Source: Syncephalis fuscata
Lineage: Eukaryota > Zoopagomycota > Zoopagomycetes > Zoopagales > Piptocephalidaceae
NCBI GenBank assembly: GCA_025786725.1
Contig: JAHLTZ010000009.1
Location: forward strand, 310,001-374,000
Direction: 5' to 3'
DNA: 64,000 nucleotides
Part shown: positions 1-64,000 of the stretch, in pieces
How the letters are laid out: each line of letters starts with the position of its first letter
Position numbering within the stretch: position 1 is the first letter of the stretch
The notes under the pieces: generated by a model
What the model saw: only the letters and a program-made list of their open reading frames with translations
Told to the model about the DNA's origin: nothing
Database searches by the model: none
Made by a program: the position numbers and the translations under genes

Positions 1-386
1 CGGAAGCAGCTCATGGCACGGTGACTCGCCATTACCGCGAACACCAAAAGGGCCGCGAAACGTCGACCAATCCCATTGCTTCTATCTTTGCCTGGACCCG
101 TGGCCTTGCTCATCGTGCTCGTCTCGATAATAATGGTCCATTGCTTAAATTCTCCGAAGAACTTGAACGAGCCTGTGTTGAAACGGTTGATGTTGATGGA
201 CAAATGACTAAAGATTTGGCACTAGCCATTCACGGTCAAGATGGGTAAGTAATAGCAATATCTTTTAATATACAATTTTCTAATTAGTATATTATAATCT
301 ATAGATTAAAACGAGAACACTATGTGACAACAACCGAGTTCATGAATGCCATTGAACATCGATTCAAGCAAATTCATGCGCCATAA
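1..386 (+). CDS. NADP-dependent isocitrate dehydrogenase, C-terminal part (gene enters from the left edge)
   Basis: Oxidatively decarboxylates isocitrate to 2-oxoglutarate while making NADPH. Only the C-terminal part lies in the window. Two exons are visible: 1-244 (frame starting at base 3) and 305-386, joined by a 60-nt GTAAGT...ATAG intron at 245-304. The first exon carries the family signatures [14 protein letters not shown] and [16 protein letters not shown], followed by [10 protein letters not shown]. The second exon reads [20 protein letters not shown] and ends in a TAA at 384-386. This tail fits the homodimeric eukaryotic NADP enzyme. The end shows no peroxisomal SKL-type signal (it ends HAP), so a cytosolic or mitochondrial form is more likely; the N-terminus that would decide this is outside the window. 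Confidence 0.95.
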
Positions 387-527
387 ATAAATATCATCAT
401 TTATTGATTGAAGCATTTCTATTTTGTGCTAATTTCAATAATAAAATACGCACAATGACACAGACCAACAAGTGTGATCATCATTCATCAATACTAATAG
501 GCTAAAAATTGAAAATGCAGTAAATTA

Positions 528-1816
528 TCAACAGTTTGCAATCATCTTTTCAAGCTGTTCCTTAAAAGCGGTGGCAATATTGGCATCTTTTACACGTAGT
601 AATATTCGCGTCATTTTACCGTCAATAGAGACAAGTGTTTGAATATCTTTCTTTGATTTACCAATAATATCAAGTGGCATACCTTTATAGATACGCACAT
701 TAAGTAAAAGACCGCCTGTTCCTTCAATACGACATATAATTCTAGATCTGGCCGTGTCTTCTTTCTCTTGATTTAAACGTAGTTCTCCCAAACCTTTTTC
801 TACAAAACTCTTATCAATAAAATGATATATCTTTGCTCGTGTACTATAGACGGTATCTTCATTCTCCTCGCCTACTCTTGCTGATGCTGAGGCAGGCTCG
901 TACTTGCTGTATCATCGTCAGCATCATTGTCTTCGCCACCGCCATTAGCATTAGTGCCATTCTCGTCTTCATTCTTTGTTGTACTATCACTACTCTTTTG
1001 CTCAATGGCTGGCTTACTATTAAACGATAATAAACTACCTCCTGATGTATTTGGAGAGGTCGATGTAGATCCAAACGAAAATGGACTTTTAGCAATAGTG
1101 TTTGATGTGGTCTCACCAAATGAAAAGACTGGTTTTACCGTAGTATCTGCGTCTTTTGGCGAACCTTTGGTTACTGATGTGTCGCTACTGGTAGATTTAG
1201 TCGCTCCAAACATGCTAGGTGGATTAAATGACGGCACTTTAATCGTACTAAATAATTGGCTCGATGTCGTGTCATCATTAGTGGATTTTGTTGATTCAAG
1301 TACAGCGGGTGGATTGAAGGGTGCTACTTTAAATGTGCTGAACGATTCATTTGAAGATGCTGATACTGATGTTGAAGAGCCAAAGGTAGTTGCTGTTGCT
1401 ATTGTAGATTCAGATAATGGTTTTATACTTTTCTCAAATGATTTTTTACCCTCTGTACTATCTTTCTTATCAATAAATGATGTCAATGAAGTTGTGGTGG
1501 CTAGTTTGGGCGATATTGTCGCGCTTTCGTTTTCCATGGATTCTTTCTCGTGTTGAGTAACGTCACGATACTTTGTTTGGATCTCTTGCAAATGATTATT
1601 GTATTCATTTTGGAATATTGACAGATCAGCAAATGGATTGTGCTCAATAGTCTGAGCAATGTGTTCGTGAATACTAATGTTTAGTCCACGCAGACTGCAG
1701 TAATAAGCTTCTTGACGGGATTGACTAATATCGCTTGAAGTTGTTGGTGTTGATTGTGTAAGTGGGGAGGAACGGGTAGGTTGGAATATATTAGAACGTG
1801 CGCGTTTCGCGTCCAT
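528..1816 (-). CDS. NUP50/Nup2-like nucleoporin with FG motifs and C-terminal Ran-binding domain
   Basis: Nuclear-basket nucleoporin of the Nup2/NUP50 type, assisting importin-alpha cargo release and Ran binding. I start it at 1816 because MDAKRARSNIF matches the basic, importin-binding N-terminus of the family; an in-frame upstream ATG exists at 1870. Visible parts are the NUP50-type segment (QEAYYCSLRGLNISIHEHI), two related FNPP repeats, FSFG motifs, an acidic linker, and a RanBD starting at GEENEDTVYSTRAKIYHF and ending at a TGA at 528-530. The reading frame changes by one register between linker and RanBD. A 53-nt intron at 939-887 (GTGGCG donor, CTCAG acceptor) would restore it, giving exons 940-1816 and 528-886; the donor is weak, so an indel is the alternative. 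TGA is used here as a real stop. Confidence 0.85.
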
Positions 1817-2133
1817 TGCTGCTGTGGTAGTAAATGAGTGAGTGATTGCATACGTGAAAAGAAACAACACGCTAGTAACGATTAACTACGGAAAAATACT
1901 GAATGTTATGTTGTGTTATGATTATTGTCAAAGATTTGATTCAATATAGATTGAGTACTCGACTCGATACTATTTTGTTTTTAGTAATATCAGTAAGAAA
2001 GATGTAAGATACAATTAAAAAAATTATATTCATTTATTGTGTTTTGTGTCTTTATTAAAATAAATGAAATATTTTATCTATATTTTATAGTATTTACATA
2101 TTGTTAATGTTAGTACAGTCGCTTCTTCAATTA
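1817..2133. other. Intergenic, AT-rich; nothing recognised
   Basis: This is the upstream side of the nucleoporin gene and the downstream side of the possible small membrane-protein exon at 2134. I see no coding signal, RNA gene or repeat beyond short AT tracts. Confidence 0.5.
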
Positions 2134-2322
2134 TCAATCAATATATGACACATACACTGTGACGCCCAGATGGATGCAATACAGACTGAATAGTGTACCA
2201 ACAACAATGAAAGCGAATAAAGCGGTGGAATATCCAATGTGATTTGGTATTTTTTTCAAGCTACTTCTAGACACTTGGTTTAATCGTTCATGGTTATTAA
2301 TATGCAATAAAACGCAAATAAT
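2134..2322 (-). CDS. Possible 3' exon of a small membrane protein
   Basis: On the minus strand an open frame follows a TTTTTAG acceptor at 2323-2324 and runs to a TGA at 2134-2136. It reads a polar stretch (INNHERLNQVSRSSLKKIP) followed by a strongly hydrophobic segment (YSTALFAFIVVGTLFSLYC), which looks like one or two membrane spans. I could not find a first exon that joins in phase, and I do not recognise the family. It could be the tail of a small mitochondrial or ER membrane protein, or a chance frame. Confidence 0.3.
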   Translation of the reverse strand: MICVLLHINNHERLNQVSRSSLKKIPNHIGYSTALFAFIVVGTLFSLYCIHLGVTVYVSYID

Positions 2323-2925
2323 CTAAAAATGTAATTAAACAGCAATTTGATTAAAACATAGAAATAGATTGTAAACATTAATTAAACTTTGTGATATCTA
2401 TTTATTGCTTAAATACATGCAAGCAATCGATGCAGCAATAGACATTCGCTATCGCGCAGTGACTAAACAAAAAGGTATTGTTATTCAGAATAACATGAAT
2501 AAATTGTATTTATTATTCTTATTATTCTTATTCTTATTCCAAGTGTACTAAACTGTGAAAAATGCGATAGCAAGCTGCGTGACATTTGTGCAATATTAAA
2601 TAGTTGTACACTAAATATCTACTTGGTTGTATATATTTGAATAAATGTATTGTACTAGTCTATATTTTTAGACATTTGCAGACATTCTGTTTTTATAATG
2701 ACACTTGTATTGCGATGTTCCAGCAACAATTGAATCTAGTTTATTGTGCAGTACAACTGTTGCCAAGAATGCCAGGGGCGATAAATATATTGATTGTGCT
2801 ACGGTATAGTTGACTATTTAAATGCAGTAATAGTTATTTTGTCCCATGTTGGCGATGGTATTTGTGAAATATGAAGCATTTTCTCGGTCATTGGCTGGTT
2901 GGCTCCATTTAATATATGGCGTGTT

Positions 2926-3794
2926 CTACGGCAGTTTCAATAAAACAGTTGAACAGATTACACTAAAATAACTTAACATGGAACAAGATATTTTAATTGG
3001 TTAACTTACCTGCCAATAAAATAAAAAAGTGTAGAAAACTGTCTGGGTTTATCAAAAAGTAACATAACGATCCAGCCTATATTACAAATTACAGCAAAGC
3101 ACATGAATACAATTCCATCACTAGCTAAGCGTCTCCAGATTTTAGAACCAAATCTAAAATATTGTTTATAGGCCATATAGCTGAATACTGACGAAAGAAA
3201 TACATTAACAGCCACAGACGTGCAAAATCAACACAGAGCTAGAAAACTTGCATAATGCGAAAGAACACGGCGATAAAAACGACCGCCAATATTACTATCA
3301 ACCATTAACACGAGAATTGTGAATACTGTTCGTAGAATGGCTAATACTATGCCTATCACAAGCACCCAGCTATTTCTATGAGATATTGTATATGCTTTCT
3401 GCAGTAAAATGATTTTGTAGCACACAATAGTTATAAGAATAACCAACCCATAACAGTGTGGCAATATTTTTAATGGAAGTATTTTTCTAAAATCAAAAAT
3501 GATTGTAAGTACTGATACGCCAATGCATAAAACTGAAGGTATCAAGCAACACCATCTTGCAAGTGCTCGCGGCTGCTCTATAACTAATCGAAGGGCAATC
3601 TTGATATTGCGCACTTGAATATAGTTTATAATAACATGGGCTGCGAGCTGTAGCCAAATATATATTAATTGTTTTCGCATTTCTTTCAAACTATCGGGAG
3701 TTCCTTTCATAACTTCGTAAGTGTCCATCGGGTATGAATCAGAAGATATAATAGGAAACGGATTGGATGCATCTCCATTTTGTGATGTTCTCAT
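2926..3794 (-). pseudogene. 7TM family member A, broken by an in-frame TGA
   Basis: Member of the dispersed seven-transmembrane family found five times in this window. Exons are 3010-3794 and 2926-2962, joined across a GTAAG intron at the conserved position just before TM7. The frame is intact from the ATG at 3794 except for one TGA at 3228-3230. It lies exactly where the paralogues have the tryptophan of their YWFG motif, so a single TGG-to-TGA change explains it. Downstream the same frame continues with MAYKQYFRFGSKIWRRLASDG, matching AYKQY...W.RLARDG of the paralogues. The C-terminal exon is short (VICSTVLLKLP). The N-terminus is the most divergent in the family. Nearby genes end in TGA, so recoding is unlikely. 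Confidence 0.8.
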
Positions 3795-6700
3795 TTTAAT
3801 GCAGTGCTATTAGCAAGTATGCCGTTAGTTAGTGTATTATAGGTACGTGGATATAATGTATATGGTGTATAAAATGAAGGGTTGCGTGAAAATGGTAAGA
3901 ATTAAATGTAATTCCTTAAAGGCCTAGATGCCTATATTGAAGACCCAAAACTGGTTTTTATAAATAGACCTGTCATATTGCACTCCTTGAATTTGCTGCT
4001 AGCCTACTATCCAAGGCAAATAGCCGAGCCTGCAGCAAGCTGAATAGGGCTATCGCAACTTTAATGACTATATTGCCCAAACAGCTATGCTCTGTAAAAA
4101 TTTGCAAATATTATTACGGTACACTAACAATTTATACAAGTATTCTTGGCAATATGATTGCATTATTTGTAATATTTTAATAACTGCTTGGGCTGTTATG
4201 CAATCTTTTGTTTATTGCTGATGGAATTTATAAAAAATAGAATAGTTTTTGTTGTTTTTGAATAATTAAGTACATTTAGTCTATTTCAAATTTTACAGCA
4301 GCCTTCAATTAGAAATAAGTGAGCCGATTACACTATATCATTTGCTTAGTTGCAGTTATCAATAAAAACTGAAAAGTACAAATATACCTCCAGTCATACT
4401 AGAATAAAGCCTAATACGTGGTTTGGACGTTGTCTTTGACTAAAAATCTTTAGATTTTGGGAGCAGATAGCAACCATCAAAACGCCTTAATAGCAAGCAA
4501 ACTAAAAATAACATTATGGAATCTAGAACATTTGCATATTGTTTATCAGTTGTCCATATCAGCTGAGTAGATTTTAACGACGGCGGGCTTTTTGAAGCAT
4601 ACATATTATAATCAAAATACGTTAATTACAAGCACTGTAATGAATTATAGCGTTATAAAGAAAATAGAGTAACGTTTATAAAATATAAAAATGCGTAAAA
4701 TGATGATAAAATGGCACCAAAATAGAAATATTATGACAGTTAACATTCTTAGCGTGGAAAAAAACTAATAACTTATAATTACCAAATATGTTGTTATGAA
4801 TAAGACAACTAACTAATCAATAGAATAGAATAGAGTGAAGGCCAATACTTATTACAAGATGAGCAAATCATGTATTTATTCATAGTGAGCGTGTGCTACA
4901 CAAATATCTTAATATACTTATACCGAGCAATCTAAGATATATATTTATCTTTAGACTCACGACAATGGTAATAGCAGTAATAAAAAGCATAAAACAATGA
5001 AAATAAAATAAAAATGAAAAAACTATAGCATATTTTTTATTGTTACTATTTAATTCTCTCATATTTACTACTATTAATTACAATATTAACCAATTATATT
5101 GCTCTAAGTTAAAAATATATGGATATCATACGCCCAACATAAATACACGTCTAATTGTCTATCTTTTAATAGGGTATTGATTTTTACATTAGCAATGCTA
5201 TTGCTATTTAGTCAAATGTTTACCACAACATAGCCATTTTTGTAACAACTACTCTCATGTTAAATAGTTTTAAGGTTTTAGTTTTTACAAACTGCCTACC
5301 ATGACATTATGTGAGTTCAGTGTATATTTTATAAAATAATAACAATATTCAAGTTTCACGCATTTGACTCTTATTTAGACTGTGCCAGTATAATGTTAAT
5401 GCAATAATATTGTATCTGTCTGTAGGATAACAAACCGTATATTAAACGCAGTTACTCGGTGTTATATGGCAATTATTGTCTACGTTTCTTGAGCACAATA
5501 ATATAATATATATGATTGGAATACTGATAGACAGCGTTGTATTAATGTATTGTTGCCAAATGGAGTATAGAGATGTGATTGTAATAAGCAACAAATAAAT
5601 AAAAATAGAAAATATACGTAATTATGTCAGTACAATTACTAGAATATTTAAATGGCTATTGAACCGTCAATATTACTTAGAATAGCACAATCAATTGTAC
5701 TTATGCTATTCTGTAACTCATGAAAGCTTCAGTATAATCGCAAGTGGAACGTATCAGCACATTATTATACTGAAATAACAAGCAAAAAACAATACACTGA
5801 AAACAATGCGTGGATATGATTGATAAACCTGTTACGTAAATGAGCACACTGAAGTCTACGCTGATTATTATACGATGTGTGCTGCCTTTCTATAAGTGAA
5901 TAAATTTAATTTAATTACATTAAAAACTTACTAATAAATATAGAAGACTAGAACCACAATAGTATGGGCCAGTTCTCTCCAATATTTATAAAACAACACA
6001 ATTACATTTCATTCCGGCTTTATTTCTATTTTTATTACAAAGATTACTGCCTATTCCATAGGCGTAAAAAATAGCTTGCCTTTTTCAACAAATAAAAAGC
6101 TTTGTCTCAAGCAATATATAAGTCTTATTGAAGTATAGGCTATCGGAAAATATATTTTTGGTTGAAATTGTCATTTCGTAAAAACGATATTCATATGGGA
6201 CATGATTGGATAGACAGTTTGATATGCATGATGGTTTCATGTTTGTCCTACAAATCAAAGCCATATTTATCGTGATGGTTACATTGACTGTAGCCGAAGT
6301 TACGAATAGTTCAGGACAAACAGGATCCTAGTCGACTGAGGCAATAAACCATGGTTGGCTTAAAAACAACCAGAAGTTTTAGTAAACTAGTTTTGTACAT
6401 ACCTGCATGAGCTATTGCATATGTGCATCTCTACGCGCATAATGAAAGTAATTAATAGATTAGACGACCAATTGGTGTATCCTTGAACTTGTTTGTGTTC
6501 TCAACCGCATTTCCTATTGTGTGTGGGGACGGATAGGGAATGGGTGGCTTGCGCGTGCGTATATACACATGTGCTAGGTGGTTCTAACGGGCATCTATAA
6601 CTGTTGGCTGCTGTTGCATGATACAAGGGGAACCGCAAACACTGCTTTTCAGCAGAGATTCGCCCAGGAAATCTACCTTGTCTCGCCTGTTTGTTGCAAA

Positions 6701-6953
6701 TATAACCGGTTTTTTTTATAGGCAAGTAGGGGCACGAAGGAAGCGGCTCTAACAACGCTAGAATTATTTAATTATCTCCCCTTCATTATGAACATGCGAA
6801 CCAAAAACACTTGCTGGTATCTAATGGCTACTTTTCGTATTCCTTTTTGTTTTAACTTGTTAAAAATCAATTTAGAGCTTATTCTTATTTTAGTTGGTAA
6901 CTTTTACAACTGCATAGTGTCGCAAAAAACACACGCACACACACATAATTATA
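3795..6953. other. 3.1-kb gene-poor AT-rich stretch
   Basis: No ORF here has coding character and I found no paired splice sites giving a recognisable protein. A short CA-rich microsatellite lies at about 6930-6946, immediately before the ATG of 7TM member B, and a T-run at about 6711-6719. Scattered AT-rich low-complexity sequence fills the rest. Old, decayed repeats may be present, but I cannot delimit any. Confidence 0.5.
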
Positions 6954-7942
6954 ATGGGGTTTATGAACATTGAAATGGATCCTCTTGGGGAGGAGCACAT
7001 TGTTGATTATATTATGGAGGCTGCAAATGACAAAAAGCAATTTCAAATTCGAGCCCATGGCCTGCAACTCCAATTGGCCATCAATGTTATGGTTGCTTGC
7101 GTCTTTTCGCGTAATTTATACTTTTCCATTAAAATGCTTGTGGCAAAACCAAGAATGTTTGCCGGCTGGTGCTGCTTAATTAGTTCTATCCTGGGCGTTT
7201 CACAAGGCGTAGTATTTGCTGTCGGCTTTCTTTCAGGCAAGCTGGGCTGTCGAGTTATTTATTGGTTTGTCATATTGGTTGTGGGTGTTATCACTACGCT
7301 TAACAATGCAATTATGCTGCATAAAGCATATCTAGCGCTTCGCAGGCGACGTTGGATAATCTATATCGGTGGTCTTTGCTTATTGCCGCAGTTAAGCTTT
7401 AGTTTTGTCGTCTTGGTTAATTCAAACGTTGGAATAAACAATGATTACGGCTGCACTCTTCACTATGAAAAGTTCATACCTTGGTACTGGTTTGGATCAA
7501 GCATACCGATAAGCATTATATTCTCGGGGATCTTTAGCAATGTAGCTTACAAACAATATTGCACCTTCGGTTCAGATGCATGGATGCGTTTAGCACGCGA
7601 TGGTCTGCAAACCATGTGTCTGGCCGTCATTTGCAATATTCTTTGTGGCGCCGGCACAATTCTAGAGATAGGCGGCCAATATTCAGCTTATTTCTTTTTC
7701 GCTGATTGGTAAGTAGTAAATGTATGGATATTTGTACACTGTGCGCTAATCATCATTACAGTTTAATTATTTCCGTTGTTTTAGTTCATTATTGTATTAG
7801 TATATCCGAAGCAGGCACCAAAACAACTCGTTCGCAGAAAAAACACTCCTACACTACCAACATTGGTATCTGTGAAACAGTTACATCATATAACGGACAG
7901 TATTCATCGAATAATAACTTGTCGTCGTTTTATAAATATTAA
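6954..7942 (+). CDS. 7TM family member B (intact)
   Basis: Uncharacterised multi-pass membrane protein. Exons are 6954-7708 and 7762-7942. The junction codon gives a cysteine where members C, D and E have tryptophan. Six hydrophobic segments lie in exon 1 and a seventh (LIISVVLVHYC) at the start of exon 2. Shared landmarks are PLGE near the start, GWCCLI before TM2, the LHKAYLAL turn after TM3, WYWFGS opening TM5, AYKQY after TM5 and RLARDGLQTM before TM6. The tail is hydrophilic and Ser/Thr/Asn-rich. Topology and tail resemble a receptor, but no known GPCR class can be assigned. The ATG at 6954 is the first in frame; MNIE three codons later is an alternative start. Confidence 0.8.
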
Positions 7943-8287
7943 ATTCTGTCTAAATTAGCAACGATGCCGAAATCAAAAATACAAACTTTATTGTATATAT
8001 ATATGTTTCGCTAGACTCTATTTATACAGATAAAACACTGACGCAAAGTATACGTTTGAATGCATTTAAAACATAAATAAAATAGTTAAAATACACAACA
8101 TTATAGATAAGCAATATGTATGCACATCTACCTACCTACACTACAGATCACGTGCTCAGAATGTCTTGTACGTCACAAGAAGCACAGCCGAACAGCTTCT
8201 TACTGTTTCTCGTCATCTCAACATACACATTTGTTTCTCTTGCGTTAAGTCTGCTGTATTCAACAGACTGTAACAACTGTTTGCAGT

Positions 8288-11200
8288 ATGCACAAAGCAT
8301 ATACCATTCATAGTCTTCTGGACAATCTACCACTGACTTTAAGCGGCCTAGCTTTTGACGGTAGGTTGTGCACGTATAAATGCACTTTTGTAAACACTAT
8401 CGACTTACAGACATGTTGGTTTAATAGACACACGCATTTACATTGCTACATCGACAGGTACTCTAATAGTCTATGAAATCAAAGCTACTTCTAAAGGTAA
8501 GTTACAGTATCTATAATTGTACCATATAAAACACAAAATACAATCGATTAACAAGTTAGCAGCCAACGATGAATTTGACGTATTACTTCTTGAATCGAAA
8601 AAGAAGTTTTCCAGTCGACCCATTGATCAAATAGACATTGTGCCGGAGTGTAACCTTATTATTTCATTGTCAGGTACGTAACAGCTGTATGAACCAAAAC
8701 TAGCGCTTAATAATACGATAATTATAATTACAACAGATAGCTATATTAATCTGCACGATCAAAAGACCCTTGAACTTAAGCAGCAGTTAAAAAAGTCAAA
8801 TGGAACACTACTGTTCTCTATTGCTCAACAGAAAAAGGATAATGGTGATATCCAAGTTCGAATTGCTGCATCTTTACGAAAACGCCTTTTAATATTTGTA
8901 ATTGAAAATGATCAAATAGTGGATACTACAGTAAGTTATTTAATAATACATATGAATATAATGTATAATAACATAAATAACTATGTAGGAATATAGTATT
9001 CCCGATCGTGCCAGAGCAATGGCATGGTTCAACGATGATCATATTTGTGTGGGCTACGGTAAAGACTACATTATTGTAAATGTAGATAACGGGAAAACAA
9101 ACAATGTATTTGCCAGTTTAACTACCAACAATCCCGCTCCATCAGTCAGTTATGCAAGCAGTGCCTTTAGTGTTATGGGTGCAGCCATCAGTGCTGCTCG
9201 AGGTGTTACACCTTTATGTGTCAAGCTACCCGACAATGAAGTGTGTATTATCAAAGATAGTGAGTGGCTATTGATAGCTGAATATAGAAGTAATTAATTA
9301 ATTAACACATCATTAGATGTTGGCATTTTTGTAGACTCTACAGGTCAACCAACACGAAAGGGTGGTATTCATTGGACAACTGCACCAGAAATTATTAGTA
9401 AGTATTGATTATAGATCTATTAACACCGATTCTAATAATTTGATTTGTTATAGAATTCTCTTTTCCTTATATTATTACATTGGTCAATAAGCAATTGGAA
9501 ATACGTAATTACAAGACTTTGACTCTTGTACAAACAGTTTCTGTCCCTATGATGCGGTATTTGGTAGCCGATACACTTATCTATGGTGCTAGCATTGATC
9601 ATATTTGGCGTATACAAAGTACGCCTCTAATGGACCAGGTAATAAATAGCCTATATATATATATAAATATAAATATAAATATAAATATAAATATAAACAC
9701 TATAATTAATTAGGTGGATCAATTGGTGGCGGCAAAAGAGTTTGATGAAGCAATTTCTCTCTTATTACTTATGGAGGACCGTGATGAGCCTAATAGTGTA
9801 AGTGTTACTCTTTATTAATGACATCAATTAACACCAATATAGGCTCAAAGATTAACTGACGTTAAAAAGCGTTATTCACTTCATCTTTTCTCAAATCGAC
9901 ATGATGAACGGGCTTTTTCTTTATTCAATAAGCTTGATATTGATCCACGTGAAGTTATTTCATTGTTTATGCAATCAATTTCCGGTACATTGTCTGATAC
10001 AGGTTCTAATGATGCCAAGACACTAGATATCGATACTATTCTTGAAGAGAAACTTGATGGTAAGATAGACTATTAATACCAGTACGGATATCAATACTAA
10101 TACCAATATGGTTGGCTATATAGAAGACCAAAGCGAATTTAGAGAAGCGCTTTCTTGTCTTATTCAATATTTGGCAGAGAAACGTCGATGGTTGGCCAGA
10201 GCCATTCAAACGCAAAATGATCTGGAACAATTACCATCAAATAGTGATCACAAATCACCAAAATCACCAAGATCACCTAATACTACTATTACAAGTGCTA
10301 CTCCAGTACAGTATAAGAGTGAGAGGGCATTCTCGGCATCACCACCTTCAGTATCGGGTCGTTCACTTGTTTCCACTTTGGCTGAACTATCTTTACCGGA
10401 ACAACAGAAACTACCGCCACTTTCTGAACTGAAACAGATGGCCGAGGCAGTCGATACTACACTGTTACGGGCATATATTGCAACAAAGGATGGACTTGTC
10501 GGTTCATTGTTAAGAGTTAAGAACTACTGTATTATTGAAGATAGTAAAAAGCTACTTATGAAACATAAGGTAATAGTAAACAATTAGAAGATGACATATG
10601 ATTTAATACAACCATTAATTATAGAAATACAAAGAATTGATTGATTTCTACAAAGGAAAGCAACTTCATCGTTTAGCCCTTCAATTACTAGCCCAGTAAG
10701 TAGTTAGTTATTATTGCTGTTATTATAATTATTATAACAATAATGTAATATTCAATATTTAATTAACGTTGTACTATAGACTGGGTATTGCTGAAGACGG
10801 CCCTATGAGTGGTTGTGAACCAACTGTTCAATATCTACAACGTCTAGGTATTGATTATATTGATCTTATTTGGGAGTTCTCCATTTGGGTATTACAAAAA
10901 CACCCAGAGCGTGGTTTAACGGTAATTAGTATATTGTTAAATTACTATTACTATTACTAATAAATATAATTAGATATTTACGGAAGATGTATTTGAAGTT
11001 GATACATTACCACACGATCAAGTATTGGATCATTTAGAAGAAGTATCTGAAGTATTGGCTGTTCAGTATTTGGAACATTTGATCAATGATCTGTGTAGTG
11101 TATCTCCACAGTTTCATACACGGCTTGCCGAACTCTATCTAGTACTGGCTAAGGAACAGAATGAATATGTGACCGTGGGTTCAACGGGCACTTTAGATGA

Positions 11201-12234
11201 TAATGCGACTGAAGAGATGGCCGAGAGTAAGTGCTGGCAATATATAGATGATAGCGTCGTTGACACTATCTAATATAGACAAGTCATCGGTATATAGTGT
11301 ACCGTCTATTCATAAGAAACTGCTTAATTTTCTTGAGACTTCACTTGAATACAAAGCAGAACGAATACTTGCTCAATTACCCAACGATGGTGAGTATGAA
11401 GATGAATGGCGTGTATTTATTCTGCTATTATTAATGGTAATAATATTGATGTAGGCTTCTGGGAAGAGCGGGCATTATTACTTGGACGCATTGGTCAACA
11501 CACTAAAGCACTAACTTTATATGCAAGAAAACTAAATGATTATAAGAAAGCTGAAGAGTAAGTAGTGTTATTGCTGGTATTGACACAATACTAATCAATG
11601 CTGTAATATAGCTATTGTCGACAGCAATCAAGTCATGATGTGTTTGTAACGCTATTAAAGATTTATTTACAGCCAAAACAAGATGAACCTATTCTATTAG
11701 AACCGGCGCTACAATTACTTAACAGTCCAAATGCACTAATTGATGCGGCTGAAGTAGGTTAAGTATATTAATAACACTATTGAAATAGAATTAAGCTATT
11801 ATAATATTTAGGCAGCTAGTTTATTGCCACCTGATACACAACTTTCGCTAGTAAAGGATTGTATGCAGAAATATATCCGATCCGATCTATCTAGTAGTCG
11901 TATGAGAAAGGTAGTACGTAGTCTATCGGATGTAACACTGCTCTATGTAAGTGATCAATACTGGTTAAATAGCCGTTTGGATAGCTAATAGGATATACAT
12001 ATATATTATAGACACAAGAGAATTTGGCCGGTGCTCAAGCTAAACGAGTCATTATTAGCGAAGATCGTATGTGTATGTTATGTGGACGCCGTATTGGCAT
12101 GACGTAAGTTTAGACGTTGTCAATTGATACAAACTAACTAGCTATGAATTAATAGCGCATTTGCCACATTTCCTAATGGCGGTATATTCCATTATTCATG
12201 CAAGGAACGATTAGTACGGTTAAACAACGTCTAA
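8288..12234 (+). CDS. VPS39: VPS39/Vam6 subunit of the HOPS vacuole-fusion complex
   Basis: HOPS subunit that tethers Rab7/Ypt7-positive membranes to the vacuole and is also a vacuole-mitochondrion contact factor. The gene is split into many short exons. The first ones I can place are 8288-8360 (MHKAYTIHSLL), 8428-8496 (TSTGTLIVYEIK), 8560-8673, 8737 onward, and 8989 onward. The order is an N-terminal CNH/citron-like beta-propeller (IIVNVDNG, MMRYLVADTLIYG), a clathrin-repeat-like helical solenoid (QLVAAKEFDEAISLLLLMED and onward), a Ser/Pro-rich insertion near 10220-10340, and the C-terminal Vps39 zinc-finger-like domain (MCMLCGRRIG, then FHYSC). The stop is TAA at 12232-12234. Exon 2 was placed by the acceptor that gives an in-phase DTRIYIATSTG. 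Confidence 0.93.
9655..9714. repeat. AT-rich simple repeat in a VPS39 intron
   Basis: A run of TATATA followed by about six tandem AAATAT units lies inside the intron after the LMDQ-encoding exon of VPS39. It opens a long low-complexity frame on the plus strand that is not coding. Confidence 0.8.
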
Positions 12235-12297
12235 TACATCGTATTATATGTTTATATATTTTAATTAAAAGTAATGATTATCATTGTATTTATGTTT

Positions 12298-15151
12298 CTA
12301 CTTTGTAGCAGTCAATGATGTCATACTCTTTGTTGTTGTTGATGTAGTATTTGTTCGTTTTTGTACATGACGTAACAATAATACAACACTTGCCGGATCT
12401 ATACCATCAATACGTTTGGCAGCACCCTAAATACATGTAGATGGATAAATAGATAGATAGATACAAATATATATGTTAATCATTATAAAGTGATAAAGAG
12501 TAAATCACTTGCCAGTGTAGATGGACGAATTCGTTTTAGTTTCTCCTTTACTTCTTTTGATAAATTTAGACTAATCATTTAGTTAGTATTATCGTATTTA
12601 CGCTAGTTATTTACCTGCCTATCATAATTCAAATCTTCAGGTAAGCTCATTGATTCTTCTTTTCTATAAGCATCGACATCTATTTTTTGTCGATCCAAAT
12701 AGCCTTGATACATTCCTATATATACGTGTGCGTATATATTAAATAGGTTGTTCATTATCTAGTGGTTATAGCGTAACTTGTTATTACCTTCAATGCCTAT
12801 GCGTTGCTGGATTGTTGGTGAAATAGTATCGAGTTGGGGAATAATTTGTGATAATTTCTCTAATGTAGCACCATTATGCTGTAAAATACGTAATGCACTA
12901 TATATTATTTATTTATTTATATATATATTAATTAATGTTAATTTAATTCTTTGTTATTTACTTACTTGCGTGGTATACCATCCATAGCTACTGAAACATC
13001 ATGTTTTGCCCATTTATTTGGCGATAGTTCAAAATGTCGTAGTAAATTGATACCTTGTTCAAGTTCTGCGGATACATTGCGATATTCATCCATTCTTTCA
13101 GAGGAGACAATACCTGCTTTGTATCCTAAATCAAGCAATCAATAAATAGTTAGACTATGATTTTTGTATTTGTATTACTTTCAACTACCTTTCTCAGTTA
13201 ATCGGATATCGGCATTATCTGCACGTACTGATAATCGATACTCGGACCGTGCTGTAAACATACGATATGGTTCCTCCACTCCTTTAGTAACCAAATCATC
13301 GATCAATACGCCAATATACGCATCTGCTCTATCTAGTATAAAAGGAGCACGATTAGTAGCGGCAAGACCAGCATTAATGCCTGCAATGATTCCCTAGACA
13401 AAAAATATTAATGAATGTGTGTATATGTATATTGTTACTACTACTATAGCTTACTTGTGCTGCTGCCTCTTCATAGCCGGTAGTACCGTTAATTTGACCA
13501 GCTAGATAAAGACCTTGAATACGTTTCGTTTCAAGTGTATGGCGTAATTCTTGTGGATCAACGTGATCATACTCAACACCGTAGCCTGGTCGTATCATTG
13601 TAACTTTTTCAAGACCAGGAATTGTACGCAATACTTGTTCCTGTATATTCTCAGGCAATGTCATTGAAATACCATTAGGATAGACAATATCCGTATCAAA
13701 ACCTATTTTATAACAATAGATTAGATGATTCATTGCTGTAGTATTAAATTAAATGATATTACCCTCTGGTTCTAGCCAAATGATATGTGATGGCTTTTCC
13801 GTAAATCGAATAACTTTTGATTCAATAGATGGACAATAGCTATAACAATATATATTAATAACAATAACAGTAACAGTAGCAGTAGCAGTAGCTATACTTA
13901 CCGTGGTCCGCGTACCGTTTCACGAATATGAATACTTTGTGATAGATTAGCCCGTATAAGATCATGAGTTTCTGTAGTAGTGCGTGTTTGATGACATAAT
14001 AATTGTTGATTCTATAATAATAATAATGTTTATTATTAGGAATATTAATTATTTGTATGTTGTGTAATTTACCTCAAATGGCACTGATTGATGAAGAAAT
14101 GAGAATGGTGATGCCGGTAAATCACCTGGTTGTGGTAAAAGATGTGTATAGTCAATTGTTTTACCATCAAGACGTGGTGGTGTGCCTGTTTTAAGACGTC
14201 TTAATTGAAATCCGGCCATATTTAACGATTTAGATAATCCAACAGCGGCTGCTTCACCTAATCGACCAGCTGGATATGCTGTCAATCCTAATAAAGACCA
14301 TCAATTAATATATTAATCCTTCATATTCTATGCAGCTATTTAACTTACCAATATGAATCTCGCCTTGAAGAAATGTACCCGTTGTAATAACTATTTTACT
14401 TGCTTTAACCACTTCTCCTGATTCTATAAGTAAAATACGTTAATATGAATAATTATTTAATTGCATTTTGTATCTATTAGATTTACCTAAACGAATGCCT
14501 TGTACTCGACCATAAGGACGTGTTTCTTGACTAGGATCAGCCACGGCAGTAGTTGCTGTTGTCATTGTTGGTTCAAGTACTAGATCGAATACACTGCCCT
14601 TTTTTATGGTAAGATTTGGTAGATTGGATAAAGTGGTTTGCATTTGCTGTCGATATAATGATCGATCTATTTGTGCACGTGGGCCCTAATGATTATAAAT
14701 AGTTAATTAATATTACTAAATACCAGTATTGTTACTATTACATGAACTGCTGGTCCTTTTGATCGATTAAGTACACGGAAATGAACACCAGACAGGTCTA
14801 TCATAATCAATGATTAATTATGCCATTAGTATATTTATTATTTGACATTCTAATAATTACCTGCAATACGACCACATAGACCATCTAACGCATCAATCTC
14901 CCGTACAAGAATACCTTTACCGACACCGCCAAATGATGGATTACATGACATTTCACCTAATAAGTGAGAAAGTGTAAATAACTCATTATATTTACTAATA
15001 GCACTGTCCTATATATTCCATATGTTCATACCTATCGTTTCTAATTTCTGGGTAATTAGACATGTGCGGGCACCACTACGTGCTGATGCGGCACATGCTT
15101 CAGATCCAGCATGGCCACCACCTATTACAATAACATCATACACTTCACTAT

Positions 15152-15191
<40 letters not shown>

Positions 15192-15437
15192 GTCTTGATA
15201 AGTAGTTGTGGATGCAGATTGAGTAGTAGTGGCATGGATATAGCATGCTCGTGACTCCCAATGACCACTACACGAACGATAGGTCCGACTCCGGGTTAAT
15301 AAGCCGCCTAATTGACCGCGACGTGCAGCACTGGTCGCCACAGTTATCGCGGTTTTTGCTGTTCTATAAACATGACTGTTTACAGAATCCAATACGCGCC
15401 CGTATACTGATTCAATGTGTAATTGACGGTAAAACAT
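12298..15437 (-). CDS. MTO1: Mitochondrial tRNA uridine-5-carboxymethylaminomethyl modification enzyme MTO1/GidA
   Basis: FAD enzyme that, with the MSS1/MnmE GTPase, modifies U34 of mitochondrial tRNAs. The first exon (15437 down to about 15025) holds a long, basic presequence consistent with mitochondrial import, a run of about 14 serines encoded by an ACT/AGT microsatellite, and the dinucleotide-binding motif [14 protein letters not shown]. Later exons carry the family sequence [19 protein letters not shown], a [11 protein letters not shown] segment, [19 protein letters not shown] and the C-terminal helical domain ending [19 protein letters not shown]. Around ten introns of about 60 nt interrupt it. 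The gene runs convergent to VPS39, with only 63 bp between the two stop codons. Confidence 0.93.
15147..15192. repeat. ACT/AGT microsatellite coding for polyserine in MTO1
   Basis: About 14 tandem triplets encode a serine run between the mitochondrial presequence and the FAD domain of MTO1. It sits in the non-conserved leader, where length variation should be tolerated. Confidence 0.9.
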
Positions 15438-16405
15438 CAGTTACAAAGTTAAACAATTGGTAGAGTAGCTCGGGCAGTCAACAATTACGGTTGTTTCAAT
15501 TGTTGCGTAAAATGTTTTTAAATGGTGTAAAACAATTTAGTATCGTTAGCTAATTAAAAATAAAATAAAAATTGTTTCGCTTATTGAAACCACTCATACA
15601 AAGTACACCCACCCAGACACAAATACAATACATTGTTGATACACACACACACAAATAAGTAGTTACTACATAGATACGGCAATGGCAATAGTAACAGTAA
15701 CCACAACTTATACCATAGGAAAATGGAGTACGAATTCCATGGTTTGCATTGGCGTGTTTATTAAGTATTTTATAACATTTTTTATTCTTTTTCACTCACT
15801 CTACTACTCACTCACTTACTCAGCCAGTCAGTTGTCAGTCACTTGCCGATACATACATAGTGACAATATCCACATATCGTAATAGATTACCATTTTAATA
15901 CACAAGTGAACAAAAAAAGAACAACAGAAACACAAACTAGAACCGAGTACTTCTTTTTTTGATGACGCATTAATCCTTGGTCTTGCTCTTTCTTCTTCTT
16001 CTTGCTTACGCTAGTTTAATAGCAACAGCAGTGAATGTTGTTACTTAGTTGTTTGCTTCAAGTCGTGTTTGATAACGAGCAGTGATCGTAGGTGCATAAG
16101 TAAGGTTCTAGAAAGTCTATTTTTACTCTCGATTGATTGCTTGCCTCTTGTTTACCTGCGCACGCCTGTCTTCGTGCTTACTCCACGTGTGTAGCCTTGA
16201 CATATACCATACACCATTTGTATGCGTGTAACTAGTCGTGCGTTTGGATGTTTGTGTAGCTTCACGTGTTTATAAACAGCATATACATAGTGAAATACTT
16301 TGTTGGTCATACCCTATATACTAGCTTCTTTCTTTCTTTTACTCCCCTATCTTTCTTTGTTTGCGTTAAAGCTTACTAACTAGTAGCTAGAAGACCAACT
16401 TTGGT
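15438..16405. promoter_or_regulatory. Shared upstream region of MTO1 (-) and the 16.4-kb gene (+)
   Basis: Divergent promoter region. It contains CA- and CT-rich tracts (for example near 15640-15650, 15780-15830 and 16320-16370) but no recognisable gene. The long pyrimidine-rich stretch up to the ATG at 16406 looks like a 5' leader. Confidence 0.4.
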
Positions 16406-18426
16406 ATGGCACTTCCAAATCCCGTTTGCCAGCGCCCGCCGGCTATTCCTATTGACATTCCGTCTTGGAATAGCTATGAGAATGCGCAATATCTTCGTAA
16501 ATACCCAAGGTAAATACCAGCAATAGTGTATGTTGTACTGTGGTGGTAGCGGTGGTAACGGTAATCCTTTGCCAAGTCTTGGCATAGATTACTTTTACAG
16601 TACGCATATACCCACCTACCCACCACACACACACACAATCGATATAGATGGATAAATAGACCAATACAATGATGGATGATAACACATGTTTGTGTATATT
16701 CATATATTTTAGTTCTCCGGGACTTGGCATACAAAATACTTTTGTTATTGTTACCGATGCACGCCGCTCGTCAACAGTCCATCAAGTAAGCGACGCGGCA
16801 GGCCAGGCACTCTGTACAGTTAAACGGGGTGGCCGTTTACGCCGTCGTCGGTTGCGCCGCGCTGTCACCACAAATGGCCAAGAGCTTAACTGGTCGCTGT
16901 ATATGCCCAAGGATTCAAAGGGCTTTCCTCGGTTTCTTTGGTGCGGTGGTAGAAAGAGTGAACGTAAAGATATGACATCACTCGTTCATTCTAGGGATAA
17001 CAGCCATAGTAATGCTATAGCGGCTGTTGTGGCCAATAATAACGGTTCTACCGTACAAGGTGGCCAAGCAATGGCAAATAATAGTAACACTAAGGATGGC
17101 TCTAGGTTGAGTTACGAGCCATTGAAACTTGGTACCACCTCGTTCAATCATCATAACAATAAGATGGCAAGCAGACTATCGTCACCTCTAACAAAGATTA
17201 CAAACAGTGGTAGCAGCAATGGTGAGATCAATGTATTCGATGAAGCCATTCTTGCATCAGCTACCGCTCATGGCCGTTCAATGTCTTCGAGTGGTGGACG
17301 TGGTAGTGTTGATTGCACAACACTATCATCCAATACGAGCCCGAACTTTATTAACGCCAGTAACAATTACTGTCCCTTGGGTATATCAAGTCAACAAGGT
17401 GTTAAGTTAAAGAAACGCAACAGTAAGCAGCAGCAACAACAACAGCAACAAGAAGACGAGCAGCAATTGTCGTCGATCCATTCAAATCCTTATAGTGATA
17501 CTCGAGAAATATTAATTGAGACGTGTTTTAAAGAATACATAAAGAACCTAACAAAAACACGTCTCGCAGGCGACAATAGTCCTAATAATGAAAACAATGA
17601 CAATAATAATAGTAATAACCATCGTCTATTATACTTTCATTGGAAGGCAGCTGAATATTCATGGCGTTGGAATCCTATGACACGTCGTCTCGACTGTTTA
17701 TGTACACGGGCTAATCACCAACATCATAGCAGCCATAATACCAGTAACCGTAATGCAAATCGATTCAGCTATATACCACCATTGTCCACGCCATTACGTA
17801 CACCACAAGCGGCCATGTCAACACCAAGTTTATCATTATCGGCCATGTCAACGCCTAGTTCGGTTAAATTGACTCTTAATCGTTCAAATGATAATACACC
17901 CAGTGGTACATCCACTCCGGCACGCCGTCCCACAAGCATGTTTATGCATCGAGAAAGTAGTAGTAGTAATAGTAGTAGTAGTGGTGGTGGCAGTAGTAAT
18001 AGCATTGTTGGTGGTCATGGCCATAAACGACGAAGTATGCCGGCATCGGCGGCCAATTCAACAATGATCATAGCATCGATTAGTCTACCTTCACCATCTA
18101 ATTGTACAACTACTTCGTTAGAATTTATTGGTGGACGATGCCATGATTTAGATCTTGAGCAAATGCTATTGCTAAGTTCTACACTGCTACTTGAACAATT
18201 GGCTCATATTGATTTAGCATCAATGACCAGTGCAACTTCCTCTCCCAATCCGCTCTCTTCTATCTCTTCAACTTCTCATCAGACCGTTAATAGCAGCGGT
18301 AGTATAATTGCCGATACTATGACTACTAATCGTAACACAAATACAGCTAATAATCGACGGCTGTCCTGGTTTACTACTTACCGTACGCAACGTCGTAAAT
18401 CCTCATGTGAAAGTGATGAAGTTTAA
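16406..18426 (+). CDS. Low-complexity protein with a possible tubby/LURP-like split beta-barrel
   Basis: Two exons, 16406-16509 and 16713-18426, joined in phase across a 203-nt intron. The N-terminal part (residues ~30-130: NTFVIVTDARR, DAAGQALCTVKRGGRLRRRR, WSLYMPKDSKGFPRFLW) reads like alternating beta-strands. After about 200 residues of Ser/Asn/Gln-rich sequence comes RLLYFHWKAAEYSWRWNPM and finally DLEQMLLLSSTLLLEQLAHID, which resembles the central helix and closing strands of tubby/LURP-one/scramblase-like folds with large insertions. That assignment is inferred from pattern only. There are polyQ (about 17428-17450) and polyS/G tracts. No transmembrane segment or signal peptide is visible. 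Confidence 0.7.
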
Positions 18427-19236
18427 TTGTCGTCATTGCTTTCATATCCTCTTTTTCTCCTCTTTCTCTCTTTTTCTCTCTATTTCCATCTCTCTACTGT
18501 AATAAATAGTATAATTACCACCCCCACTACGTCTATTATTATTGTCATCACTAAATTAGGCTAATGAATTATAGGAAATCAATCGAAACCGACCGAAATT
18601 CGCAAATCTTTTTCCAAACTATGATTGGTAAGTCTCAATTTATTAAATGGTAACACACACACACATTGACAATGTATGCCTTGTAGCCATGTGCAAATTC
18701 AATAAAATTATACACACGTATTTACACATGTACACACACACACACGCCCATATGCACAGATAACTAATAAACATACAAACAAACAAATAGATATATATAT
18801 ATAAATTGATAGATTAACACAGATGGTTTAAAAAACCATGCTTAAATTAATAAAAAAAGACAGCTTCGTTCTTCTTAAATACCAACCCGTATTTTCATCC
18901 ATCGTTATTGGTGTTATCATTAGTACTGTACTTACCCAATATTAACTTTGACTGTGCTCTTTCACAACTTACCCGTGCGTTCTTACTGTTTCATTGGCCT
19001 TGCCTTTTTCAACGAACGATAGCCATTAGCACCGCTTTACACTGCCCCATTCATTATACTGCTCGCTTACTTCATTCTCGACCAAGAAGTATTCGTTGTC
19101 TGCGTGCAGACCTGTCAACCAATACTACTTACCTCTACCACTACCACTATCACTGCTTCTTCTACCTCTACCTCTACCTCTGTCATCAACACCACTACTA
19201 CCGCTTTTCATCTTCATTTCGTTAGCGTGCTGTCCA
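18427..19236. other. Intergenic, pyrimidine- and CA-rich; no gene seen
   Basis: The region contains CT-rich and CA-rich simple sequence and, toward 19120-19200, a CTACCA/CTACCT repeat that probably belongs to the leader of the gene at 19237. Upstream ATGs there open frames of pure low complexity, which I do not annotate. Confidence 0.45.
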
Positions 19237-19693
19237 ATGCTCGATTATAACGAAGAAATAACCGCAAGCACCGTTGACGATAGGGTCGTGACCGGTTTGG
19301 AGAAGCAGATGGAGGAATTACGCTCGCTTATTGGTAAGTAGTTATTACATTAGTATTAATATATATATATATTGAAGAAAACAAGCAAATAAGCTAGAAT
19401 ACAAATAGACTAGCTTGATATTAAATACTTGTACCACTTTGTATTAATACAATAGTAATTTATTGATAGAACGTATGGCTATTGGCTTTAACGCGCAAGA
19501 AGTACCTCAATCGGTGGATGACCATGACATCGATACGGAAGAGGCTGAGAGACGACTTGAAGTAGTTTACCAAGAGAACCAAAAACTACGCTATCAACTT
19601 GACCATTTGAAGGCAAATTATTTGAAATTACTTGCGTATCGTGATAGTCTTTGTGATCATCCACATCCTTCTACAGCTACTAGTAGCGTATAA
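19237..19693 (+). CDS. Small coiled-coil protein, uncharacterised
   Basis: Two exons, 19237-19333 and 19470-19693, joined in phase by a GTAAGT intron, give a protein of about 106 residues. It starts MLDYNEEITAST, contains a first heptad-like stretch (LEKQMEELRSLI), an acidic segment (DDHDIDTEEAERR) and a second coiled coil (EVVYQENQKLRYQLDHLKAN), then a short Ser/Thr tail. I do not recognise a family; a small adaptor or complex subunit is plausible. An upstream ATG at 19096 would add a Leu/Pro repeat tract and is less likely to be the start. Confidence 0.7.
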
Positions 19694-19895
19694 AAGCAAT
19701 CTATTGTTTATCTATTTAATTAGTGTGACATATATCTATATATAATAGTCATATCGATACGTTTAAATTGTGTATATGTATGTATTTATGTATATATTTA
19801 TATTTATAGACAATGGTCTCCCTTTTATTGTTATAACGATGATAATAATGACTATAATGATAGTAACAGTATGGCTGTAAACAGTCAAAACAAAC

Positions 19896-21034
19896 TTATT
19901 TACGAGCAAATGTAACACGTATAGGATGGCCTTCTTTGATCTGATAACGATGTAGTGCTTCCTTGGCCTCGGCAGCCTCATCTTCTGTCTCGTATTCCAC
20001 AAATGCAATATCAGGTCGGGTTGGCACAAGACGTACTTCTTTATAGCCAGGATATCTGCAAATATACGTGGTAGTATAGATTATTATTATTATTATTATT
20101 AGATTATTACGACATTTCTTATTCAATAATAAATCTACTTACTGTTGAAACAAGTTGACAAGTGTATCCTCGGTAATATCCACCGGTAGTTTTTGAATAT
20201 ATAGAATCTGGTTAGGTGGCAAGAATTCGTCTTGAATACCTGATGCATTGGCATAGCCACCTAATAATAATAATTATAAGTTATATAATTCATTGATTAT
20301 CTATGTATTTGTCTATTATAATTTACCTTGGGTTGAGTCGCGATTTTGTAACGTTTGCTTTTTACGTGGCTGTTCTTGGGCACGTCGTGCTATATTTATT
20401 ATTAATATTGTTGTTGACATTATTATTATTATTATTATTATTATTGCTATATTTACCTTTCTCTTCTTCTCGCTCTCGTTTGTAAGTATCATAATTATCT
20501 TGTAATTTGGCTACTGTATCCGATCGATTACGTGCATAGGCAATTACCTAAATGAACGCGTCAATGTATAAGCATAAAGATTATTGTCTTGCTATAAACA
20601 CATCCTACTTACCATCGGTTTGTTATAAAGTGGGAAGCCCTGTACTTCTTTTAAAGCTTTTGTCGCACTATCAAGTTCCTTAAAAACAATGAATGCTTGG
20701 CCTCGCATACGAACGTATTTTTTTACATGTACTTCATGCAATGCACCATATCGTTCAAATAGCGTTTCCAGCGATGTTTTTAATGCTATCGCGATTCATT
20801 AACGCGTCAACACGCTATATACACGATGCTACGTATAGCGTCCTACTTACCCGATAGCTTGACTCGTTCGTTTAGATTTTTAATATAAAGTGTATGATTA
20901 GGCGTGCCTAGCGTGGCTGGATCGGCCGTACTCGTAGGATTGGCCGATTCTTCAGGGATCGCCGCACCATCTGCGTGCAACATCGTGGCTGCAACAGGTG
21001 CATGCGAGGCAATTGATGCAGAAGAAGAATCCAT
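19896..21034 (-). CDS. U1A/U2B''-type spliceosomal RNA-binding protein
   Basis: Two-RRM snRNP protein that binds a U1 or U2 snRNA stem-loop, usually with the U2A' partner in the U2B'' case. The start at 21034 gives a Ser/Ala-rich leader, then RRM1 with RNP2 LYIKNLNERV and RNP1 RGQAFIVFKE. A basic linker follows (YKREREEEK, RRAQEQPRKK), then RRM2 with RNP2 LYIQKLPVDIT and RNP1 DIAFVEYE, ending VTFARK. About six short introns interrupt it, several with TATTAT tracts. Fungi with a single U1A/U2B'' gene use one protein for both roles, so I do not choose between them. Confidence 0.93.
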
Positions 21035-21141
21035 ATTATAAGAAAAGAAGAGGAAAAAGAATGGAGTAGTAAGAGAAAGGAATCGTGGAGTAGAAGTGTA
21101 AAAATGTAAATAGTTAACAAATCACTACTATTACTATTTAC

Positions 21142-21172
<31 letters not shown>

Positions 21173-21184
21173 GAATACTCTTTA

Positions 21185-22687
21185 TTAAGCAGCCCAAACA
21201 ACAAGACGACCATCAACACCAGAAGTCGAAAATTCCGATACAACATCTCCTGCTTGACGGAATGCTCGTACCATTCTATTAGTAAATACATAGTAATTAG
21301 TATTAATTAAAAGTATTACGTATATATTATTTACAACACTTACGTAATGGTATTTTGATGGAGCGTGTTCAATTCTGTATTGCCTTCGGATGAATTCTTA
21401 CTGGTAATACCGCGACTATCCATTTGCTTAAACATATTAAATGCGCTATTGGTATTTGCGGCCTTTTTGGCCTGTTTGGCGTCTAATGCTTTAATAAATT
21501 GCCTACACAATAGTATGTGAATTTGATAAGTTTCATTCAATGGTTTAGCAACTAATTTACCATTGATCGCCTTGGCCTTCAAAGAAAGCTGGCGCGCAGT
21601 CATGTCCAGCAGCTACCAAACGAGTCTCGTTAATCCAAACAAGCGATAGATAAGGCAAACGATCCGTTGGAATCGTTGTTACAACACCGGTGCTTGGATA
21701 GGCAAGTGTTATACAAGCATCGTGGCCTAGTATAGAGTATACTATAGGTAACCAGGTTATAGATGTATAGCTAAGCTTACCGGCAAACGCCAAAGCATCT
21801 CCGCTGGGCGAGAATGCTACACTATGGATCCAGCCGCCAGATGGATTTGTATATTCCGCGCATATGGTATTAAATGGCAATTTCTCGCCCCAGGGTGATG
21901 ATGGTGGTCTATTAACGGCCATTATTAGTTATCCATAGAACATAAATAATATAACATACTTTTTGTCTACACCTTTAATATAGGCAGATAATACGTAGGC
22001 CTGTAATAAAAACAGTATAATTAACAAGTAGATTTACAATTAATGTCCACTTACACGCATATCCGAACTACCAACGGCTAATAGCACATTGTTAGGATGC
22101 CAATCGACGCTCAACACTGTGGAGCGAATCGGCTTCTTTAGATGCTTAGACACCCACCAATCGTTGTCTTCTTCAAAGTAGCAAATAGATACACAGCGTG
22201 CGCCACTGGCCACGGCAAACTTATCTTCGCGTGGACTCCAGCGAACATGGGTGGCCGCGCGATTAACACGCAACAATACAAGTGTAGGCTTCCAAGCGCC
22301 AGTGGCCTCTTGGGTCCATACGTAGGCATTTCTATCCTGCGAGCAAGTTACAATACGATTGGTTTCGGGAGCCCAATCAATGCCGGTCACCAATTCATCA
22401 TGCTACGGTTATCAAGTCAGCCACGATGTAAACAAGGCGTATAAATAAGCGTATACTTGCCTCGGTTAGTTTAGTAAGTAGTGTCCAGTTGCTAGTATCG
22501 TAGATGTGCACGTCACTTGTCTCCAGGCAAACAGCAACCTCTATAGAAGACAATTCAAGCAAGATGCAAGGATTGGTTGGTTGGCTCACTGGCTAGACGG
22601 TCAAGACGACTACTTACGACTGCGGTCTTTGTTGTACGCGTGGGCAGCAATACCAAAGGGGAATAGATGCTCAGCAATGCTGGTCAT
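21185..22687 (-). CDS. ARPC1: ARPC1, WD40 subunit of the Arp2/3 actin-nucleating complex
   Basis: Seven-bladed WD40 subunit of the Arp2/3 complex, needed for branched actin at endocytic patches. The start at 22687 gives [17 protein letters not shown]. Typical ARPC1 segments follow in order: [111 protein letters not shown] and [13 protein letters not shown]. The last exon encodes [17 protein letters not shown] with a TAA at 21185-21187. It has about six short introns. The insertion before the last blade ([18 protein letters not shown]) matches the ARPC1-specific protrusion helix. Confidence 0.95.
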
Positions 22688-22971
22688 CTTGACTATAATG
22701 AAATACGGATAAAAGAAATGTCGAGCTTGACAAGGAGAGTATAAAGACGGTGTGCGTGTGTGTGTTAAGAATAAGCGGTTTTGAAGAATAAGTGTTGGAT
22801 GACGCGGATCCTAACACGCTTGGTCGTTATGATGCCAATTTTTAATAAACAGTTAATTAACTGTTGCTGCTACACTTTAAATTGGTGCATCTTGTTGATC
22901 AGCACAAATTTGATTATTTATTATTGTAATATATTAATCGTGTAGCTAATTGCTTATTAAATACAGTATGA

Positions 22972-24038
22972 TTATCTGGAGCCAATTGCACCTTTTGTTA
23001 ATAATGAAATTGAGGCCCAATCAGCATCATTATTATCCTGTCGGTTGCTGTCAGTCGAAGGGTGGTTATGCGGTGCATCCTCTGGCTTAATGTGCTGAGA
23101 AAGTTCGTTTGCTGACAATTTTGAGGATTCAGCCGTCTTGCGCATGTTACAACAATGGTCTACTAACACGCTTGTTGTAATCACCCTAAATATAAGTTAG
23201 TAATAGCAGGTATATCGTAATCAGCAACTTACCAATCAGTAAGGAAAAACATTTCTGAAATGTTGCCACCAAGTCGAAACATAATAATAAGGCCACAGAT
23301 AATATTACATAAAATTACGATGGACATGGTTTGAATACCGTCACGAGCCATACGTTTCCACGCTTTTGAGCCGTATTTTTGATACTGCTTGTAAGCCACA
23401 TAACTAAAAATGCCAGAAAAGAATGCGTTAAGTGGCACGGCTGAACCAAACCAGTACACTGGCAAGAAAGTAGGATAGTTAACAACACAGCCGCTTGCAG
23501 AGTTTAGAGTTATTGGACTAAGCATCCATGCAATGTACATGTAGCCCAGTTGCGGTAACATAAACAACCCGCCTACAATTAATACCCAGCGTGGTCGACA
23601 TAGCACTAGGTAGGCTTTTTGAAGCAGAATAACACTATTGCACAGCAAAGAGAATGTAATAGCGAATCCGACATACCAAGCTATCTTTCGACAGGTCAAG
23701 CCTGTAGGAAATAATGATAATGCTGCAATGATGCCAACGAGCATGCCAAAGAGTGAAGGCAGTAGGCAGCACCAGCCTGGAAGTGTTCGGATGCGCATCA
23801 TCACCATTTTTCTAGCAATATTAAAGTTGCGTATAAATATACTGGAAAGTAAAATATTAAATATTAATTGGTGATATAATCCCTGTAGACGTGCGCGGAC
23901 TTGATCGGCATTATTTGGATCTCTTAATACAAAATCCCCTATATCCATCTCGCCCAATGGATGTAAAGGTATGCTCCATAGCCGAGTGGCATTTGCCTCC
24001 CATCCTTCTCTGGGTGATGCGCTATCTTCATAGTCCAT
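22972..24038 (-). CDS. 7TM family member C (intact)
   Basis: Exons are 23233-24038 and 22972-23185, with the same phase and intron position as the other members. I prefer the ATG at 24038 (MDYEDSASPREGWEANAT) over the one at 24095, because it aligns with the starts of members D and E; the extra 19 residues upstream are hydrophobic and have no counterpart. The conserved N-terminal signature is NAT..W.IPLHPLGE. Seven hydrophobic segments follow, with GWCCLLP, LLQKAYLVLCRPRW, VYWFGSAVPLNAFFSG, YVAYKQY and KRMARDGIQTM, then the junction DW|VITTSVLVDHC. The cytoplasmic-looking tail of about 55 residues is rich in Ser, Asn, Asp and His. Function unknown. Confidence 0.82.
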
Positions 24039-24870
24039 CAAAATAAATATGGAGTAAATGATTGAATACAAAAAGAATATTAGCAAGTGGGCCAAGCGGA
24101 AGAAGAGACTATTAGGTGCGAGATCAACAGGTAGAGGGTGGGCCGCATACTGGCATTTGTTAAAAGTAAGCAGGTTTTTGTGCTTTGATTGCAGTATAAC
24201 AGATTATATAAATGGTAATAGCAAGTAGACAATGGCATTGTACATGTGGTTTCGCGTGGTTTAAGTTTACCCGAAAATGATGCAGTGATCATACCGGAAT
24301 TGCCAAATCGCCTCTATATTGATTAATAATAAACTGCATATTTAAATACTGTACACTTTGAATATCTAAATATCTTATTAACACTGCTAATATCTAGAAA
24401 GTGTTGGTGTATGTTTTGCACTCTTTGCAATGATATTGATGGTTTAAAATAGTTGAATAGGTCTAGCCTGCTGTCTTGTCCATTTTATATTAATTCGGCA
24501 AATAGCAAAGGCTTTAGCTTGCCCTGGCATTTCGGTTACACGCCGTTTGGCCGTTTCAATTAAACTGCTCTAATAATACCTATGAAATGACAAATCAACA
24601 AAAATAGCAACATTTCTACATTGCTAAATCTGGCACCGTGTTGCGTTAATAGCGTTAGATGGTAAAAGACAGCAAAAGATATAATAATAACAGAGATCAT
24701 AAAATGGTATTTGTTAAATGCTCAATTTCCTTTTATAGTAATAACAATTAATTTTTACAACTCCGACAGGAAGTGCTAACAACGGCACATCAGTATCGGT
24801 GATGTAAAGGATATCCGCAAGTGTAACACGGTCTTTTTTCTTTTACGTTTTCTACACAGTACTTTACGCT
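24039..24870. other. Intergenic; nothing recognised
   Basis: AT-rich spacer between the divergently transcribed 7TM member C and the DONSON homologue. It should contain both promoters; I see no coding exon, RNA gene or repeat. Confidence 0.45.
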
Positions 24871-27145
24871 ATGAATCTCGACGCGGAAAAGTCATTATTG
24901 CAAGTAAGTTTAGTACGTGCTATTTTGTAATGAATACAAACGCATTGTAGAAACTATTAAATCCAGCTTCTGGTTCAAACACGTTGTCGCGTGATTCTTT
25001 GGTTCAAAGGCCAGCTGAACCCACGCCACGCGCAACCAATCCCTTTGCCGTACAAACTGGTTCAGTAATAAGAATAGCGTCGCTAACCCAGGTGGAAACT
25101 TTAATGCGCCGCTCAGTCTATTGACAAGCCAACAGCCACTTGCGGCATTGCATTCAACAAGTAAAACACCAGCAAAGATGTTCAAGACAACATGTCTATA
25201 GACTTTTGCTTATTTGGCCAACAAAATTGTCTCGATCAAAGCGAGCAACAGATTTCCTCCTATGGATATTACGCAAAATAAGATGGCATTATCATATAAT
25301 CAGCAACATGAAAGCACCAGTACACATAGGTTGAAAAAAATACGCGTTTCCCAGTCGCAGTAGCTATAAAATCAAGCGAAGGTATGAGTACCAAGTATTC
25401 ATTGAAAAAAGATGCGCAGAAAACAGCATTAGATACTAAGCGTGTAAGCACGGGCAAATACAACATTGAAGCATGCAATACCGGCAAGGTTGATAAAATA
25501 GCAAAATGTATTACAATTTCAAATGATGAAGATGACGTGTATAGCAGCGCGGATAAAGATAAAATAATGTACATTTATAATAGCCATGATAGTGATAATG
25601 ATAATGATAGCGATGACAATAATAGCGAAAACAGCTATGCTAATAGCAACGAGGACAGCGATGCTAATAACGAGGATAGCAATGATGACGACGAAGATGA
25701 CGACGAAGATGAAGAAGATAATATTGACGACAATTATTATGCTTATAACAACCATTACACTGGCGAGACAAACAGTGTTCAAGACTCTATCTTAGAACTT
25801 TACGCACCATGGCTAACTAGAGACGCAACTCAAGTAAGTTATTTTATAGTAAATAAATATTTAATAGCTAAATAAATATTTATAGACGCCAGAAACACTT
25901 GAAAAGTTTTATAAGGTAGTCAGCTGTACAATTGCAGCCATTATTGCTAATAAGACATTAATAGATTAAGCTAGAAGGTTTTGGCTGGGGATTACCTATA
26001 AAAACTCAAGTACTTTCGTCCAAACATTTCGATTTTGAATATGAATCAAACATTGAGATGCAATCATTGATACATTTTATTCAAAATGGTATATTGGACA
26101 GCCAAACTGCAGTTGACTCTAAAGTAAAACAGCTTGCCGGCCTACATTATTGGCAATATCCTGCAGAACAGCCTTCACCAGCACAATCCATGGCTGTTCT
26201 CCAGGGAATGGCGGGAGGCCAAAAGACAAACGATTTTATTAAAGTCAAGGTGAAACGACTGGAAGCAGCAAAAGTAACATGGCAAGTTTGCAAACGTTGA
26301 CGAATAATAACATGCTTATAGAATGTATTTAATTAGGTGGCGTGCCTTTGACACATTAATTACACACTATAAGACGAATGAAAACTCATATTTCTACTAC
26401 ATAGGCAGGCATATGACAGTTTTATTTTCGGCAAATAAGTCTTTATTGCAAGACTGCCTTGCAGCTCATGGCGTTCGCTACATGGTGGCATTGGTTACGA
26501 CGCATGCTACTGGTCTTGCTAACTATTTACAGAAACATGGTATGTTTTTCTTTTCTTTTTTGGATCAGCTGCATATTGACACAAAATATAGATATCAATT
26601 ACAGAAGACTGGAGAAAGAAAGTGGATCGGAGGCCTTTCGGCCAGCTCGGTAAATTAAGTTAAAAAAATAATCCGCTTAAAGTACTTATTGTTGTATTTT
26701 GGCATAGGCGGAATTCCAACAATGAAGAACTATTGCTGGTAGATGACTTAGACTCTCTTGAAAGTCTTATTGATCTAGCCCATGAATGGGACGCGCACCC
26801 AAGCTATGCCCGACAGTCATGTCTTCCACACCTTGTGTCGCCGATACCATTTTTAAACGCATCTATTGGAAAAGCTCAGGTGAGTTTGTTACAGATTCAT
26901 ATGAATTGTATTAACACCTACGTGTTTACAACTAGATCGGAGACGAAAAGACGGTCCTGAATCGCCAGGATGGTAAAGAGATACGGTGTTATCGACTTGA
27001 GCTAGACGGTATTATTTTGCCAACGGGCCTAAAACAATTTACACGTGGGCTAATGACCACTAACACCGACGTTGAGGTACGGCGTCAATTACTGGCGGAA
27101 ACGGTTTTATGTGATGCATTACCTGTGGCATCCAGTACATTATAA
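24871..27145 (+). CDS. DONSON (humpty dumpty) homologue, replication-fork/initiation factor; N-terminal frame disturbed
   Basis: DONSON-family protein, which in animals delivers GINS during replicative helicase assembly and stabilises forks. Exon 1 (24871-24902, MNLDAEKSLLQ) splices by GTAAGT into an NPFA-containing exon. The conserved part begins around 25980 (GWGLPIKTQVLSS) and continues with LHYWQYPAEQPSP, RWRAFDTLITHY, YFYYIGRHMTVLFSA, THATGLANYLQKH, LDGIILPTGLKQFTR and a TAA at 27143-27145. A highly acidic Asp/Asn/Ser region lies at 25570-25730. Between about 25045 and 25350 plausible coding sequence jumps frame four times without splice sites. These are either real damage to the N-terminus or sequence errors; one is next to a run of seven A. 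From 25384 on the frame is clean through the introns. Confidence 0.8.
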
Positions 27146-28102
27146 CTGGTTTATTAAACATCGTCCCCAACCAATATTTTGTGTAATGTTTCCTTATATA
27201 CCAATTAGTTGTGCTTTGAACAAGACATTGTTTGTATAGTCGCTATTATGCCACAATAATCAATTGCAGCTTATTTACTATACCAACGACTTTAATTATC
27301 AATAATCCTAAATCACAAAATGTCCTATAATTCATAACTGGGCTTGGCTTTATTAATATTGTACTACGCTTGCCGTGTCTTTTTCCATAGCTTACAATAA
27401 ACATCAGGGCACTGATGTCATAGCGTAATTGTTCGTGATACGCGCCATTCACGTGGCGGTACCAACCATGCTTCTGTATTTGCTATAATGAATTAAAAAA
27501 GTAATAATTTAACCACACATGCTAGTACAGTAATACATGTCTAACATTCAGATAGTTATGAAGTCTGCCACATAACCTAATAGTCGTTATTTTATTATTA
27601 TTGTTTTTGTTGTTATTATTATTGTTGCTATTGTTGTTATTTCAATCGACTTGTTATGATTCTGATAGAATCATCGATTATTGGACACTAGTAACCGCGT
27701 CGGATGGTTGAATGAGGCCTATTGCCATAATTGTCGAACTGGCACCTCATATTTTGAAAACGAGTAAATTGATCGTATAAAATACCAAAATTAAGCAAAC
27801 ACGCGTGGCACACCTACCCAATGTGGTGTTGTAGTGGCAAATCAACAAGGAGTTTCAAACAACGCTCTATAGTGAATGGCGGATCCCTACATCACGCCAT
27901 AATAGTTTTTTTTCATGGTGAAGGTAGTAAAAAGTCACACAAAGACCATATGATCGTGCGACGTGATACTCACTTGCCTCCACATCTAAAGCCGCGGCGC
28001 TAATGAATCTCCGTACCTCCTTACCGTTGCTGGTTTTAAAATAGAAGGTGTTCAAGCATCTTCCACTTTTACTTATTTTTTGCCCCGTCGCTAATTTTCA
28101 CC
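27146..28102. other. Intergenic; low-complexity TTG/TTA tract, no gene
   Basis: This region contains a TTATTG/TTGTTA simple-sequence stretch at about 27590-27640. Otherwise I see nothing coding. The last few hundred bases should hold the promoter of the carboxylesterase gene. Confidence 0.45.
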
Positions 28103-30276
28103 ATGATTCGTCTTTTAATGAAATTATCTTTTACTCTTTTATTAACGCAATATGTGCAATTTGGTCTGGGCGAATCGTTCGGTGGCGATGTATCCTCTAT
28201 ACTTGATAAAATGGCACCCGTCATCAAAATCCAAGAATATCTTGACCGTAATACACAATCGCTAAGAGACGATCACCCAGCACTTATTGTATCCACAGAA
28301 TATGGCCGTGTACGCGGCCGACCCAACCTAACTGTTCGTGAGCGATTTTTGGAGATTTTTGGCCGTGACAAATTTATCGCTAGCCACCCACGTGTTTTTG
28401 CCGGGTATGTTATCTGCTCAAAATATCAATTAGATCGCAGCTAATAACCATTTGATGTAGAATACCATTTGCAGCACCTCCAGTCGGTAATCTAAGATTT
28501 GAGCCTCCTGCTCCTTTCAATGATACATGGGGTGGTATTGATGCCAGTGGCAAACCATATGGTGCAATTCGCGATGCAATTAGCTATCCTAATGACTGCC
28601 CACAACATTTTCTTTCTCTTGGTCGATCTGAGGACTGCCTTTATCTTAACATTTTTGTGCCGCCTGCCGATAAAATAGCAGCTGACAAACCGCTACCTGT
28701 ACTTTTCTACGTGTTTGGCGGTGCGTTTGCCTTTGGTGGCTCATATTCATTCGACTTTTACAATGGTCGATTTCTTACCGAGCACAAAGATGTAATCGTT
28801 GTGACATCTAACCATCGTACAAATGCTTTTGGCTTTTTTACAACCGACGAAGTACGCGGCAATGCTGCTATTGAAGACCAACGAGCGGCTATGCTTTGGG
28901 TAAAGCGAAATATTCGTGCTTTTGGCGGTGATCCCGATAACATTACACTATTCGGTTTTAGCTCAGGTGCAACCTCGGTCGGTATTCATTTGACCTCACC
29001 GAGAACACCGCCCAATCTATTTAAAAATGCTATTATGCAATCGAATCCGTTTGGCATTCGAATGCGTAGTAAAGAACAAATCCGTGCCTCAAGTGTCGAG
29101 CTAGCAGAGCTTGTGGGTTGCAAAAATAGCGACGGCAAAGTTGATATGGCTTGCATGCGAAGCAAGCCATGGAATACTATCATTGATGCCATGGGGCATG
29201 CGCCAGATGGAAAGCAAGTTGGAACTTCTCCGTTGTCAGATCCATTTGCATGGTGGGCCTCCATTGACGGCTACAATGTTGTTGAAAATCCACGTACAGC
29301 ATTCCAAAACGGACATTTCAACAAAAATGTCCCAGTAATTTTGGGAAATACACAGTAAGTAATAGTAACAATACTTTAATTCAGTATAATCCATTTGGAT
29401 ACTAACTTATTAATTTATCAACTAATAAGGGACGAACTTGGTTTTTGGGTATTACAAATGTTATACAAGCCTGGTTCACCTGGCGCAGCCAAATTATTTG
29501 GTTTGAATGGTTACGAAAAACAAATGGAAACCATATTTAAAAACACTACAGCTGAAGTAAGTATCATCCACTAGTTATTGACCATGTTATTAACAACAAC
29601 TAAAGGTTAGAAACCAGTATCCAATTGATGTCGATGTGAATAAAAACATAGACAGCTACATCAGACTCGGTACTGACTACGAGTTTTTGTGTCCGAGTGA
29701 TGACGTAAGTTGAAGTATATATGTATTTGCCGTTGTATAGGATGCTAAATTTTACTTTAGGTGGCCAAAGCTATCACACGTCACGGTGGCCAGGCCTATG
29801 TTTATTATTTTTCACAAGCAGGAATATTCCCGCCCATTGGTTAGTAATGTTACATTATTATAATCAGCTATAACTAACTTTATGTACAGGTGTTTGTAGG
29901 GGTCGCACATGCCACTCTGTTGACTTAACGTATACGTGGCGTGCGCCATTCTATTTCTTTATGAGCAAAAAACAAGAGCGTCTTTCTGACCATTGGATTT
30001 CTTATTACACGAATTTCGCCACTACTGGCAATCCAAATAAAGGACCAAGCATCGAGGTAGACATGGAAGATCCGGAGTTTAAATCGCTATTGCCAACCTG
30101 GCCAGCATATAGCATTAATGAGCCACTCTATCAACATCTTGCTGATACTGTGCAGCCTATATCGCCGCCACATCAAAAATCTTGTGCTTTTTGGGTAAGT
30201 AATAAATGCAACACATGCTTATAAGCTATATTTAACATTATAATGCACGCAGAACCAAGTTGGCTACCGATTTTAA
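28103..30276 (+). CDS. Secreted type-B carboxylesterase (alpha/beta hydrolase)
   Basis: Hydrolyses carboxylic esters; exact substrate unknown. The N-terminus is a signal peptide (MIRLLMKLSFTLLLTQ... ending near GLGES), so the enzyme is secreted or enters the secretory pathway. Exon 1 is 28103-28404; then come GIPFAAPPVG, the type-B signature EDCLYLNIFVPP, the oxyanion segment VFGGAFAFGG and the nucleophile elbow GFSSG (catalytic Ser). The acid is in the next exon (NTQDELGFWV) and the histidine in GRTCHSVDLTY. About six short introns are present. The last one splits FW|NQVGYRF and the stop is TAA at 30274-30276. The catalytic triad therefore looks complete. The length, about 550 residues, is usual for the family. 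Confidence 0.93.
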
Positions 30277-31034
30277 AGACAAAGATGACGGGTACTATTG
30301 CAAGGAATTCTAATAATGACAATACCAAATAGGTGCCGATGCATTTTAACTAACTAGAGCCACCTTATAATGGCATTAATAGGATCCTAGAATTATTATT
30401 CTTTTTAAGTGACAATCATATCATTTTAGCATGTAATGGTATGAATAATTGTAATGCATGAAATAAAGTAAATTTTACTACAACATCAGTGACAAGCTGT
30501 TTAATATACCCAGTGCTGTTTGTTTGTTTGTTTCCTATATATGCTCGGTACTGTTTGTAAAAACGCATTGTTTAAAGCAATTACCATTTCCATCCAACAT
30601 AAAAGCACGTGTATATAGCGAAATGATGGTGAATAACCAACCACGTTTGTACCACTTGTATCCGACAACAAAGGTATACGCCGGTAATGTTATGACTGAA
30701 AATAGCAAGATTATCCTTTTGCCCGAGCTCTTTACCATGCGAGATCAAGTCAATGATTTGCATTTGGATGCATTTGGAAAATGTATAAACTGCTATATAA
30801 AAATGATCTTAGAAGCAGCATCAATCTGTATGGAAGGACATATACCTGTTATCATGCATGAGCCAGCATTACGGCACTACTCAAATACTCGGCTTTTTTT
30901 TCAGCTCCGTGTATTAGCCATTTTAAATTTCTATTCTCGTAAAGTTCATATATCATTTATATATATATTATTGCTGTTTTATTAGTACAATTTACGCTGT
31001 AAATCTAACAATTTTATACGAAACTATAATCTAA
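30277..31034 (+). other. Spacer with an unrecognised 153-codon ORF (30524-30985)
   Basis: The interval between the carboxylesterase and 7TM member D holds one plus-strand ORF of 153 codons. Its middle part has mixed composition (TTKVYAGNVMTENSKIILLP, LHLDAFGKCINCYIKMIL) unlike random AT-rich sequence, but its end is low-complexity and hydrophobic. I recognise no domain and find no flanking splice sites. It may be a gene fragment or chance. Confidence 0.25.
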
Positions 31035-32041
31035 ATGGCGGACTTGAAAGAAGAATGGAAGCAAAACGCCACTAGTATATTAGGAATTCGACTCCATCCA
31101 TTGGGCGAAATATCCTTGCCAGACTTCGTCCTAGAGTCGGCAGACGATCGGGAGTTGACGCATATAAAGCTGACTGGTATTTACCGCCAGCTTATATTTA
31201 ATTTGCTCGCAGCACATTTGTTTGTATACAATTCTTGTCTTGCTTTTAAGATGATACTGGCTCAGCGACGCTCTTTTCCCGGATGGCTTTGCTTAATTCC
31301 TGCGGTGATGGGGATGGGAGCGGGTCTTTTAGCGGCACTATCCATATTTCCTACTGGGCTGAATTGCCGCAAAATATCATGGTATGTTGGGTGGCCATGA
31401 TCGCATCGGTGTTTTGCAATAATCTCCTTGTATTGCAAAAAGCCTACCTGGTGCTATGTCGGAAACGCTGGGTATTGGTAATTGGGCTAGGATGTAGCGT
31501 ACCACAATTACTTCCTATGTACTTTGGATGGGCTTCTAGTCCCGTCACCATCAAGGCTGACACCGGATGTATTGTCCACTACTCGTATCAGTTTCCCTGG
31601 TACTGGTTTGGATTAACAGCACCTATCAATGCATTCTTCTCTGCTATATTTGCCCATGTGGCATATAAACAATATCGCACATTTGGATCTGATGCATGGA
31701 AGCGTTTAACGCGCGATGGTATTCGAACGATGTGTCTTGTAGTGCTGTGCAACATTTTCTGCGCTACTGGAATTATTATAAAACTAGGTGGCATGTTTTC
31801 AGAAATGTTTTTACTTGTCGATTGGTGAGTGGTAAATAATTATACTAATTAAATAGCTAATATAAAACATAGGCTTTTTACGTCAACTATTCTTGTAAAT
31901 CATTGCTATAGTATGCGCAAAGCAATTGCACTGTCGAATCGCCCGAAAACCGAGAATATGTTGCGCATAACTATTAACGGCGGAGAAAATCGGCCCAGCG
32001 ACGAGCATACATTTATCAATCATTCGGCGCAAACACGCTAA
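31035..32041 (+). pseudogene. 7TM family member D, one-base frameshift after TM3 start
   Basis: Exons are 31035-31824 and 31873-32041, with a GTGAGT donor at the conserved pre-TM7 position. The first part reads MADLKEEWKQNAT...GIRLHPLGEIS and runs to KISWYVGWP, then hits a stop. Alignment with member C shows the protein continuing in another register (VAMIASVFCNNLLVLQKAYL) after a one-base loss within about 31383-31394. After that point TM3-TM7 and the tail (WLFTSTILVNHC...) are intact to a TAA at 32039-32041. Everything else, including both splice sites, is preserved, so the lesion is recent or an assembly error. Confidence 0.78.
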
Positions 32042-32459
32042 AAAGCATAATCCGATTAATCAAAAATGACTTGGCTAATCGTCGAATATGTTTTATATGA
32101 TAATAATATCTACAAAACACCATGCATTAGATGTATATGTACATAATAAATTATTTATTTTGTTATTCTGCAATATTTGATATCAGTGCAATTCTATTCG
32201 GCCCGAAATTACTGGTTGGTTAACTATCACTTTGACTCCCACATTTTGCGTTTCAAAGCAGCAAATCATTTTACACAATCAATTGTAGTGATTTAAATAG
32301 TTGACGAGTTGATTAGATTAATTGTGTTTAAATGATCATTTACAATAAATATTAACGTAATGTAATAATATTATCATTTCCATAGAATAAAATTGATTGT
32401 AACAGAACATTGTATTAGTAGTTGCTATTTTAAGCATTTAAATAAAGAATGTAACATAC
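32042..32459. other. Intergenic; nothing recognised beyond the left part of a segmental duplication
   Basis: The segment around 32220-32280 (ACTTTGACTCCCACATTTTG) resembles 36545-36600, which suggests that the direct duplication containing the TnpB-like relics extends leftward into this spacer. Confidence 0.4.
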
Positions 32460-33070
32460 TATTTGATTTCATTGAAATTCACAAGGCCTATCATTATTGT
32501 TGTTGGCCATGCGTAGAAATATTAATCAAATATTAATAAAAGCCATTGATTGCAATTCCATGTCGTTTTGCTGTTGTTGTTGTTGTTGTTACTACGTACA
32601 GTGTGGCTTTTTTGAATCTAACTGCTCTTTTCTATTTTCTAATATTCTACTGTTGCACTTTGGACATATTTGCGATGTAAAATACTCGTCTATGGTGGCA
32701 AAAAGATAGGAAGACTAGCGTTTCTGATGTTCACCATTGTCTTGAGGATTCTTGGTATTAACTTGGTAGGCACAGTTTATTTATCGACCATCGATAAAGC
32801 AAATGGCCTCCACCATATGCAATAGTGATAGGTTAAGCTTATTTACCAAAGTATACGGCATGCCGTTGATGCCACTTGAACAGGTGTTGATGTAAAATAA
32901 GATAAATAAAGAGATTGATAATGTTTTTTATTGATGTTCAAATATGCATGCTATCCATATTGGTATAGTTGGTATTATCACATAATATATTACTGAATAA
33001 AAAAATAAGATAGCAATAAGAAAAGGTGGTGAAATGAGTAAATAAAAATGTGGAAGTCAAAGTAAAAATG
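32460..33070 (+). repeat. Direct segmental repeat, copy 1 (partner 36640-37270)
   Basis: About 600 bp including TnpB-like relic copy 1 is repeated 4.2 kb downstream with high identity in the core (for example GGCATGCCGTTGATGCCACT in both) and more divergent flanks. Both copies lie in the same orientation. Confidence 0.85.
32480..32890 (-). mobile_element. Decayed TnpB/Fanzor-like (OrfB zinc-ribbon) transposase relic, copy 1
   Basis: On the minus strand, broken frames read VPTKLIPRILKTMVNIRN, then after a frameshift TIDEYFTSQICPKCNSRI, then the remains of a second zinc-ribbon half. The order DEY-x-TS-x-x-CPxC is the hallmark of the C-terminus of TnpB/Fanzor proteins (RuvC-like end plus zinc ribbon). 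Stops and frameshifts make it non-functional. The plus-strand frames here (with poly-Cys from a TTG repeat) are shadows. No inverted repeats or terminal structures could be assigned. Confidence 0.6.
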
Positions 33071-34136
33071 ATTTGATCATGTAAACATTACGCGCTCAAT
33101 CCAATGTTTTGTTTTATTGTAATATATAGCTATAATCTTTTATTAATGACTAATAAATAAATAAATCTGTTTTTCTATTATTGCAATAATGTATAATATC
33201 AGCTGCTTACTCTGATAGATAATTAAATTAAGCTTTGTAATACTTGGTTTAGTCTGTGGTCGTATAAATATAAGTATATATGGTTACAATGGAGTGTAAA
33301 TATTCATCCGTACAAACAACCAGCATTATAAATTATAATGACAATAATAAGCTATTTAACTACTAAACTCGTTAATTCAATTTTATTTACATCTATCTGT
33401 TTTCTGTGTGTTATTTTGGTTTAACGTTGCTGCTGTTATGGTCGCATCAGCAACAGCCAACTTTTGATAAATTTAGTCTAGTTTAGCATAACTATAATAA
33501 TTTGCTATAAGTTAAACCAGTAAATCTTTAAGTTGCTAATTGTTTTTCTATTGGTTTCTGCTTTGGCTTGTTTTTCTACATTCTATCCTGCTTAACTTGT
33601 CAAAAGTGGTTTCAGAAATTTAAGCAGCAGTTAGGCCTTGGATGATTACCAATTGATACGCAATCCATTGACATTATGCATTCAAAATTGCCGATATTTG
33701 CCGAGCTATTTGATGTGTCTAGTCTAGTTTTTGTATATTTTATTGTATAGAATTTAGCTGATGCAATATATTTACAGCTGAAAACCGATGACGAAAATAA
33801 CTTGTTGGAATGTTCCATTGCTCAAACCTCTGCAATGCATCATGATACAAACGGCAATTATTGTATAGTCGATTCCGGGTGCTTTAGATTGGCTGTCTTT
33901 GACTGCTGGTGGTTGCACAGTCTGTTACATGTTGTACCTGGATGTAATGCATTTGTGAATAAGACAATAATTGCCCCATAACAATGGGCATAGTGTCGAA
34001 TGAAATGCATACATGTACCAATCAATACATTTTATAATTTAAGGAATCACAACTGGCTTATGTGTGGCAGTAAAAACCCGTATAAAATACCAGTTTGATA
34101 CGATAAACTTGTTTTTGTGGCAATGTTGTAAGCTAC
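33071..34136. other. Intergenic; nothing recognised
   Basis: AT-rich spacer without convincing coding frames or RNA genes. Confidence 0.45.
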
Positions 34137-34149
34137 TTGTATGTATGTA

Positions 34150-34694
34150 AATATTGGGACCCGAGTTGCTCGGTGGAAGTGACAGCAAATACATCATTAT
34201 TGTTTTACAAAACCAAACAATATACCTGTTTTTACCAAATAGTTAAATTGTGTAACAAAAATACAAGCGAATATGTTTATTTTTATCATATATACTGGAT
34301 TATGAGCACTGCTAAAGTACTCGTGCAAATAAATAAGAGCTTGAAGTAAAGACCGGGCAGGTTGTGCGCTGTTTAGTATGCATATAGATATTAAGGGCCG
34401 AATCGGTAGGAATGGCGGCAAAAATATCATTATTGTTTTACAAAACCAAGCAATATGCTTGCTTTTACCAAATAGTTAGACCGTGTAACGAAAATACAGG
34501 CGAATATGTCTATTTTTATCATATGTACTGGATTATAAACACCGTTGCAGTACTCGTGCAAATAAATAGCAGATTGAAGTAAAGACCGGGCAGGTTATGC
34601 ACTATTTTGTATGCATGCGGATATTGAAGACCGAATCATTAAGTGGAAGTGACAGCAAAGACATCATTATTGTTTTATAAAGCCAAACAATATA
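34150..34694 (+). repeat. Tandem repeat, period about 240 bp, ~2.2 copies, upstream of the six-cysteine peptide gene
   Basis: The motif CATCATTATTGTTTTACAAA and its surroundings recur at about 34190, 34430 and 34670, with AGACCGGGCAGGTT shared at about 34351 and 34591. The third, partial copy runs into the promoter of the gene at 34799, so promoter-proximal sequence has been duplicated upstream. Confidence 0.85.
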
Positions 34695-34798
34695 GATCAT
34701 CACACTCTACTTCTTGCTAAACACGCACTACTTTCCACTCTCTACCAGCCACACTTTACGATCTCTTTTATTTGTTTGTCTTACAAATCAATATCATT
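34690..34798 (+). promoter_or_regulatory. Conserved proximal promoter/leader of peptide gene 1
   Basis: The ~110 bp before the ATG match the ~110 bp before the ATG of the fragmented paralogue (49027-49140, other strand), including CATCACACTCTACTTCTTGC and TTTATTTGTTTGTCTTA. The conservation suggests that both genes share promoter and leader elements. Confidence 0.6.
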
Positions 34799-34999
34799 AT
34801 GAAGCTTTCTATTGCCGCTGTTTGCACTATTGTCGTAGCTCTTGTAGCCAGTACAGCTATGGTGGATGCTAAACCAGCCTTAATTCGTCGTGATTACGAT
34901 AGCTGCATGTTTGAATGTCGCATGGGTTGTTCCTATCCTGATTATGGAATGATTTGCAAAACCGTTTGCGACAGAGAATGCCGCCGTGCTAACCCATAA
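34799..34999 (+). CDS. Small secreted six-cysteine peptide, intronless paralogue
   Basis: A 66-residue precursor in a single exon. The start at 34799 (MKLSIAAVCTIVVALV) is preferred to an in-frame ATG at 34772 because it begins a canonical signal peptide, with predicted cleavage near VDA|KP around residue 24. A dibasic RR at residues 30-31 looks like a Kex2 site. The mature part has six cysteines at residues 36, 40, 44, 53, 57 and 61 (spacing C-x3-C-x3-C-x8-C-x3-C-x3-C), suggesting a disulfide-linked helical hairpin. Role unknown: effector, antimicrobial or signalling peptide are all possible. Promoter, signal region and 3' flank are shared with the fragmented gene at 46079-49026. Confidence 0.88.
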   Translation: MKLSIAAVCTIVVALVASTAMVDAKPALIRRDYDSCMFECRMGCSYPDYGMICKTVCDRECRRANP

Positions 35000-35245
35000 A
35001 CTCGTAACCCATAACCATAAAAGGATTAGCATTGGTAGTGCAATCAAGCCACTATTTCAATACACTTTAGATATATATTCGGTGAAAAGCAAGACCATTT
35101 GACAACTACGCCGTCTAGTATATCTATATATTAATTTTTGGCCAATGCTCCGGTTTATCCAGTCTCTAATCAATGGAATCATTGTTTTATCAACAAACTT
35201 GCATCTAGTTGTTTTTATTCAACTGTGCAAGCTTATAGTAATAAA
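35000..35245 (+). other. 3' flank shared with the fragmented paralogue
   Basis: From ATTAGCATTGGTAGTGCAAT (35026) through TCGGTGAAAAGCAAGACCAT and onward, this flank aligns with the minus-strand sequence downstream of the last exon at 45840-46060. The two loci therefore arose by duplication of a segment larger than the coding region. Confidence 0.85.
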
Positions 35246-36639
35246 CTTATGGTTTCATCTTAACTATATACAATCAAATTGATATATCTATAATTATATC
35301 ATGTAAGCTATAAACATCGATTGGTATGGATAGTAGCAAAGCTATCATTATCATATAGCCAAATAATATTATACTGAAATTAGAGTAAATACGCTTTTTA
35401 ATAAAACATGGCAATAAAGCATACAATATTATAAACAAAATAAATAGACAAAACGAATACGTGAATAGTGATAGTGAAACTATACTGTATGCAATTAGCC
35501 AATAGTAATGAACGAAATGGATCAAAATCTGCTAAAATAATACAGTTAGCAATAAACTTTTAGCTTTTATTAGTATAGTTTTTACAATTTACAATATTAA
35601 TAATATAGACGGACATATAGTATATGTATAAAGGATAGATATGTACAGTACAATAATAATGATAAATAAATAGCTTAATAATCAATGACACTCAACAGCC
35701 AGTTTTATCTTCAATAACACAAATATTTAGTTTAAATGTGTGGCTATTATAGCTATTTAACTGCCAAATCACACTAAACAACCAATAGCATGCTCAATAT
35801 TGTGGAAAAAGTTATCTTTATTTAGTTAATAAAATATTATAAGATTTAATACAAATCAAGTGGTTTAAATGATCCGTCATAACACCCTTTTAAGCTTCTT
35901 TCGCCATGTCCCACAACTCTTTTTAAATTAGAACATTGGAGCGACTACTGCAATGTTTAAAAATGAACGTTACGAGTAGATTGTTCTAGTTTATCAATGA
36001 CAAATGCCATGTTGGCGGTTTTATTTTGCACATCTTCACTCTTGCTTGATACACCAGCTAATTAATTTAAGTTGATCAAAGCAATAATACATTCATGTAA
36101 TTTGAAATTGTTTAATTGCTAAATCTGATATTTAAAACGCTCTAGATAAACCAGTATAATTTTATTTGTTGATTAAATTTTAAATTTAAAAATATTTATT
36201 AATTATATCATTTTTGTTTGCATTACACTTTATTGAATAAATTTAAACTGCTAATGAAACAGCTATTAAAATAAATAAAAAACAGTTATTTCAATATTAA
36301 CTACTAGTCCAATATCATTAGTGTTAATCCTTACATAGCATGTTTTTGTAATGTATTTTTGAGTTGTATTTGCCACAAGTATATTGTTGAAAGTCTTTTA
36401 ACAAATAAAATACAATTTGCATTGCTGTTGATATTACTATAATCAACTAAATTATGTAAATAAGCAAAATTTTAAATTAAAATTTGTTGCATTATTTAAA
36501 AAAATCTTATTAGGCATTTTTAGCTTTTTCAGAATTCTCAATTTTACTTTAACTCTTATATTTTGAGTCTTCAAAGCAAACCTGGTTTTAATTGAAAATA
36601 TGCTGTTATGTACAAAAAACATAGCCATAGTTTTTCATT
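35246..36639. other. Intergenic; nothing recognised
   Basis: AT-rich spacer with no gene seen. The 36540-36600 part resembles 32220-32280, the left extension of the segmental duplication. Confidence 0.45.
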
Positions 36640-37270
36640 TAAAGACTTTAAAATTTATAAGGTTAGTTATTGTTGTTGTTGGCCATGCGTAGAAATATTA
36701 ATCAAATATTAATAAAAGCCATTGATCGCAATTCCATGTCGTTTTGCAGTTGTTGTTGTTGTTGTTACTACGTACAGTGTGGCTTTTTTGAATCTAACTG
36801 CTCTTTTCTATTTTCTAATATTCTACTGTTGCACTTTGGACATATTTGCAATGTAAAATACTCGTCTATGGTGGCAAAAAGATAGGAAGACTAGCGTTTC
36901 TGATGTTCACCATTGTCATGAGATTCTTGGTATTAACTTGGTAGATGCAAATTATTTACCGGCCATCGATAAAGCAAATGGCTTCCACCATATGCAATAG
37001 TGATAGGTTAAGCTTATTTACCAAAGTATACGGCATGCCGTTGATGCCACTTGAACAGGTGTTAATGTAAAATAATAAAAATAAAGACTAGGGATTAAAT
37101 AATGTTCTTTATTAATATTCAAATACACGTGTTATTTATATTGTTATATTCAACATTATTATATAATATATTACTAAATAAAATATTTAAAAAAAGATAA
37201 GACGATAAGATAGCGATAACAAAAAAATAGTGAAATGAGTAAATAAAAATGGAGTGTCAAAGCAAAGTAG
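36640..37270 (+). repeat. Direct segmental repeat, copy 2 (partner 32460-33070)
   Basis: The second copy of the ~600-bp duplicated segment, in the same orientation, with the core nearly identical and flanks diverged by small indels. Confidence 0.85.
36660..37065 (-). mobile_element. Decayed TnpB/Fanzor-like relic, copy 2
   Basis: Nearly the same minus-strand sequence as copy 1, including the ICPKCNSRI zinc-knuckle and the DEYFTS motif, with the same kinds of frame breaks. The lesions are shared, so copy 2 was probably duplicated with copy 1 after inactivation, not transposed independently. Confidence 0.58.
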
Positions 37271-38039
37271 CTTTTACTGGTTAATTGGGCGTCTGCTAGA
37301 GCTGTACCGATTTAAAACTATCTTAATGCAATAATTTGCATTTACTAGTGTATTTAATTGGTAATAACCTGTTTACTTGTATGTGGCTATTGACGAAAAT
37401 TTACCCCCCCCCCCCATAATAACGACCCATCAATCAGTTTTTATTACTGAGAATTGCTATTTGTTAAAGCAGTGTCATATCAACTCTGATTCAATTAATC
37501 AATATTAATTAATCTGCACTATTTTCAATATTTGATATTCGTGTTAATAAATATTATAGTATTTCATATCACTTACAATAAAATATAATAAATAAATAAA
37601 TGCTGATTTATATTATTGTTGTAGTAAATTATTTAAAGCATTATAGTTTGATTATTTAATATAACTCACCATTCAGTTCCATGTTTATTAGAATAACAAA
37701 TGTGTAGTTCAATCATGTAAAAGATGTCAATTTTGGTCTTTTGATACTTAATCCCATGAGTCTACTAATAAATTACTTAATATTAGTGAGTTATTTTACT
37801 TTTACTTTTCTATTTTTATTTATTCATTTCACTCCTCAACACAAATACAATTAAACACTCATTCATCACTATAACACGTATAATATCGCATCCAATATTA
37901 ACTAATTCATGTGTAATTATCAATACAATAATATAATTAATTAGTTATCTTTATTATTGCTCTAACATACATATATAGCCATTTATTTAGTCAGATTGGC
38001 TATAGGAAAATGGCTGTTTAATAAACGACATTTATAATA
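37271..38039. other. Intergenic; contains a 12-bp poly-C tract at 37404-37415
   Basis: AT-rich spacer with no gene seen. The run of twelve C is striking in this AT-rich context. Confidence 0.5.
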
Positions 38040-38260
38040 ATTACATTAATATTGATCTTACATTACAAATATGCCCAAAATGTAATAGTAGAATAGTAGA
38101 AAATAAAACAGACCATTCAGATGCAATAATCCACGCTGTATGTAGCAACAATAACAACAACTGCGGAATGACATGAAATCACAATCATATGGCTTTTATT
38201 AATATTTTATCAATCTTTCTACACATGGCCAACAACAATAATCGGCCCCAAATGTTTTAA
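38040..38260 (+). mobile_element. Decayed TnpB/Fanzor-like C-terminal relic, copy 3 (opposite orientation)
   Basis: The plus strand reads LQICPKCNSRIVENKTDHSD, then AVCSNNNNNCG and, past one TGA, NHNHMAFINILSIFLHMANN. This gives both halves of the zinc ribbon plus the helical tail (N-H-MA-INI...IFLHM) typical of fungal OrfB/Fanzor proteins. It is more complete at the C-terminus than copies 1 and 2 and is inverted relative to them. It lacks everything upstream of the ribbon and carries a stop at the position of the conserved WNRD tryptophan. Confidence 0.6.
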
Positions 38261-39290
38261 AGAAATCAAATAGTATGTTGCATTGTTTATTTAATGTTTA
38301 TATTATTACTAATATAATTTTTTGCTACATTTAATTTTATTTTATGGAAATGACATCTAGGAGTCTCAAAACTTCAAAGACCGCAATGGCTAGATTCTGT
38401 TTTATAAACTTGATGTTTCATTTGGATAAAGCAGTACAAGTCCACTTTATAGCTTATCTTTACAAAAATAGCTCCTTGGCGGAAATCAAAAGATTGTGGC
38501 GAGAGACGGTGCACTAAGTGAGGCCGATACAGTACTTTTAATAAGAGAATGAGAACTTGCAATTGTTTTGCATTTTTTTATTAAACAGCAGACCATGTGC
38601 CAATTAGGAAGAAACTGTCACAAGTACAGTCATTAATAATTGGAAATTGTTCCATGAACGCGGTGTAGCCTGATAGTTCCACGCTTTCAACTGGGTCCTA
38701 GTGCGACTTACTCAACCATTATACTCGACCATGGGCATAACAATACACAATATATATCGTCATATACACATTACTGGCGTAGTTGTATATTTAAGTTGCT
38801 AGTATGAACGCGCACAATAGACCAGTAATAGGCGGAATAAAACCTGTATAAGCAAGTTATTTTCTAGTTAGTGCTAACTGAAGTAGACTGGAATTTCAGG
38901 ATGCGACCGGATCGAACGAGAAAAAAAACGTGGTTACCTATTAACCAATGAACCTTACAATAGAATGTAACATGCAGATATAAAACATCATGTTCTGCTT
39001 GTGCAAAAGGCCTTGTTTAATGCAGCAATAAATGGCATGCATGCGCCAGCTCCCTCAGTATGTGTAAACCTGTCAGTGCTAGGCGGGGGCTTTTGCTTCA
39101 GCATAGAGTAAACGTAATCCTTTAAGTGAAAAGCCTAGTGTTGATAGATAGGCTGTTGCGCTGAAGTTTGATATCTACATGCAAGTAAACGGGTTTTTGG
39201 CCATGGTGCATTTATGTTCCTATATTATCTGTAGATTTCGAGTTTGCCATCCGAATTTACTTAATTTCACCATTTAACTGCCCACCTTTT
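38261..39290. other. Intergenic; nothing recognised
   Basis: No coding exon or RNA gene seen. The right end leads into the promoter of 7TM member E. Confidence 0.45.
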
Positions 39291-39292
39291 AT

Positions 39293-39343
39293 TACCAGCA
39301 CTGACCACTCAATTTCATACCAGCACTGACCACTCAATTTCAT
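39293..39343 (+). repeat. 25-bp direct tandem duplication in the leader of 7TM member E
   Basis: Two perfect adjacent copies of a 25-bp unit beginning TACCAGCACTGACCACTC lie 35 bp upstream of the ATG at 39378. It is a recent local duplication in the promoter or 5' leader. Confidence 0.9.
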
Positions 39344-39377
39344 ACGATTCTGTGTACACATCAAATATACTACAATT

Positions 39378-40320
39378 ATGGATATGATCGAAGACCTCGG
39401 ATACCATTCAGACTGGCGGCACAATGCCACGCGTCAATGGGGTATTCCGCTCCATCCAAGCGGCGAGTTATATTTGTACGATTACGCAGCCTTAAGAGAC
39501 GACAGACTGTCCACGCAACAACTACTATTAAGCATTTATTTCGAGTTATCTGTTGATTTAATGATGTCGACTTTGTTTGCACAAAACTTTTTTAAAGCTG
39601 CAGTTATGATTATTAGACAGCCAAACTTTCTTTCCGGGTGGTGTTGCATAATTCCCGCCTTTCTTGGAGCTGGCTGGGGAGTGGGTGTAGTTTTATATCT
39701 TCTTGGGCAAACAAGCTGTCGGCCTGTAGTTTGGTTCTTTGTTTTTGCTACTTCAATTTCCAGTATAAGCAACAACATAATCATACTGCAAAAAGCCTAT
39801 ATTGTTCTGATCAAGCAGAAGCTAATACTGGTTATTGGCGCTCTGTTTATGATACCGCAAATGGTATTTATGTTTGTTTTTCTATCCTCCTCCTGGGTCA
39901 CGACAAATGTTCAAGGAGGCTGTGCCATCCATTATGCTCCCTCAATACCTTACTACTGGTTTGCTTTAAGCATACCTATTAACGTCCTATTTTCAACGTT
40001 ATTTAGTTATGTGGCCTATAAGCAGTACACCACATTTGGAACTGAAGCCTGGAAACGACTGGCGCGCGAAGGCATACAAACGATGTGTCTGGTGGTAATT
40101 TGTAATATTATTTGTGCAACATGTCTTCTACTTGAAGTAGGAGGCCAATTTGTAGATATGTTTTTTGTCGCAGACTGGTAAGTATTTGACAAAATACTAT
40201 TAGATAATTGCTAATATTAGTAACAGGTTGATTACATCAACTATTTTGGTATATCATTGTAGTACAGCAAGGAAAAACGTGGTGCGTCAATATCAGTTGG
40301 GCGTTGCTAAAATTCACTAA
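39378..40320 (+). CDS. 7TM family member E (intact)
   Basis: Exons are 39378-40177 and 40227-40320, joined in phase to give the conserved DW|LITSTILVYHC before the tail. The N-terminus MDMIEDLGYHSDWRHNATRQ is followed by the family signature W.IPLHPSGE. The seven hydrophobic segments align throughout with members C and D (GWCCIIPAF, ILQKAYIVL, YYWFALSIPINVLFSTLFSY, YKQYTTFGTEAWKRLAREG). The cytoplasmic tail is short, ending KIH, unlike the 50-60-residue tails of B, C and D. Function unknown. Confidence 0.82.
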
Positions 40321-40968
40321 TTGCGTCAATAGCAAACAACATAACATTTATACTTTTGTTCTTTATTGGCTTTGCACTCGCTATACCGTTATGCTGGCAT
40401 AGGTGTAACAAGTAGCGGCAGGCATATTTTTACTGCACATGCAACTTAGCCGAACTAGCATTAAAAAAACTGAATTATTTATGTAAACATAGTAGATTGT
40501 TAAAAACTAGTATAAATAGTAAAATATTGAACTGGGTGTATAGTCCTGCAATAGAACTGATTTACTTTATGATGAAAATAAACTGGTATTATATTTTTTC
40601 GATAAAATAGTAATTAATATTGTCAAAAACTTTATTGTATTTATATTTATTTATAAATCTTATTTTCTAAAACGACGTAAATACTTGGTCAGATACATAT
40701 GAGATACTAATGTAATCGTGCTATGTGTATAATTTTGTTTAATTCTTTTCTTGGTAATTTAATGCTAGCAATTATAATCATTGAATACTATTAACATATG
40801 CCACTTTTTAGCAACATTTAAACTTTATCACATATGCAATCCATTATTTAAAGAGCAACAATAACATAAACGGTTTATCTTGGTATAATAAAGCTACTAC
40901 AGCTTGTTACATCACAACAAATTCGCAATAACTGATTGAAATAACCACTGAAACTAACAACATCATAG
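40321..40968. other. Intergenic between convergent genes; nothing recognised
   Basis: 3' flanks of 7TM member E and of the YPQ1-like gene. Only AT-rich sequence is seen. Confidence 0.45.
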
Positions 40969-42896
40969 TTACAAAGACATGTCACGCACTGTATCAACTT
41001 CACCGTCCATCTGATCATCGTTATTAGCATGATGCTGGCTGACAGCATTACTGCGAACAATAACCGGCGCATCAGAGGGAAGAAAATCATAATCAGCATC
41101 GACCTCTTTTTGGGTATAATAATAAAATTGCATAAAAATAGTCATATCGAATATGAGTGTGCCACCACTTCCTATTAAGAACGGCAATGCATGCTTGATA
41201 TTTTCTACGGAAGTCGACCGCGCGAAAATAGAAGCAACATAGGTGAAGTTACCTATGGCGGCAAACATAAACATAAACACGGATAATCCCTAGACAAGTT
41301 AAATTATTACAATGATTGGTTGGAATAAATATCAAATTATCGCATTTCACTGCTTAGTGTTACAGATCATTACTTACTTCAGCCGATTGCCGTTTATACT
41401 GCACAGATATGGTAGAAATAAGTATGGGTGCTACTATTATAAATTAAAAACTTACATTTTTGTATATCTGTGGTATACGTGACGTTAAATAAAGAACCGT
41501 GCACGTCCAAGATATAATAATTCCAATATTATCACGTGTAAACCAGCGATCCATAAAGAAATCGGATTCGGTAGCCTGAGCAATAAATGCACGCCGTGTG
41601 AGATGTGACCATGACGTTGAAGTGCTATGGAATACAACGCCGCCATCTCCATTTGCTGATGTATCCAATCCGTTAGAAAACGGATCAATAAATTGGTAGA
41701 AAGCTAGAAATGACACAGCAAATAAAGTAGAGACACTAAATAACATTTCTACATTAGTAGCAATATAATGGTCCAATTATTAATGCTAAAATTACCTCTG
41801 GCGAATAGCCATACTATTACGTCGTGATGTTGTGTAATACGGCACTAGACTGGCGTCTTCAAGTAAAGGTGTATTTTCGGTCGATTTAGCATCATTTTCC
41901 GATTCACTCTCGCTACTAAGTGGCGGCAATCGATGGCTATGTACCGAATGAACCGATTCGATGCACTCTTCGTCCGCAGAGAGGATTGTTGGATCTGCCC
42001 CATACGCATGGTGCAAATGTTCCTCGGTATTTTGCCGTACTGCTTGCTCAACTTCATGCTGCGGTGCAAACCAAGCGCCATGGCTATCGACCGACCCAGT
42101 CAGACAGTAGCGACGACGCTGACGATGATGGCCGTGTTGATCGTGTGACATAGCCGCCGAATGGGAAGCACGCCGAGAAATACGCGAGGGTGTTGTGAAA
42201 TGCCTACGTCTACGTCGGTCCTTTCTACGATAGTAAAAGTATTGACATAGCAATGCCATATCAATCAGACAAAAATAAAGTGCCAAGAATATCTACTATT
42301 GTTAGTATGTACATAATCTCTCATATACGTAATTATGTAAGTATAATTAAATCAACTCACTTGAAAAGGCAATTGACGTGTTAATACCGAGCCGATGAAA
42401 TTGGTAATATCACCTACAAATGAATACAAATCAATGATACGTAATATATTTGTATAAACTGTTGTACTCACCCATTAGCCAATTGAATAGGAAGCGCAGA
42501 CTTAGCGAGGCCGCTGACTGGTTAAGATAGTTGGTATACAATTGACTAAAATCGTTATTAGCTACAGTTTGAATAGCATGATTTCATTGGGAACTTGCGG
42601 AACTTGAGCGGTTAACCAACTGAAGATAGAAAGATAGCCTAGCCAGATGGGTTTATAAATAAGCTACCTATCATTAATATAATGATACAACCCTGCTGAC
42701 TTACCAAACAGGTTGCTAGTGGCAATACGTGGATCCTCCACGCAAATATTCATCCAATCCTAAATGATAAAGTGCATTGAGATAGAACAATATAACCTGT
42801 TAGTACTCTATAGTTGTAGAAGCAGCGTCTTACATTGAGCCAAGCAAAGAAAGGGGAATAAGGCTCGCAGACATGTTCTGGCTTGGTAAAGTCCAT
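40969..42896 (-). CDS. PQ-loop transporter, YPQ1/RTC2-like vacuolar basic amino-acid exporter
   Basis: Seven-helix PQ-loop protein of the YPQ1/PQLC2 group, which moves lysine/arginine across the vacuolar membrane. The start at 42896 gives MDFTKPEHVCEPYSPFFAWL, then a short exon (DWMNICVEDPRIATSNLF). The first PQ motif is WLTAQVP|QLYTNYLNQSA, across an intron with a GC donor (GCAAGT), followed by LSLRFLFNWLMGDITNFIG and LALYFCLIDMALLCQYF. A long loop of about 130 residues rich in His, Ser and acidic residues interrupts the protein. The second PQ motif is SRIPQIYKN, and the last helices end at FYYYTQKEVD. The C-terminal tail is acidic. About eight exons. Confidence 0.85.
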
Positions 42897-43410
42897 ATTG
42901 ACCGCTATATTGCCAACAGCAATAGACTTATTGCCGTTGTATAACTCGAAACAATATAGAACCAAGCAACTATGGACAGGCAATACAAAATAATAAACGA
43001 ATAGTACCAATCGTACGCTATATAATAAGCCGACTATCGACGAACACAAAGTACAAACTGACTGATGACGTTTTAGTAGCGAGTAAAAGGATAGAGACGC
43101 CTTGCTGAAATGCCACTACTGTCACGGCTGCTGTTATTGCTGCTACAACAACAGGTGATAGTAATTGATAGTACGAATGAAAGAGCGAAAATAGAAAATA
43201 CTCAGTGGCCCATTTTGATATCAAGCCAATCAACGACCAATTCACATTGCTTATTGTTTAAGGAGGCAAAAATTTCGCACGACCTCTGTTTCTATTGCTA
43301 ACTGTATACGCTTTATTTTCTTTAATTCTACAACCGATAGTAGCATTAGTATACTTGTCGGCAGTATTTAGTTACTTATTCGTATATACGTATTTATATA
43401 TTTAAAAATT
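42897..43410. other. Divergent intergenic region (YPQ1-like / PTPS)
   Basis: Contains upstream sequence of both genes. ORFs on both strands at 43000-43300 overlap each other and lack coding character. Confidence 0.4.
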
Positions 43411-44029
43411 ATGCCTATTGGTTACATCTCGCGTATAGAGCACTTTTCTGCTGCTCATCGACTTCATTCGGCAGCACTGTCGGCCGAGGAGAATCAACTT
43501 GTGTATGGCAAGTGCAATCACCCTAACGGTCATGGCCACAATTATAAAGGTAAAGGGCCCTAATCGGCCAGTATATCTAATCAGCAGTTCTATCTAACCA
43601 ATGGAAATTATGGTTATAGTTCAAGTAACGCTACGCGGTAAAATAGACCCGCAAACAGGTATGGTTACGAATCTGGTGAATTTAAAAAACTGCCTACAAC
43701 TAGCAGTTATGGAGCCATTGGATCATCGTAACCTTGTAAGTTGTCATTAAAGTAAAGCGAGTTATTGTAGCAAGTGGGGCTTATTATAATACGACAGGAT
43801 ATTGATGTGCCGTTCTTTAAAACAAATGTCAGGTAAATTAACCACTAAATTGATCTGATGTAATTTGTATTGATACGCTTATTTATGCAGTACTACTGAA
43901 AACGTTGCAGTATTTATTTGGCAGCAAGTAGAAAAGCACATGGCATTAGCTGGTTGTCAAGGCAACTTACATGAGGTCTGCGTTTGGGAAACTGATCGTA
44001 ATATGGTCATTTATCGTGGTGAAGAATAG
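43411..44029 (+). CDS. 6-pyruvoyl-tetrahydropterin synthase
   Basis: Converts dihydroneopterin triphosphate to 6-pyruvoyl-tetrahydropterin, the second step of tetrahydrobiopterin synthesis. Four exons: 43411-43549, 43620-43735, 43798-43832 and 43891-44029. The zinc ligands and catalytic residues appear in order: [10 protein letters not shown] (first His), the catalytic Cys in [14 protein letters not shown] with the other two zinc His, MVTNLVNLK, the LDHRNLD motif, [10 protein letters not shown], and the C-terminal [12 protein letters not shown]. Length is about 142 residues, as usual for the eukaryotic enzyme. No targeting signal is visible. Confidence 0.96.
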
Positions 44030-45570
44030 GTGGTCATCATAAAAAGTCGTTTGTATTTTGTCTTTTAAATATATAATTATTATTATATTATTGTCCGTTA
44101 CATGTTTTATGATTACAGTCTATTTATATTCATTTAATCTTTATATTTATTACTTTAGTGTGGGTGTTAATGTATTTTATAATTATTGATAATGAATGGA
44201 TTAGTTTGTGTTATTTACGCTTCGCTTATTAATTAATTAACTCATATTTCTGTAAATATTGTCTGTCAAGACTTGTCATTGACTATCTACGTCATCGCCT
44301 TTCCTCTTCTCTTCTTTACACTTACAACATGTATCCATTGTATATTTCTACAGTCCATATATATTATCCAGATAGTGCCAGTAGTTGACTGACTATTAGT
44401 TAAATACCAGCACTTTTTACATTACCCACAAGCATTGCTCTTTTGTAATCTAACCTTTTCTACTAATTGTTTTCTCGACTCTGTATATTGGTATTGGCAT
44501 ACTAACTATATTTTTGGTTTAACGCAGCATTATATTTAAATATATGCTGTGAAATTGCTACTGTGTGCCTTGTTTTATTGCCAATACTATTAGAAATCGT
44601 GCTGATAATAGTGTGCAATCTCGACAGTAGTAGGCCCCATTGTTATATGCGTGCAATTACCAACACAATAGCTGTATTGTCTATATTTGTTGTTAACTCT
44701 CCGGCGATAGAATAATATATAGTAGTGTGCATATAAAATGGATATGATATGGGTGGATGAGGATATATAAGTATACTGGATATATACTTACTGAATAATA
44801 AATCTGTGATGATAAGCATTTGATGCTTGATGTCACTTACAACCCAACCCATATCATGTTCGATAGAACAAATGTCTAGCTCAATTGCGCAAATGTTGTT
44901 AAATATAAGCTAATTTGGACATTCAAATACATTGGCATTATAATACGAATGTATTTTTAATGAGCACGGGTGTTTTTTTAATAAGGATAAATAGGTGGTA
45001 ATCATTTACGCCATTTTTGAATTAAAAAATATATACATTTTTAGAAAAGTATAATAAAGTTACTTTTGATCACCGTATTATATTTAATAAATAAATTATC
45101 TTTAACTGCTTGCTGCACATGTTAGAAATATATGCTAACGAGTGAGTTGTTTGTCTATGTAATGTGCCTGTGCAAAAACGATATATTGACCACATGGCAC
45201 ATGTTACAAGTATCGATCGAGTTCACTCTCTACTGCTTGATCTAGGATTGTAGATTAGAATTACTAAAGATGCACATTTAAAAGTGATGCTGTGGCATCA
45301 GCAATTTTATTTTTTATTTTTTGCCATGTCTGCCGTCAACGTGAAAGGAAATATAATAAAAATAAGTGCAAATGATAAATGGCGATTTAAACATAATTTA
45401 ATTTAACCGCTCGCTAATCATTCAAGTCATTACAATTGATTGCGTAAAAAGGTCGTTTACTATATCTTACGCTTCCCATATTAAAAAAATGATTTATCTG
45501 ACATTTTTGCAAAATTGATGTTCAGTCAATATAAGAGATACAAAAAAGGTGTTTTTTATAAAATCAAACA
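44030..45570. other. Intergenic, AT-rich; only isolated splice-like signals
   Basis: No convincing gene. On the minus strand a GTAAGT...ATTCAG segment at 44787-44837 is followed directly by another GTAAGT, resembling two abutting introns, but no coding exon joins in a recognisable way. Confidence 0.4.
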
Positions 45571-45670
45571 AAATAATATATACAAGAGCCATTGGCCTGT
45601 CAATAAGTGCTGGCAAATATTGAACCGATGAAAGCATCACAAAGATTTGATTGCTTTTAAAATTGTTAAT
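45571..45670 (+). repeat. Direct repeat bracketing the fragmented peptide gene, left copy
   Basis: About 100 bp, including TGTCAATAAGTGCTGG and AAATATTGAA, recurs in the same orientation at about 49801-49900, on the other side of the fragmented gene. Confidence 0.75.
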
Positions 45671-46078
45671 TGAATAGTAGTACTAATATAGCTATACTGC
45701 TTCATATTGGTGAACAGTTTATAATTCCTGTACAAGTCTGATATTGGTATGCTTGTTCGATTAGTGTTGTTAATTATTATATATAAATTAAATACAAACA
45801 TATGCAACAAATTATTGCTATTATTAAAATGAAACCATAGATTTATTACTATAAGCTTGCACAGTTGAATAGAAACAACTAGATGCAAACATGTTGGTAA
45901 CATAATGATTCCATTGATTAAAGACTGGATAAACCGGAGCATTGGCCAAAACTTGATATATAGATAGACTGGACAGCGTAGTTGTCAAATGGTCTTGCTT
46001 TTCACCGAATATATACCTAAAGCGTATTGGACTAGTGGTTTGATTGCACTACCAATGCTAATGTCTTGAAGCCATTGA

Positions 46079-49026
46079 CTATTCTGTATTTACAAATAAA
46101 GATATTATATGGTACATAATTAATTTATACTCTACTAATATAATACTACTTACTGCCTATTAGTATTAAGTTGTTGATACACATGGTGCATAACATGTGG
46201 TTAGTGCGTAATTAATTAATATATAATACAACCTACATTCATCTAATATTAATTAGTTGATGGATACAGTAAATAGCATGTAGTTAGTGAGTAACCAGTT
46301 AGTATACAATATAGCTTACCTTCTATTGATATTAATTTATTGCCGCACACATTACATGATGTATAATCAGTGCATAGTTAGTTAGTACATAATACAACTT
46401 ACTGCCTATTAATATTAAGTTGTTGATGCATATAATACATGACACAATTAATGCATAATTAATTAATACACACCATAACTTACATTCTATTATATTAAAC
46501 AATTAATGCAATTAGCAAATAACATAGTTAATGCATAGTCAGTTAATATACAATACCACTTACTCTCTATTAATATTAAATAATTGGTACAATTGGTAAA
46601 TAGCATAGTTAATGTATAGTCAGTTAATATACAATACCACTTACCAGCTATTTATATTAAATAATCAGTACAGTCAGTCAATATTATAGTCAATAAGTAG
46701 CCAGTTAATATGCAGCACAACTCACCGCCTGTTGGTATTAAGTTGTTGATTTATACAGTAAATGGCATGTGGTTAGTACATAGTCAATTAATACAGAATT
46801 TCACATACAATCTATTAATAAGGTTGTTGATGCATACAGTATATAGCACATAATTAGTGTTTAGTTAGTTAATATGCAGTGTTACTTACTTTCTATTGAT
46901 ATTAAATAATTGATATAATCAGTAGATAGCACATAATTAGTGCATAGTTAGTTAATATTTAATGTTACTTACGACCTATTATATTAAATTGTTGATTTAT
47001 ACAGTACATGGCATGCAATTAGTAAATATTCAATTAATACATAATACAACTTACGACCTATTATATCAAGTTGTTCATGCACACAATACATAGTACATAA
47101 TTAGCTAGTAGCCAATTAATACACAACATAACTTACGAACTATTAATATTAAGTTGTTGATACACACAGGACATGGTATATAGTTAGTGCATAGTCAATT
47201 AATGCGCAATACTACTTACTTCCTATGGTATTAAGTTGTTGATAAACACAATACATGACACAGTCAGTGAGTAGTCAGTTAACATACAATGTTGCTTACT
47301 CGCTAATATATTAAGTTATTAATATACACAATACATGGCACATAATTAATACATGATTAGTTAATATACAAGGCTACTTACCGCCTATTAATATTAGGTT
47401 ATTAATATACACAATGCATGGTATATGGTTAGTCAATACTCAATTAATATATAATATAACCTACATCCTATTAATATTAATTTGTTGATACACGGTGCAC
47501 AATATAAATTAGCACACAGTCGGACAATACACAATGCTACTTACTCTCTATGGTATTAAGTTATTGATACACATAGTGCATGGTATAGAATTAGTGCATA
47601 GCCAATTGATATACAATGTTACTTGCCCACTAATATATTAAGTTATTAATATACACAATGTATGACACGTAATTAATACATGATTAGTTAATATACAATG
47701 CTACTTACCGCCTATTAATATTAGATTATTGATATAGACAATACATGGTATATGCTTAGTCAATACTCAATTAATATATAATATAAGAGAGGGGGTACGC
47801 GAAGAAGAAAGAAGAGAACTAATAAAAACAGCAACAAAGACGGCATTGGACTTCGTATGGAAGAAGATATGGAAGACAAGATGCAAGCAAGTGGACGAAG
47901 CAATAGGAAGATGGAAAACAGTACGTACCGACACACAAATAGCAGGTCAACCAGAACCACAAGAAGGTCCGGCAACAAACGCTGAAGGCCAGAGAGGCCT
48001 GAGGCAAATTTATACCTGGGACCACACCAATAAAATGGCGTTCGACGTCGAACGCCACCTAAAGATGGTGGCCCCCGCGTGGAGTCTATAGGACCCGGCT
48101 CCATGCAAAAACGTGGCGGTCCACTCGGTATCAACAATGCTACATTGTTTAATATTTTAAAAGCTTTATTATAATTAACGCGATAACAGCATGACACTGA
48201 GAAGCAGCACAAATTCTTTAATTATGCGCAGCGGGGGCCCACAAGCTCTTCAAAATAAAATAAAATAAAATAATATATAATATAACCTACATCCTATTAA
48301 TATTAATTTGTTGATACACGGTGCACAATATAAATTAGCACACAGTCGGACAATACACAATGCTACTTACTCTCTATGGTATTAAGTTATTGACACACAT
48401 AGTGCATGGTATAGAATTAGTGCATAGCCAATTGATATACAATGCTACTTACCGCCTATTAATATTAAGTTGTTAATACACATGGTGCGTAACATATAAT
48501 TAGTGAGTATCAATTATTATATAATACAACTTACATTTAGCTAATATTAATTAGTTGATGGACACAGTACATAATATATAATTAATGCATATTCAATTAA
48601 TATACAATACAACCTACCAGCTATTGATTTGTTGATGCATACAGTGCATGACATATAATTAATGAATAGAAATTTAATGCACAGTACAACTTACGATCTA
48701 TTATATTAAATAATCGGTACAATCAGCGAATAGCATATTTAATATATAATCAATTAATATACACCACAACTTACCCTCTATTAATATTAAATAATTGATA
48801 CAATTAATAAATAGCATGTGATTAGTGCAGTCAATTAATATACAATATCACATACGAGCTATTATAATAATTATTTAGAAATACCGTTAGTAAATAAAAT
48901 GCCATATCATATTCATTGTTATTGCAACATACCACGACGAACTAAGGCTGGTTTAGCATCCACCATGACCGTAGCGGCTATCAAAGCCACAACGACGATG
49001 CAAACGACGGTAATGGAAAGCTTCAT
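46079..49026 (-). CDS. Hyper-fragmented gene for a secreted six-cysteine peptide: 30 exons, 28 of them 3- or 6-nt microexons
   Basis: Paralogue of the intronless gene at 34799. Exon 1 (48933-49026) encodes the signal peptide and propeptide to RR at residues 30-31, ending in phase 1 before a GTATGT donor. Microexons in transcript order (high to low) are 48856-48858, 48775-48777, 48695-48697, 48618-48620, 48535-48540, 48453-48455, 48371-48373, 48291-48293, 47709-47711, 47627-47629, 47545-47547, 47465-47467, 47382-47384, 47300-47302, 47220-47222, 47137-47139, 47055-47057, 46973-46975, 46890-46892, 46809-46811, 46726-46728, 46645-46647, 46564-46566, 46484-46486, 46403-46405, 46320-46322, 46237-46242 and 46154-46156. 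The last exon starts at 46083, with TAG at 46079-46081. Each lies between an AG and a GTAAG-like donor (one GCAAGT). The joined frame is open: 62 residues, cysteines at 38, 41, 45, 53, 57 and 61. The last three match the paralogue exactly. Role unknown. Confidence 0.85.
46084..48932 (-). repeat. Tandem array of 29 homologous spliceosomal introns (unit about 80 bp)
   Basis: Seen as plain DNA this is a 2.85-kb minisatellite with a period of about 80 bp. Each unit on the minus strand begins with GTAAGT (variants GTATGT, GTAGGT, GTGAGT, one GCAAGT). It has one or more branch-like CTAAC/CTAAT motifs and ends in a T/A-rich tract with ATTAATAG, ATTATATTAG or ACCATAG, and one CAACAG. Between each AG and the next GT lie exactly 3 or 6 bases. 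Intron lengths are 70-80 nt, except the ninth (579 nt), which carries a LINE. Higher-order repetition is visible: a four-unit block at about 47305-47630 is repeated at about 47631-48456 once the LINE is subtracted. Confidence 0.9.
47787..48270 (+). mobile_element. 5'-truncated LINE-type non-LTR retrotransposon
   Basis: A 484-bp insertion of clearly different, GC-richer composition lies inside the ninth intron of the fragmented gene, opposite to it in orientation. It is flanked by a 15-bp target-site duplication (TAATATATAATATAA at 47772-47786 and 48271-48285). It ends in a TAAAA-repeat tail, as expected for target-primed reverse transcription. A 5' coding remnant reads like the C-terminus of a LINE ORF2 (LDFVWKKIWKTRCKQVDEAI and then a Pro/Glu-rich tail) to a TAG at about 48090, followed by a short 3' UTR. 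Confidence 0.85.
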
Positions 49027-49140
49027 GGTGATATTGATTTGTTAAGACAAACAAATAAAAGGATAGTAGAGTGTGGTTGATATAGAGTGAAAAGTAGTGC
49101 GTGTATAGCAAGAAGTAGAGTGTGATGATGATATTGCAGT
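49027..49140 (-). promoter_or_regulatory. Conserved proximal promoter/leader of the fragmented gene
   Basis: Aligns with 34690-34798 upstream of the intronless paralogue on the opposite strand. The shared blocks include CATCACACTCTACTTCTTGC and TTTATTTGTTTGTCTTA. This supports the ATG at 49026 as a real start. Confidence 0.6.
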
Positions 49141-49800
49141 TGGTTGTGTATATTTTGTAGGCTATTTAAATCTATGGCTACGCTGAAATCCCAACAAGAT
49201 GTACTGAATAAACTGTTCCATTGATATGTAGTGTGAACCAATAACAATACATCCATGTGGTGGCATGAGGTGCATGCATACTAATGAATCAATGGCATGA
49301 TAGCATAAGACCCGCCTTTGCTTCGACCTGTTCAGCATCTACACAGCCAATGATCCAGTATGTGTGTGATAGAGATACACGGATTAACCTGTATTTTATT
49401 ACACAATTCAACTATTGGATGTAAGCTAGCTGTTATGGTGTTCAGGAGGGAACACCATAATATTTGCAACAGTATGATAGCTTATAATCAAAGAGGATCA
49501 AAGTATAATAGTGCCCATAAAGTATTGAAAATTTTATTCTATAATAGCATAGTGCCGAATGAAAGATGAAAAGATATGGCTACAGTTACATTTTCGATGT
49601 AATAAAATATATACTAAATAGTAAATTTATTTGTTTAAGCGGGTATTGTTAACATTTTATTAATGTGTAAAACAATATGTGATTTATAGATGATTGAATA
49701 GTAATCCTTTAAAAGAGAAAGAAGAGTGGCGTCCAACAAAGCTGCAAGCAACAAAAAAGATGCCACTTAATGTATTCGACGATGCACTGTTCAGCAAGCA
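49141..49800. other. Intergenic; nothing recognised
   Basis: AT-rich spacer upstream of the fragmented gene, without recognisable coding sequence. Confidence 0.45.
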
Positions 49801-49900
49801 AAATAACACATACAAGGGCTATCGACTTGTCAATAAGTGCTGGTAAATATTGAAACGATGAGAGCATTGCAAAGATCTAATTATACTTAAAATTAATAAG
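49801..49900 (+). repeat. Direct repeat bracketing the fragmented peptide gene, right copy
   Basis: Partner of 45571-45670, with the shared core TGTCAATAAGTGCTGG followed by AAATATTGAA and ACGATGA. The intervening 4.2 kb contains the whole fragmented gene and its promoter. Confidence 0.75.
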
Positions 49901-49967
49901 TATTTTTCTTTTCAGGTAAGTATTTAACATAGTCATTCATTATTTAACAAATCGGTTACTTTATAGA

Positions 49968-50143
49968 TTTATTATGTTTGTAAAAAAGATTAGTATAAAA
50001 AATCCACCAACACACCATCTTGGCCTACTAGAGCTGTCAGGTGGTGTGGAATCAAGATACTATGGCAGATCGGCAGAGCTTGCCAGACCATCTCAAACTA
50101 ACTCAATCACCGTCGAGAGTACGGATTCAAGCATCTCTGACAT
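49968..50143 (+). CDS. Possible orphan 3' exon ending in a Ser/Thr-rich tail
   Basis: After a TTTATAG acceptor an open frame reads FIMFVKKISIKNPPTHHLGL, continues with a hydrophilic stretch and ends NSITVESTDSSISDI before a TAG at 50141-50143. The acceptor is preceded by TTTTCAG directly abutting GTAAGT, so the upstream exon may be missing or extremely short. The composition resembles the cytoplasmic tails of the 7TM family, but I cannot show homology. Confidence 0.3.
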
Positions 50144-50506
50144 CTAGGCGGAGAATGATTTGGATATCAAAGGTATGTGGATTTAAATGTCTAAAACAGC
50201 AATTACTGAATAGATAATGTATCATATTAAATTTATACGTATTTGTTTACCTCAATCGACAATCCATGTCACATTCTTCATTTTTCATAATCACATGTTT
50301 CAATATATTGTGGATGGAAAAAACGGTTTGTTTCTCTTATCTTGCCGACTCTTCGTCTTTAGCTTGTAATTGTAGCTATTCCCTCTTTATCGCCCCGTCT
50401 AACTGCGCTCCATTACTCATAGCAAAAACTTTTACGCTTATCGTTCTATTGACCAGTAAAGCAAGTGTGTGAAGCTTAAACACTGTCACGAGTTATACGC
50501 AACAAC

Positions 50507-52059
50507 ATGTCTACCAGTGGTGTAAGTAGCCGTGTTGACCATACTATTTAGTAGTAATAAAGTATAATAGCCAATGTCTGCTGTCGTGGACCCTATTGCC
50601 AATGCAATGGATCCTTATGTCCGTCGGGCAACAGCCTCGCTCTTCTCTCCTCGAACGCAAAATGTCGTGATTAAGCTAGTGGTGGCGTTATTTGCCGTGA
50701 CCGCCATGATTGGAGCAGCTGTTGTGGCCTACGCTGGCTTCTATTACTTTTACGTACCAAAAGTTGCTCACTCGGCACCTGTCTATCTTGATTTCGGGTA
50801 AGTACCATTAATAAATACTAATTGTATTAATCAATATACTTGAATGTTTGTTAGATCAACAGCTCATCCAATGGCCCGTGTTGATTTCGATACAATGAAG
50901 GAACACCAAGTAAGCGCTGTCGTGTGATACTATCATTAATGAACGCTTGAAAACTAATAGTACCACAATACTAATTTGTAGTTTCTTTCCTATGATCAAG
51001 ATTATGATGTTACAGTAGATATGTATCTACCCAATTCAGATCGCAACTATGAAATTGGTAAGCTATTAATAATCACCGAATATTTACTATTAAATACTAA
51101 TTCATAATATTAAAGGCAATTTTATGGTTAAAGTGGATCTAGTGGCCGATGATGGCACCATTGTTCATTCTTCTAGTCGACCAGTAAGTTTATTGTAAGA
51201 TAATATTCAATTCTAACATCAATGGCAGGCCATTATGAAGTTCCAATCACCTTTATTACGTTTGGCGAATACAGTTACTCGAGTTCTTTTCCTAATTGCT
51301 GGTTGGAGTGCTGAAGCCCAAGAAATCAATCTATCCTTAATGGAGGGTGTTAATGATTCATATGTAAGTAATTTAGTAATAATGTAATTAAATATAATGT
51401 TGATCATTGATATCTATTGATGATAGGAACATCCCATCTCTCATGCTATTGTTACACTCGGTGATCCCCGTGTCATGCTTTATTCAATGGATATGCATAT
51501 TCGGGCACACTTTAAAGGTCTACGGTAATGATTACTATTTATATTTATACTGACTTGATACTAATATGTATTTATTTATTTATTTACAATGATCAGATAC
51601 CTTATGTATTACTGGTCTGTCCCTACAAGTATTATCTTTGTCGGCACCTTTGTTTTATGGTCACTTTTGTTTGCCGCTATCGCTTGGCGTTCTCTCGCTC
51701 AGTGGTGGAGTGCACGTGCAGCCAATGCTTATGAGGCGGCAATGTCATTTGGTGAAGAGGAAGAGTATACACTGGCTGACAATGATGCCAATGCCACCAT
51801 GACAACTGGATATGATTCAGAACTGGCATCTCATGGCACATCTGGCCATCAGCCACTAACCACTACACTATCATCTTCCGATGAAGGTGAACTTCATAAT
51901 GGTGAAGGTGGAGACGATGACCAAGTAGTGCCTGATTGGTCACAGAACCGTTCAGAAAGCCGTTCTTCATTCGATGTAGTTGATGATGAAATGGATCCAC
52001 AAGGTGACAAGGCGGCATCTGGTGGTGATTATCCAGGATTACGTCGTCGTCAACTATAA
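50507..52059 (+). CDS. Seipin, ER lipid-droplet biogenesis protein
   Basis: ER membrane protein that organises lipid droplets at ER contact sites. Exon 1 is only 15 nt (50507-50521, MSTSG) and splices to 50571, where the frame continues PMSAVVDPIANAMDPYVRRA. The first transmembrane helix (KLVVALFAVTAMIGAAVVAYAGFYYFYVP, given in parts) leads into the lumenal beta-sandwich: STAHPMARVDF, DYDVTVDMYLPNSDRN, NFMVKVDL, SRPAIMKFQSPLLR and HIRAHFKGLRYLMYYW. The second helix is PTSIIFVGTFVLWSLLF. The cytosolic tail of about 120 residues is acidic and Ser-rich. It has about seven exons. A second ATG at 50574 would also give a complete protein. Confidence 0.93.
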
Positions 52060-52273
52060 CTATCTATATTACTGGATAACTACTCGTAAGAAGTACATTT
52101 GATTAAATGGATGATGTCGAGTAGTATAGCGATATTAACACCATTATAGTTATTCTATTCTTTTATTAATAGTATGTGGGTGTGGAATAATAGTAGAAAT
52201 CCAATTAAAAATAAATTAGTCGTATTTCTATATATATATATGTGTGTGTGTGTGTATGTTATTTATTCTTTGT

Positions 52274-54514
52274 CTATTTGGACGACTCATCAAGAGTCGT
52301 TAGATTAGTAGATACAGTTTGACGGAAGTTACCAATAGCACGGGCCATAGTACGTAGTAATGTGGTGCGTCGTTGTAATGGACGATGATCTGTTGCCGCT
52401 GTTGCCGCTGTTGCAGTCTCTGATCCATCACTGCCATTATATTTGTTACTTGGTTGAGATGATGTTATAGTAGCTCGTCTCAATCTATGAACTAATTTCC
52501 CTTCTTTATTACGCATAGGTAATCGATTGGGTGTGGCTAAATGAATCCGTGGCGCTGCCTTCTTAACTCGTACCATAGTGATGGCGCGTGGCCGTACACA
52601 AATCAGTAGATCGTGTCCAACTAAACCAACTGACCATCGTTGTCGTTCAAGTCCAGGACGTATACGATGCTGTCGTTTATGGGCCAAATCCCATTCATCT
52701 AGCAATAAAAAGTCTGTTCTAGTTAATTGATCATCAGCCGATATAGATGATATTAATGGTGATGGGATCTCTTCTAGTTGATGTAAATACTGTTCACTCT
52801 TTTCAGTATCGACTAGAACGAGTTCACCATGAAAGGTGGCCCCCATAAGCCATAAGTCACCCACAATAGATTGTGGTATGCCTTCATGAGGTAGTCCGGG
52901 TATACCGCGTAATACTTGACCCGTCTCTAGAGAAATAATACGAATCATCGATTCAGATGAAAGCAGCAGTAAATGCCGTCGATTAGGTGCAGGTATAACC
53001 GACTGGACCGTGTAACGCGGGCCTGTACAATGCCACAATTGCCCATTTTTACTAGTTGTAGTATGACTTAGCGAGTGCAGTAAAATAAATGGCGTTAATC
53101 GCTGGTGTTCATCACGGGTCATGCCTGCCAATACAACACGCGTATTGTCCACTTGAGTTGATACAGTTCGGTGGATTTCATCAGGACGGCTGCCCAAACT
53201 ACCCTCACTACTAAGACCCCATCGTTGTAAATTAGATTGAAGTTCGCCTGTATCATCAGCGCCGTCAATTGATGGTCGAATAAGTTGCCAGTTAAATTGT
53301 TGTGTTTCCCTATCATAATTATGGCGATAGACTAGTACATCGATAATAGATGCATCTGATAAAGGATAGGAGCGTGATGAACGGATTTTATGTAAATGAC
53401 AACATCCAGCTGCACCTTCTGCAACTACTATCGACTGCTTTAATTCATCAACTGACGTTATCGTATTTGTTTTTTGCGCATTTTGTTTATCCATTGCCAG
53501 TTGACAAAACGTAAATGTCCAGTGGTGTTCACTAGAATTGTATAAAATATCTGTGGCTGTTTCATAGTTATGTGGCTGATACTGAGATTTACTAATAGCG
53601 TTGGTTCGCTGTTGGTACCGTTGACGATATAGCAGAGAATGGTTGCAAATGGCCGATATAATAAATGGATATTGTGATCCAGAATACCAGCAAAGTGTAC
53701 GGTCTACTAAACGCCATATCCAAATGGCTGAGCGCCACTGGCTTGTTGTACCTGTTGTACTAGCAGCAATAATAGTAACTACTGCATAGTCATTACCGCT
53801 TAATCGACCATGTATTTCATGGAACGGTGCATAACGAGCATTACTCCATAATTCAATATCGCTATCGTCAATACTAAGATGTTGATTATTACCATTGCGT
53901 TTTATTAGTCGAGGATCAAGCGATAATGGACAAAGTCGTGTTGGTGATGCCCATTGAGAAATATTGGTTATTTCAGGGTCAGTTGAAGGTGGATGGCATG
54001 CTAGCAGAATGGTAAGTGGTTCGGTGCATGCCACCAATGACCATCCTTGTATATTAGCATCTAGTAGTTTTAATTCACCAGGAAATAACGGTTCGGAGAC
54101 TTGTCGATCTGTATTGAGTGTATCCAGTTGCGGTAGAATGACTGGAAGCGACGCCACTGTTCCATGTTTCCAGTTTAATGGTGCAGCAGCGCGTAGACGG
54201 AGAAAGGTTAACCAACGAGCCGATGATCGTTTCGCTGGCATAGAAAGCTGGTCAGTATCATTTTCATCGTTGTTAGTAGTAGTAGTAGTTGATGAAATAG
54301 CCGGCAGTGTTGACGATATTAGCCAAATAGGTTCTTCGTCACCAAATTGTTCCTGATAGTGATAGCGCCATAAGCGTTCACTTTGGCAAACTGCATCACC
54401 TAACCAGCGAGCACAGGTAGCTAAAGAAATAAGTGATTCTTGGTCCAAGTAGAGTAGAATGGCTTCCAACAATTCGATTGGCAATGCAAGTCGGTGCTTT
54501 GAACTATTCGACAT
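52274..54514 (-). CDS. F-box protein with a probable beta-propeller
   Basis: Likely substrate adaptor of an SCF ubiquitin ligase. I start it at 54514 (MSNSSKHRLALPIELLEAIL), not at the longer ATG at 54619, because the F-box begins right there. The F-box is LPIELLEAILLYLDQESLIS...ARWLGDAVCQSERLWRYHY at residues ~11-60. The remaining ~680 residues form repeated beta-rich stretches (WRSAIWIWRLVDRTLCWYSG, SMIRIISLETGQVLRGIPGL, GDLWLMGATFHGELVLVD), compatible with a degenerate WD-like propeller. A basic, Ser/Thr-rich tail follows. It is a single exon, which is unusual here given how intron-rich the neighbours are. Confidence 0.85.
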   Translation of the reverse strand: MSNSSKHRLALPIELLEAILLYLDQESLISLATCARWLGDAVCQSERLWRYHYQEQFGDEEPIWLISSTLPAISSTTTTTNNDENDTDQLSMPAKRSSARWLTFLRLRAAAPLNWKHGTVASLPVILPQLDTLNTDRQVSEPLFPGELKLLDANIQGWSLVACTEPLTILLACHPPSTDPEITNISQWASPTRLCPLSLDPRLIKRNGNNQHLSIDDSDIELWSNARYAPFHEIHGRLSGNDYAVVTIIAASTTGTTSQWRSAIWIWRLVDRTLCWYSGSQYPFIISAICNHSLLYRQRYQQRTNAISKSQYQPHNYETATDILYNSSEHHWTFTFCQLAMDKQNAQKTNTITSVDELKQSIVVAEGAAGCCHLHKIRSSRSYPLSDASIIDVLVYRHNYDRETQQFNWQLIRPSIDGADDTGELQSNLQRWGLSSEGSLGSRPDEIHRTVSTQVDNTRVVLAGMTRDEHQRLTPFILLHSLSHTTTSKNGQLWHCTGPRYTVQSVIPAPNRRHLLLLSSESMIRIISLETGQVLRGIPGLPHEGIPQSIVGDLWLMGATFHGELVLVDTEKSEQYLHQLEEIPSPLISSISADDQLTRTDFLLLDEWDLAHKRQHRIRPGLERQRWSVGLVGHDLLICVRPRAITMVRVKKAAPRIHLATPNRLPMRNKEGKLVHRLRRATITSSQPSNKYNGSDGSETATAATAATDHRPLQRRTTLLRTMARAIGNFRQTVSTNLTTLDESSK

Positions 54515-55057
54515 GATCAGTAAGCATAGAGTGGCCGTCAACAGATGGTGTGTGTATGTGCCTAGTTGGTTAACTACTATAGTTATGATAGCTAAAAGTG
54601 TAATCACAAGCTTGCCCACTTATTTAGTTATAAAGATGAAGACTGCCCTGTATCGGGAGTACATATAGAGAAGGCGAAAGAGAGACAGAGAGAAAGACAG
54701 AGAGAGAGAGAGAGATGAGTACAGAAGTAAAGATAGACTATACAACAAACTACTAGATCATTAAAATAAATATAAAGCGAAAGAAAGCGAACTAACAGAA
54801 TAAATAAGCGGGCCTGTGCATGTCTATAATAGACACATGAAACACGACTGGCGTGAATAAACGTGATTCTCCATTTGAGTACATGCCAAGAGTTTACATA
54901 GAATTAAACTGTTATGCATATCTATCCACTATCTATGTATTTATTTATTTGTTATACTATTATTTATAAAAATCTATTGATAAATGTCCAAGTGAATAGA
55001 AATAATTGTGAGTATTTATACGTCATTCATATTTCATTCTACGCAATACTGTCAATG
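54515..55057. other. Intergenic; GA-rich tract near 54670-54715
   Basis: Upstream region of the F-box gene with an AGAGAG purine tract. No gene seen. Confidence 0.5.
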
Positions 55058-55438
55058 TTAGATTTGACGAGTGTCACAAGTATCGTTTAAATCAACACGA
55101 ATAATCCATGCCCACATCCATGTCCGTCCACAATCTCTTTGTAAACCTGTTCGAAGTGTTACGGTTATATTATTTGATGTAGGTGCATTACTAGGTGTAT
55201 TTATATTACTATCAATAGACGGTATGGTACTGTTATTAGAACAGGACGGCGTTGGTGTCTTTTCGGACTGTGAAACGCTAACAGGCGTTGAAAGTCCTTT
55301 AAATCGATTAGTAAGCACGAGTATCGTTATTATCAAATAGTTACTCGTTCATTTACCTAAACTGCAATAACCAAGTAATGTTTTGGTTGTGGCACAAAGT
55401 AGAGCATTACCAAGGTAAATGATGCTTTGAATAAACAT
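55058..55438 (-). CDS. Small hypothetical protein, two exons
   Basis: Exon 1 is 55357-55438 (MFIQSIIYLGNALLCATTKT) and exon 2 is 55058-55296, joined in phase across a 60-nt GTAAAT...AAAG intron. The predicted protein has about 106 residues. It has a hydrophobic N-terminus that could be a membrane anchor or signal, a Ser/Thr/Asn/Pro-rich middle, and a C-terminus of normal composition (RDCGRTWMWAWIIRVDLND). I recognise no family. The clean splice and balanced end support a gene, but evidence is thin. Confidence 0.45.
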
Positions 55439-57784
55439 ACTGAATAGACAAATGATGGAATAGAATGCTGTCTATACAGCAATACTATTTAGCATTTTAT
55501 AGTCTGTTGATACTTATCTATCATATATTTATTATATGATATAGTATATAAATACATTTGATTAACAATAATTTATATAATACTATTTATACAAATATTA
55601 ATGTTAATGTTAATATAACTTATGCCGAGCCATTTAATTTGATTTAAATAATAAAGACTCTTTATTACATCCTTCTACAGTAAACCCCCCGCATTATTAA
55701 ATTACAAAAAGTAGAGACATTACTATTAACAATGAATACTTATACGTATCTCCTTTACTCCCCTTTTAAAGTGTTCAATAATTGAAATTTAAAGAAAGGT
55801 TTGGCACTATCGTCACTGTCATCCGGTCATACAGTCATACGGTCATTGTGATCGCAGTATGAACCTTCTTCTTGTCAGGTCATCTCCTTTTCTTTATATT
55901 CGATCTACTATTGAATATAACCGTATTTCATCTACTATTACTTTCACATTTATTTCTATTCAATATATAGCACACATTATCGCTCTCTCTCTTTCTCTCT
56001 CTTTCTTTTTCTCTCTCTCTCTCTGCGTATTGATACGAGAAAGCAGTGGCAGGTCAATGACATGTATGAGTAAATCATCCATTGGCACATTTACTTTCAT
56101 TCTCCTCTTAAACTTGTACCAACCTTTCATTTTATTAACCTTTTTTATCACAGCAACACACACACACAACTTTACCACATACTTTTCTTTTATTTGAATC
56201 TATTAAGCCGTATTAACTTTGGTTTAACGGCTTACTATTCTATCATTACGTTTCTGTCTTTTGTTTGTTCGTTTGTCTATTCATTTGTTCGCTTATTCTA
56301 CCTACTCTTTCGACCACTTTACTAGTTGTTTGTTACCGATCGTTACTTGGCATTGCTTACTAACACAGCGTTGTCATTTCAGCGTTGAACTGTACCGTCA
56401 TTTAACAATAACAGTAGCATTGATAACATAAAAAGAGTTGTGTTCAGCTCTATTGCAGCTATTGCAACTATTGTGTAGCTCTAACTTGATTCTCGTGCCT
56501 TTCAAGGCTTATTGCGCAACAACAAGTATTCTCTCGTTGTTTCTTGCACCACCTGGCTTGTGCGCTTTCTTTTCACTACCTGACTAGCACTCTCTCTTAC
56601 TCGTTATCAATTTCTCAAACCGCTTGTGACAACCTAACCATCTAGGCCTGTGTCGCCCGATCTATAAACTTGTGCTAGTTAACATCAACTAATTAACTAG
56701 AAGGTAGGTGTCAAGACAAACGACTTGCGATGATGTTTTGGCTTGGGCTTTGATGTTTGCACGTCACGACAAAATATTTGTCATTGGCCATGCCATAGAA
56801 TAGGCATAGGATAGCCATTCTATACATGGTTTATGGCCATATGCTTTGTTGTATGCTAGTTGTATGCTTATTCTTGTTATTGCTGTTGCTATTGCATAAC
56901 TGTATTCGTGACTATAAGCATGATCATAAACATGAAGGGTTGAACAGCATCAGTAGCAACTGCACTGGTAGTAGCTGCAGTATATCAGCACGTTATTGGA
57001 ACGATTGATGCCTTGAAAAGCATCATGCTGACTCGATGTTCTACACGCATACATCGTCAACACTCGCCGTTCTATCCTCTCATAGCATCAATAGATCTCA
57101 CTCTCCGCCTATCGTTTATTGATGGATCTATATCAAAACTGATTGTCCACAACAAAGTATGGTAATTACATTCTTTGTCATTCCACACCATTATAAACAC
57201 CACTTGATTGTTTTTTGTTTATAAGCCTATAATTAATCCACCACTATTGTTGTTATTGAAACCTGAATATGAATCAGGCGTTTGATATTTGATCACGTGG
57301 TCTATTTATTTTGTCTGGGAAACCGCATTCTCACCTTTTCTCCGCCTCAGCACCACGCTTTCGGCCAAGCTTCCTTTTTCTCTCTGCTCTCTCTCCCTTT
57401 CCTCCACGTTAAAGTCGGCATTGGTCTCGTTTTCTCTCTCTTTATTACTCTTCCATTCTCACCCACCCACTCACACTCATCTCTTACTTCCAGTCTTCTA
57501 AAGGCGGCACTTATTGCTGCTTCCATCTCGACGCTTTATTTTGTACTGCGTTCTGTGGTGATTCTGTCATTTCTCTCGGCGTTCATTTTTCGCATCTAGC
57601 TGTTGCGTTTCACTCCCCTCTATACATTGGTACAGTTTGGATTACCCTACCGTCTTTGTATTAGTCTTTATTTTATCGACTATCTAGGCGTTCCCTTTAC
57701 CTATTCACTTACTTGCCACCATTACTATCACAACTAACAACAACCATAACAACAACAGCAATAACAATAACAGCAATAACAATA

Positions 57785-57818
<34 letters not shown>

Positions 57819-58233
57819 TTACTACTACGCATTGTTAAACACGCTGTTTCCGTCGTTTCGTTTCTATTTTCGTCTATATTTGCCTTTCTATTTCACTTCG
57901 TTTATTAGCTTATCTGTTCGCCATTATTAGTACTACTATTATTATTATTCCACTACTACTATTATTACCGCCCTTTTACTACTCGTATTACTTTGCGGTA
58001 TAGTGTAGTTGATTAGACTGGCATTTCTAAAACCGCCACTTTTACATTCCTTTGTTTTTTTACAGCTTGCAACCGTAACGTGGTGCAACCAGTCGTTTGT
58101 TTTACGCAACTGCTTGTCTTTGACTTCCACGTGTTTACAGTGCAACCACGTGCTTGCTTTGATTTCTGATACTTTCTTAGATCTCTGCGTACTCTATCTA
58201 AACACTTTTACTCTTCTACTACAAGCTTAGATT
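55439..58233 (+). promoter_or_regulatory. Long upstream/leader region of the MYND gene, pyrimidine- and ACT-rich
   Basis: No gene is supported in this 2.8-kb stretch. It holds CT-rich tracts (55980-56030, 57370-57480), CAACAA/AACAAT runs near 57730-57785 and an ACT microsatellite at 57788-57818. Upstream ATG frames of low complexity occur. The composition is that of a long regulatory and 5'-leader region, as seen before the 16.4-kb gene. Confidence 0.4.
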
Positions 58234-58434
58234 GTAAGTAATTGTACTCTTGATCATTATAAGGGACATTTTATTGCATGGCAACATTGCTATTTCTAAA
58301 GGCCTTTGTTACACTAAGCTGAATCAGTCACAGTGATTAGCGATTGATATTGTATTACATTATAATATATTGCTTATTATTGATGCATTATACTATTTAT
58401 TGCATTAGATACTAATCTGCTATTTTATTTATAG
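58234..58434 (+). other. Probable 5' UTR intron of the MYND gene
   Basis: GTAAGT donor at 58234, ACTAATC branch-like motif at 58411 and TTTATAG acceptor ending at 58434, only 13 bases before the ATG at 58448. The 201-nt length is larger than most introns here. Confidence 0.6.
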
Positions 58435-58447
58435 AATCGCCGACAAT

Positions 58448-60634
58448 ATGCGTGAACAAAACTTTTGTTTTCCTGAGCAGCAACGTGCCTGCCTCACTAT
58501 CACTCCATCGCTTTATGATCGACGCGCATTGGATTGCACGGCACCGCTACCATTGCTCACCTCATTGATGCATTTATCGCTCATGACATCATCATCACAG
58601 AGAGTACGTGAAGCTTTGTCAATCGATGGTGGTCTAGAACGCCTTACAAACATACTTGAAACCACTTCACGCTCCGATCATCCAGATCGCCGCAGTGCCT
58701 GGCGTTGGATCCTTGCCTATCATTGCTTGGTCAATGTCGGTGTACGTGGATCGGAACAGATCCGCGCTCGTGTTGAACGAAGCGGCGGTGTACGAGTTAT
58801 TATTCGTGTATTAGAGAGCTATTTAAAGACACTAGAGTCGATGCGTATGGCAAGAGAGCCTGCTGCACGCAATGCACACTCTTTTTCAGCCGTTAACTTA
58901 CCAATGGTAGCGGCTACAACAACAACAATCACAACTGAAGGTGTGGTTCCAATGGAGGTAGAAGAATCATTGCATATTGATGCATCGGCCAATGCTGCTG
59001 CATCGACAGCTGCAGCAAGAGTAGCCGCTGGTATGACGACAAACACCGATGATATGGATGCAGCAAGCAATATGTTGACCGATTCATCGGTTATTGATAC
59101 CAGTATGCGTCGTTTACCTACTTGGGCAGCCAATTTAATTGCTGCACGATTACAGCAGGTAACACCACTGGCCGAATCATCAGCTGCCGCGAACGAACTT
59201 ACAACAATGCCATTATCGCTTAATGACCCTGAAGCCACAAATCAACTCTATAGCGTTGTTAATAATATTATTAACCAAGTTGATTCAGTATCTGCATCAT
59301 TCTCAAACATTGCCGCTACACAGCTTGACCGGTCACGTACACCTAATTCCATTATGGCCAATGTTCTAGATGAACCGCCATTCCGTGAAGAAGATATTTT
59401 ACTGGCATTGCAACTATTGGCCTATTTATCTAAACATCCAAGTATTCGTGATCGTTTGCATGCCAACTATTCCGTTAATGTTTTTACACTGGTCGAGCGT
59501 TTCTGTGCTCGTCATCACTCTCATACCATCCAACTATGGGCTGGTGTAGTTATGCGCAATGGATGCCGCAAGGATGATACACGCGGCGGACTTCGACGAT
59601 GTGCTTATTTGCATTGTGGTCGTTGGGAATCAAGGCCACATGAATTTGCCAAATGCCGTCGTTGCCGTAAGGCCAAATACTGCTCGAAACAGTGTCAAAG
59701 CCATGCGTGGGCAGATGGACATCGCTACTGGTGTGTAGCAAGACAGCCAACAGCCAGCACTAATGCACAAGCTAATGGCACAACGGCTATAAACGATGCT
59801 ATAAATGCTGCTACCACCACCACTACTACTACAACTACAACAACCATGGCAGGTACTGAAATCATTTTCCCAACCATTACTACAACGACCACCACCACCA
59901 CGACAGCTGCAACTAATCCTACAGCACATCATGTCACTGGTTTGATCGGCAATCCACTCAATGATCCAACACCTCATCCTTTAGTAGACATTGGCCTGAC
60001 GACAATGCCTCCGACCATTACTACAACACCAATGCCTACAGGTACGGCATTTGCCGCTGTTACCGATGATGCCGCAACTGCAAATGCCATACTGAATCGA
60101 ACTGTTGGCGCTGCAGCAACAGCTACTAATACCATTACACCTACAGTTGCTGGTATTAATCCAGCAGAGATTCGACGACAGGTACAACCAAGTCAATCCA
60201 TCATGCCACTATCAACTGCTCCCTCTTCTTCTTCCTCGTCTTCCTCTTCTCGTTATACTACAGTCGCTACTACATCATCAAGTAGTAGCATGTCTACAGC
60301 AACAATGCCACTTGTTAACAGTTTGCCGACGATTAATGGACACATCACGAATCCATCACGACCAAGCTCTGCAACGACTACAACAACCACAACTGGCACA
60401 ACTGGCACCGATGATGACGATGAAGATGATTTAATGGTAACAACACAGTCAAATGGTGTTAATGTTACAGCAAGTGTTACTTTAACGGCAGGTCATCGTA
60501 CACCGGCTGCAATGGCAGCAGTAAGTGGTACATCGTCGTCAACACATGCTACACGTAATGAATTATCGACTGAAGATGAGTTATCGACGACAGAACATGG
60601 CACTTTTCATACTAGTGCCTTTTCTTTATCTTAA
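58448..60634 (+). CDS. MYND zinc-finger protein of the MUB1/SamB type
   Basis: In Dikarya MUB1/SamB partners the Ubr2 ubiquitin ligase and affects morphogenesis. A single exon of 728 codons. Residues ~1-125 match the N-terminal domain (QQRACLTITPSLYDRRALDC, LTSLMHLSLMTSSSQRVREA, RSAWRWILAYHCLVNVGVRG). A second helical block is at ~310-360 (EEDILLALQLLAYLSKHPSI). The MYND finger is at ~385-430 with all cysteines and the final histidine/cysteine ligands visible (CAYLHCGRWE, KCRRCRKAKYCSKQCQSHAW, GHRYWC). The last ~300 residues are Thr/Ala/Ser-rich low complexity, partly encoded by ACN repeats. It looks complete. Confidence 0.9.
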   Translation: MREQNFCFPEQQRACLTITPSLYDRRALDCTAPLPLLTSLMHLSLMTSSSQRVREALSIDGGLERLTNILETTSRSDHPDRRSAWRWILAYHCLVNVGVRGSEQIRARVERSGGVRVIIRVLESYLKTLESMRMAREPAARNAHSFSAVNLPMVAATTTTITTEGVVPMEVEESLHIDASANAAASTAAARVAAGMTTNTDDMDAASNMLTDSSVIDTSMRRLPTWAANLIAARLQQVTPLAESSAAANELTTMPLSLNDPEATNQLYSVVNNIINQVDSVSASFSNIAATQLDRSRTPNSIMANVLDEPPFREEDILLALQLLAYLSKHPSIRDRLHANYSVNVFTLVERFCARHHSHTIQLWAGVVMRNGCRKDDTRGGLRRCAYLHCGRWESRPHEFAKCRRCRKAKYCSKQCQSHAWADGHRYWCVARQPTASTNAQANGTTAINDAINAATTTTTTTTTTTMAGTEIIFPTITTTTTTTTTAATNPTAHHVTGLIGNPLNDPTPHPLVDIGLTTMPPTITTTPMPTGTAFAAVTDDAATANAILNRTVGAAATATNTITPTVAGINPAEIRRQVQPSQSIMPLSTAPSSSSSSSSSRYTTVATTSSSSSMSTATMPLVNSLPTINGHITNPSRPSSATTTTTTTGTTGTDDDDEDDLMVTTQSNGVNVTASVTLTAGHRTPAAMAAVSGTSSSTHATRNELSTEDELSTTEHGTFHTSAFSLS

Positions 60635-60650
60635 ATAAGATTTAGAAAAG

Positions 60651-60693
<43 letters not shown>

Positions 60694-61550
60694 TGTCGTC
60701 CTATTCTACTCGCTCCATCTTTCTCTCTCTTTCTCTCTCTCTCTCTCTATCGGTAATCGACGACCTTTTACTTGATTTAATTCCTTTAAGAATTGTATCT
60801 TGTTTATTTCGTATTTTTGCTTATTTTCTTTCTCACATTTCTTCAATGCCATTGTATTTGAAGTGGCTATCTATGTTTATCGTGGTGCGTACACACCTTC
60901 CCTTATAACGGCTACTACTACTACTACTACTCTATATTACCATTACTACTACTATTACCACTATCGTGCATCTCTAAACAAAGACGTCGATACCATTCCT
61001 ATCGATGATGGGCCGCGTCGTTTTCTGCTCGTTTTTTCCCTTTAAAAATCTTGACGATGCCACTTTTCTTCAGCATGTTATGTACGCATACCTGTTCTTT
61101 TACGTCTTTTCAGCCTTGTTTTGTTGCTATTGATGCCGTATTTCTTTCATGTTTACATCCATACTGTTTCCTTTCTTTTTTCTCTTATTAAACTACTTGC
61201 TGATCTGTTGTTATTCTGCGAGTAAAGGTTTTCTTGCTACGTATTCTTTTTCTCTCTCTCTTTTTTTAAGCGTAATTGCGCACATTAATTGTTACTTCGT
61301 TTATAAAATGTGTTTAAGCAATTATTTGTAGTCATGAAAATATTCACACTGTAATGCTAATAAAAATGTAGTATCTGTGTTTTAATGTTATATTTATTGT
61401 GTTTACACATTAATAAACATAGTAAAATAAATTAAATATCTAATGTAAGTTGATTATAATTCCAAAAAGTATTATTTTCAATATAAAAATCATGCTTAAT
61501 ATAAACACTAGTAATTCAAACGTACACTATTTATTTAAATGCATTTTGAT
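60635..61550. repeat. 3' flank with ATT microsatellite (60652-60691) and CT-rich tracts; no gene
   Basis: An ATT run of about 13 units follows the MYND stop. CT-rich stretches at 60718-60750 and 61245-61265 and an ACT run near 60912-60930 fill the rest. Nothing coding is seen. Confidence 0.7.
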
Positions 61551-62848
61551 TTACCCAATCAGCTTCTTGCGTATTGATGGATCCAATAAAGTCAAAATAT
61601 TATTTGGTATTACGCAGCCCGTAGACGTGTACGTACTCAATTTTAGCATGGCTTGTGCGAGAGGTAGTAGTGCTTTTGACGCTAATCTATTCGTTTTGGC
61701 GGGATACTGCGGCACTCTACCCATTTCATCTGTATAAAGATCGCCAGGCTTGGTTGGCTGGTTGTTTAATACTGCATTCAAGTTGTCGTATAGCGTATTG
61801 CGTGGTATGTCATCTGAACCTACAAGATCACCATCAAGAAATGCACCAGTGATTGCATGGTAAATTGCTGTACTAAACTGATCATTAGCATCGTTACAAC
61901 GATGCGTATGACTAAAAGAATTCAATCTATCAAGTGTTGTAACTGGCGCTAACTGTAAGGTTTTTTCTACACTTTCATATGCAAACTCAAGGGAATCGTA
62001 ATCGACAACAGTTGTCTGCACCTTTCTGGTTTTAGGATCAACATGAACAACAATATCTAAACCAACTAATTAATGTACTGTTCTCAAACGCACTAATACC
62101 TACTTTTGGCAGCCATATCGGTATGTATAATACCCGCATGACGTAAATACAGCATACCTATATTCAATTACAATAGTTAATAATTTGTAATTCAAATATA
62201 ATAAATACTTGCCCTGCATTGCTTGATAAAATACTTGTGGTAAATATGCTGCCTTGTATTGCCAGTCTTTACCAACGATAAGCTTATCCAATGCTTCACC
62301 AGGTGCACTTGTGTAAATAAAGCAGTTATTTTTTATATTTTTAGGGAATTTAGTATCTGGAATATCAAATCGCTTTAGCGGCTGCATAACGTTATTTTTT
62401 CCTGGTATATTATATCGTGGAAGATCCTTGAGCTTAATCAATATCTAATTGTTAAGTAAGTAATATACCATATCCGTACCAACTAAATGCTTACATCAAA
62501 AGTTTTGGTTTCAGTCGTAGTTCTAATGGCACTGTGTACACATTTGATAAATGCATTAATTCCATTCCATTGTGTATAACCAAAGCTTATTTGTAAAGTT
62601 GCAGTGCTCCAGTCGACTGCTCTCGTCAATCCATGTGCTTTCAGCATTATTGGGTCATTTAAATATTGTCTACCAGCTCCGTTAGGCATAATTTTACCTA
62701 TCAAATTTGTATTTGTGTTAGTTCTAATAATGCCTGTAATGTGCGACTTACCATTAAGTTGACCCTCTATGGCATTACTTGTTGGTATGCTAGATAGTAT
62801 CATGGTCGCACAAGCAGCAGCAATAGCAAGAATACCAGTTTTAAGCAT
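61551..62848 (-). CDS. Secreted protein-kinase-like protein
   Basis: Exons are 62495-62848, 62213-62444, 62104-62157 and 61551-62056. The N-terminus is a signal peptide (MLKTGILAIAAACATMILSS, cleavage near SNA). The N-lobe is divergent: ITGIIRTNTNTNLIGKIMPN, with a lysine in FIKCVH or LIKLKD as candidate ATP-binding residue. The helix AYLPQVFYQAMQG leads to the catalytic loop HTDMAAKN, where Asp and the Asn five residues later match HxDxxxxN of kinases, and VVDYDS replaces DFG. The last acceptor was chosen because it gives this Asn. The second intron has a GC donor (GCAAGT). No transmembrane segment is seen. Activity is unproven; it could be a pseudokinase, and its substrate is unknown. Confidence 0.75.
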
Positions 62849-64000
62849 ATTGAAGCAGGGGTTTGTTGTCTATGTGTGTCGTTCAAAGTGAAAGTAGAGG
62901 CATGTAATCGAGTGGTATCAGGTAAAAGAAACGAACGTGTTGAATTTTGTGGCATTCTGAAAACAGCCATTGAATACAAGTATTTATAGCCAGCTGAGTA
63001 GCGATTACTTGCAGCTCAGCTAACACTGGCTCAAAATAGAATGTTTGCTGGTGTAGAATACCAAAATAATACGCTGGGGATACAAGTATTGCTTATTTTG
63101 AATGTAGACAGTTACTAAATATGACATGGCATGTAGATTTTAATAAATTGTATACATTTGAAACGTCGGTGTTACTTGTTTCAAATTTAAACTGCTATTA
63201 AATACGGCAAAACATGATATGGCAACTAAAATAGCATAATAACATTGAGAAGAATATTCTGTTTATATTTCAACTAGCGGTAAATTTCACGCGTATAGCT
63301 ATAATAGTTGCAAACTAATTTGTAGCATTTTTGTATTTATACTGAAAATAAGTTTCATTCGCTGACATTTGATTGTATGTCAGATAATCAATGTAGCCTT
63401 TTGCATCGTGCATATAAAACGTACCACAATTATACTTGTTGCATAGTTAGGTATGTCTGATACAAGACAACAAATTGAAATGCAAAATAAACATTGGCCA
63501 AATTTGATTAAATTGTTATAACTGGATAATGATAATATATGAGCTGCATTAAGTCGATAGTATGTAATGCACCAATAGTGGCATTGGCTGCGCATTTGGC
63601 ATCTTCTATGTGTAGTTTAACCAAGTGAGTATACGATATACTCAATCAAACAATAATGCATACTACACCAATGTATAGCTACAAAAGATCAGAGTTACGT
63701 ACATGTTAAAATGATTATACGATGATGACTGAGTGTTAATATCAAAATAATATATCGCCCTTACTATTTACCATCATGTTTTTAATTTTTTAAAAAGTAT
63801 ATAGACCCTGTGTTATTTATTCGTTCTAGTGAACATGCAACTAAATAATGAATAACACCAGGAATCAAAGCACTTATATGACTTAGACAAGTGGTATTTG
63901 CTTTATTCATTTATGCTAAATATATAATTGTATACTTAATATATATATTACTGTAGTATATTAAAGTTAAAACATAATAATAGACGTTGATTGCAATTAA
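62849..64000. other. Intergenic to the window end; nothing recognised
   Basis: Promoter side of the secreted kinase-like gene followed by AT-rich sequence. I see no further gene, RNA or clear repeat. Confidence 0.45.

Follow-up and report, generated by a model that had tools for sequence, protein, structure and literature searches.

Arrays of putative one-codon exons in a predicted family of six-cysteine peptide genes of Syncephalis fuscata

Results

A gene with 28 putative microexons

The genome of Syncephalis fuscata, a zoopagomycete fungus parasitic on other fungi, very probably contains a large family of genes for secreted six-cysteine peptides in which the mature part is laid out one codon per exon and would be spliced in order by the ordinary spliceosome. 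We favor this reading because of a genome-wide lock on exon length, the dependence of stops and cysteines on exon order, invariant cysteine columns, and matches to intronless relatives; the splicing of the arrays, its order and its fidelity we infer from genomic sequence. The gene at the center of this analysis occupies 49026-46079 on the minus strand of the window (the whole 64,000-nucleotide stretch of DNA analyzed) and comprises a 94-nt signal/propeptide exon, 28 microexons and a stop-bearing final exon. Since exon 1 leaves one codon base and all microexons are multiples of three, the array is in phase 1. The spliced open reading frame of 189 nt specifies 62 residues and a stop, with cysteines at positions 38, 41, 45, 53, 57, and 61.

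Our recount agrees with the initial annotation on the microexon lengths (26 of 3 nt, two of 6 nt), the 29 introns, the frame that stays open up to a TAG in the final exon (46081-46079), the cysteine spacing (x2, x3, x7, x3, x3), the identical numbering of Cys 53, 57, and 61 in the intronless paralogue (34799-34996), and the 32-residue product that results when every microexon is skipped. Its description of all 29 units as GT...AG holds for 28 introns, the remaining one having a GC donor (GCAAGT, after microexon 10), and the intron length of 70-80 nt applies to all but intron 9, which measures 579 nt because it carries an insertion. Insertions that look similar by eye are found in array introns of two other loci, L010 and L026. 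The features of the window are as follows.

48933..49026, minus strand: exon 1, predicted signal peptide and propeptide to Arg-Arg, MKLSITVVCIVVVALIAATVMVDAKPALVRR, plus base 1 of the following codon
48856..48858, minus: microexon 1, 3 nt
48775..48777, minus: microexon 2, 3 nt
48695..48697, minus: microexon 3, 3 nt
48618..48620, minus: microexon 4, 3 nt
48535..48540, minus: microexon 5, 6 nt, immediately ahead of Cys1
48453..48455, minus: microexon 6, 3 nt, completes Cys1
48371..48373, minus: microexon 7, 3 nt
48291..48293, minus: microexon 8, 3 nt
47712..48290, minus: intron 9, 579 nt, array intron with insertion
roughly 47787-48267, within the minus-strand gene: intron 9 insertion, about 480-500 nt, SINE-like
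47709..47711, minus: microexon 9, 3 nt, completes Cys2
47627..47629, minus: microexon 10, 3 nt, followed by the gene's only GC donor (GCAAGT)
47545..47547, minus: microexon 11, 3 nt
47465..47467, minus: microexon 12, 3 nt
47382..47384, minus: microexon 13, 3 nt, completes Cys3
47300..47302, minus: microexon 14, 3 nt
47220..47222, minus: microexon 15, 3 nt
47137..47139, minus: microexon 16, 3 nt
47055..47057, minus: microexon 17, 3 nt
46973..46975, minus: microexon 18, 3 nt
46890..46892, minus: microexon 19, 3 nt
46809..46811, minus: microexon 20, 3 nt
46726..46728, minus: microexon 21, 3 nt, completes Cys4
46645..46647, minus: microexon 22, 3 nt
46564..46566, minus: microexon 23, 3 nt
46484..46486, minus: microexon 24, 3 nt
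46403..46405, minus: microexon 25, 3 nt, completes Cys5
46320..46322, minus: microexon 26, 3 nt
46237..46242, minus: microexon 27, 6 nt
46154..46156, minus: microexon 28, 3 nt, completes Cys6
46079..46083, minus: first part of the final exon, holding bases 2 and 3 of a Lys codon and TAG, continuing as 3' UTR
45842..45847, minus: AATAAA, a likely polyadenylation signal judging by its motif
34799..34996, plus: intronless paralogue, 66 residues, sharing the cysteine framework

Exon length is locked genome-wide

The array repeats in tandem with a period of about 82 nt, each unit joining an intron of about 78 nt (GTAAGT...TTAATATTAATAG) to 3 exonic bases in phase 1. When 29 such genes were parsed for splice sites under a prior that weights all exon lengths from 1 to 30 equally, the call was 3 nt for 773 of the 829 internal exons and 6 nt for 42, which bears out the annotation's view that the structure exceeds what random concatenation would give. 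A strict junction pattern run over the genome returned 786 junctions of exactly 3 exonic nt (0 with the pattern reversed as a control), none with 4-5 nt, two with 0-2 nt and two with 6 nt, the last number being an under-count given the 42 called in the parsed genes, since the splice sites of 6-nt exons are less regular; the recall of the strict pattern is 0.30. Some 15 clusters are apparent among the matches listed of these 786, and most of them, judged by eye, adjoin a family exon 1. Exon 1 spans 94-97 nt in the array genes examined for its length, and 15 of the 17 genes listed have a 6-nt exon early in the array, at position 3, 4 or 5.

Stops and cysteines depend on exon order

We joined the microexons of 19 undamaged arrays in phase 1 (606 codons) and compared them with 5000 shuffles of exon order. 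The joined arrays contain one stop (shuffle mean 38.9, minimum 23) and 103 cysteines (shuffle mean 51.4, maximum 73), and with three near-copies removed (16 genes, 497 codons) the corresponding figures are one stop (31.5, minimum 18) and 85 cysteines (40.6, maximum 57). Five columns of the mature region hold cysteine without exception in a set of 13 chosen spliced genes plus the intronless gene. Over 192 units, the entropy at the three exonic positions is 1.88-1.99 bits, and 70 of the 78 intron positions lie at or below 1.2 bits. The alternative in which each exon is itself a codon is nearly stop-free too (2/495; third frame, 39/479), but exon 1 stops one base into a codon and the window gene would then be cysteine-free; we attribute its few stops to a putative avoidance of TAA, TGA, and TAG exons, because these would create an extra splice site at the junction, either a donor or another acceptor.

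Substitution rates between close copies were considered as proof of selection and set aside as too weak, with no clear purifying selection on microexons. Three clean pairs show 5 changes in 324 microexon bases versus 198 in 8689 intron bases; in three other pairs the microexon and intron counts are 16/84 versus 103/1971, 22/99 versus 307/2502, and 3/30 versus 32/681, an excess in microexons that arises partly because units are out of register.

Array genes and intronless relatives

By sequence similarity, the window gene is one member of a large S. fuscata family. The initial annotation described a single gene; 28 of the 29 parsed arrays lie outside the window. Among 150 scored genome matches to the intronless protein at 34799, 102 end near the exon-1 boundary. 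The spliced protein of the window gene matches an intronless reading frame elsewhere (L039_329) over residues 1-59 of 62 with 64% identity (E 2.9e-17), a better match than that to its own exon 1 (E 3.8e-11). Its mature peptide scores 73 against that of L039_329, and when the exon order was shuffled (n=300) no score above 35 was reached with any of the 12 intronless peptides in the comparison. At the DNA level, the 30 nt of its first nine microexons agree with L039_329 at 24 of 30 bases, ungapped. For 4 of 14 genes, the real match to intronless peptides was equaled by 12-51 of 300 shuffles, and the L012 mature peptide alone, used as a genome query, returned no candidates. Together with the length lock, exon-order dependence and invariant cysteines, these matches uphold the central claim of the initial annotation, namely consecutive one-codon exons.

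The deposited protein model of the window gene (P0006) was discarded as evidence of splicing: its residues 32-33 match microexons 1-2, everything from residue 35 on translates intron 4, and none of the splice combinations enumerated, using AG acceptors with a GT or GC donor, accounts for residue 34 (N). In all three deposited models of array genes that could be mapped, intron or inserted sequence is read as protein.

Origin of the arrays

Array introns are near-identical and present in many copies, and they look like ordinary introns of the S. fuscata genome; the carboxylesterase gene at about 28.2-30.3 kb, for instance, is interrupted by several short introns whose donors, read by eye, are GTAAGT, GTATGT or GTTAGT. 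It is possible, if doubtful, that the arrays arose when introner-like elements, which occur in fungi (PMC4457414), inserted into an intronless ancestor at nearly each codon, rather than by unit duplication with cDNA-made intronless copies. Intronless members are scattered in a tree of flank and exon-1 sequences, with 6 label changes (5-6 in bootstrap trees), as insertion might predict; 102 of 500 label shuffles did as well, however, well-supported branches force only one change, and the tree does not settle which way the change ran. Insertion would moreover demand phase 1 at every event. In 10 genes, neighboring introns resemble each other more than distant introns do (score averaging 0.563 at lag 1 versus 0.470 at lag ≥16), and units sharing the same exon are more similar than those that do not (0.568 versus 0.500), both as tandem duplication predicts.

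In intronless genes, including L003, the final-exon sequence of array genes is fused straight to coding sequence, in favor of the arrays being spliced. Homology of the 34799 gene to the family begins only at about the presumed transcription start, and among 32 loci with enough upstream sequence, a shared promoter motif is missing only there and in the near-copy L002, observations that speak against insertion. The easiest reading of the intronless members derives them from cDNA copies of spliced array mRNAs. The view of 34799 as a simple retrocopy landed at random was kept in part only, since it shares its outer flanks with other family loci.

Fidelity of splicing

Variable in-frame skipping could turn each array into a generator of peptide variants, which has been proposed for schistosome micro-exon genes; this is an unlikely reading in our judgment, which overlaps with ordered splicing of the full array. 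Nearly all microexons are called as multiples of three, so a skip leaves the frame intact, and the near-identity of the introns makes donors and acceptors interchangeable. Three genes contain one 2-nt exon each; re-read without it, two regained six cysteines and the usual stop, and the third stops two codons ahead of the usual one. Yet 16 of the 19 mature peptides from undamaged arrays retain six cysteines under full inclusion (the exceptions being L019 with two, L027 with five, and L028 with none), as expected if a full-length product dominates.

We consider it very improbable that the arrays are relics, once spliced but no longer correctly, with the peptide made from intronless members only. 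Damaged-looking arrays do exist, some with off-length exons (L016, L020, L026, L032, L033), one short with a broken donor (L011) and one with an oversized exon (L015), and purifying selection is weakly supported in close copies; decay, however, would yield stops and frameshifts, whereas just one stop occurs in 606 codons and strict junctions of 4-5 nt number 0 against 786 of 3 nt. A non-coding minisatellite of about 82 nt, with AG and GT close together by accident and a frame open by chance, is in effect excluded by the exon-order shuffles, the genome-wide length lock, the conserved cysteines, the matches to intronless genes, and exonic triplets that are near-random inside conserved repeats.

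Predicted peptide product

The window-gene product has, by eye, a hydrophobic N-terminus and an Arg-Arg site, and would be a small secreted six-cysteine peptide, whose secretion, fold, and deployment against fungal hosts or competitors we infer. A structure model (mean pLDDT 71.6) predicts helices at 5-42 and 52-64 with moderate confidence. Foldseek searches with this model against PDB structures gave no significant match (best E 4.4); three of the 20 weak rows are the plant peptides VBP-1, Luffin P1, and a Jug r 2 fragment, which we take to be alpha-hairpinins, and another is neurotoxin B-IV, presumably also a helical hairpin. The putative hairpin would share a helix-loop-helix and C-x3-C pairs with alpha-hairpinins. 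A Pfam scan of four proteins found none above the curated cut-off (best, Cys_box at 19.4 of 29 bits and TIL at 15.6 of 24.5 bits), and protein searches returned S. fuscata proteins only.

Discussion

In the ordered splicing that we favor, the major spliceosome would produce the mRNA through intron definition, treating each intron as one unit; with each intron recognized whole, exon size would be of little importance. Introns would probably be excised sequentially, the 5' exon lengthening codon by codon, because a 3-nt exon could hardly bind two spliceosomes together. About 29 introns would be removed for a peptide of about 30 residues, and we are aware of no case in which so many introns between 3-nt exons are spliced accurately. 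The translated precursor would have a signal peptide, a propeptide up to Arg-Arg, and a mature portion roughly 30-48 residues long, which probably folds as a helical hairpin braced by disulphides. Arrays probably evolve by duplication and loss of entire intron-plus-codon units, which would add or remove one residue with the frame intact.

Isolated 3-nt exons are known to be spliced in other genes, exons of schistosome micro-exon genes are several codons in length, and aphid bicycle genes encode Cys motifs with more than one codon per exon. Schistosome micro-exon genes have secreted products encoded mainly in very small symmetrical exons, and alternative splicing can alter the product by a few residues (PMC4350168); bicycle genes are fast-evolving putative effectors with about 17 exons on average, many internal exons being unusually small and nearly all in phase 2 (PMC9168663). 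In S. fuscata, too, mature coding sequence lies mostly in very small symmetrical exons and the products are predicted to be secreted, but the genes are set apart by description: one codon per exon, a fungal host genome, and repeat-like introns. With the insect bicycle genes they would share rapid evolution and a putative effector role, and they share Cys motifs and tiny internal exons that keep almost throughout to a single phase, which here is phase 1 and not phase 2. A single-nucleotide exon is spliced in Arabidopsis APC11, for which the authors favor intron definition and stepwise removal (PMC4674806); that exon and the isolated 3-nt exons are lone exons in ordinary genes, whereas here the array spells the entire peptide. 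Fungal introner-like elements are near-identical spliceosomal introns in many copies per genome (PMC4457414), as are the array introns, but they sit in unrelated genes, whereas those of S. fuscata lie in tandem in genes of one family, one per codon. Among the papers listed from an open-licence collection free of preprints, titles and abstract openings yielded no report of one-codon-exon array genes, and no paper in that collection pairs Zoopagomycota with microexons.

If spliced as read, one genome would hold 3-nt exons on the order of 2,500 (by extrapolation from the 786 strict junctions at a recall of 0.30), mature coding sequence would never be continuous beyond two codons within array genes, and the limits of exon size, the order in which introns are removed, and intron definition itself would become open to direct testing. 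Standard gene prediction would then overlook such peptides, as the three misread deposited models illustrate. Tentatively, and with less than even confidence, we propose that the codon-by-codon architecture is a device for evolvability, in which a satellite repeat diversifies the disulphide-braced peptide arsenal of a mycoparasite: with one codon per repeat and interchangeable introns, residues could be added, lost, or duplicated singly with the frame kept, and perhaps combined singly by skipping at the RNA level too. If the arrays are spliced as read, their introns would serve as spacers that permit residue-by-residue change in peptide length.

Results

The gene consists of the following parts, one of its introns carrying an insertion.

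49026-46079, minus strand: the gene as a whole, in which 28 microexons and 29 introns lie between exon 1 and the final exon
94 nt, minus strand: exon 1, encoding 31 residues plus one base, namely a putative signal peptide and a propeptide ending in Arg-Arg
47787-48267 (approximate), about 480-500 nt: SINE-like insertion with an A-rich repeated end in the 579-nt intron 9

The microexons measure 3 nt in 26/28 cases and 6 nt in 2/28, and all introns but the one of 579 nt are 70-80 nt long. Joined in the phase of exon 1, the microexons read MKLSITVVCIVVVALIAATVMVDAKPALVRRAQDPAKCERCVERCARIRRQNCAEKCKDECK followed by a stop, giving 189 nt in total. The exon layout, the microexon sizes and this ORF agree with the initial annotation, which has to be amended for the long intron and for one donor: GT begins 28/29 introns, and GC, in the context GCAAGT, begins the other. 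Across 29 parsed arrays, GC replaces GT at 15/858 donors. Insertions resembling by eye that of intron 9 lie in array introns of two further family loci (L010 and L026), with a tRNA-like stretch visible; array introns of these three genes thus tolerate SINE-like elements, the likeness being judged by eye.

Using the intronless protein of 34799-34996 as the query, we scored 150 places among 317 candidates in the 28.95-Mb genome, with alignments ending at or before query residue 38 in 102, at residues 39-50 in 24 and beyond in 24. Microexons follow exon 1 in 20/20 of the exon-1-only loci fetched (just 7 in L011), to which eight further array loci were added. We trained a Viterbi parser on 22 genes and then ran it on 7 more; it combines profiles of donors and acceptors (learned donor GTAAGTNNT, acceptor TTTAATATTAATAG) with a prior that is flat over exon lengths of 1-30. 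It called 829 internal exons in the 29 genes, 773 of 3 nt and 42 of 6 nt, the rest being of 2 nt (6), 7 nt (4) and 4, 13, 27 and 30 nt (one each). Two of the six 2-nt calls are a misread 6-nt exon, and we interpret each of the four 7-nt calls as a 3-nt exon that has a tandem donor. Searched genome-wide, a strict junction pattern (acceptor, three bases, donor, intron start) occurs 786 times and its reverse 0 times; with 4-5 exonic bases there are 0 occurrences, with six bases 2 and with 0-2 bases 2. Since the strict pattern recalls 235/773 of the called 3-nt exons, a rough extrapolation puts their total in the Syncephalis fuscata genome at ~2,585.

An exon whose length is not a multiple of three occurs in the arrays of L016, L020, L026, L032 and L033, three of which were also read with a 2-nt exon omitted. 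L029 (C13:177600-181200) is an array gene whose exon 1 is divergent, and the parser leaves the end and phase of this exon unsettled. Two deposited proteins (P0002 and P0003) share the family signal and have quite different mature regions, and peptides of several types seem to sit behind exon 1.

Coding capacity was examined in 19 arrays, all of whose exons are multiples of three after correction, against 5000 within-gene shuffles of exon order. The real order gives 1 stop and 103 Cys in 606 codons; the shuffles average 38.9 stops and never fall below 23, and they average 51.4 Cys and never exceed 73. Leaving out three near-copies (16 genes, 497 codons), we find 1 stop and 85 Cys, versus 31.5 stops (minimum 18) and 40.6 Cys (maximum 57). 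Because each codon is divided between two exons ~78 nt apart, one base in the first and two in the next, this order dependence points, at the level of sequence, to arrays that are spliced and translated, now or in the recent past. The exon-equals-codon frame is, however, also nearly free of stops (2 in 495 codons), and the third frame has 39 in 479; we suspect that TAA and TGA exons are avoided, as they would put a donor directly at the acceptor.

Mature peptides contain six Cys in 16/19 genes, the exceptions being L027 (5), L019 (2) and L028 (0), and five mature Cys columns are invariant in an alignment of 13 chosen spliced proteins and the intronless one. The stop codon starts 2-14 nt into the final exon in 12 genes; six genes have it split across the last junction, and in L019 it is located 7 nt upstream of that junction. 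An early 6-nt exon occupies array position 3, 4 or 5 in 15/17 listed genes and, by the spliced sequences, precedes Cys1.

The spliced window protein matches an intronless ORF on contig C228, L039_329, over residues 1-59 (64% identity, E 2.9e-17), above its own exon 1 (E 3.8e-11). Their mature peptides align with a score of 73, versus at most 35 in 300 exon-order shuffles. The same test placed 8 of 14 spliced genes above all 300 shuffles; shuffles equalled the real order in 1 and 2 of 300 for L027 and L014, and in 12, 23, 26 and 51 for L023, L018, L013 and L024. At the DNA level, the window gene and L039_329 are identical at 85/94 bases of exon 1, at 24/30 of the first nine microexons, gap-free, and at 36/57 of the first eighteen. 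In intronless genes, e.g. L003, the coding sequence runs straight into final-exon sequence at the 3' junction. The candidate intermediates L037 and L038 are fully intronless with a peptide of the family kind, and a search with the parser profiles found no array junction in them.

Entropy at the three exonic bases is 1.88, 1.91 and 1.99 bits across 192 units made up of a 3-nt exon plus a 78-nt intron, and 70/78 intron positions have at most 1.2 bits. In the 10 genes compared, nearby introns are more alike than distant ones, as are units sharing an exon, and the window array contains multi-unit blocks of 90-96% identity; arrays therefore seem to gain and lose whole units. Between recent copies, three clean pairs differ at 5/324 microexon bases versus 198/8689 intron bases, while three less clean pairs changed more in microexons than in introns, and these rates do not prove purifying selection.

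Protein searches with family sequences returned seven proteins, all from the zoopagomycete S. fuscata. The deposited models P0001 (L028), P0006 (window gene) and P0007 (L026) translate intron or inserted sequence, and the intact, intronless ORF at 34799, sought by its own sequence, was not found among deposited proteins. Elsewhere in the window lie a carboxylesterase gene with several short introns (28200-30300), an ORF whose F-box-like match stays below threshold (52277-54619; 22.7 of 24.3 bits) and an ORF with a MYND finger (58448-60631).

Of 32 loci whose upstream sequence is long enough, 30, among them intronless genes, share a promoter motif no more than 220 nt ahead of the start codon; it is absent only from L001 (34799) and its near-copy L002, and six more loci had too little sequence to judge. 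Homology of the 34799 gene to array genes begins near 34690, close to the expected transcript start, which together with the missing motif suits a cDNA-made copy. Against a plain cDNA-made copy, its outer flanks are those of other family loci. A 233-nt tandem repeat (34170-34694) lies directly 5' of this gene. About a dozen loci have a downstream flank in common, over lengths reaching roughly 1 kb or more (1991-3195 of L001), and family loci may be spreading in larger segments. A tree built from flank and exon-1 sequences implies 6 changes between intronless and array states (5-6 in bootstrap trees); label shuffles equal this result in 102/500, and well-supported branches force one change alone. 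Growth by tandem units, with cDNA-made intron loss, is the probable origin.

Discussion

Schistosome MEGs are described as having very small symmetrical exons (PMC4350168), aphid bicycle genes about 17 unusually small exons in phase 2 (PMC9168663), and isolated 3-nt exons are already on record. A literature search for one-codon exon arrays found none among the papers it listed. We rate the architecture as new in kind, the spliceosome machinery and the idea of microexon genes being already known; a stricter view could take it as an extreme variant of microexon genes.

Array introns resemble, by eye, the short introns of the carboxylesterase gene near 28-30 kb. Introns this short would be recognized by intron definition, with exon length of little weight. 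Since a 3-nt exon could hardly serve two spliceosomes simultaneously, introns would leave in succession, a view similar to that put forward for a single-nucleotide exon (PMC4674806).

The model of the intronless gene has helices at 5-42 and 52-64 (mean pLDDT 71.6). Foldseek gave no significant structural match for it, its 20 weak rows including three plant helical-hairpin peptides and one neurotoxin hairpin, and none of 4 family proteins scanned passed the Pfam cut-off. The product would be a secreted peptide that a Kex2-like protease would cleave behind Arg-Arg. Syncephalis species are parasites of other fungi, and from this lifestyle our guess is that the peptides are used against fungal hosts or rivals.
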